Position numbers and translations under genes: made by a program. This document shows, piece by piece, positions 1 through 32,221 of a DNA stretch of 32,221 nt. Position 1 is the first letter of the stretch; every line of letters begins with the position of its first letter. The notes under the pieces were generated by a model. That model ran no database searches. It was not told the origin of the DNA and worked only from the letters and a program-made list of their open reading frames with translations. This DNA comes from Rhizobiaceae bacterium. GTDB lineage: Bacteria; Pseudomonadota; Alphaproteobacteria; Rhizobiales; Rhizobiaceae. Location: assembly GCA_026981655.1 (NCBI GenBank), contig JALSIJ010000022.1, positions 1 through 32,221 of the forward strand, read 5' to 3'.

Positions 1-185
1 TAAAATATTACGACGTATTCTGCTATCAAATTAACTGCGCCCAAGGGTTTGAAAGAAAGCACACGCCTAAAAGCAATAAATGCTCAAAAAGGTACCACAC
101 CGCGGCGCAGTTTCCGCCTGTTCAGGGGTAATATTGCACTTGCGCCGTGCCCGAAATCAGTTTGTCAACAGGTCCTAGGCATTCC

Positions 186-1136
186 ATGTCCGACATCATC
201 AACATCATATTGCCGGTTTTTGCCCTGATTGGCCTTGGCTATCTTTCAGCGCTGTCCGGTATACTGAAAATGGATGTGGGTGATGCACTGGCAAAGTTCA
301 TCTTTGTTATCGCCATTCCCGCCCTGTTGGTGAAAACCATGGCCACCGCCGATTTTTCCGGTGCCAGTCTCTGGGGTTTCTGGGCCACCTATTTTGGCGG
401 GGTGGCGATTGTCTGGCTGCTGGCGCGGATTGCCGTATTCAACCTGTTGGGCCGCGACCGGCGCGCCGCGGTGATTGCCGGCGTATCGGCAGGTTTTTCC
501 AACATCGTGCTCATTGGCATACCGCTGACCGAGCGCGCCTATGGTGAGGCAGGCGTCGCGATTTTGCTGCTGCTGGTAGCCGTCCACATGCCAGTAATGA
601 TGACCGCATCGACATTGTTGATGGAACAGGCGGTGCGCGCTGATGGGGTGGAAAAGTCGCCCTACAATATACTCAAGCTGTTTAAAAACATCGCCAAGAA
701 CCTGCTGACCAACCCGATTATTCTTGGCATTTTAGCGGGCCTTGTCTGGCGGCTGAGCACCCTGCCATTTAACGGCATATTTGCAGAGACCGCCACAGCA
801 ATAGGCAAAACCGCCGGGCCACTGGCGTTGTTTTCCGTCGGCATGAGCCTCAACAAATACGGCATTAAGGGCAATCTTTTTCAAGGCTCGCTGCTGGCCG
901 GCCTTAGCCTGGTTGTCTTACCCGCAAGCATATATCTACTGGCCAACTTCGTCTTTCACCTGCCCGCAGACTGGGCAAGAATTGCAGTAATCGCCGCCGC
1001 ATTGCCAACCGGAGTCAATGCCTATCTGTTTGCCAGCCATTTCAAGGTCGCCGAAGGGCTTGCCACCAACACCATAATTCTCACCATTTTAGCCAGCATG
1101 GTTACATTGAGTTTCTGGCTTTGGATAATGAGCTAA
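186..1136 (+). CDS. AEC-family (auxin efflux carrier-type) permease
   Basis: Inner-membrane permease of the AEC / bile-acid:sodium-symporter-like superfamily, whose bacterial members export or import small organic acids; the substrate cannot be read from sequence. The 316-residue protein is almost wholly hydrophobic, with about ten membrane segments in two halves (residues about 1-145 and 175-316) separated by a charged loop. Family-type features are the N-terminal IILPVFALIGLGYL segment, the SNIVLIGIPL segment in the first half and ALPTGVNAYLFA in the second. The frame is open from a GTG at 147, but the family N-terminus matches the ATG at 186, with an AGG about 7 bases upstream. The next gene lies on the opposite strand and converges with it. 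The family call is firm; the specific role is unknown. Confidence 0.88.
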   Translation: MSDIINIILPVFALIGLGYLSALSGILKMDVGDALAKFIFVIAIPALLVKTMATADFSGASLWGFWATYFGGVAIVWLLARIAVFNLLGRDRRAAVIAGVSAGFSNIVLIGIPLTERAYGEAGVAILLLLVAVHMPVMMTASTLLMEQAVRADGVEKSPYNILKLFKNIAKNLLTNPIILGILAGLVWRLSTLPFNGIFAETATAIGKTAGPLALFSVGMSLNKYGIKGNLFQGSLLAGLSLVVLPASIYLLANFVFHLPADWARIAVIAAALPTGVNAYLFASHFKVAEGLATNTIILTILASMVTLSFWLWIMS

Positions 1137-1182
1137 TAACGAGCGACACGCGCCTCGCAAACCCCAATACACAGCTTAGCCG

Positions 1183-1204
1183 TGAGTGAAATAAAGTTCA
1201 CTCA
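1183..1204. repeat. 8-bp perfect inverted repeat between convergent genes
   Basis: TGAGTGAA (1183-1190) and TTCACTCA (1197-1204) pair perfectly around a 6-base loop, and the right arm runs over the stop codon of the minus-strand glycosidase gene. There is no T-run on either side, so it is not a textbook intrinsic terminator. The preceding bases TTAGCCGTGAGTGAAA resemble the 3' box of the dispersed element seen elsewhere in the window (GCCGTGAGCGAAAA), so this may be a decayed fragment of it. Confidence 0.4.
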
Positions 1205-1920
1205 ACAACGCCAATTATCGGCCCGGCGGGAAAATATACGCCACGGTTTTGATCTTCCCAAAGCAGCGATGAAATTGACCCATCCAAAAACAGGGCGTTC
1301 GGTGTATTCAATCTCGATTTGAATAATTCACCAAAATCCCAAAACCGCACCGGACTGTGCGAGATAGCGAAATAGGCGATCCGGCCATCTTCTGTTACGC
1401 CCACCCCATTGCGAATTTTGAGCGAATCTGAATCCTTCAAAAAACGCGGATGCAATTCCCCCTCAATCACCAGCATCGGGCCGGACTGGGTGGCAAATTG
1501 CGGTTTTAACTTCGCAGCCATATAGCGCCTGGTTTCCATAACACCCGCCCCATCTGGTCCAAAATAAAACACCCCGTTTGGCAAAAGATGGAAATTACCA
1601 TAGCCGCCCTTTGTTGAAATGGTTTTTTTCAGAACCCCGTCAGCAATATAAAGCCCGACCGGCGAATAATCGCGATGATACATGCCGCCATTCATCGCAA
1701 AACGCAATTTCTGTCCCGCCGCATCAAGCTGGGATTTCAACCGCTGCAAAGATCCATAAGCAACGTCATTTTCATCTTTCAGGAATAACTGCAATCGCGA
1801 CTTTGAATGATCGACCCGGCAAACCGTGTAGCGATTTTCCGCCATCACCTCATCAAAACACAAAGGCCCGCTGCAGGCACCAAATATCAGGCAATAAATA
1901 ATAGAGAAATATTCAATCAT
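1198..1920 (-). CDS. Secreted phosphodiester glycosidase-like (DUF2233/NAGPA domain) protein
   Basis: A 240-residue protein of the phosphodiester glycosidase (DUF2233, NAGPA-like) family, related to enzymes that remove sugars from phosphodiester-linked glycoconjugates; the bacterial substrate is unknown. The N-terminus (residues 1-26) is a hydrophobic secretion signal with two cysteines (GACSGPLC), so it may be periplasmic or lipid-anchored. Visible family motifs are RFAMNGGMYH near residue 95, SPVGLYI near 107, TQSGPMLV near 145, RNGVGVT near 170, and the C-terminal LFLDGSISSLL and GPIIGVV. The length is normal for a single-domain member. It starts at an ATG with no strong ribosome binding site. 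It stands alone, divergent from leuC and convergent with the AEC permease. I am confident of the family, not of the reaction. Confidence 0.82.
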   Translation of the reverse strand: MIEYFSIIYCLIFGACSGPLCFDEVMAENRYTVCRVDHSKSRLQLFLKDENDVAYGSLQRLKSQLDAAGQKLRFAMNGGMYHRDYSPVGLYIADGVLKKTISTKGGYGNFHLLPNGVFYFGPDGAGVMETRRYMAAKLKPQFATQSGPMLVIEGELHPRFLKDSDSLKIRNGVGVTEDGRIAYFAISHSPVRFWDFGELFKSRLNTPNALFLDGSISSLLWEDQNRGVYFPAGPIIGVVE

Positions 1921-2030
1921 CCAACCCTGTTATCCTGTTTTTGCCAATCACGAAAGTCACTGTCACATCGCAAACCTTATGCGCGACACTATCATTCCAA
2001 CCCGATCCATTGAGGCAATTCAGCCATTTC

Positions 2031-2102
2031 TTGGCCACCCCTCTTGACCCGGCATAATATTTAGTCGCATACAAATTTCAAAATTCTGCGCAGGCGTGAG
2101 GA
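2031..2102 (+). promoter_or_regulatory. Candidate leuC promoter and ribosome binding site
   Basis: Two weak promoter readings exist: TTGGCC (2031-2036) with CATAAT (2053-2058) at 16-base spacing, and CTTGAC (2043-2048) with GCATAC around 2067. GAGGA at 2098-2102 is a good ribosome binding site 7 bases before the leuC ATG. I saw no leucine-rich leader peptide in the 189-bp gap. The promoter call is tentative; the ribosome site is solid. Confidence 0.3.
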
Positions 2103-2109
2103 TAAATCC

Positions 2110-3510
2110 ATGGCAAAGACATTATACGACAAAATCTGGGATGATCATCTGGTTGATGAGCAAGACGACGGCACCTGCCTGCTTTATATTGACCGCCATC
2201 TTGTGCATGAGGTTACCAGCCCGCAGGCCTTTGAAGGTTTGCGCATGGCCGGTCGCAAAGTACGTGCGCCGGAAAAAACCCTTGCCGTGGTTGATCACAA
2301 CATTCCAACCACCGACCGCAGCAAAGGCATCGCCAATAAGGAAAGCCGCATTCAAGTGGAAGCCCTTGCTGCCAACGCGGCCGAGTTTGGCGTTGAATAT
2401 TATTCCGAGACCGATAAACGCCAGGGCGTTGTACACATCATTGGCCCGGAACAGGGCTTCACCCTGCCCGGCATGACCATCGTTTGCGGCGACAGCCACA
2501 CCTCCACACATGGAGCCTTTGGCGCTTTGGCCCACGGTATCGGCACCTCAGAAGTGGAGCACGTGCTTTCCACTCAAACGCTGATCCAGAAAAAAGCCAA
2601 AAACATGAAGGTCGAAGTCAATGGCATTCTGCCCGCGGGCGTTAGTGCCAAGGACATCATTTTGGCCATCATCGGTGAAATCGGCACCGCCGGCGGCACC
2701 GGCTATGTGATTGAATTTTGTGGCGAAGCTATTGAAGCACTTTCCATGGAAGGCCGCATGACCGTCTGTAATATGACGATTGAGGGCGGCGCGCGCGCAG
2801 GCCTTATTGCGCCTGATCAAAAAACCTTCGATTACATAATCGGCAAACCAAAATCACCAAAAGGTGACGCGCTGGAAAAAGCCCTTGAATATTGGAAGGG
2901 CCTCAAATCTGACGAAGATGCCCACTTTGACAAGGTGCTTAAACTGGATGCTGCCAATCTGCCGCCAACCATCACCTGGGGCTCTTCACCGGAAGATACA
3001 ATTGCCATCACCGGCGCAGTACCCAACCCGGACGATATAGCCGATGAAAACACCCGCACGTCCAAATGGCGCGCACTTGAATATATGGGCCTTAAACCCG
3101 GCACCGCGATGACCGATATTACCATCGACCGGGTATTTATCGGCTCTTGTACCAATGGCCGGATAGAAGATTTTCGTCAGGCAGCCGCCGTCGTCAAAGG
3201 CAAGAAAATCGCCGACGGTGTTTCCGGCATGATCGTACCGGGCTCCGGCCTGGTGAAAGAACAGGCAGAGAAAGAAGGGTTGGATAAGATCTTTGTTGAA
3301 GCCGGTTTTGAATGGCGTGAACCTGGCTGCTCGATGTGTCTGGCGATGAATGATGACCGCCTGAAACCGGAAGAGCGCTGCGCCTCGACCTCCAACCGCA
3401 ACTTTGAAGGCCGTCAGGGCTTTAAGGGCCGCACTCATCTGGTCTCGCCTGCTATGGCCGCGGCTGCCGGCATCGCCGGGCATTTTGTTGATATAAGGGA
3501 ATGGGAGTAA
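2110..3510 (+). CDS. leuC: 3-isopropylmalate dehydratase large subunit
   Basis: LeuC is the catalytic [4Fe-4S] subunit of isopropylmalate isomerase, converting 2-isopropylmalate to 3-isopropylmalate in leucine biosynthesis in the cytoplasm. The 466-residue length is typical. The three cluster cysteines are visible: C347 in GSCTNG, and C407 and C410 in PGCSMC. Other family motifs are the N-terminal [27 protein letters not shown] and the C-terminal [13 protein letters not shown]. The ATG start has GAGGA 7 bases upstream. It needs the small subunit LeuD, which is not in this window; leuC and leuD are often separate in alphaproteobacteria. It is monocistronic here, converging on the sensor kinase gene. 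Confidence 0.97.
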
Positions 3511-3571
3511 GATTTCTGCTCAATTCCACAATCCAGCCGCTGCAATAATGGTATCGCGGTTTGCCCTGTTT

Positions 3572-3599
3572 CGTCATGCCCGCGCAGGTGGGGATGACG
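3572..3599. repeat. Palindromic hairpin between convergent leuC and the sensor kinase
   Basis: CGTCAT (3572-3577) pairs with ATGACG (3594-3599), and inside this CCC pairs with GGG across one G.G mismatch, with a short GCAG loop. This form, CGTCATGCCCGCGCAGG followed by a G-rich return arm, is the common short palindromic unit seen between convergent genes in many proteobacteria. It probably acts as a bidirectional mRNA end or REP-like element. There is no T-run. Confidence 0.55.
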
Positions 3600-3615
3600 G
3601 TTAAGAGCCGTTTCT

Positions 3616-4881
3616 TCACTTAAGCGGCAACATAACCCGCACGCCAAAGCGGCCGGATAAGGTATCATCGAACAATTCAACGCGGCCCTTATGGCTTTCA
3701 GCAATCTGTAAAACCAGCGCCAGCCCGAGGCCGGAACCCTTCACATCCTGCCGGTCAGATAGCCGGTAAAACGCTGCAAAAACCTTTCCGCGTTCATCTT
3801 TGGGAATGCCAGACCCTTGATCAACGATCTCCAGCACAGCAAATCCATCTTTTGATCCAACTCGAATATCAACCGGTGGCTTACCGTGGCGATAGGCATT
3901 TTCCAGCAGGTTTCGCACCATACGCTGCATCAAGCGAAGATCGCCATTGATCAAAACAGATTGACCATCAAGATTGCAGTCCTGATATTGCGCATCATAT
4001 CGGGCGCATTCTTCCGCAGCCACCGCCAGAAGGTCTATTTCCTGCCAGGGCTCATGCACGTTGTGCGCATCCAGTCTGCTCATCAATAAAATTTCATCGA
4101 CCAGATGATCAAGCTCATCAATATCCTGTTCAAGCGCCTTTTTGCGCTGTTCGTCTTCCTGTCCTTTAAGCAGATCAATCCCCAAACGAATGCGTGACAG
4201 TGGGGTGCGTAGTTCATGGCTGGCATTTGCCAATAATTGCCGGTGCGCACCGAGCAAGGCCTCAATCTTTTCTGCGGCTCGATTAAAGCTCCCCCCTAAT
4301 TGGGCAACTTCATCTTTACCTTCAATCGCCACCCGGGTGGAAAAATCACCCGCTCCCATGGCTTCAACACCGCGCTGCAACCGCTCCAAACGACCCGTGA
4401 GCCTTCGCACCAACGGATAGGCCGAAAACCCGATAATAATGGCAATGGAGGTTAAGAATAGCAGTGGTCCCCAGAAAAAACGCGTATGGTTCTTCTTCAT
4501 TCTGGTCACTAACCAACGTTTATCAGGTAATAAAATCTGCCAACTGGTATTACCGCGATGTCGAAACCGGTTACTCGATTGTTGCTCAGGCGATGGCGCT
4601 GCAAAACTTTGCCCCGAACTTGCCAGAAGTTTTTTGTTCTCATCAAAAAGCGATATATCCAGGCCAATGTTTTCCGCCAGTTTACGCAACGTATTTTGTT
4701 GCTCCGTTAACGGCGCATTGACAGGTGCCAGCAACTCCACCGCAAGCCTGCCCGCGATACCAAAAACCTCACGGTTAAACCGATCGGCACCGGCAAACTG
4801 CCAAAGCGCCCCGGAAATGACCACCACCAGCACCAAAGCGGCAATTATCGTCAGATAAATTTGAACGTATAGCCTGCGCAT
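3616..4881 (-). CDS. Membrane sensor histidine kinase (CpxA-like position and partner)
   Basis: A 421-residue sensor kinase. Domains in order: transmembrane segment at about 8-28; periplasmic sensor region about 29-125; second transmembrane segment about 133-153; HAMP linker about 155-210; HisKA with the phospho-accepting H222 in NASHELRTPLSR; and a HATPase domain with the N box NLLENAYRHG, the G1 box DQGSGIP and the G2 box GSGLGLAL near the C-terminus. It phosphorylates the response regulator encoded 3 bases upstream on the same strand, and the two are surely co-transcribed. Placement after an LTxxQ periplasmic protein suggests an envelope-stress role, as in CpxA. That role is inferred from context; the kinase call itself is certain. 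Confidence 0.93.
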   Translation of the reverse strand: MRRLYVQIYLTIIAALVLVVVISGALWQFAGADRFNREVFGIAGRLAVELLAPVNAPLTEQQNTLRKLAENIGLDISLFDENKKLLASSGQSFAAPSPEQQSSNRFRHRGNTSWQILLPDKRWLVTRMKKNHTRFFWGPLLFLTSIAIIIGFSAYPLVRRLTGRLERLQRGVEAMGAGDFSTRVAIEGKDEVAQLGGSFNRAAEKIEALLGAHRQLLANASHELRTPLSRIRLGIDLLKGQEDEQRKKALEQDIDELDHLVDEILLMSRLDAHNVHEPWQEIDLLAVAAEECARYDAQYQDCNLDGQSVLINGDLRLMQRMVRNLLENAYRHGKPPVDIRVGSKDGFAVLEIVDQGSGIPKDERGKVFAAFYRLSDRQDVKGSGLGLALVLQIAESHKGRVELFDDTLSGRFGVRVMLPLK

Positions 4882-4884
4882 ACT

Positions 4885-5571
4885 TTAATCCTGGCTGCGC
4901 GCAAACAGATAACCCGCACCACGCACGGTGATCACCCGTTTGGGCTTTTTTGCATCATCTTCAATCTCTGCCCGAATGCGGGAAATATGCACATCAATCG
5001 AGCGATCAAAGGCCTCAAGTGCCGTGCCCTTTAGGGCGTCCATTAAAGCATCGCGCGATAGCACCCGCCCGGCAGACCGCGCCAGCACATGCAACATATC
5101 AAACTGGTGTGACGTTAACGAACAAATACGCGCATCAAGCCGCACTTCGCGAGAGTTTCGATCAATTTCCAATCGGCCAAAACGCAAGGTCTCGGCATTT
5201 CCGGAGGCACCTCCACGGCGCAAAATCGCCTTTAACCGGGCAAGCAATTCACGCGGTTCAAACGGTTTTGGCAAATAATCATCAGCCCCGAGTTCAAGCC
5301 CTACCACCCGATCCATCGCATCACCCTTGGCCGTTAACATAAGAATAGGAATATTATCAGTGGTACGAATGGTTCGGCAAATCTCCAAGCCGTCCATATC
5401 CGGCAACATCAAATCAAGAATAATGGCACTGAATGCCCCCGATTTCTGCTTGCCCAATGCTTCCGCACCATTGGGTGCTATTGTTACCGAATAGCCCGCT
5501 TCACCAAGATAGTCTTGCACCATTCCGGCAAGGCGAGGGTCGTCTTCAACAAGTAATATTTGTTCGCTCAA
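4885..5571 (-). CDS. OmpR-family response regulator (CpxR-like)
   Basis: A two-domain transcription regulator. The receiver domain (residues 1-117) has acidic pocket EDD, phospho-acceptor D53 in ILDLMLPD, T in MLTAKGD and K in LPKPFEP. The winged-helix DNA-binding domain (about 130-228) includes LTSHQFDMLHVLA, FDRSIDVHISRIR and VRGAGYLF. The FDRSIDVHIS segment resembles enterobacterial CpxR. I chose the TTG at 5571 because it gives MSEQILLVEDD, the normal family N-terminus; the frame is also open to an ATG at 5628, which would add 19 atypical residues. Neither start has a strong ribosome site. It overlaps nothing and is followed after 3 bases by its kinase. Confidence 0.92.
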   Translation of the reverse strand: MSEQILLVEDDPRLAGMVQDYLGEAGYSVTIAPNGAEALGKQKSGAFSAIILDLMLPDMDGLEICRTIRTTDNIPILMLTAKGDAMDRVVGLELGADDYLPKPFEPRELLARLKAILRRGGASGNAETLRFGRLEIDRNSREVRLDARICSLTSHQFDMLHVLARSAGRVLSRDALMDALKGTALEAFDRSIDVHISRIRAEIEDDAKKPKRVITVRGAGYLFARSQD

Positions 5572-5651
5572 AAATTCAATATCCAGAATTAAAGGGCAGC
5601 GCCCCGACCAGTAGAAAAGCAATATCATATTTAAACCAAACCAACCAACCG

Positions 5652-5672
5652 GACCCGCAGAATATGCGGGCC
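5652..5672 (-). terminator. Hairpin between the LTxxQ gene and the regulator gene (attenuator or terminator)
   Basis: CCCGCA (5654-5659) and TGCGGG (5665-5670) form a perfect 6-bp stem with a 5-base loop, extended by one more G-C pair across a mismatch. On the minus strand it follows the stop of the LTxxQ gene by about 25 bases and is followed by a T-rich run interrupted by G pairs. It could partly terminate transcription so that the periplasmic protein is made in excess over the regulator and kinase. Confidence 0.45.
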
Positions 5673-5697
5673 AGTCAGGAAATTATTGGATCCAAGT

Positions 5698-6294
5698 TTA
5701 ATGCTTCCAGCGCCCGCGCATAGAGCGAAAAGTCTCAATTCGGTCGGCAACTGTTGTACGTTGCCCGGCAGTCAGCACTTCAGCCGCATCCGTAATGGCA
5801 GTGGCGAGTTTTTTGCTTACCGTATCGGCCTCAGCGAGTTTTGCCACCCTCATGGCTTCAATTGCACCACGATCAATTACTGGTGCGGTTAAGAGCTTGA
5901 TTACTTCCTCGCGTGATTTCCGCATTTTATCTTTCATTGGCAGCATATCTTCTGCAACTGTTTTAATAAGGGTCACGAGTTTTGTTTGCTGCTCGTCGGT
6001 TGCATCAATTTCGACGGCAAGATGTTTGACCATCCGGATAATCAGTTTTTCACGCTCTTCAATACTCATCGAACCAAAATGCGATCCGCCGCCACGGCGC
6101 CAGCTGGATTTCCAGATTTTGCCATCATTGCCAGAATAATTGCTTTCAATACTCACATGCTGGGCAATGCGGCTGCCGGTAAAGGCCTGTGCACCCAAAA
6201 CGGTTGCCAATCCAAGTGCAGCTATAATGCCTGCAGTGATATAACCCTTACGCGTGTTTGTCGGCTTCTTCGGGCTGTTAATATTATTGGTCAT
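5698..6294 (-). CDS. Spy/CpxP-like LTxxQ periplasmic stress protein
   Basis: A 198-residue membrane-anchored or exported protein. Residues about 18-36 form a hydrophobic signal or anchor after a charged, N-rich N-terminus. The rest is helical and charged, with the two LTxxQ-family signatures: ATDEQQTKL near residue 97 and LTAGQR near 178. Spy and CpxP proteins are periplasmic chaperones or feedback inhibitors of envelope-stress kinases; metal-resistance relatives sense metals. The start at 6294 is fixed by an excellent AAGGAG (complement of 6301-6306) six bases before the ATG, so the longer open frame to 6435 should be ignored. It heads a cluster with an OmpR-type regulator and its kinase, matching a cpxP-cpxR-cpxA arrangement. 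Confidence 0.82.
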   Translation of the reverse strand: MTNNINSPKKPTNTRKGYITAGIIAALGLATVLGAQAFTGSRIAQHVSIESNYSGNDGKIWKSSWRRGGGSHFGSMSIEEREKLIIRMVKHLAVEIDATDEQQTKLVTLIKTVAEDMLPMKDKMRKSREEVIKLLTAPVIDRGAIEAMRVAKLAEADTVSKKLATAITDAAEVLTAGQRTTVADRIETFRSMRGRWKH

Positions 6295-6365
6295 GCCTGT
6301 CTCCTTGGTTGCTGTGTTGATAACAACAACATAGACCCTCAATGTTGCAGGCGCTTTTCTCCGGC

Positions 6366-6380
6366 GTAAAGAATTGTAAA
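6366..6380. promoter_or_regulatory. CpxR-box-like direct repeat GTAAA-N5-GTAAA
   Basis: GTAAA (6366-6370), five bases, then GTAAA (6376-6380) matches the enterobacterial CpxR recognition pattern exactly. It lies 72-86 bases upstream of the LTxxQ gene start, in a plausible promoter position. It overlaps a second symmetry, AATTGTA (6372-6378) with TACAATT (6388-6394). Autoregulation by the adjacent response regulator is inferred; short motifs can occur by chance. Confidence 0.45.
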
Positions 6381-6441
6381 GTTGCAATACAATTAAAATC
6401 AATCTAAAAGTGAATAATTGATTCTTTGCAACCAATTCCTG

Positions 6442-6470
6442 TTGACAGCACTAAAATTACACGATAGGAA
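6442..6470 (+). promoter_or_regulatory. Candidate promoter of the nuclease gene
   Basis: TTGACA (6442-6447) is followed at 17-base spacing by TAGGAA (6465-6470). The -35 is a perfect match and the -10 is weak. Between it and the ATG at 6504 are three TTAA tetranucleotides at exact 9-base intervals (6481, 6490, 6499), and no ribosome binding site is evident. Confidence 0.3.
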
Positions 6471-6503
6471 TTTATTCGTCTTAATCAGATTAAAATCCTT
6501 AAT

Positions 6504-6944
6504 ATGAATTTTCGCCCAACCATAATCGCTGTGTTATTTTTTGCCCTTGGCCCTTCCCCTATGATGGCAAAAAAGCGCGAAACCATCAAAGGACCAATCT
6601 TTGCAAAAGTGCTGAATGTTTATGACGGCGATACAATTGAGGTACTTGCAAAAGTATGGCCCGGTCATCAAATCAATGTGCGGGTACGCATCCGGGGAAT
6701 AGACGCACCGGAAATTCGCTCAAAATGCTCAAGCGAATATAGTGCCGCGCTTTCGGCCCGCAACCGGCTGCGTGAATTTATTTCAGGCAAACCGGTGCAA
6801 CTCAGCAAAATAAAAGGCGGCAAATATTTTGGCCGAGTGCTGGCCGATGTCACAACCTTTTCAGGCCAAGATATTGAAACCGCCCTTCTGGCAACCGGGC
6901 TGGTACGGCCCTATCGTGGCAAACGTCGTAGCGGCTGGTGCTGA
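6504..6944 (+). CDS. Exported thermonuclease (SNase-like) family protein
   Basis: A 146-residue staphylococcal-nuclease-like protein, predicted to be exported and to cut DNA or RNA in a calcium-dependent way. A signal peptide covers residues 1-22 (cut after PMMA). The SNase fold follows: VYDGDT at 39-44 supplies the metal ligand D41, VRIRGIDAPE at 61-70 supplies R62, D67 and E70, and KYFGRVLADV supplies the second catalytic arginine, so the Arg-Glu-Arg set is intact. The usual Thr after the second Asp is Ala here (A68), a change common in distant relatives. It is a single-domain protein with no lipobox. It converges with acs. It might act in nutrient scavenging or DNA degradation; context does not say. 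Confidence 0.88.
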   Translation: MNFRPTIIAVLFFALGPSPMMAKKRETIKGPIFAKVLNVYDGDTIEVLAKVWPGHQINVRVRIRGIDAPEIRSKCSSEYSAALSARNRLREFISGKPVQLSKIKGGKYFGRVLADVTTFSGQDIETALLATGLVRPYRGKRRSGWC

Positions 6945-6965
6945 ACACGCGTCGGCCAGATAACA

Positions 6966-7021
6966 ACGGGGCCGCACAAAGCAACTGCACCATGCAGCCC
7001 CAAATTGCCGTAAGCGAAAAA
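6966..7021 (+). repeat. Dispersed structured element, copy D (3' fragment)
   Basis: CCCCAAATTGCCGTAAGCGAAAAAAC near 6998-7023 nearly repeats the 3' part of copy B (CCCAAATTGCCGTGAGCG then an A-run at 28773-28797). Upstream, GGGGC (6968-6972) can pair with GCCCC (6997-7001), the place taken by the third hairpin in the full copies. The terminal AGAGC hairpin is missing because the acs stop codon begins at 7025. It starts about 20 bases after the nuclease gene. Confidence 0.5.
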
Positions 7022-7024
7022 ACT

Positions 7025-8980
7025 TCAGCCTTTTTTGTTCTGCCGGTTTTCGATCAGGTTTTCGACCACAGCCGGATCGGCAAGCGTTGATGTATCACCC
7101 AGGGCGCCAAAATCATCCTCGGCAATTTTGCGCAAAATCCGCCGCATAATTTTGCCCGAGCGGGTTTTTGGCAATCCGGGAGAAAACTGAATTTTATCCG
7201 GTGATGCAATCGGCCCGATTTCCTTGCGAACCTGGGCCACAAGCTCTTTGCGCAATTCATCACTGGGCTCAACGCCGGCCATAAGAGTTACATAGCAGTA
7301 GATGCCCTGTCCTTTGATGTCGTGCGGGTAGCCAACAACAGCCGCTTCAGATACAGCACTATGCGCAACAAGCGCTGATTCAACCTCTGCGGTTCCCATA
7401 CGATGACCGGAAATATTGATCACATCATCAACCCGACCGGTAATCCAGTAATAGCCGTCCTCATCACGGCGGCACCCGTCACCGGTGAAATATTTCCCCT
7501 TATAGGTGGAAAAATAGGTCTGCACAAAACGATCATGGTCACCGTAAAGGCTGCGCATTTGGCCCGGCCACGAATCCACAATACAAAGATTGCCATCGGT
7601 CGCGCCTTCGAGCGGCGTGCCCTCACCATCAACCAATTGCGGTTGAATACCAAAGAATGGCGTTGTCGCAGAACCCGGTTTCAGGGCTGTTGCCCCCGGC
7701 AGCGGGGTAATCATAATGCCGCCAGTCTCGGTCTGCCACCATGTATCAACAATCGGGCAGCGACCTTCGCCGACCACATTATAATACCAGTCCCAGGCTT
7801 CCGGATTAATCGGCTCACCCACCGAACCAAGCAATCGAAGCGACGAGCGGTCGGTTGATTTAACCGGCTCGTCACCCGCCTGCATGAGCGCACGAATTGC
7901 TGTTGGTGCGGTATAAAAAATATTGACCTTGTGCTTGTCGCAGACATCCCAGAACCGCGACATGGTTGGATAATTCGGCACCCCTTCAAACATCAAAGTT
8001 GTCGCCGCATTGGCAAGCGGCCCGTAGACAATATAGGAATGCCCGGTCACCCAACCCACATCGGCGGTGCACCAGTAAATATCATTTTCATGATAGTCAA
8101 AAACATATTCATGGGTCATCGAGGCCCAGACCAGATAGCCGCCTGTCGTATGCAGCACACCTTTTGGTTTACCCGTGGAACCGGATGTATAAAGAATAAA
8201 CAACGGGTCTTCCGCATTCATTTCTTCCGGCTCGCAGGTCGTAGAAGCAGAAGCCACCGCATCATGATACCAAACATCACGGCCCTCGGCCCAGTTGATC
8301 GCACCACCAGTGCGCTTAACCACCAGCACCTTATCAACCTTGCCACCATTGCGTTCGGCAATTTCTATGGCTGCATCCACATTGGCTTTCAGCGGAATGG
8401 GCTTGCCGCCGCGCACGCCCTCATCGGCTGTAATAATAAAATTCGATTCGCAATCGTGAATACGCCCGGCCAGCGCATCGGGAGAAAACCCGCCAAAGAC
8501 GATCGAATGCACCGCACCAATGCGGGTACAGGCAAGCATCGCATAGGCGGCTTCCGGGATCATCGGCATATAGATGGTCACCCGGTCACCCTTTTTAACG
8601 CCCTCATTTTTCATCGCGTTGGAAAGGCGGCACACGTGCTCGTGCAGTTGGTTATAGGTAATTTTTGCATCTTCTTCCGGGTTGTCGCCTTCCCAGAGTA
8701 TAGCAACCTTGTCGCCATGCTTCTCCAAATGCCGGTCGATACAATTGGCAGAGACATTCAAGGTTCCATCTTCAAACCATTTGATCGACACATCAGGATA
8801 TTCATAAGTGGTGTTTTTGACTTTCGTATAGGGCTTTATCCAGTCAATCCGCTTGCCATGCTCGCCCCAAAATGCGTCCGGATTATCAACGCTTTGCTGA
8901 TACATCTCATGATATTTGTCATTATCAATATGGGCCGCCTTGGCGATGGCATCGGGAACGGGGTAAAGCAACTGGGACAT
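7025..8980 (-). CDS. acs: Acetyl-coenzyme A synthetase
   Basis: AMP-forming acetyl-CoA synthetase: acetate + ATP + CoA gives acetyl-CoA + AMP + PPi, allowing growth on acetate. It is 651 residues, the usual length. Adenylate-forming motifs are present: the P-loop-like [12 protein letters not shown], the aromatic [12 protein letters not shown], and the C-terminal [10 protein letters not shown] with the catalytic and acetylation-regulated K610. The ATG at 8980 gives [11 protein letters not shown] and is preceded by GTGGAG with proper spacing, so the longer frame to 9034 is not used. It is followed by no obvious partner genes (no actP or acetyltransferase nearby). A 391-residue open frame opposite it is an antisense shadow. 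Confidence 0.97.
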
Positions 8981-9102
8981 TGGGTATCTCCACTTAACAG
9001 ACATAATTCCAGCCGACCTTATACAGCCGACCATTTCAAATTATTTCACGTCATATCAAGCAGAAAAGCAACCGTCCATTCGACTTGTGTTGCAGTCGGT
9101 TT

Positions 9103-9519
9103 TTAAACCCCCATCCAGCCAATTATTGCACCTTGCGCCACAAGCGCAAACAAGTAATGCCCCGCATCAATAAAAGTCAAAGACCACGGCCGCATTTGAA
9201 ATCGGTGAGTGACCACCATTGTCGTTGCCACAAAACCCGACCAAACAAAAAGGGCTGAAACAATGCCGCGCCAAAGGTTCATATCGCCCAAATGGCCGAT
9301 CAGACCGGCAAGAACAGTTGCCATAACCAAATGGGATATTGCGGCGATTACATAAACTAGCGGGCTGCCGCCCTTTTCAACCGCATCAATCTGTTGGGCG
9401 TTAAAGCCTGCTGCTGCCATCCACGGCTTGGTAAGAACGCTATACCAGATTGCGCCAATTGCCATTGACGCAATCACCGCCAACAATACAGCCAACAGGT
9501 TAAATCCCGCAAAAATCAT
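9103..9519 (-). CDS. DUF1761 family membrane protein
   Basis: A 138-residue inner-membrane protein with four hydrophobic segments (about 4-26, 54-76, 82-102, 115-137). The pattern of IGAIWYS near residue 22 followed by W, GFNAQQ, and a final GHYLFALVAQGAIIGWM fits the DUF1761 family, for which no function is established. The ATG start has a strong AGGAGAGG ribosome site 6-8 bases upstream. It is upstream of acs on the same strand with a 122-bp gap, so co-transcription is possible but not certain. Confidence 0.75.
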   Translation of the reverse strand: MIFAGFNLLAVLLAVIASMAIGAIWYSVLTKPWMAAAGFNAQQIDAVEKGGSPLVYVIAAISHLVMATVLAGLIGHLGDMNLWRGIVSALFVWSGFVATTMVVTHRFQMRPWSLTFIDAGHYLFALVAQGAIIGWMGV

Positions 9520-9579
9520 CTTTTCACCTCTCCTATTTCACAATTTAGTTAAGTAACTGATTTAAAAATTGCAACGTGC

Positions 9580-9595
9580 TTAACGGTTCATTAAC
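9580..9595. promoter_or_regulatory. CtrA box, perfect TTAA-N7-TTAAC
   Basis: TTAACGGTTCATTAAC at 9580-9595 is an exact match to the alphaproteobacterial CtrA recognition pattern TTAA-N7-TTAAC. It lies 76 bases upstream of the M15 lipoprotein start and 61 bases upstream of the divergent DUF1761 start, in an AT-rich promoter region. It suggests cell-cycle control of the envelope protein; binding has not been shown here. Confidence 0.55.
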
Positions 9596-9670
9596 ATACA
9601 ATTTAATTAAAATTTTAATGGTTACCAAGGATTATCAGGATGCTCATTTGTTTTGCGTTTGGAGCGCCCG

Positions 9671-10111
9671 ATGTCATCTCTTTATCAAATATCCGCAACT
9701 GCATTGCAGTGGCAAAAAACTTTCGGATCAAAAATTCTGGTGCTGGTTTTGGTATCCAGTCTTGCTGCCTGCTCATCATTGCCGAGCTTTGGGCTGTTTG
9801 GCGGCGGGACGGTAACCTATAATGCACCATCGTGGTGCGTTCCATTCCGGTTAAAACGCGTATTAAGACAAGTCGCGCGCCGTTATGGCAATGTGACCGT
9901 TCATTCAACCTATCGAACCTGGTGGCATAATCGTAAAGTAGGTGGCGCATCAAAATCCATGCATCGCAGGTGCAAAGCTGTTGATTTCAGCGTGTCCAAA
10001 AATATGAGTGCCGCCTATCGCTATGTCGCCAGACACCGTTCTGTTGGCGGGCACAAGAAATACCGCTCTGGCCATATCCACATTGACACCGGCGCCAAGC
10101 GAACCTGGTAA
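9671..10111 (+). CDS. Lipoprotein D-Ala-D-Ala carboxypeptidase-like (peptidase M15) protein
   Basis: A 146-residue lipoprotein: a hydrophobic signal at about 21-33 ends in SSLAAC with lipidated C34. The mature part is a zinc peptidase fold of the M15 type (YcbK/DUF882-like). Zinc ligands appear as H98 and D105 in SMHRRCKAVDF and H137 in GHIHID, with H135 beside it; HSTYRT near 78 precedes them. Such enzymes trim peptidoglycan peptides at the membrane or periplasm. The start at 9671 is chosen because GGAG sits 6 bases before it; earlier in-frame starts at 9653 lack this. It is alone on the plus strand, downstream of a CtrA box, which fits cell-wall work timed to the cell cycle. The enzymatic specificity is not proven. 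Confidence 0.8.
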   Translation: MSSLYQISATALQWQKTFGSKILVLVLVSSLAACSSLPSFGLFGGGTVTYNAPSWCVPFRLKRVLRQVARRYGNVTVHSTYRTWWHNRKVGGASKSMHRRCKAVDFSVSKNMSAAYRYVARHRSVGGHKKYRSGHIHIDTGAKRTW

Positions 10112-10120
10112 AAAGAGAGT

Positions 10121-10291
10121 TAGCCCGACAAATAAAGGCCCGGCGCAAGTGCACCGCATTAGCGCAGGCCGGGGCGTAGTTCAAGTTGCACGTTGAGCAA
10201 AGCGAAGCGCAAAACTTGAACCATTAGAAAAGCCCCGATTAGCCGTGAACAATAAAAATAGAGCGTGATTATCGAAGAAGGACGCGCTCTA
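10121..10291 (+). repeat. Dispersed structured element, copy C (diverged, with extra long hairpin)
   Basis: It shares with copies A and B, in the same order, AGCCCGAC, GCCCGGCGC...GCACCGC, GGCCGGGGCGTAG, AGCCGTGA and an A-rich box, then TAGAGCG. It lacks the 5' hairpin. Between the third hairpin and the 3' box it carries an insertion that folds: CGGGGC (10170-10175) with GCCCCG (10232-10237), enclosing GTTCAAGTT (10179-10187) with AACTTGAAC (10213-10221). The terminal hairpin TAGAGCG (10259-10265) with CGCTCTA (10285-10291) overlaps the stop codon of the convergent YcaQ-type gene. Confidence 0.55.
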
Positions 10292-11476
10292 TTGATTAAG
10301 CCAAACCACCTTATCGACACTGCCTAATCTTGCCTGACGGATAAGTTCCGCATCCAACCGTGCCTGGCGCGCATTAGAAAGCCGCACCCCCGGCTCCAGC
10401 CATAATTGTTTTATTTGCAGCTCATTTTCGGGACGGTTGGCGCGCATATCGATACGACCAATTATCCGGTCTTTTTCAAGAACTGGAAATACATAATAGC
10501 CATATTTGCGCTTCGGGGCCGGTACATATATCTCAATCCTGTAGTCAAAATTAAACAACCATTCAAGCCGCTTTCTATCGCGAATAACCGGGTCAAAGGG
10601 CGACAATACGCGAATGCGATCGGGAATTTTTGGTAAATTTTCTACCCGCTCCGCAAGGCCAGAAAAAGCGACCGCCTCTCGCAATTTAGAACCATCTGCT
10701 GTCATCAGTTCAACCTGCTCAATTGCTCGATCATCTTGCTCCGATAGCCATTGCCGAACCTCCTGAATTGAAAGCAGATTCCAATATCTGGAAATGTCGG
10801 CAGGCGTTCCAAACCCAAGCCGTTCAAGCGCAGAACGGCAGGCCCAATCGACAAACTCACCCTGATCGCATTCGCCGCAATAATCTCTTTCGTTAAAAAA
10901 ACGCGCGCTCAAATCATAGACTTTTTGAAATCCGTCTCGAGCAGAAATTGCAAGATGACCCGCCTGCCACAAATATTCCAGCGCCGCTTTGCCATCATGC
11001 CATTGCCACATCTCCTGCGGGCCATCGCGTTTGGGACGTTCCAGATCACGCGAACGAACCGGCCCCTGTTTGGAAATCAGCTCCAGTAAATCATCACATT
11101 GACCAAGAAAGCCTTCACCCTGCCAGCGAATAAAATTCTTGCGCAGCCGCTCCTCTTTGCGCTGAAACCGCCGCTTCCAAAACCTGTAATATTCAGCCGG
11201 AATGACCGATGCATCATGAGTCCAACCTTCAAATAACAGCCGGTCATTTTCAATCAACCGCTTGAGATGAACTGGCCTATAGGTCTGGTTTCGGGCAAAC
11301 AGTGTCATATGCTGCGCACGCTCCACCCACTGAATTGAATCAACCTGGACAAAGCCCAACTGGCAAACAGTTGCAAACAATTCTGCCGGTGATTGCTTAA
11401 GATGCGGCGGCAGGGTGAGACCCTGAAGATGCAGCACCAGATGCCGGGCCTGTTTGTTCAAAAGCCTAATGGTCAT
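10289..11476 (-). CDS. YcaQ/AlkX-type winged-helix DNA crosslink glycosylase
   Basis: A 395-residue protein of the HTH_42 (YcaQ, AlkZ/AlkX) family: DNA glycosylases that remove alkylated bases and unhook interstrand crosslinks. The catalytic QxD motif typical of the YcaQ (AlkX) branch is Q44-V45-D46 in GFVQVDSIQW, followed by ERAQHMTLFAR. Three winged-helix regions and a C-terminal beta-rich segment (LSPFDPVIRDRKRLEWLFNFDYRIE, then GYYVFPVL) are visible, and the length is normal. It is the last gene of a five-gene minus-strand run and starts 11 bases after the DUF3995 gene. Company with a glutathione transferase and AhpD-like protein suggests a response to alkylating or electrophilic damage, which is an inference. 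Confidence 0.88.
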   Translation of the reverse strand: MTIRLLNKQARHLVLHLQGLTLPPHLKQSPAELFATVCQLGFVQVDSIQWVERAQHMTLFARNQTYRPVHLKRLIENDRLLFEGWTHDASVIPAEYYRFWKRRFQRKEERLRKNFIRWQGEGFLGQCDDLLELISKQGPVRSRDLERPKRDGPQEMWQWHDGKAALEYLWQAGHLAISARDGFQKVYDLSARFFNERDYCGECDQGEFVDWACRSALERLGFGTPADISRYWNLLSIQEVRQWLSEQDDRAIEQVELMTADGSKLREAVAFSGLAERVENLPKIPDRIRVLSPFDPVIRDRKRLEWLFNFDYRIEIYVPAPKRKYGYYVFPVLEKDRIIGRIDMRANRPENELQIKQLWLEPGVRLSNARQARLDAELIRQARLGSVDKVVWLNQ

Positions 11477-11487
11477 TGAGAGTCAGA

Positions 11488-11919
11488 CTAAACATTAAGC
11501 AGCAAAGCCAAAAAGCCTGTACCGATGATCAGGCAAAGCGGTGAAAAATATAATGCGTTTAACCGGGCAAATGGCTGCTCGCTGGTGATTGAGGTAAAAA
11601 ACGGCATATAGCCGGCAATTCCCCGCCCGATAAATACAATTGAAAGCGCAATCATTCCTGCCCACAAAAGCCCCTGCGGCAAGAAGTAAGGCACAAACGA
11701 ACGCCACATCAGCGGCCAAAGTGCGGCGACCGCAATGGCACATGCGACAGCAAAGGTCAGCCAGCTTGGCGGCATTCTGCTTATGTTATTCTCACCAATT
11801 ACTGTACGGGCAAGTGATGTCTTATCCGTGCCCGGCCATATTCCGCCAAACGCCCAATAAAAGTGTATGGCAGAAATCAGACCCAGTATAATGCTCAAAA
11901 ATATCGCCAAGCCGCCCAA
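11488..11919 (-). CDS. DUF3995 family membrane protein
   Basis: A 143-residue inner-membrane protein with four hydrophobic helices (about 3-27, 50-70, 77-100, 119-142). HFYWAFGGIWPG near residue 19 is the mark of the DUF3995 family; function unknown. The start is a TTG at 11919, two bases after the stop of the upstream GST gene, with a G-rich stretch (GGGGGAAC) about 6 bases upstream inside that gene, so it is translationally coupled. No ATG lies near the family N-terminus. Confidence 0.75.
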   Translation of the reverse strand: MGGLAIFLSIILGLISAIHFYWAFGGIWPGTDKTSLARTVIGENNISRMPPSWLTFAVACAIAVAALWPLMWRSFVPYFLPQGLLWAGMIALSIVFIGRGIAGYMPFFTSITSEQPFARLNALYFSPLCLIIGTGFLALLLNV

Positions 11920-11921
11920 AA

Positions 11922-12554
11922 TCAGGTTCCCCCATCGCGCTTGAATTGCGCATCCCGCTCTCTTGCCGCAGCAAGTGCAGGACGGGCCAGAACCCGATCA
12001 AGATAAGCATTTACCCGCTCAAACTCAATTTCAAATTTGGCATTTCGCGCCCAACTGCCCGCATGGCCCAACAAAATATCCGCCGCCGTAAATCTATCTC
12101 CTATGGCGAACTCTTTATTGCCCAATCGCGCGTCCATTGCGGCAATTGCATTATTGAATTCAAATTTTGTCACTTCACTTACATTGAGGCGCATATTTTC
12201 CGGCAGGATAAAATTGTGTTTTGCCTTCAGCCAAAGCGGCGCCTCCAGATCACACTGGACAAAATGCAACCATGAATCAATTTCAGCCCGCTCTAGTGAA
12301 CCGGGCTCGGCCGTCATATTAGCTTCTGGATGCCGATCTGCCAGATAGGAACAAATAGCCGCTGAATCGATCACAATTCGTGGGCTTTCAAAATGAGTAT
12401 CGAGTAAAACCGGGCCTTTGCCGCTCGGGTTCAACTGCGTGATTGCCTCCGATTGCGGCATGGCTTTTTCAATCACATAGATCCGCCCAAGCTCCTCCAG
12501 CATCCAGCTAACCCTGGTCAGGCGAGAGCCCGGAATTCCAACGACTTTATACAT
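11922..12554 (-). CDS. Glutathione S-transferase family protein
   Basis: A 210-residue cytoplasmic GST. The N-terminal thioredoxin-like domain (1-78) has the active-site region IPGSRLTRVSWMLEEL, the cis-proline in GKGPVLL, and the glutathione-holding DSAAICSYLADRHPE. The C-terminal all-helical domain (about 88-205) ends in the usual AIGDRFTAADILLGH N-capping region. Such enzymes conjugate glutathione to electrophiles or dehalogenate; the substrate is not readable. It lies 30 bases after the AhpD-like gene and 2 bases before the DUF3995 gene, inside one operon. The family is certain, the class is not. Confidence 0.9.
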   Translation of the reverse strand: MYKVVGIPGSRLTRVSWMLEELGRIYVIEKAMPQSEAITQLNPSGKGPVLLDTHFESPRIVIDSAAICSYLADRHPEANMTAEPGSLERAEIDSWLHFVQCDLEAPLWLKAKHNFILPENMRLNVSEVTKFEFNNAIAAMDARLGNKEFAIGDRFTAADILLGHAGSWARNAKFEIEFERVNAYLDRVLARPALAAARERDAQFKRDGGT

Positions 12555-12584
12555 ATGGCTTGGTTGCCTCTTGGTTTGCTGACC

Positions 12585-12986
12585 CTATTCAGCTAAAAAT
12601 TCAGGGTCAATTGGAACCTGCAATCCGTTTGCAAGATGGTTTGTCGATGCCGCCAGCGATATAATGGTCATAAGCTCTGCATGTTCATCATCACTCATGC
12701 CCTTGGCTTTAGCGGCTGCCGTATGTGAATGCACACAATAGGAACAGGCATTGGCGGTTGAAACCGCTATATATATCATTTCGCGCGTTTTAGCATCAAT
12801 GGCACCTTCAACGCTCATGATTGATTTAAGATGATACCATGTGGACGAAAGCAAGGCTGGATTTACCGCCAGCGCACGCCAAAAATTATTAATAAAGTCG
12901 CCACCACGCGTTTGCCGAATATCTTTATATACGGACATAACCTCGCTTGAGGCATCCTCGTCCGCAACCAGTTTTACTGTAGACAT
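12585..12986 (-). CDS. Carboxymuconolactone decarboxylase / AhpD-like protein
   Basis: A 133-residue all-helical protein of the carboxymuconolactone decarboxylase (CMD) family. The redox motif of the AhpD type is intact: C81 and C84 in ACSYCVHSH with H88. Members of this type are thiol peroxidase partners or alkylhydroperoxidases. The start at 12986 (MSTVKL) is fixed by GGAG about 9 bases upstream; the open frame continues to 13019 without support. It sits between the Tat-exported cyclase and the GST in the same operon, which supports a redox or detoxification setting. The actual electron donor and peroxide are unknown. Confidence 0.87.
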   Translation of the reverse strand: MSTVKLVADEDASSEVMSVYKDIRQTRGGDFINNFWRALAVNPALLSSTWYHLKSIMSVEGAIDAKTREMIYIAVSTANACSYCVHSHTAAAKAKGMSDDEHAELMTIISLAASTNHLANGLQVPIDPEFLAE

Positions 12987-13039
12987 AAATTCTCCAAAAT
13001 TGCAGGTGCAACCCGCCATTGCGACGGGTTGCCATTTGT

Positions 13040-13873
13040 TTACATAAGCGCAAAAACCCGGCTTGGACCGCCAGAACCGCCTTTGTGCTTTGGTGCACCA
13101 ACAACCAGAGTCGCACCTTTTGCAGGAACATTATCCAGATTGGCCAGATTTTCCAGCCCCCAACGGTTTGTCGGTAACCATGCATAATGGGTAACAAAAT
13201 CACCTGACATTCCATAATCCAGCGAAAGCGTGTCAACCGCCATGCCAACGGCGGATGATTCCTCGAGCAACATTTTTGTGGCATCTATATGGAAGCCCGG
13301 AAAGTGCATTTTTTTCTCACCGTCAACACCGCGAAACTTGTCGCTTCCCACATGGGCATCCCAACCGGAATTCATCGCCACACAGCATTTTTCAGGCAAC
13401 GGGCCGTTTGTAGCAATCCATTTCTTGATGTCTTCAGGTGTGACCTGCGCATCTGGGTTTTCAGCAGCTTTTGCCTTTATGTCGATTACCACCAGCGGCG
13501 CAACAAGGTTTTCAACTGGAATCTCATCGACTGAATTACCATCCTTAGAAAAATGCAACGGCGCATCAAGATGGGTGCCGGTGTGCTCATTTACCGTCAT
13601 TTCAAACAGGTTAAATCCATGTTCTTTAAAGTTGAACTTTTGTTCTTTCTTAAACCCTGGCACCCCGAAATATGTCGGGAACTCCTCTGAAAGAACATGG
13701 GTCATATCTGCAACTTTTGTACTGGAAACGCCCCCATGACTGGCCGCAATTGATGAGGTTGCAGAACTACCGGCCGCCGCAATGGCCGCAACACCTGCCG
13801 CCCCGCCGACCAGCATTTGTCGGCGACTGAGCATTCTTTCCTTAACTGATTCAATAACGCAATGATGACACAT
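13040..13873 (-). CDS. Tat-exported cyclase family (kynurenine formamidase-like) metal hydrolase
   Basis: A 277-residue protein of the cyclase / kynurenine-formamidase-like family (metal-dependent amide or lactone hydrolases). The metal-binding motif HxGTHxDxPxHF is intact at residues 97-108 (H97, H101, D103, H107). The N-terminus has a twin-arginine signal: SRRQMLVGG followed by an Ala-rich hydrophobic run to about residue 45, so the folded enzyme is probably sent to the periplasm, which is less usual for this family. The ATG at 13873 has GGGAGG 6 bases upstream. It is the first gene of a five-gene minus-strand operon (gaps 53, 30, 2, 11 bases) with AhpD-like, GST, DUF3995 and YcaQ-type genes. 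Confidence 0.87.
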   Translation of the reverse strand: MCHHCVIESVKERMLSRRQMLVGGAAGVAAIAAAGSSATSSIAASHGGVSSTKVADMTHVLSEEFPTYFGVPGFKKEQKFNFKEHGFNLFEMTVNEHTGTHLDAPLHFSKDGNSVDEIPVENLVAPLVVIDIKAKAAENPDAQVTPEDIKKWIATNGPLPEKCCVAMNSGWDAHVGSDKFRGVDGEKKMHFPGFHIDATKMLLEESSAVGMAVDTLSLDYGMSGDFVTHYAWLPTNRWGLENLANLDNVPAKGATLVVGAPKHKGGSGGPSRVFALM

Positions 13874-13966
13874 AATTTCCTCCCGTTTACAAAGTTAATG
13901 AAGCGAGGTTAGCGCCAATCAGTCAAATGTCCAGAACAGAACACAAAATATTAGGTCAACAGATCG

Positions 13967-14027
13967 TCGATAATTACCATTCAAATCGATTGATATCAAA
14001 TCGTGATCAGGTCATCCTCGATAATTA
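13967..14027. promoter_or_regulatory. Repeated motifs in the control region between the cyclase and sdh operons
   Basis: TCGATAATTA occurs at 13967-13976 and again at 14018-14027, and TCAAATCG occurs at 13981-13988 and 13996-14003, with the palindrome TGATATCA (13991-13998) between. Paired motifs of this kind in a 247-bp divergent promoter region look like operator sites, perhaps for regulation of the sdh operon. The regulator is unknown. Confidence 0.35.
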
Positions 14028-14059
14028 GCAATATTTATTGACAAAATTTGCTCAACACT

Positions 14060-14088
14060 TTGACCTTGCAGATTTTTCTCACTAGAAC
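14060..14088 (+). promoter_or_regulatory. Candidate sdh operon promoter
   Basis: TTGACC (14060-14065) and TAGAAC (14083-14088) at 17-base spacing fit the alphaproteobacterial housekeeping pattern, about 32 bases before the sdhC ATG. A second TTGACA at 14038-14043 has no good -10 partner. Confidence 0.4.
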
Positions 14089-14120
14089 ATATTTAACCCC
14101 TGTTTTCCTTGAGGCCATCA

Positions 14121-14519
14121 ATGGCAAATTCAAACGCGTCTTCCAATCGTCCCCTTTCACCTCATCTGTCAATTTACAAGCCGATACCAACGATGGTGAT
14201 GTCCATTGTTCACCGGATTACCGGCGCCGCCCTTTATTTTGGCACGATATTACTCGCATGGTGGCTCATATCAGCCGCCAGCGGAGAGGCCTATTTTGAA
14301 TGGGTAAACAGCTTTTTTGGCTCCTTCATCGGGCGCCTGATATTATTTGGCTATACCTGGGCATTGGTGCACCACATGCTGGGCGGTATCCGCCATCTGG
14401 TTTGGGATACAGGCCGGGCGCTGGAAAAAGCCACCGCCACCAAAATTGCCTATGCCACCATTTCTGCGTCAATTGTTATAACCGTGATCCTTTGGGTCAT
14501 TGGTTATACAGTAAATTAG
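14121..14519 (+). CDS. sdhC: Succinate dehydrogenase cytochrome b556 subunit
   Basis: SdhC is one of the two membrane anchors of complex II, carrying the haem b and quinone site. The 132-residue protein has the family motif RPLSPHLSIYKP at 12-23, SIVHRITG near 35 for quinone binding, three transmembrane helices, and the haem-ligand helix WALVHHMLGGIRHLVWD near 85. It starts at the ATG at 14121 with TTGAGG upstream. It is the first gene of the sdh operon and is 10 bases ahead of sdhD. Confidence 0.95.
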   Translation: MANSNASSNRPLSPHLSIYKPIPTMVMSIVHRITGAALYFGTILLAWWLISAASGEAYFEWVNSFFGSFIGRLILFGYTWALVHHMLGGIRHLVWDTGRALEKATATKIAYATISASIVITVILWVIGYTVN

Positions 14520-14529
14520 GGAGCATTTG

Positions 14530-14925
14530 ATGTCCGGTTCAATCAACCAATTACGAACCCCGCTCTCCAAAGTTCGCGGTCTGGGTTCGGCCAAAGAAGG
14601 CACCGATCATTTTTGGCGTCAACGCCTTACGGCCATTGCCAATGTGCCGCTCATTCTTTTCTTTTTATGGACGGTGATTTCGCTGAATGGCGCCAGCCAT
14701 GCGGATGTTGTGGCGCGTCTTTCCTCACCAATTGTTGCCATTGTAATGCTTATGGTCATCATTGTCGGCATTGTTCATATGAAGCTCGGCATGCAGACAA
14801 TTATTGAAGACTATGTTCACAGCAATCGCACAAAAATTGTTTTGCTGATATTGAATATATTCTTCGCTTTCACCATGGGCCTTGGCGCATGTTTTGCAAT
14901 TCTTAAACTTGCTTTTGGGGGCTGA
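14530..14925 (+). CDS. sdhD: Succinate dehydrogenase hydrophobic membrane anchor subunit
   Basis: SdhD, 131 residues, is the second anchor subunit of complex II. It has the family N-terminus LRTPLSKVRGLGSAKEGTDHFW with the W-x-Q-R-L-T-A-I-A motif, three membrane helices, and H-x-K-L-G-M-Q-T-I-I-E-D-Y in the last loop, the conserved haem and quinone region. The ATG at 14530 follows a G-rich ribosome site overlapping the end of sdhC. Its TGA is directly joined to the sdhA start, so the two are translationally coupled. Confidence 0.94.
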   Translation: MSGSINQLRTPLSKVRGLGSAKEGTDHFWRQRLTAIANVPLILFFLWTVISLNGASHADVVARLSSPIVAIVMLMVIIVGIVHMKLGMQTIIEDYVHSNRTKIVLLILNIFFAFTMGLGACFAILKLAFGG

Positions 14926-14928
14926 ATG

Positions 14929-16719
14929 ATGGCCGCATATGAATTCACAGACCACACGCTCGATGTGGTTGTTGTCGGTGCAGGTGGTGCAGGTCTGCGC
15001 GCCACATTGGGTGCAGCCCAGGCAGGATTGAAAACCGCTTGTATCACCAAAGTTTTCCCAACCCGCTCGCATACTGTTGCAGCCCAGGGCGGCGTTGCTG
15101 CATCGCTTAGCAATATGGGGCCGGATTCATGGCAATGGCACATGTACGATACGGTCAAAGGATCAGACTGGCTGGGCGATCAGGATGCGATTGAATATCT
15201 TTGTCGCGAAGCCCCAAAGGCCGTTTATGAACTGGAGCATTTTGGCGTTCCTTTCTCGCGCACCGAAGAGGGCAAAATTTACCAGCGCCCGTTTGGCGGC
15301 ATGACCACCGAATTTGGCGAAGGTCCACCGGCTCAACGAACCTGCGCTGCCGCAGACCGCACTGGCCACGCCATGCTGCACACGCTTTATGGCCAGTCGC
15401 TGCGCTATGATGCGGAATTCTACATTGAATATTTTGCCATCGACCTGATTATGGAAGATGGGGCCTGCCGGGGTGTTATTGCTCTCAGCCTGGAAGATGG
15501 AACACTTCATCGCTTCCGTGCCCACAAAACCATTCTGGCGACTGGCGGCTATGGACGGGCCTATTTCTCCTGCACATCTGCCCACACCTGCACCGGCGAC
15601 GGCAATGCTATGGTGCTGCGCGCCGGGCTTCCCTTGCAGGATATGGAATTTGTGCAATTTCACCCGACCGGCATTTATGGGGCCGGCTGCCTGATCACCG
15701 AAGGCTCACGCGGTGAAGGTGGTTATCTCGCCAATTCAGAAGGCGAACGCTTTATGGAGCGTTATGCTCCATCGGCCAAGGATCTTGCCTCCCGCGATGT
15801 GGTATCGCGCTCAATGACCATGGAAATTCGCGAAGGTCGCGGCGTTGGCAAGGATAAAGACCATATCTTCCTGCATCTTGATCACCTTGATCCTGAACTG
15901 CTGGCTGAACGGCTACCGGGAATTTCAGAATCCGCCAAAATATTTGCCGGTGTCGATGTCACCCACGAACCCATTCCGGTATTGCCAACCGTCCATTACA
16001 ATATGGGCGGTATTCCAACCAATTATCATGGCGAAGTGGTTACAAGAAAAGGCAAAGACCCGGACCATGTGGTGCCGGGCCTGATGGCTGTCGGTGAGGC
16101 TGCTTGCGTTTCCGTTCACGGCGCAAACCGGCTGGGTTCCAACTCACTGATTGATTTGGTGGTGTTTGGCCGCGCTGCCGGCCTTCGCTGCGCAGAAACC
16201 ATTGAGGCGGGCTCCTCCCACAAGCCGCTACCGGCCGATGCAGGCGATATAGCCCTCTCCCGACTGGACCATTTCCGCAACGCCGATGGCGACACCCCAA
16301 CCGCCCAATTGCGCGACCGTATGCAGCGCACCATGCAGGCCAATTGTGCCGTGTTCCGCACCGGCGAAGTACTGGATGAGGGCCACGAGAAAATCCACGA
16401 TGTCTGGGGTGCCTCAAGCGATATTAAAGTGACCGATCGCGGATTGATCTGGAATTCCGATTTGATTGAAACACTGGAATATGACAATTTGATCATTCAG
16501 GCAGCCGTCACAATGGATGGGGCACAGGCCCGTAAGGAATCCCGTGGCGGCCATGCGCGCGAAGATTTCCCCGATCGTGATGATAATAATTGGATGAAGC
16601 ATACCCTTGCCTTTGTTGATAATGACAAACGCACAGTGAAACTGGATTCTCGCCCGGTGCACGACTTCACGCTTTCCGATGAGATGGACTATATCAAACC
16701 AAAAGCACGGGTTTATTGA
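14929..16719 (+). CDS. sdhA: Succinate dehydrogenase flavoprotein subunit
   Basis: SdhA oxidises succinate to fumarate with covalently bound FAD, in the TCA cycle and respiratory chain at the inner membrane. It is 596 residues, normal. The FAD dinucleotide fold [12 protein letters not shown] is at the N-terminus, the FAD-linking H48 is in [10 protein letters not shown], the catalytic region [11 protein letters not shown] follows, then [21 protein letters not shown], and the C-terminal [25 protein letters not shown] with the active-site arginine. Tandem ATG codons at 14926 and 14929 overlap the sdhD stop region; either may be used. Unusually, sdhB does not follow directly: two other genes intervene. 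Confidence 0.97.
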
Positions 16720-16720
16720 T

Positions 16721-17035
16721 ATGCAGCAATACGTTCTGGCAATATTTTTGATATTGGGCACAGCATTTATAGCAAATGCCGCAGAGACAGGAGTTACAAC
16801 AAAGCAGGTAAGTGAGGCCTGCAGCACGCTCGACAATGCCACGCCCAAGCGCTGCACCTGCATGGGCGATATGTTTGTTGAGAATTTCAAACCAACTGAG
16901 CGTCTTTACGCCTATGCCATGCTGCGCACAGATGAAGCACTGCTTGCACCGGTTAATGGTAAGTTTAATGATGCGAAATCACAAAAAGTCCAACAAAAAA
17001 TGATCCCAATGATGCTTTACTGCATGAAAAAATAG
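16721..17035 (+). CDS. Small secreted cysteine-containing hypothetical protein inside the sdh operon
   Basis: I do not recognise this 104-residue protein. Residues 1-20 are a clear signal peptide (hydrophobic run, cut after FIANA), so it is periplasmic. The mature part is charged and helical with four cysteines: SEAC, then RCTC, then LYC near the C-terminus, spaced so that disulphides or metal binding are possible. The ATG is one base after the sdhA stop, which implies coupled translation; the open frame further upstream is only sdhA overlap. FkbM follows 20 bases later. Position in the operon suggests a link with complex II or simply a stable insertion. Confidence 0.7.
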   Translation: MQQYVLAIFLILGTAFIANAAETGVTTKQVSEACSTLDNATPKRCTCMGDMFVENFKPTERLYAYAMLRTDEALLAPVNGKFNDAKSQKVQQKMIPMMLYCMKK

Positions 17036-17055
17036 CAAAGATTTATCAGAGTTAA

Positions 17056-17916
17056 ATGTTACAAATTCCCAACAAAGGCTATACCAGCAAACCTTTCGGT
17101 CATTTTTCCCCGCCGGGCATTGTTGATAAAACCCTGTCCGCATTGCGCACGGCGGGATTGATGCGCGGGCAATTTAGAAAATTCATTGCCAATTGGATCA
17201 AACGCGGCAACGAAGGCCCCTGGGATGTGGAAATACGAAAATACCAGGCCCGTATTTTTCTCCATGATAATTCATGTGAACTAAAAGCCTATCTGGCCGG
17301 TAACGCCTATTGCAATGATGAATTTAAGCTGATTGCAGAACAGCTTCCCAAAAACAAGGAACCGGTTTTCGTCGACATTGGTGCCAATGCCGGGCTTTTC
17401 ACCCTGCACGCCCATAGCGTCACCTCAAAAGATGCCAAAATCCTGTCAATCGAGCCAAACCCAATTCTTGTTTCACGCCTGACATTTAATATATCAGCCA
17501 ATAAGGCTGCCGATAAATGCACGGTTTACCCGCTTGCTTTGGGTGCGAGCGAAGGTGAAGCTGAGTTTACCTGTACCGCTGATATGGGATCGGGCGCATT
17601 GGCAACCGGTGCAAATGAAAATGGCACCAAATTCACCGCCCGGGTTGTTCCGCTAATAAACCTGCTCAGCGATGAAGGCATTACCAAAATCGACATTCTA
17701 AAAATCGATATTGAAGGCTTTGAAGACAAGGTAATGCACCCGTTTTTCTCCGTCGCACCGAAATCTCTCTATCCTGAATATGTTATTATCGAAAACAATA
17801 TTGAGGAGTGGGAAATAGATTGCATCGCACAAATGACCGCCCTTGGCTATCGGGTTATCATGGCCAACAAGGCCAATATTGCGCTTCACTACCAACCAGA
17901 CAACCGGCCCGGATAA
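17056..17916 (+). CDS. FkbM-family SAM-dependent methyltransferase
   Basis: A 286-residue FkbM-type methyltransferase, a class that O-methylates sugars or small molecules. Residues about 1-100 are a variable N-terminal region. The SAM fold starts with motif I VFVDIGANAGLF at 104-115, then ILSIEPNP, then the FkbM signature ILKIDIEGFE near residue 217, and ends with a beta-strand rich tail. No membrane segment or signal is seen. The ribosome site is weak (AGAG). It lies between sdhA and sdhB in the same direction; a role in complex II is not expected from the family, so it may methylate a surface glycan while riding in the operon. Confidence 0.87.
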   Translation: MLQIPNKGYTSKPFGHFSPPGIVDKTLSALRTAGLMRGQFRKFIANWIKRGNEGPWDVEIRKYQARIFLHDNSCELKAYLAGNAYCNDEFKLIAEQLPKNKEPVFVDIGANAGLFTLHAHSVTSKDAKILSIEPNPILVSRLTFNISANKAADKCTVYPLALGASEGEAEFTCTADMGSGALATGANENGTKFTARVVPLINLLSDEGITKIDILKIDIEGFEDKVMHPFFSVAPKSLYPEYVIIENNIEEWEIDCIAQMTALGYRVIMANKANIALHYQPDNRPG

Positions 17917-17954
17917 TACCGGGCGCGTCACCACACGAAAAGGTCTGATAGATC

Positions 17955-18734
17955 ATGGTCGAACTTACGCTACCTAAAAACTCCCGTGTTACCGATGGCA
18001 AAACCTGGACCAAGGTAGAAGCAGCAGCTCCCGCTCGCGAATATAAAATTTATCGCTGGTCGCCTGATGATGAGGGCAACCCGAAAGTTGATACTTATTA
18101 TGTCAACACAGATGATTGCGGACCGATGGTGCTGGATGCACTTATCTGGATTAAAAACAATGTCGACCCGACACTGACCTTCCGCCGCTCCTGCCGGGAA
18201 GGTATTTGCGGCTCTTGCGCCATGAATATCGATGGCACCAACACACTTGCCTGCACCAAAGGCATGGATGAGGTTGAGGGCACGATTAAAATCTATCCAT
18301 TGCCGCATATGCCGGTGGTCAAGGATCTGGTGGCCGACCTTACCAATTTCTATGCCCAGCATCGCTCCATCGAACCGTGGCTGAAAACCACCACGCCAAA
18401 GCCTGAAAAAGAATGGCCACAATCGCATTTTGACCGCGAAAAACTCGACGGTCTATATGAGTGTATTCTTTGCGCCTGCTGCTCGACCTCCTGCCCTTCC
18501 TATTGGTGGAATGGCGATCGTTATTTAGGCCCGGCCGTATTGTTGCAAGCCTATCGCTGGCTGATTGACAGCCGCGATGAAGCTACCGGTGACCGGCTGG
18601 ATGATCTTGAAGACCCATTCCGGCTCTATCGCTGTCATACCATTATGAACTGCACGCAGGCCTGCCCCAAAGGGTTGAACCCGGCCAAGGCAATTGCCGA
18701 AATTAAGAAAATGATGGTTGAGCGGCGGGTTTAG
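17955..18734 (+). CDS. sdhB: Succinate dehydrogenase iron-sulfur subunit
   Basis: SdhB, 259 residues, carries electrons from SdhA through [2Fe-2S], [4Fe-4S] and [3Fe-4S] clusters to the membrane anchors. The [2Fe-2S] motif is [10 protein letters not shown] with a later C near LACTKG; the other clusters use [16 protein letters not shown] and [17 protein letters not shown]. The length and motif order are normal, and the C-terminus [14 protein letters not shown] is typical. The ATG has AAAGG about 11 bases upstream. It is separated from sdhA by 1,235 bases holding two other genes in the same orientation, so it is presumably still part of the operon. A structured element follows its stop immediately. 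Confidence 0.97.
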
Positions 18735-18925
18735 AGCCTGCTTCACATTTACATGGAAGCAGTCAGGCTGCGATTGGAGCCCGACTTGCAAATTGATTGA
18801 ATCAATTTGAGGGCGGAACCGGCCCGATGCGAATGCATCGCTCCCGCGAAGGCTGGTGCGTAGCATCAAGTGGCCGTGAGCGAAAAAACAGAGCGATTCC
18901 GTCAAAGACGGAAACTCTAGAGTTT
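18735..18925 (+). repeat. Dispersed structured element, copy A (after sdhB)
   Basis: A full-length copy that begins directly after the sdhB stop. Hairpins in order: CTGCTTC (18738-18744) with GAAGCAG (18756-18762); CAAATTGAT (18789-18797) with ATCAATTTG (18801-18809); CGATGC (18825-18830) with GCATCG (18835-18840); TGGTGC (18854-18859) with GCATCA (18863-18868); then the box GCCGTGAGCGAAAAAA (18873-18888) and TTCCGTC (18897-18903) with GACGGAA (18907-18913), flanked by AGAG and CTCT. It ends in the palindrome AAACTCTAGAGTTT. Copy B (28687-28834) matches it with pairing-preserving changes. Confidence 0.65.
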
Positions 18926-18952
18926 ATAATCCGCCCGGCGCGTAACCTCAGC

Positions 18953-19189
18953 CTATGATCCTGACTTGTTGCCATATGGCATAATATCGGCAGGTCGCAA
19001 AACAGCTGCAACCGTTTGCCCGACAACATCGCAGGTAAATCCAGCGGCGCTTTTGTCAGCCATGCCAGATGCTGTAAATTGATTGTTCTCAACACGAATA
19101 TCGGTCTGGGCAACCTGAACACTGCTCAGGCTTGTGGCAACAAAGATTGTTGAAATAGACAATGATTTGGCACTACAAAATATGCACAT
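18953..19189 (-). CDS. Possible small secreted hypothetical protein
   Basis: A weak candidate of 78 residues on the minus strand in the 565-bp gap between sdhB and the hydroxylase large subunit. The ATG at 19189 has CGAGGA about 11 bases upstream. Residues about 1-28 are hydrophobic and Ser-rich, ending near VQVAQ, so it could be a signal peptide; two Cys are in the first five residues and one more lies in AGFTCDVV. I recognise no family. Its C-terminus runs close to element copy A. It may not be a real gene. Confidence 0.35.
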   Translation of the reverse strand: MCIFCSAKSLSISTIFVATSLSSVQVAQTDIRVENNQFTASGMADKSAAGFTCDVVGQTVAAVLRPADIMPYGNKSGS

Positions 19190-19299
19190 ATTATTTAAAA
19201 TCCTCGGCCAAGTGGGCTCGTTTTGATTCATCTAATACAACTACCTAAGCCAGATTGAAGGTCTCAACAAGCCGGGGAGACAATTTGTCATCAGGCAGC

Positions 19300-21576
19300 T
19301 CAGGCAACAAAGTCTATTTCTTTCGATAAGGGCATGGTGCGAATACGTTTGCCGGTTGCGGCATAAATTGCATTGGCTAGGGCTGGAATGGATGGCGGCG
19401 TACCCACCTCACCCACACCACCCATATATTCCGCATCCTGCAGAATTTCCACATGGATATTCGGACACTGGCCCATGCGCATGGCATCATAATCATCAAA
19501 ATTACCCTGCTCAACGCTCCCATCGTCAAAGGTAATTTCCTGCCCCATAGCCGATGATAAACCAAAGATAATACCCGACATCACTTGCGCCTTGATGATG
19601 GAAGGATCCAACGCCTCGCCCACATCGACTGCACACCAGACATTTTCAATTTTCACCTCACCATCAATTACCGAAACTTCAACCACTTCAGCCACCCACG
19701 CGCCGAAAGATAGAGTAAAGGCAATGCCTTTGCCGCGTCCTTCAATAGTCTCAGCGCCCCAATTAGCCATTGCAGCTGCTTTTTTAACAACACCAATGGC
19801 TGTCGGATGGTCCTTCATCAGGCCAAGGCGAAAATCCACAGGATCAATTTTAGCTTTAACCGCAATTTCATCCATAAAGCTCTCGTTGAAAAACCCGTTA
19901 AAGGAATTGCCAACCGCCCGCCAGAAACCAACAGGAACGGATAGTTGTGCCTTGATCGCCGATACCCGGTAATTAGCGATTGTATAGGGTTGGTCAAAAA
20001 CCCCTTCAATAATGGTCTTATCCGGCCCTGCCGGTGAAAGTGAAGGGAAAGTCCGCCCCATAAAACTGGCAATAATCGAAGGCGAGGCAATGCGCGCATC
20101 AAATGCTGCAAGCGTGCCGTTTTTATCCAGCCTTGCCTTGAATTTCGCCATGGCCACCGGGCGATAGGTATCATGGCGAGTATCTTCCTCACGCGTCCAT
20201 GTTACCTTAACCGGTTTTTCGTCCGCGTGTTTGGCAAGCCTGGTGGCGAAGCGGCAAAAATCCACCTCGGCCCGCCGTCCAAAACCGCCGCCCAAAAATG
20301 TTGTGTGAACCTTGGTGTCTTCTTCTTCAACTCCGGCCTCATAGGCACAATCAGCCCGAATGATCGTCGGCGCTTGATTGGGTGCCCAGACCTCCAACTT
20401 CCCGCCCTTCAACCATGCGGTTGCATTCATCGGTTCCATACAGGCATGGGCCAGATAGGGCACATAATATTCCGCTTCCACTACGTTGGGGCGCGGCGCA
20501 TCTGCAAAAGCCGTTTCCGCATCACCATCATTTCGAAGACTATCCCCCGCGCCGCCTTTTAAGGCTTTTGCCAGCACCGCATTAATGTCCTTGGTGGCTG
20601 CCGGATAATCGGACTTATCCCATTTAATATCCACCGCCTCAGCCGCCTTGAATGCGGCCCATGTATTGGTCGCAATTACTCCGATACCACCACCAAAAGC
20701 TTCATTTTCCGGCCCGCCCATATCAACGATCTTGATAACGCCGGGCATTTTTTCTGCCTTTGATGCATCAAAGCTGAGCATTTTCCCGCCAAGATAGGGG
20801 TTCATGCGAATAGTGCCATAAACCATATCCGGCAGGTCGACATCGATGCCAAAAATCGGCGCACCGGTAACCTTGGCAAGCATATCTGTACGCTTTTGCG
20901 GTTTACCCAGGATTTTCCATTCAGATTTGGGCTTGAGCTTAATTTCCGCTGGCGGGTCCAGTTTTGCCGCATCCATTGCCAATTCACCATAAGCAATCCG
21001 GGTCACGCCACTAATGACAAAACCATTATCGGTTTTAAGGGAGCCAACATCAACGCCAAGCTGATTGGCGGCGGCAAGTTTAAGTGTTTCACGTGCGGCA
21101 CACCCGGCCTGACGCATTTTTATATATGCATCCTTTGTTGAAGATGAGCCACCGGTTACCTGAATGCCGGTAAATTTGGACACCACACCCATAGCACCGC
21201 GCATCATATTGGAGACAATACCGCGCTCATAATGGGGAAATGGCGTGCCATCTTCCAGCATTCCGGAATTATGATAGGCGAATGATGCAGGACCATGCTC
21301 GACGGTAATTTTCTTAAAATCCACGTCCAGCTCTTCCGCCACAAGGGCGGCTAACGTGGTGCTTATACCCTGCCCCATTTCGGCGCGCGGAGCGATGATC
21401 GTGATTTGATTGTCGCTGGTGATTTTCACATATGGATTGAAGGTCGCCTCACCTTCAGCCAACTCACCCTCAAGCGGATTATCGTAAGGTTTAATATATT
21501 TGTAATAACCAAAGGCCACCCCGCCAACAATTGCAGCAGAACCAATTAAAAACGTACGTCTTAAAATCTTGCCCAT
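19300..21576 (-). CDS. Molybdopterin-binding large subunit, isoquinoline 1-oxidoreductase (IorB)-type
   Basis: A 758-residue large subunit of the xanthine dehydrogenase/aldehyde oxidase superfamily, IorB branch, which hydroxylates aldehydes or N-heterocycles with a molybdenum cofactor. The N-terminus has LRRTFLIGS and a hydrophobic stretch to about 25, a likely Tat signal, giving a periplasmic or membrane-anchored enzyme. Visible motifs: EMGQGISTTLAALVAEELDV, LGKPQKRTDMLAKVTG, LGGGFGRRAEVDF, HACMEPMNA, GFWRAVGNSFNGFF, and GGVGEVGTPPSIPALANAIYAATGKR with the catalytic glutamate. It starts at 21576, one base after the stop of the small-subunit gene, so translation is coupled. The substrate is unknown, and no maturation or cytochrome genes adjoin. 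Confidence 0.92.
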   Translation of the reverse strand: MGKILRRTFLIGSAAIVGGVAFGYYKYIKPYDNPLEGELAEGEATFNPYVKITSDNQITIIAPRAEMGQGISTTLAALVAEELDVDFKKITVEHGPASFAYHNSGMLEDGTPFPHYERGIVSNMMRGAMGVVSKFTGIQVTGGSSSTKDAYIKMRQAGCAARETLKLAAANQLGVDVGSLKTDNGFVISGVTRIAYGELAMDAAKLDPPAEIKLKPKSEWKILGKPQKRTDMLAKVTGAPIFGIDVDLPDMVYGTIRMNPYLGGKMLSFDASKAEKMPGVIKIVDMGGPENEAFGGGIGVIATNTWAAFKAAEAVDIKWDKSDYPAATKDINAVLAKALKGGAGDSLRNDGDAETAFADAPRPNVVEAEYYVPYLAHACMEPMNATAWLKGGKLEVWAPNQAPTIIRADCAYEAGVEEEDTKVHTTFLGGGFGRRAEVDFCRFATRLAKHADEKPVKVTWTREEDTRHDTYRPVAMAKFKARLDKNGTLAAFDARIASPSIIASFMGRTFPSLSPAGPDKTIIEGVFDQPYTIANYRVSAIKAQLSVPVGFWRAVGNSFNGFFNESFMDEIAVKAKIDPVDFRLGLMKDHPTAIGVVKKAAAMANWGAETIEGRGKGIAFTLSFGAWVAEVVEVSVIDGEVKIENVWCAVDVGEALDPSIIKAQVMSGIIFGLSSAMGQEITFDDGSVEQGNFDDYDAMRMGQCPNIHVEILQDAEYMGGVGEVGTPPSIPALANAIYAATGKRIRTMPLSKEIDFVA

Positions 21577-21577
21577 T

Positions 21578-22030
21578 TTATGCCCCCATCTTTTCTGCTG
21601 CGCGATGGATCGCAGAACGAATCCTCGGATAGGTGCCACAGCGGCAAAGATTGGTCATCGCCTCGCTGATTTGATCATCATTCGGTTTGGGGTTTTCATT
21701 CAGCAAGGCAATAGCGGCCAATATTTGCCCCGATTGACAATAACCACATTGCGGCACCTGCTCATCAATCCAGGCTTGCTGAACCACATGCAATTTCTCG
21801 CCGCTGGAAACCCCTTCAATCGTGGTGATCGCCCCATTAACACTGCCAACAGTGACAGAACAGGAGCGTTGCGGTTCGCCGTCAATCAACACCGTGCAAG
21901 CACCGCACGCCCCAATACCGCAGCCAAACTTTGGCCCTTTAATGCCTATAAGGTCACGCAAGGCCCACAGCAGTGGCATTTCAGGATCAACGTCAATATT
22001 CTTGACATTCCCATTGATTGTAAGCTTCAC
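21578..22030 (-). CDS. [2Fe-2S] small subunit of the IorAB-type hydroxylase
   Basis: The 150-residue iron-sulfur partner of the adjacent large subunit. The plant-type [2Fe-2S] cluster uses C37, C42, C45 and C57 (GCGIGACGACT...SC), and the second cluster uses CGYCQSGQ and NLCRCGTY. The start is best placed at a GTG at 22030: GGAGG lies 7 bases before it, and this gives the standard MKLTING N-terminus. The ATG two codons earlier (22036) is only 1 base from that ribosome site. It is the first gene of the pair. Electrons from the hydroxylated substrate pass through it to an unseen acceptor. Confidence 0.92.
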   Translation of the reverse strand: MKLTINGNVKNIDVDPEMPLLWALRDLIGIKGPKFGCGIGACGACTVLIDGEPQRSCSVTVGSVNGAITTIEGVSSGEKLHVVQQAWIDEQVPQCGYCQSGQILAAIALLNENPKPNDDQISEAMTNLCRCGTYPRIRSAIHRAAEKMGA

Positions 22031-22058
22031 CAGCATTCCTCCTGCAATTCAATTTGCT

Positions 22059-22073
22059 TTGACAAATCGTCAA
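22059..22073. promoter_or_regulatory. Inverted repeat TTGAC-N5-GTCAA upstream of the hydroxylase genes
   Basis: TTGAC (22059-22063) and GTCAA (22069-22073) are separated by five bases, about 30-45 bases upstream of the small-subunit start. Its size and place fit a dimer-binding operator. No regulator gene is next to it. Confidence 0.35.
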
Positions 22074-22130
22074 TTTCTGGCCAAACAGAAATACCATTGT
22101 CCAAGTACCAGATAAGTCAATTTTACATAT

Positions 22131-22147
22131 CAAAGAAGTCTTCTTTG
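22131..22147. promoter_or_regulatory. 17-base palindrome CAAAGAAG-T-CTTCTTTG
   Basis: A perfect 8+1+8 palindrome in the 416-bp gap between the hydroxylase pair and ispG. It could be an operator for either divergent transcript. The rest of this gap (22037-22446) holds the repeat above and the strong hairpin at 22265-22300; I see no coding sequence in it. Confidence 0.35.
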
Positions 22148-22261
22148 CAATTCTTTACAATTAGGGCATGGACTCAATTAGGAATACGGCTGTGCAGCAT
22201 AATAATTTTGCTTCCACAAGGCGAAAATGATCGATTTAGTCGGGCACCAATGAGGAGTCTT

Positions 22262-22345
22262 CACCCCATGAGGGCGAAATTATCATGCCGCCCTCATGGG
22301 CTGGGGTAAAATGACCCACTTCAGTGTCGAAAAGCCTTGCCGATG
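22262..22345 (+). repeat. Strong 12-bp hairpin, possible distant member of the dispersed element
   Basis: CCCATGAGGGCG (22265-22276) pairs perfectly with CGCCCTCATGGG (22289-22300) around a 12-base loop. Directly after it GGCTGGGG...TGACCCA (TGGG 22302-22305 with CCCA 22315-22318) and GTCGAAAAG echo the GGCTGGGG...GTCCCA...GCGAAAA order in copy B. It lies about 150 bases upstream of ispG. It could be an attenuator or terminator, but no T-run follows. Membership in the family is uncertain. Confidence 0.45.
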
Positions 22346-22446
22346 GGCCGCTTCGCCTGTATTTTTCTCCTTGATTTGAACCATTTTACCTCCCACACAG
22401 TTCACAATCTTAATTGGGTTCAGACCCTAACCACAGGCACAAAGCA

Positions 22447-23712
22447 TTGACCCAATCATGTGATCCGTTTTTAAGCAAACCACTTGCCCGCAGAAAGACC
22501 ATTGGCGTGAGTGTCGGTGACGTGATCGTGGGCGCAAACGCCCCCATTGTTGTCCAGTCGATGACCAATACCGATACGGCAGATATTGAAGCAACCGTCT
22601 CGCAGATTGCAGCACTTGCCGACGCGGGTTCCGAGCTTGTACGCATAACCGTTGACAAGAATGAAGCCGCCGCCGCTGTTCCCCATATTCGAGACGCTTT
22701 GCAAAAACGTGGCATTAACGTACCATTGGTAGGAGATTTCCACTATATTGGACACAAGCTTCTGGCCGATCATCCTGCCTGCGCTGAGGCGCTTGCCAAA
22801 TATCGCATCAACCCCGGCAATGTTGGTTTTAAAGAGAAAAAAGACAAACAATTCAACGCCATCGTTGAAACCGCGATAAAATTTAACAAACCGGTTCGCA
22901 TTGGCGTTAATTGGGGATCACTCGATCAGGTTTTGCTCACTCGGTTAATGGACGAAAATTCCGCAAGCCAAAACCCCAAAACGGCGGAAGAAATCATGCG
23001 CGAAACTATTGTACAATCCGCCCTGATTTCAGGCAAACAGGCCGAAGAAATTGGTCTGGGTCGTGATAGCATTATTCTATCCGCCAAGGTTTCGCAGGTA
23101 CAGGATCTCATCGCCGTTTATACCGAACTTGCCAGCCGTTCCAACTACGCGCTTCATCTGGGCCTGACAGAAGCAGGCATGGGCACCAAGGGCGTGGTTG
23201 CCTCAAGTGCGGCAATGGCCATAATTTTACAGCAGGGCATTGGCGATACCATCCGCATTTCGCTTACCCCCAAACCAAATGGCGACCGCACCACCGAAGT
23301 ACAGGTCGCACAGGAGCTATTGCAGGTGATGGGCTTTCGCTCATTTGTACCGATTGTCGCCGCATGCCCCGGTTGCGGACGCACCACATCGACGGTTTTC
23401 CAGCACCTGGCGGAAAAAATTCAAAATCAACTGCGTGAGAACATGCCAAAATGGCGGGAAAAATACCCCGGCGTAGAAAACCTGAAAGTCGCGGTCATGG
23501 GCTGCATTGTTAACGGGCCGGGCGAATCCAAACACGCTGACATTGGCATTTCCCTGCCCGGCACCGGCGAAACACCGGCAGCCCCCGTTTTCATCGATGG
23601 TAAAAAAGCCAAAACCCTGCGTGGCGAAACGATCGCCGAAGATTTCGAACTGCTTGTTCATGAATATGTAGTGGCTCGATACGGCTCCGGCGCGGCAAAA
23701 GAACAGACTTGA
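22447..23712 (+). CDS. ispG: 4-hydroxy-3-methylbut-2-en-1-yl diphosphate synthase
   Basis: IspG (GcpE) reductively converts MEcPP to HMBPP in the MEP isoprenoid pathway with a [4Fe-4S] cluster. Cluster cysteines are C307 and C310 in ACPGCGRTT and C353 in [18 protein letters not shown], followed by a conserved glutamate. The TIM-barrel half begins [27 protein letters not shown] and [11 protein letters not shown] are typical. The frame has no ATG start: TTG at 22447 gives MTQSCDPFL, matching the spacing to [10 protein letters not shown] in relatives, and TTG at 22414 is an alternative. Both lack a good ribosome site. A 421-residue product fits the alphaproteobacterial form. It is essential in most bacteria. 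Confidence 0.96.
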
Positions 23713-23766
23713 AACTTTATGATAACGAAGTAGTCTGGCCTAAATTCAACCAATGGTCAGATATTC

Positions 23767-24240
23767 ATGCTTCAATCAATCAAAAAATTCATCAAAGACA
23801 TATCTTCAATTGGCAAAGAAGATGACAGCCCACCGCTGTTTGACCCGACAGATAAAAAACTGGCCGCAGCAGCACTGATGTTCCATGTCATTGCAGCTGA
23901 TGGTGTTGTGCAGGAAGAGGAAGAAACAAAACTGCGTTCAATCCTGTGCACCCATTACGATGTGGACGACGCCGATATTGATAAACTTCTCGAACAGGCA
24001 AGAATGGCAGACAGCGAGGCGGTTGATCTTTACGCCTTCACCAGCACATTGAAAAGCCATGCATCCAATGACGAACGCATTTTACTTATTGAAGACCTAT
24101 GGGAAATGGTATTTGCCGATGGTGAACTACACGAATTTGAAGATAATATTGTTTGGCGGGTAGCAGAGCTTATCGCCGTTAGCCCGCAAGACCGCATGGC
24201 AATGAAGCAGCGCGTGCAAAAAAGGCATAGTTCAGAGTAG
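23767..24240 (+). CDS. TerB-like (tellurite resistance/co-chaperone-type) domain protein
   Basis: A 157-residue soluble protein. After a 27-residue basic/acidic start, one all-helical TerB-like domain spans about 28-150: LAAAALMFHVIAADGVVQEEEE near 30-52 and the second half MVFADGELHEFEDNIVWRVAEL near 115-137 carry the paired acidic AADG/FADG motifs of the family, which resemble metal-binding loops. Despite the name, most single-domain members have no proven tellurite role. It follows ispG by 54 bases and precedes the amidotransferase by 25, so it may share a transcript. Confidence 0.85.
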   Translation: MLQSIKKFIKDISSIGKEDDSPPLFDPTDKKLAAAALMFHVIAADGVVQEEEETKLRSILCTHYDVDDADIDKLLEQARMADSEAVDLYAFTSTLKSHASNDERILLIEDLWEMVFADGELHEFEDNIVWRVAELIAVSPQDRMAMKQRVQKRHSSE

Positions 24241-24265
24241 TCTTATAAATGTAACAGGATCCCGC

Positions 24266-25003
24266 ATGCATTTGACAGAAAACAACGAACAAAAGCCGAA
24301 AATCCTGATCATCCTGCACCAGGAAAATTCAACCCCCGGCCGGGTTGGGCAAATGCTGGTCGAACGCGGATTCACCCTCGACATAAGGCGCCCTCCGCTG
24401 GGCCATCCCCTGCCTGACACACTGGAACATCACGCAGGTGCGGTCATGTTTGGTGGCCCAATGAGCGCCAATGACAAGGAAGAATATGTTAAACGCGAAA
24501 CCGACTGGCTGGCTATTCCGCTGCGCGAAGAAAAGCCATTTTTTGGCATCTGCCTCGGCGCACAAAAGCTGGTGCGTCATCTTGGCGGCAAGGTAACGCT
24601 CCACCCTGAACAACAGGTCGAAATCGGCTATTACCCGCTACATCCAACGCCAGCCGGTGAGGCCATGATGGATTGGCCCAAAATGGTCTATCAATGGCAC
24701 CGCGAAGGCTTTGATCTTCCCGCCGGCGCGGAACTTTTAGCCAGGGGTGAAGTGTTTGAAAATCAGGCATTTCGTTACGGTAAAAATGCTTTTGCGGTAC
24801 AGTTTCACAGCGAATTAACACTGGCAATGATGCACCGCTGGACCGTAAAAGGCGCCTACCGCATGCAATCGCCCGGTGCGCAAAACAAGGCCCAGCACCT
24901 TGCCCAGCGCCCCCTATATGACCCGGCAATTAAACAATGGCTATGCGAATTTCTAGACATCTGGATAGGTGATGCCAGCAAAGCTAAAAAGAAAGCAGCT
25001 TAA
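24266..25003 (+). CDS. Class-I glutamine amidotransferase domain protein
   Basis: A 245-residue stand-alone class-I glutamine amidotransferase (GuaA-like GATase fold). The triad is complete: nucleophile C96 in FGICLGAQ, H181 and E183 in VQFHSELT; FGGPMSAND near 65 forms the oxyanion-side loop. A basic Lys/Ala-rich tail ends the protein. Relatives release ammonia from glutamine or hydrolyse gamma-glutamyl compounds; the acceptor is unknown and no synthase partner is adjacent. The ATG has AGGAT 6 bases upstream. Confidence 0.88.
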   Translation: MHLTENNEQKPKILIILHQENSTPGRVGQMLVERGFTLDIRRPPLGHPLPDTLEHHAGAVMFGGPMSANDKEEYVKRETDWLAIPLREEKPFFGICLGAQKLVRHLGGKVTLHPEQQVEIGYYPLHPTPAGEAMMDWPKMVYQWHREGFDLPAGAELLARGEVFENQAFRYGKNAFAVQFHSELTLAMMHRWTVKGAYRMQSPGAQNKAQHLAQRPLYDPAIKQWLCEFLDIWIGDASKAKKKAA

Positions 25004-25056
25004 CCAAATTTCTGTTTTTCATCCGCAACCGGCTTAATTCCACCAGTTTCCCCTTG

Positions 25057-25084
25057 TTGCAAGGCTGGTTCATCGTTACATAAT
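25057..25084 (+). promoter_or_regulatory. Candidate promoter of the YggT-DUF167 pair
   Basis: TTGCAA (25057-25062) and CATAAT (25079-25084) are 16 bases apart, ending 41 bases before the YggT ATG. The AGGAG ribosome site at about 25113 is clear. Confidence 0.35.
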
Positions 25085-25125
25085 GCGAAGCAGAAAACAT
25101 CAATTCGCTTTCAGGAGCTATTCCC

Positions 25126-25416
25126 ATGAGATCTATTCTCGACATTGTTCTAATTGTCCTCGACCTCTATTGGTGGATTATTATCGGCAGTGCGGTATTT
25201 TCATGGCTCCATGCCTTCAATGTTGTTAATATGAGCAATCAGGTTGTCGCCTCAATTGGCAACTTTTTGCACCAGATGACCGAGCCATTGCTGCGGCCCA
25301 TTCGCCGGGTCATGCCAAACCTTGGCACAATTGACTTATCACCAATCATCTTGCTTTTAGGCGTAATTTTCGCCCAATCCATTATTGGCCGTTACATCTA
25401 CCCTTATGTATTTTGA
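25126..25416 (+). CDS. YggT family membrane protein
   Basis: A 96-residue inner-membrane protein with two membrane helices (about 5-28 and 66-92) and the family loop LHQMTEPLLRPIRRVMPNLGTIDLSP at about 48-73. YggT proteins are linked to osmotic tolerance and, in other bacteria, to cell-division or cofactor roles; the exact job is unsettled. The ATG has AGGAG 8 bases upstream. Its stop overlaps the start of the DUF167 gene, the usual partner, so the two are coupled. Confidence 0.92.
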   Translation: MRSILDIVLIVLDLYWWIIIGSAVFSWLHAFNVVNMSNQVVASIGNFLHQMTEPLLRPIRRVMPNLGTIDLSPIILLLGVIFAQSIIGRYIYPYVF

Positions 25417-25709
25417 GCCGATATTTTACCCGTTTCGATGACCATATAAAAGTGCATGTGCGGCTGACCCCTAACGCTCACAAGGATGAGGTCGGTCAGG
25501 TTGAAACCGGTGCTGATGATAAATCCTACCTAAAAGCAAAAGTCCGGGCTGTTCCCGAAAAAGGCAAGGCCAACAAGGCGCTTGAAAAACTGCTGGCCAA
25601 ATATTTTGGCGTTGCAAAATCAAGCGTGGAAGTGGTTTCCGGCTCGACCGGCCGGATCAAAACCGTTGCAGTTTGGGGCGATATGGAAAAGCTAGAAAAG
25701 CGGCTTTAG
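25413..25709 (+). CDS. DUF167 (YggU) family protein
   Basis: A 98-residue soluble protein of the DUF167 family: VHVRLTPNAHKDEV at 14-27, LKAKVRAVPEKGKANKALEKLLAKYF at 41-66 and VEVVSGSTGRIKTV at 74-87 are the family core. Function is unknown; it commonly follows YggT. The start is a TTG at 25413 whose last bases overlap the YggT stop (TTGA overlap), so it depends on coupling. Its own stop overlaps that of the convergent gene on the other strand. Confidence 0.9.
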   Translation: MSRYFTRFDDHIKVHVRLTPNAHKDEVGQVETGADDKSYLKAKVRAVPEKGKANKALEKLLAKYFGVAKSSVEVVSGSTGRIKTVAVWGDMEKLEKRL

Positions 25710-26143
25710 AAGCCTTCACATTTCGTGCCAATTTGCTCCTGCACAACATGGGTGATTTTACCATCCGCATAGTCAAACATCTCGCGGATCAGCTGCTCAT
25801 TATTTTCAAAACGATAGCAAACTTCAACCACATCTTTGCCCGGTTTGGAAGAAATCACATAGGTAAGAATTATCGCCCCCTTGGAAGCATCTTCCCATTC
25901 ATCAAGGCTGCCTAAAAACTCTTCCCGCGTCTGGGTTATACCCAAATCGCGCAGTTCAATTTTTGCATCTTCTGCAATCAGGTTTTTGAAATTCGGGTGA
26001 TTGACCTTGGTGAGCGCCACATACCACGCCTGCACCTCTGCTGACATTGTTGGCTCTTTTGCATCATCCTGCGCCAACAAAACTGACACCTGAGCAAGGC
26101 CAAATATCAGGGCAAGATAAAAAATCTGAACTGTTTTACGCAT
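25706..26143 (-). CDS. Secreted hypothetical protein, possibly NTF2/SnoaL-like
   Basis: A 145-residue protein with a signal peptide at about 1-25 (cut after VLLAQ). The mature part reads as a small alpha+beta cone fold: EVQAWYVALTKVNHPNFKNLIAEDAKIEL, then TREEFLGSLDEWEDA, then strand-rich VVEVCYRFENNEQLIREMFDYADGKITHVVQE, which resembles NTF2/SnoaL-like domains by pattern. Two cysteines (VCY and TKC near the C-terminus) could bond. The ATG at 26143 is chosen because it begins the signal peptide. It is the last gene of its strand here and its TAA overlaps the DUF167 stop. Confidence 0.65.
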   Translation of the reverse strand: MRKTVQIFYLALIFGLAQVSVLLAQDDAKEPTMSAEVQAWYVALTKVNHPNFKNLIAEDAKIELRDLGITQTREEFLGSLDEWEDASKGAIILTYVISSKPGKDVVEVCYRFENNEQLIREMFDYADGKITHVVQEQIGTKCEGF

Positions 26144-26278
26144 TACATTACCGGTTCCAAACAACTATCCAAAGAACCACTTAGCAGAAGAATCTGTATT
26201 TTACCATTCACCCGATGAATTTTGGTTATGATAGATCGCCGCGCCTGCAATCAGCAGAATTATTCGACTGGTCTGCGC

Positions 26279-27139
26279 TTATTTCCCTGGCAAATACAGG
26301 TTGCGCATTTGCACCATCGCCATCGGCCTAATGAGGCTGGCACTATCAGTCTCCAGCATTATTTCATTGGCCTTTCGGCGGTGGCTGCGGTCAAGAATTT
26401 CATACACAGAGGCGGTGACAACCTGCAAAGCTTTGTTCAGCGGCATGTCTTGCAAAATTCTGGCCAACAATAACGCCGCAGTTAAATCTCCTAATCCGTT
26501 TGGTGGATTTTCAATTGAGGCATGTTCTGCCAGCAATGCCCCTTTTGGCGAGAGCAATATGTTTCCGGTTGAATTACGCATCAGCGACAGGGCAGAGGTA
26601 ATCAGGGTCAACGGGCAATCAAGAACGGCCGCAGCACGTAATATTTCGTCATTGCTTTCAAAAGGTCGATGCCCGCTAAGCCAGGCCAGCTCAAACCGGT
26701 TGGGTGTTATCATATCGGCAATTGGCACAAGAATATCACGAATGGCGAAGGCCGTATCATCATCCACATATAGCCCGCCCGCATCACCTATTACCGGGTC
26801 GCACACATAGATCAAATCCGGGTTGGTTTTCCGCACACTTTTCACAAGAGAGCCAATTGCCCTGGCTTGCGCAGCATTGCCGAGATAACCGCTCAATATG
26901 CCGCCAACTTCTGATAGCCACGGCGCACTAGCTAAATCTTCAAGCAGTGATGAAAACTCGACTTCACTGGCCACAATACGCGTAGCCTTGCCATGCCCCG
27001 GATGCCAGGGCAGCGTAACCGTTGGCACCGCCCAGACATTATGCCCTAAAACTTCAAGTGCAAATACCGCCACCCTGTTGCCAACGCTCCCCCGCGCAAC
27101 ATGGCTTGAAATAACAATAACAGCAGGATTTTGGTCCAT
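26279..27139 (-). CDS. pdxY: PdxY-type pyridoxal/pyridoxine kinase
   Basis: A 286-residue ribokinase-superfamily kinase that phosphorylates pyridoxal (vitamin B6 salvage). Motifs: SSHVARGSVGNR at 12-23 for substrate, VCDPVIGD near 120, TPNRFELAWLSG near 143, LITSAL for nucleotide, and NGLGDLTAALLLA with the catalytic Asp in the GxGD anion hole. VTASVYEIL near the end is typical of PdxY. No ribosome site is obvious; the gene starts 5 bases after the small membrane-protein gene, so it may be coupled. Whether it prefers pyridoxal or pyridoxine is not clear. Confidence 0.9.
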   Translation of the reverse strand: MDQNPAVIVISSHVARGSVGNRVAVFALEVLGHNVWAVPTVTLPWHPGHGKATRIVASEVEFSSLLEDLASAPWLSEVGGILSGYLGNAAQARAIGSLVKSVRKTNPDLIYVCDPVIGDAGGLYVDDDTAFAIRDILVPIADMITPNRFELAWLSGHRPFESNDEILRAAAVLDCPLTLITSALSLMRNSTGNILLSPKGALLAEHASIENPPNGLGDLTAALLLARILQDMPLNKALQVVTASVYEILDRSHRRKANEIMLETDSASLIRPMAMVQMRNLYLPGK

Positions 27140-27144
27140 AATAA

Positions 27145-27399
27145 TCAGACAAAAAAGGTATTATACAGATAAAGCAACAAGCCGATTGTTATAAAAACCG
27201 ACAAAACCCGGCCAATACGTTTGCCCCAAACTTCAATTGGGTCATTCGGGTCGCTATCCTTGCCAAGAAAATGGTCGCGGGTTTTTTCAGCCGAGCGCGC
27301 AAAAGATGAGGAGCCAAATGTTTCACTATCACGATCCACATTTGAGAGAATTCGCTTGGCCTCGCGCGCATTTTCATCAGGTGATTTGTTTTTACTCAT
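27145..27399 (-). CDS. Small tail-anchored membrane hypothetical protein
   Basis: An 84-residue protein I do not recognise beyond type. The first 60 residues are charged and hydrophilic (SFARSAEKTRDHFLG near 32-46, DPNDPIEVWGKRIGR near 50-64) and a single membrane helix closes it (about 65-82), so it is probably tail-anchored facing the cytoplasm. It lies 33 bases after the YihY/BrkB gene and 5 bases before pdxY in one transcription unit. Small proteins of this shape are common in Hyphomicrobiales genomes. Confidence 0.7.
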   Translation of the reverse strand: MSKNKSPDENAREAKRILSNVDRDSETFGSSSFARSAEKTRDHFLGKDSDPNDPIEVWGKRIGRVLSVFITIGLLLYLYNTFFV

Positions 27400-27432
27400 A
27401 ACTGCTACCCAACTGGTTTGCTGAAATTGGAA

Positions 27433-28290
27433 TCAAGACTTTGAAACAATAGCGCGCGCCAGAAAATATCTGGAAATTGACGCATTGAACTCTGCCCCTA
27501 TAATAAAAAATGCCGCAAGAAGATATAAGAATAGTAGCGCAATTATACCGCTGGCAAGGCCCGCATAGGTGCTTGTATAGGTGGCAAACTGCTCAAGATA
27601 GGTGGCAAATACCCAAGAGCCGACAAATGAAGCGATAATTGAGAGAATTATTCCCGGCCACAGCACATCAAAAGCGCGTTTTCCAGCCGGTAGCCACCGG
27701 TGAGATGCGTAAAGGCCGGTTACCAGCACAAGTGATACGACCGCATATCGAAGCATAAACACCTGGCTTGAAAGTTCTGCTGCTTGCGGAAAATACTTCA
27801 CCACAATTGACCATACCAATGGAGCCAGCACCAACAGAAAAGAAATTGACAGAAGCGCCAGGGTCGCCAGGATCACAAAGAACAGGCTTTGAATACGCCT
27901 GAATAAAAATGAGCGATTTTCTTTTTGCCGATAGGCACGATTTAACGCAACCCGCAATGCTTCCACCCCATTAGATGCAAAAACCAGCGCCAGCAATCCC
28001 CCAAATGTGAGCAGGTCACCACGCGGCACGGAAAGCACCGTATGAACTTCGCCGGCAATGGGTTTTGCAATAATTTCAGGCATTATATCAAAGATAAAAT
28101 CTACCGCAGATGTGGCAACAATTCCACCGCCCAAAAAGCTGGCCAGACTGGTTGCGAATATCAAAAACGGAAAGGCCGCCAACAGCACCGACATAGCAAC
28201 ATGCGAAGCCATCGCCCAACCATCATCGCCATTAAAATGACCCAGCGCATCCCTGGAGACCCGGTGAAAAACCATTATGCGCTGATGCAT
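27433..28290 (-). CDS. YihY/BrkB family membrane protein
   Basis: A 285-residue inner-membrane protein of the YihY/virulence factor BrkB family, whose transport or other role is unproven (often wrongly called ribonuclease BN). About six membrane helices are visible; diagnostic pieces are AAFPFLIFATSLASFLG near 35, GLLALVFASNGVEALRVALNRAYR near 95, and the last helix pair TYAGLASGIIALLFLYLLAAFFIIGAEFNA near 242-270. The ATG has AAGGGA 6 bases upstream. It leads a three-gene minus-strand unit. Confidence 0.9.
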   Translation of the reverse strand: MHQRIMVFHRVSRDALGHFNGDDGWAMASHVAMSVLLAAFPFLIFATSLASFLGGGIVATSAVDFIFDIMPEIIAKPIAGEVHTVLSVPRGDLLTFGGLLALVFASNGVEALRVALNRAYRQKENRSFLFRRIQSLFFVILATLALLSISFLLVLAPLVWSIVVKYFPQAAELSSQVFMLRYAVVSLVLVTGLYASHRWLPAGKRAFDVLWPGIILSIIASFVGSWVFATYLEQFATYTSTYAGLASGIIALLFLYLLAAFFIIGAEFNASISRYFLARAIVSKS

Positions 28291-28484
28291 GCACTATCCC
28301 TTTTCCTGGGCCCTGAGCCCAAACACCTTTCATCCATAGCAAATTTGCATCCAGAAACAAATCACCGAAAGATCAAAGGCAGTCAGCAACAGTGATGCGG
28401 CATCATCGCGCGGGACAATTCTGTTGCTGGTAACATGGTTGTAATAGGGCTAGTTTGAAATGAAAACTAATGATGGAAAATCCA

Positions 28485-28673
28485 ATGTCCTCAATTTTGC
28501 CCACAATGGCCCTGATCGCCATGGCATCCGTTGCGCTTATTCTTATCTACGGCCTTTGGAATATGATGAAAAGTGGCAGCGCCAACCTTTCACAAAAACT
28601 CATGCGTCTGCGGGTCATAACACAGGCGATCGCGGTCGTATTGATTGTAGCAGCCATTTATTTCACCCGATAA
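28485..28673 (+). CDS. HIG1-like twin-transmembrane protein
   Basis: A 62-residue membrane protein with two helices (about 5-27 and 43-60) joined by a basic loop with SANLSQKLMRLRVITQ, the pattern of the HIG1 / twin-transmembrane small proteins of alphaproteobacteria, related to respiratory supercomplex factors. The ATG at 28485 with GGAA upstream gives the usual N-terminus; ATGs at 28470 and 28473 are alternatives. It precedes the cobalamin adenosyltransferase gene, with structured element copy B between them. Confidence 0.75.
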   Translation: MSSILPTMALIAMASVALILIYGLWNMMKSGSANLSQKLMRLRVITQAIAVVLIVAAIYFTR

Positions 28674-28682
28674 CCCGATACC

Positions 28683-28834
28683 ATTAGACTGTTTCACATT
28701 TAGGTGGAAACAGTCAGGCTTCGAAGAGAAGCCCGGCGCGTTGCGCCGCACCCGCATAGGCTGGGGCTTAGTCCCAAATTGCCGTGAGCGAAAAAAACAA
28801 GAGCGATTCTATCCAATAATGAAAAGCTCTAGGG
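28683..28834 (+). repeat. Dispersed structured element, copy B (after the HIG1-like gene)
   Basis: Hairpins in order: GACTGTTTC (28687-28695) with GAAACAGTC (28707-28715); GGCTTC (28717-28722) with GAAGCC (28728-28733); CGGCGC (28734-28739) with GCGCCG (28743-28748); TGGGGC (28762-28767) with GTCCCA (28771-28776); the box GCCGTGAGCGAAAAAA (from 28781); and AGAGC (28800-28804) with GCTCT (28826-28830). It begins 14 bases after the HIG1-like stop. Compared with copy A, both arms of stems 1, 3 and 4 differ but still pair. There is no coding sequence here. Confidence 0.65.
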
Positions 28835-28897
28835 CAAACTTGCACCCGCTCACCTAAACCAGCTAAATAACAGCATTTAGCATTCGGGCAGGTTCAC

Positions 28898-29479
28898 ATG
28901 GTGATTCTCAATAAAATTTATACCAAAACCGGAGACGATGGCACCACCGGCCTCGGCAATGGGGAGCGGCGCAAAAAATACGACCTGCGCGTTGCAGCCT
29001 ATGGCAGTGTGGATGAGGCCAATGCGGCAATTGGGATTGCCCGGCTTTCAACCTCCAAAGACCACCCAAAACTGGATATTTTACTGCAGGCCATTCAAAA
29101 TGACCTGTTCGACCTTGGCGCTGATCTGGCAACACCTGAGGGAGACAAACCACCCGACTATGAACCCTTACGAATTATTGAAACCCAGGTTCAGCGGCTT
29201 GAAAATGACATAGATGCCCTCAATTCGAAGCTCGAACCGTTACGCACATTTGTCTTGCCGGGTGGCACACCGGCGGCTGCCCACCTGCATCTGGCCCGCA
29301 CAATTGCCCGGCGCGCAGAGCGGCTGATGGTCGAACTTGCCGAAAATAATGCTGAAAAAATCAATCTTCAAGCATTGATCTATATAAACCGATTATCTGA
29401 TTTCTTGTTTGTTGCTGCACGTTATGTCAATAATTACGGTTCGACCGATATTTTATGGGTTCCAGGAAAAAACCGGTAA
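28898..29479 (+). CDS. PduO-type cob(I)yrinic acid a,c-diamide / cob(I)alamin adenosyltransferase
   Basis: A 193-residue ATP:cob(I)alamin adenosyltransferase of the PduO/MMAB type, which makes adenosylcobalamin for enzymes such as methylmalonyl-CoA mutase. The ATP-binding N-terminus KIYTKTGDDGTTGLGNGER (6-24) and RVAAYGSVDEANAAIG follow the family; the conserved ARTIARRAERLMVEL near 142-156 and FLFVAARYVN near the end complete the trimer active site. The ATG has GCAGG 7 bases upstream. The rhomboid gene follows after 24 bases. Confidence 0.95.
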   Translation: MVILNKIYTKTGDDGTTGLGNGERRKKYDLRVAAYGSVDEANAAIGIARLSTSKDHPKLDILLQAIQNDLFDLGADLATPEGDKPPDYEPLRIIETQVQRLENDIDALNSKLEPLRTFVLPGGTPAAAHLHLARTIARRAERLMVELAENNAEKINLQALIYINRLSDFLFVAARYVNNYGSTDILWVPGKNR

Positions 29480-29503
29480 CCAATATTCCAAGGTAAATTA
29501 TCC

Positions 29504-30286
29504 ATGTTCATTCCATTACATGACACCAACCCATTGCAGCATATTCGATTTTATTATGTGACACTTGCCATCATTGTTATAAATATCCTGATCTGGGCAG
29601 CATTGGGAACACCTGCAATCTCCAGCCCCGAATTGGCAAAATCAACTTCCATTTCTTTTGGGTTTATCCCCTCTGTTGTAAATGATTTCAGGGTTTTGCC
29701 AGCTAAATATTTCATACTTCCTGATTGGACCAGTTACATCACATACGCCTTTCTGCATGCCGATTTTATCCATCTGGCCGGGAATATGCTTTTCATCTGG
29801 GTGTTTGCCGACAATGTCGAAGATGCAATGGGGCACTGGCGTTTTTTGGTATTTTTTCTGGCCTGTGCTGCCGGTGGCGCATGGGTGCATGCGCTTGTAT
29901 TACCCACATCAGATTCCCCACTGGTCGGCGCATCAGGCGCAGCAGCAGGCATTGTTGCTGCCTATTTGATGCTGCATCCGCATGTAAAAATCTGGGTGCT
30001 GGCATTGGGCAGAATACCGATAAAACTAAAAGCCTATTGGGTTTTAGGCGCTTGGGTTGCCTTTCAGCTTGGCATGTTTTTATTCTCCACCGGCAGCCAG
30101 ATTTCCTGGGCTGCCCATGTCGGCGGTATCGTAACCGGGATTATTCTGGTCGTGTTCCTGCGACGGCGAGGCGTACCGCTGTTTGATCGCGGCATTGCAC
30201 AAGCAGCACAAAGTGCAACTCCAATTCCGGTTGAAACTGTCCGCGAACCAGCTGTGCAGCCCGCCTCTCGCTGGGGTCGCAAATAA
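29504..30286 (+). CDS. Rhomboid-family intramembrane serine protease
   Basis: A 260-residue polytopic membrane protease that cuts transmembrane substrates. The dyad is intact: S144 in VGASGAAAG and H205 in WAAHVGGIVTG. The HADFIHLAGNMLFIWVFADNVED loop (about 84-106) supplies the conserved HxxxN region. About seven membrane segments are seen, with a soluble C-terminal tail rich in Pro and Ala from about 230. It ends five bases before the stop of the convergent YhaN-like gene. Confidence 0.93.
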   Translation: MFIPLHDTNPLQHIRFYYVTLAIIVINILIWAALGTPAISSPELAKSTSISFGFIPSVVNDFRVLPAKYFILPDWTSYITYAFLHADFIHLAGNMLFIWVFADNVEDAMGHWRFLVFFLACAAGGAWVHALVLPTSDSPLVGASGAAAGIVAAYLMLHPHVKIWVLALGRIPIKLKAYWVLGAWVAFQLGMFLFSTGSQISWAAHVGGIVTGIILVVFLRRRGVPLFDRGIAQAAQSATPIPVETVREPAVQPASRWGRK

Positions 30287-30291
30287 AGCCC

Positions 30292-32221
30292 TCACACGAC
30301 CAGTTTAGCCCCCGGCAGGGTGTGAATTTGCAATGCTTCACCACACACATCTTTAGCAATTTGGCAAAGATGTTGATGATGGGTGAGATAGACAACCTGC
30401 CCTAATTTCGACATTTCTGCCAATAGTTTAAAGGTTTCGGCTGATCGGTCGTCATCAAACGGCTCCAGAATATCGTCGGCGAAAAACGGCAGGGTTTCAC
30501 GCGATTTTGCAAATTCCGCATGCCCGGCAATGCGCAAAGCAAGATAAAGCTGAAATCTCGTTCCACGCGACATCTGATTGGCCTCGATGGATGAACCATC
30601 TGACCGCGTTCCCACAAGAATGTCACCATTTTTGCCCGGTGCTGATGTCAGCCCTTTGAAATTTTCTCGGGTAATTTGAACAAAGGCCTGACTGGCCCGC
30701 TGCATCATCGCGCTTCGATGTTTATCACGGTAGACCCGCAGCGCCTCACCCACCATCAACCGCCCGGCCATCAGCCGCATATAGGCGTGCGCCTCCTGCT
30801 CTATCTGCAGCAACAAGACTTGCCGCACCTCTTCCAGTTGTGCTGCTTCGCCATCATCTCCAACCGCTGCCAATTGCCGCTCAGCCTCTTTCCACTGGTG
30901 ATAGAGCTGCATAACATTTTCCTGCTCTGCAGCCTCATCCTGCTTCAGCGAGGCGTGTTCCTGTTCGAGCTCCGCAAGTTTTGAAGGTGGCTCGCAATGG
31001 CCCCGAACCATTTCTAGGGCGACGTCAAGATTATCAGCATCGAGCAATTTGCGAAGATTTTCACCCAATTGTCCGGCCTGCATAAGGAGCATCTTTTTCT
31101 CCTCACCACGCTTCAATTGCGCCAAAAGCTCACTTTGCGTTTCAACCCCGATTTCAGCACACAATGCCTGCTGGCGCTTCTTAATAACATTGAACCTGTC
31201 TTCCGCTTGCTGCAACCGCAATTTTTGAGCTTCAACCAGATCAAGTTGTTCCTGCAACCGTCTTTGGCCTTCCTCAGCACGCGCCAGCTGAAATCGCAGT
31301 TGATCGGCTATCTGCAATGGCTCTTGCTTTCTTGTATCATCATCCACCCCGACTTCTTGTATCAACCGGTTCACTTCAGCGATATAAGTAGCGCGATTGA
31401 GTTCCATCGCCGCAATACGCGCCTGCAATTTATCAATGGACGAAAACTGAACCTCCAGATCGTCCATAACCTGAAACATGTGCTTAGCTTCAACAGGCTT
31501 GATACCCGCCATCCAACTACCTTCCAGCGCCGCTGCCCATTGCACCTGCCATGCATTTTCCGCTTCAATCAGCAGCGCATGTTGCCGTTCACGCTGTCTT
31601 AAATCAGCTTTTGCATCCAAATGCGCTTTTGCAGCCAAACCCCGGAGCCTTTTCTGATTATTCCAGTCATCAACCGCTAATTTACATCGTGCAATCAGCC
31701 CTTGCGAATTATCATTTTGGTCTTCGCTGCCAGCTTCAATAATTCCGGCCTCTTGCATCTGTTCAAGCAGGTTTTTGCGGGCAATAAGCCGCTGATTTTC
31801 AAAACCCTCAAACTCAGCCTCGACTTTCGCCAATTTTCCACTTTGGCGCAGGACCGTCTCCCGCTTTTCAAGCCAGCCGCTCAGAAAACTCAACCCGGTT
31901 GATGCGGGCAGCCCCAGCCCGGTCATAATCTCTGCAACCCTATGACTGATTTTTTCAATTTTTGATAAAAGTGCTTTTTTTTGTTCTTGCCCAACCCGCA
32001 AACGAGCACTGTTTTTTGCCAGTTCCACTTGCACTTGCTTCAGGCTTGCAAGCTCGGTCGATTGAGCAAGCCGCAGCAATGATGCCTCATCATCCTCCTT
32101 CATTCGCACTTCAAAGGCTTTGGCACTTTCCTGCAATTGCTCGGTCGATGGCGGTTGGCCATTTTCAAATTCACCAATATGATCCGCCCAAGCCCTGTCA
32201 CGCGCCTGACGAATTAGTTTG
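30292..32221 (-). CDS. YhaN-like AAA/SMC-type ATPase, C-terminal part (partial)
   Basis: The reading frame is open to the window edge, so the N-terminus with Walker A is missing; about 642 residues are visible. Most of it is long coiled coil rich in Glu, Gln, Leu and Ala. The C-terminal ATPase half has the ABC-like signature NQMSRGTRFQLYLALR, Walker B LPFFADDILEPFDDD, and the H-loop VVYLTHHQH, as in YhaN and other SbcC/RecN-like proteins. The partner is normally an SbcD-like exonuclease gene just upstream on the same strand, which would lie beyond the right edge; this is inference. An apparent start at 32136 is an internal TTG (Leu), not a real start. Confidence 0.88.
   Translation of the reverse strand, partial: KLIRQARDRAWADHIGEFENGQPPSTEQLQESAKAFEVRMKEDDEASLLRLAQSTELASLKQVQVELAKNSARLRVGQEQKKALLSKIEKISHRVAEIMTGLGLPASTGLSFLSGWLEKRETVLRQSGKLAKVEAEFEGFENQRLIARKNLLEQMQEAGIIEAGSEDQNDNSQGLIARCKLAVDDWNNQKRLRGLAAKAHLDAKADLRQRERQHALLIEAENAWQVQWAAALEGSWMAGIKPVEAKHMFQVMDDLEVQFSSIDKLQARIAAMELNRATYIAEVNRLIQEVGVDDDTRKQEPLQIADQLRFQLARAEEGQRRLQEQLDLVEAQKLRLQQAEDRFNVIKKRQQALCAEIGVETQSELLAQLKRGEEKKMLLMQAGQLGENLRKLLDADNLDVALEMVRGHCEPPSKLAELEQEHASLKQDEAAEQENVMQLYHQWKEAERQLAAVGDDGEAAQLEEVRQVLLLQIEQEAHAYMRLMAGRLMVGEALRVYRDKHRSAMMQRASQAFVQITRENFKGLTSAPGKNGDILVGTRSDGSSIEANQMSRGTRFQLYLALRIAGHAEFAKSRETLPFFADDILEPFDDDRSAETFKLLAEMSKLGQVVYLTHHQHLCQIAKDVCGEALQIHTLPGAKLVV

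Follow-up and report, generated by a model that had tools for sequence, protein, structure and literature searches.

The intergenic element that lies behind sdhB in this stretch of DNA is one member of a dispersed repeat, present in about 110 copies in a 3.4 Mb genome and composed of five hairpins with a near-invariant box (GCCGTGAGCGAAAA) and TA ends. In our view, it is probably a non-autonomous, MITE-like mobile DNA element of the window's genus with a widely conserved fold, mobilized in trans, possibly through a transposase of the IS630 type. Two sets of observations carry this interpretation: (i) the repeat has a high copy number, sites empty of it exist in a congener, a TA is found at the insertion point and its placement is intergenic, chiefly between convergent genes, and (ii) the fold of the strand that reads the box has been kept by paired changes, both within the genome and across alphaproteobacterial genera.

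Anatomy and abundance of the repeat

The window, meaning the whole stretch of 32,221 nt that was analyzed, is contig C22, one of the 273 contigs of a 3.43 Mb draft genome. Both copies proposed in the initial annotation, A and B, are present in it, and their bounds were refined from the TA at both ends to 18732–18919 and 28685–28831, respectively. The paired differences reported between them were verified: stem 1 reads CTGCTTC/GAAGCAG in A and CTGTTTC/GAAACAG in B, stem 3 reads CGATGC/GCATCG and CGGCGC/GCGCCG, and stem 4 reads TGGTGC/GCATCA and TGGGGC/GTCCCA. The box, which had been described as unchanged and unpaired, is indeed identical in the two copies (18873–18888 and 28781–28796) but is unpaired only in part: its GCC and GCG pair with the upstream CGC-GNA-GGC, and GUGA and the A-run are free. 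The fold of each copy beat all 200 of its 200 dinucleotide shuffles (z −4.2 for A and −4.9 for B). The features found in the window are listed below, where R1 denotes a covariance model of 148 positions and 44 pairs built from 18 copies of the same genome (alignment A2).

18732–18919, forward strand: copy A, from TA to TA, 188 bp, with an insert of about 49 nt in the loop of hairpin 2 (R1 match 18734–18921, 119.1 bits, E 2.9e-37; bounds set by eye at the TA ends)
18732–18734, forward strand: TAG with which copy A begins, serving also as the stop codon for sdhB (17955–18734; open reading frame with SdhB-type Fer2_3 and Fer4 domains)
18738–18762, forward strand: copy A hairpin 1, CTGCTTC / GAAGCAG (sequence, alignments)
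18766–18824, forward strand: copy A hairpin 2, GGCTG / CGGCC, with the insert module at 18771–18819 (model match, sequence)
18825–18840, forward strand: copy A hairpin 3, CGATGC / GCATCG (sequence, alignment)
18845–18882, forward strand: copy A hairpin 4, CGC-GAA-GGC-TGGTGC ... GCATCA-AGTG-GCC-GTGA-GCG (sequence, alignment, model match)
18873–18888, forward strand: copy A box, GCCGTGAGCGAAAAAA, with GCC and GCG paired and GTGA and the A-run unpaired (box scan, conservation)
18890–18918, forward strand: copy A terminal hairpin 5, AGAGCGATTC...CTCT, containing a GATTC (GANTC) site (sequence, model match)
28685–28831, forward strand: copy B, from TA to TA, 147 bp, the basic insert-free form (R1 159.1 bits, E 3.4e-50)
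28687–28715, forward strand: copy B hairpin 1 (sequence, folding, model match)
28717–28733, forward strand: copy B hairpin 2, GGCTTC / GAAGCC (sequence, folding, model match)
28734–28748, forward strand: copy B hairpin 3, CGGCGC / GCGCCG (sequence, folding, model match)
28753–28790, forward strand: copy B hairpin 4 with its internal loop (sequence, folding, model match)
28781–28796, forward strand: copy B box (box scan)
28800–28830, forward strand: copy B terminal hairpin 5 (sequence, model match)
10096–10291, forward strand: third, diverged copy with an insert module of about 50 nt in the hairpin-4 loop; left end uncertain (R1 46.5 bits, E 9.6e-14)
6985–7022, forward strand: fragment, a hairpin-4 remnant with the box GCCGTAAGCGAAAAAA (sequence, box scan; no hit in the model search with E up to 1)

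The stop codon of sdhB, a TAG provided by copy A in the window, is a TAA in the congener G003. Likewise, the last three bases of the third copy are the stop codon of a convergent AlkZ-like gene (10289–11476, reverse strand). A lone box-like sequence, GCCGTGAGTGAAATAA, lies downstream of a gene at 1179–1194 and gave no model match as a copy.

Genome-wide, the box was found 96 times with up to two mismatches, against three occurrences of a backwards control. A covariance-model search of the genome, as had been recommended, returned 125 R1 matches at E ≤ 1e-3 (the best 150 of 1108 candidates were scored); together with the box count, these matches indicate that the element is not a chance feature. 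Alignment A4 comprises the 111 rows with E ≤ 1e-6, taken with their surroundings; since one row duplicates another in reverse reading, the context counts rest on 110 copies.

In its basic form of about 147 bp, the element runs from a TA through hairpins 1 to 4, the last with an internal loop GNA / GUGA, an A-rich stretch and hairpin 5 to a second TA. The length is 140–153 bp in 51 of the 110 copies and exceeds 160 bp in 42, the longer ones being due to extra hairpin modules that occupy the loops of hairpins 2 and 4. Some copies have a CCCCGGACTTGATCCGGGG-like palindrome within the second insert module. In the congener G003, the hairpin-4 insert module is also seen independently of the element, as a tandem array with a 53-bp unit (L253, contig C22 of that genome, about 3200–3500, reverse strand). 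The unpaired GUGA is among the best-conserved parts (G 1.00, U 0.93, G 0.98 and A 1.00 in A4), and this near-invariant internal loop looks like a putative binding site.

A TA is present at the 5′ end of 86 copies, at the 3′ end of 61 and at both ends of 47 (n = 110). The consensus ends, TAGACTGTTTCATG and, read inward from the other side, TAGAGCGTTTCCTT, agree only partially, and each is itself a hairpin. A link to AGAGC-type palindromes, suggested in the initial annotation, is plausible as judged from the end hairpins, which are alike and read TAGA...TCTA. GANTC occurs in the last 45 nt of 54 of the 110 copies (60 sites), compared with 13 sites in 13,376 nt elsewhere in the element, an enrichment that is confined to half of the copies. 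Solo end hairpins numbered zero in G003 by a pattern count that we judge unreliable. In the window's genome, a solo palindrome, TAGACTACGTCATGTTTACATGGAAGCGTCTA, which resembles hairpin 1 alone, is seen at about 1171–1204 of locus L387 (G000:C68), some 25 nt behind the IS630 element described below. Besides, locus L186 (G005:C2, 1501–1711) holds a 211-bp element with terminal inverted repeats of about 33 bp that are like the end hairpins described here; by eye, the box core is absent from it.

Paired changes and the probable folding strand

Pairing was scored over the 44 pairs in three alignments: A2 (the 18 own copies, a sequence alignment), A3 (49 diverse matches) and A4. Standard pairs occupied 91.0%, 89.7% and 89.8% of the cells in A2, A3 and A4, respectively, figures to be read bearing in mind that A3 and A4 were fitted to the model and so lean towards it, and that the A2 structure was drawn partly from A2 itself. 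Covariation was judged by shuffle and slide controls, the shuffles keeping the relatedness of the copies. Two-sided changes were found in 21 (A2), 41 (A3) and 42 (A4) of the 44 pairs, and none of 500 shuffles scored as high; when the partners were slid by one to three columns, the covariation score fell from 0.330 (A2), 0.495 (A3) and 0.360 (A4) to at most 0.071. In A3, which covers many genera, the stems vary widely and the box is unchanged. The paired changes in 41–42 of 44 pairs of the larger alignments thus support the selection on a fold that had been suggested from copies A and B.

Within mostly Watson–Crick pairs, G-U cells outnumbered A-C cells by 45:13 (A2), 80:44 (A3) and 282:106 (A4), ratios that are possibly inflated since G-U was allowed in drawing the structure and A3 and A4 were fitted to that structure. 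Counted by pair, G-U was ahead in 17, 19 and 28 pairs and A-C in 5, 8 and 9 (A2, A3 and A4). On double-stranded DNA, G-U and A-C would be expected to be equal, so the excess argues that the strand reading GCCGTGAGCGAAAA is the one that folds. This is the most likely folding strand, and RNA and single-stranded DNA fit alike.

Constraint on single copies was assessed in 24 nearest-copy pairs with a divergence of up to 15%. At this cut-off, 54 one-sided changes preserved pairing and 60 disrupted it, where 40.9 preserving changes would be expected in the absence of constraint (p 0.008); at 10%, the counts were 23 preserving and 27 disrupting (17.3 preserving expected, p 0.06), and at 6%, 14 and 15 (8.3 preserving expected, p 0.02). 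Paired and unpaired positions had diverged alike (0.073 and 0.079). The weak constraint in recently copied pairs suggests that the fold is important for spreading rather than at each site. The simplest reading of a weak constraint on single copies together with a strong constraint over the longer term is selection on the lineages that multiply; the small excess of kept pairs leaves room for some function at individual copies.

Insertion sites, gene ends and a candidate mover

Genes were called with a simple codon-based finder, and the expected placement was derived from the same finder applied to the G003 pieces and the window. None of the 110 copies was inside a called gene, and gene overlap with a copy never exceeded 60 nt. 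Among the 94 copies with both neighbors, 51 had convergent, 36 codirectional and 7 divergent genes at their sides, against 12.6–15.5 convergent expected. Among 71 upstream sense genes, 13 have the outermost three bases of the element as their stop codon, and the same holds for 12 of the 79 convergent genes downstream; these stops (21 TAG and 4 TAA) are supplied by 25 different copies, copy A with sdhB being counted apart because its R1 match begins 2 nt late. On the antisense strand, 70 of the 91 parsable copies have a terminator-like end, formed by hairpin 5 and, behind it, the A-run complement (a raw count), and a T-rich flank on the sense side was found in 12 of 108 copies. A scan for consensus terminators was negative for copy A and, for copy B, gave no site of the hairpin-5 type.

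To compare insertion sites, about 1.06 Mb of the 3.9 Mb of the congener G003 (some pieces overlapping) was searched for the sites of the 110 copies. A matching place was located for 29 copies; automated calling put 12 of these in an empty class and 17 in a filled class, which need to be read with the individual sites: among the former, L060 is a deletion remnant in which the initial 18 nt of the element persist, and two (L356) are ambiguous; among the latter, some hold the same element (L050, L342), L042 has a rearranged copy, others contain different DNA and L044 was classed as filled solely through another repeat close by. Neither G003 nor G002 has the copy B insertion at the equivalent site. 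Junction alignments with G003 were obtained at 11 of the 14 sites attempted. At L338, the TA-element-TA of the window's genome corresponds to an exact single TA at an intact G003 site, which indicates that insertion duplicates the TA. The junctions at L028, L044, L353 and copy B agree with TA duplication; L352 and L364 have a TA near the junction, with diverged flanks, and in the alignments of L036, L340 and L368 the TA is absent at the G003 site. The initial annotation had offered, as an alternative to a new RNA, a known repeat or miniature mobile element; the copy number, the placement and the empty congener sites uphold the miniature mobile repeat, and the selected fold is upheld as well.

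A single IS630-family element was found in the window's genome (HTH_Tnp_IS630 and DDE_3 domains), with the ends TAGAGCACTTCCGG / TAGAGCACTTTCGG, which bear a short likeness to the repeat ends (9–10 of 12 bases, TA included). It lies at 98–1147 of locus L387, and an A-run divides its transposase between two frames. The DNA of this element is single-copy in its own genome and had no match in G001–G005; the repeat itself has at least 37, 70, 76 and 35 matches in G001, G002, G003 and G004, respectively. Other DDE_3 genes occur in G002, G003 (two fragments) and G005, at loci without paired TAGAGC-type ends. A strict end pattern had no hit in 15 transposase loci, L387 with its IS630 element included, and was therefore too strict; a looser one found an exact pair of ends in L387 only and scattered hits with one to three mismatches elsewhere. 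IS630 elements duplicate TA on insertion. Furthermore, IS630-Spn1 has been indirectly linked to the pneumococcal RUP repeat, according to excerpts of PMC2229807. An IS630-type transposase, acting in trans, is perhaps the best candidate for the mover, as judged from the likeness of the ends.

Reach across the Alphaproteobacteria and competing explanations

R1 matched 22 of 41 genomes, the own genome included. A wider model, R2, was built from 49 diverse matches; among 289 genomes from the class, at least 30 gave a match to it at E ≤ 1e-5, again with the own genome included (11 candidates were scored per genome). In a phylum-wide draw, R2 matched 13 of 299 genomes, and all 13 carry the label of the own genome or of the same family, order or class. 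A scan of contigs with the 16-mer was unspecific, giving at least 109 stretches, mostly by chance, of which 61 were searched with R1; 14 loci among these matched at E ≤ 1e-3, 11 of them labeled as alphaproteobacterial taxa, two labeled "Proteobacteria" and one labeled "Bacterium". An Oscillospiraceae locus (L164) gave a weak R1 match (E 0.004). Named matches come from Henriciella, Asticcacaulis aquaticus, Hyphomicrobiaceae, Rhodospirillales, Rhizobiaceae and, weakly, Mesorhizobium atlanticum, and the core is better conserved between genera than the end hairpins. Core units stand close together in both orientations in Bacterium BMS3Bbin10 (L161, 1552–2152), and two weak, like-oriented core matches are close together in M. 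atlanticum (L131, 492–827). Searches of plasmid records left copy B and L091 unmatched and gave, for L181, one 41-bp match in Streptomyces that looks like chance. Comparison with Rfam, another of the checks recommended at the outset, yielded no family match in the window at the gathering score, and a search of six loci up to E 5 gave two matches, both unrelated.

In an Rfam scan of 46 loci (6 + 20 + 20) for RNA genes, nine contained 23S rRNA and in seven a tRNA was no more than 200 nt from the match, L293 (tRNA about 770 nt away) being left out. In L190, the match begins 127 nt into the 23S gene and is weak (22.5 bits); in L182, where each strand has a match, the start is 134 nt into the gene. 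The remaining seven 23S loci have the match between 23S and 5S; one genus accounts for four of these genomes. Wherever the match stands beside a tRNA or after 23S (14 loci), the element runs antisense to the RNA gene, and in 11 of these loci the element was called downstream of that gene. The exceptions (L306, L316 and L327) arise because the model match extends 19–29 nt into the tRNA, an overlap which implies that the final portion of such matches may be tRNA itself. At L310, L316, L327 and L299 (the last tRNA-like by eye only), the A-run end of the core nearly abuts the tRNA 3′ end, which places a T-rich stretch after the tRNA.

Several explanations may account for these results. Under the one we favor, two related end hairpins flank a three-hairpin core carrying the GCCGTGAGCGAAAA box; a transposase acting in trans, for which the IS630 type is the best candidate, would recognize the TAGA-type ends and duplicate the TA. 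The core fold would be retained since only properly folding copies, as RNA or single-stranded DNA, amplify or are tolerated, and single copies would drift after insertion. Insertions would persist where they are least harmful, with the element ends supplying stop codons, and the A-run of the box beside hairpin 5, being terminator-like on the other strand, may render an insertion behind a convergent gene nearly silent. However, a transposase that reads the ends alone does not explain the wide retention of the core fold. The same placement could also reflect domestication, that is, an element that serves as an RNA 3′ end or two-way terminator for convergent genes and whose fold is kept by the host. 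The convergent-gene enrichment, the antisense hairpin 5 with a U-tract in 70 of 91 copies and the antisense orientation in 14 of the 14 tabulated tRNA and 23S loci of other genomes point in this direction, but purifying selection against insertions elsewhere accounts for the placement equally well, pair loss in recent copies is not much below the neutral rate and the element is missing from a good part of the orthologous sites, and we consider domestication unlikely. Somewhat less probable still is that the folded box strand itself is mobile, either as reverse-transcribed RNA or as single-stranded DNA cut by an unknown enzyme, with the terminal hairpins as lineage-specific additions. This would agree with a core better conserved between genera than the ends, with the strand asymmetry of G-U over A-C and with the core A-run end lying against tRNA 3′ ends in several genomes; the TA ends and the single TA of the empty L338 site, however, fit an ordinary DDE transposase, and a Y1 transposase is absent from G002 and G003. 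A REP or REPIN moved by a RAYT (Y1 tyrosine) transposase would share the palindromic ends, high copy number and extragenic placement, and the window's genome and G001 each have a single PF01797 match. Notwithstanding, this origin is very unlikely: PF01797 has zero matches in G002 and G003, which hold at least 70 and 76 element matches, and, to our knowledge, TA duplication is no feature of REPINs.

A different question is whether the repeat already has a name. It might be a published rhizobial or alphaproteobacterial repeat (RIME, Sm/ABC or CIR) previously unannotated in this genus, which is possible, though we would not expect it, and which concerns the name only and is compatible with the other mechanisms. 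CIR, the Caulobacter CcrM-associated intergenic repeats (Chen and Shapiro 2003, as cited in excerpts of PMC2229807 and PMC10969869), are likewise alphaproteobacterial and intergenic, with TA ends and a conserved GANTC in one hairpin arm (PMC2229807, in excerpt), and here GANTC is found in the last 45 nt of 54 of the 110 copies, about half of them. A relation to CIR is thus a real possibility. The form given for CIR in these excerpts, two arms and a linker in about 110 bp, differs from the five hairpins and 147 bp of the present element, a comparison made by description. RIME and the Sm/ABC rhizobial repeats (Osteras 1995, as cited in excerpts of PMC2573895 and PMC1273637) are intergenic palindromes too, a likeness also drawn by description. 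These families and the 23S intervening sequences are described or mentioned in the parts consulted of PMC2229807, PMC10969869, PMC2743711, PMC6191907, PMC2573895 and PMC1273637; among the top titles of the open-licence literature, we found no recognizable account of the element or of a link between a repeat and 23S intervening sequences.

Among better-known systems, MITEs with TA ends (RUP, ERIC and Correia/NEMIS) are, in excerpts of PMC2229807, short, non-coding, intergenic and of high copy number, with TA ends and presence or absence in relatives. The element described here differs from them in its three covarying core hairpins and the near-invariant internal-loop box kept between distant genera, and in having imperfect hairpins as terminal repeats and a mover that is only a candidate. 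Enterobacterial BIME/REP and REPIN are extragenic multi-copy palindromes as well; in comparison, the present element is far longer and multi-hairpin, and two copy-rich congeners are without a Y1 transposase. Helix-9 IVS I of alphaproteobacterial 23S rRNA is placed after a 127-nt 5′ fragment (PMC2743711, in excerpt), and the L182 and L190 matches are at the corresponding 23S position, the copies in the window being intergenic. We tentatively put forward a broader reading, which we hold to be rather doubtful as a whole: one ancient alphaproteobacterial mobile family would be defined by a folded strand in which the GCCGUGAGCGAAAA box accompanies a core of three hairpins, and what spreads would be this fold, in the form of RNA or single-stranded DNA; lineages would add their own end hairpins and loop modules, and insertions behind tRNA genes, in 23S–5S spacers and in helix 9 would explain at least a share of the intervening sequences in alphaproteobacterial rRNA.

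Small bacterial repeats are usually regarded as short palindromes with no conserved shape, whereas here a high-copy mobile repeat retains a strand-specific, multi-hairpin fold between distant genera. Miniature mobile elements are known in bacteria; a strand-specific conserved multi-hairpin core beside and inside RNA genes is unusual, if it has not been published under another name. This opens to test whether the spread of MITEs needs a folded RNA or single-stranded DNA, and offers a possible source of the helix-9 intervening sequences in 23S rRNA. In addition, the covariance model could allow annotators to identify as repeats what would otherwise be entered as candidate small RNAs. The window also carries a second mobile repeat of about 263 bp (22165–22427), with the ends TTAGGGCATGGACTCAATTAGG / CTTAATTGGGTTCAGACCCTAA, which is absent at the matching place in G003 and has other copies elsewhere in that genome.
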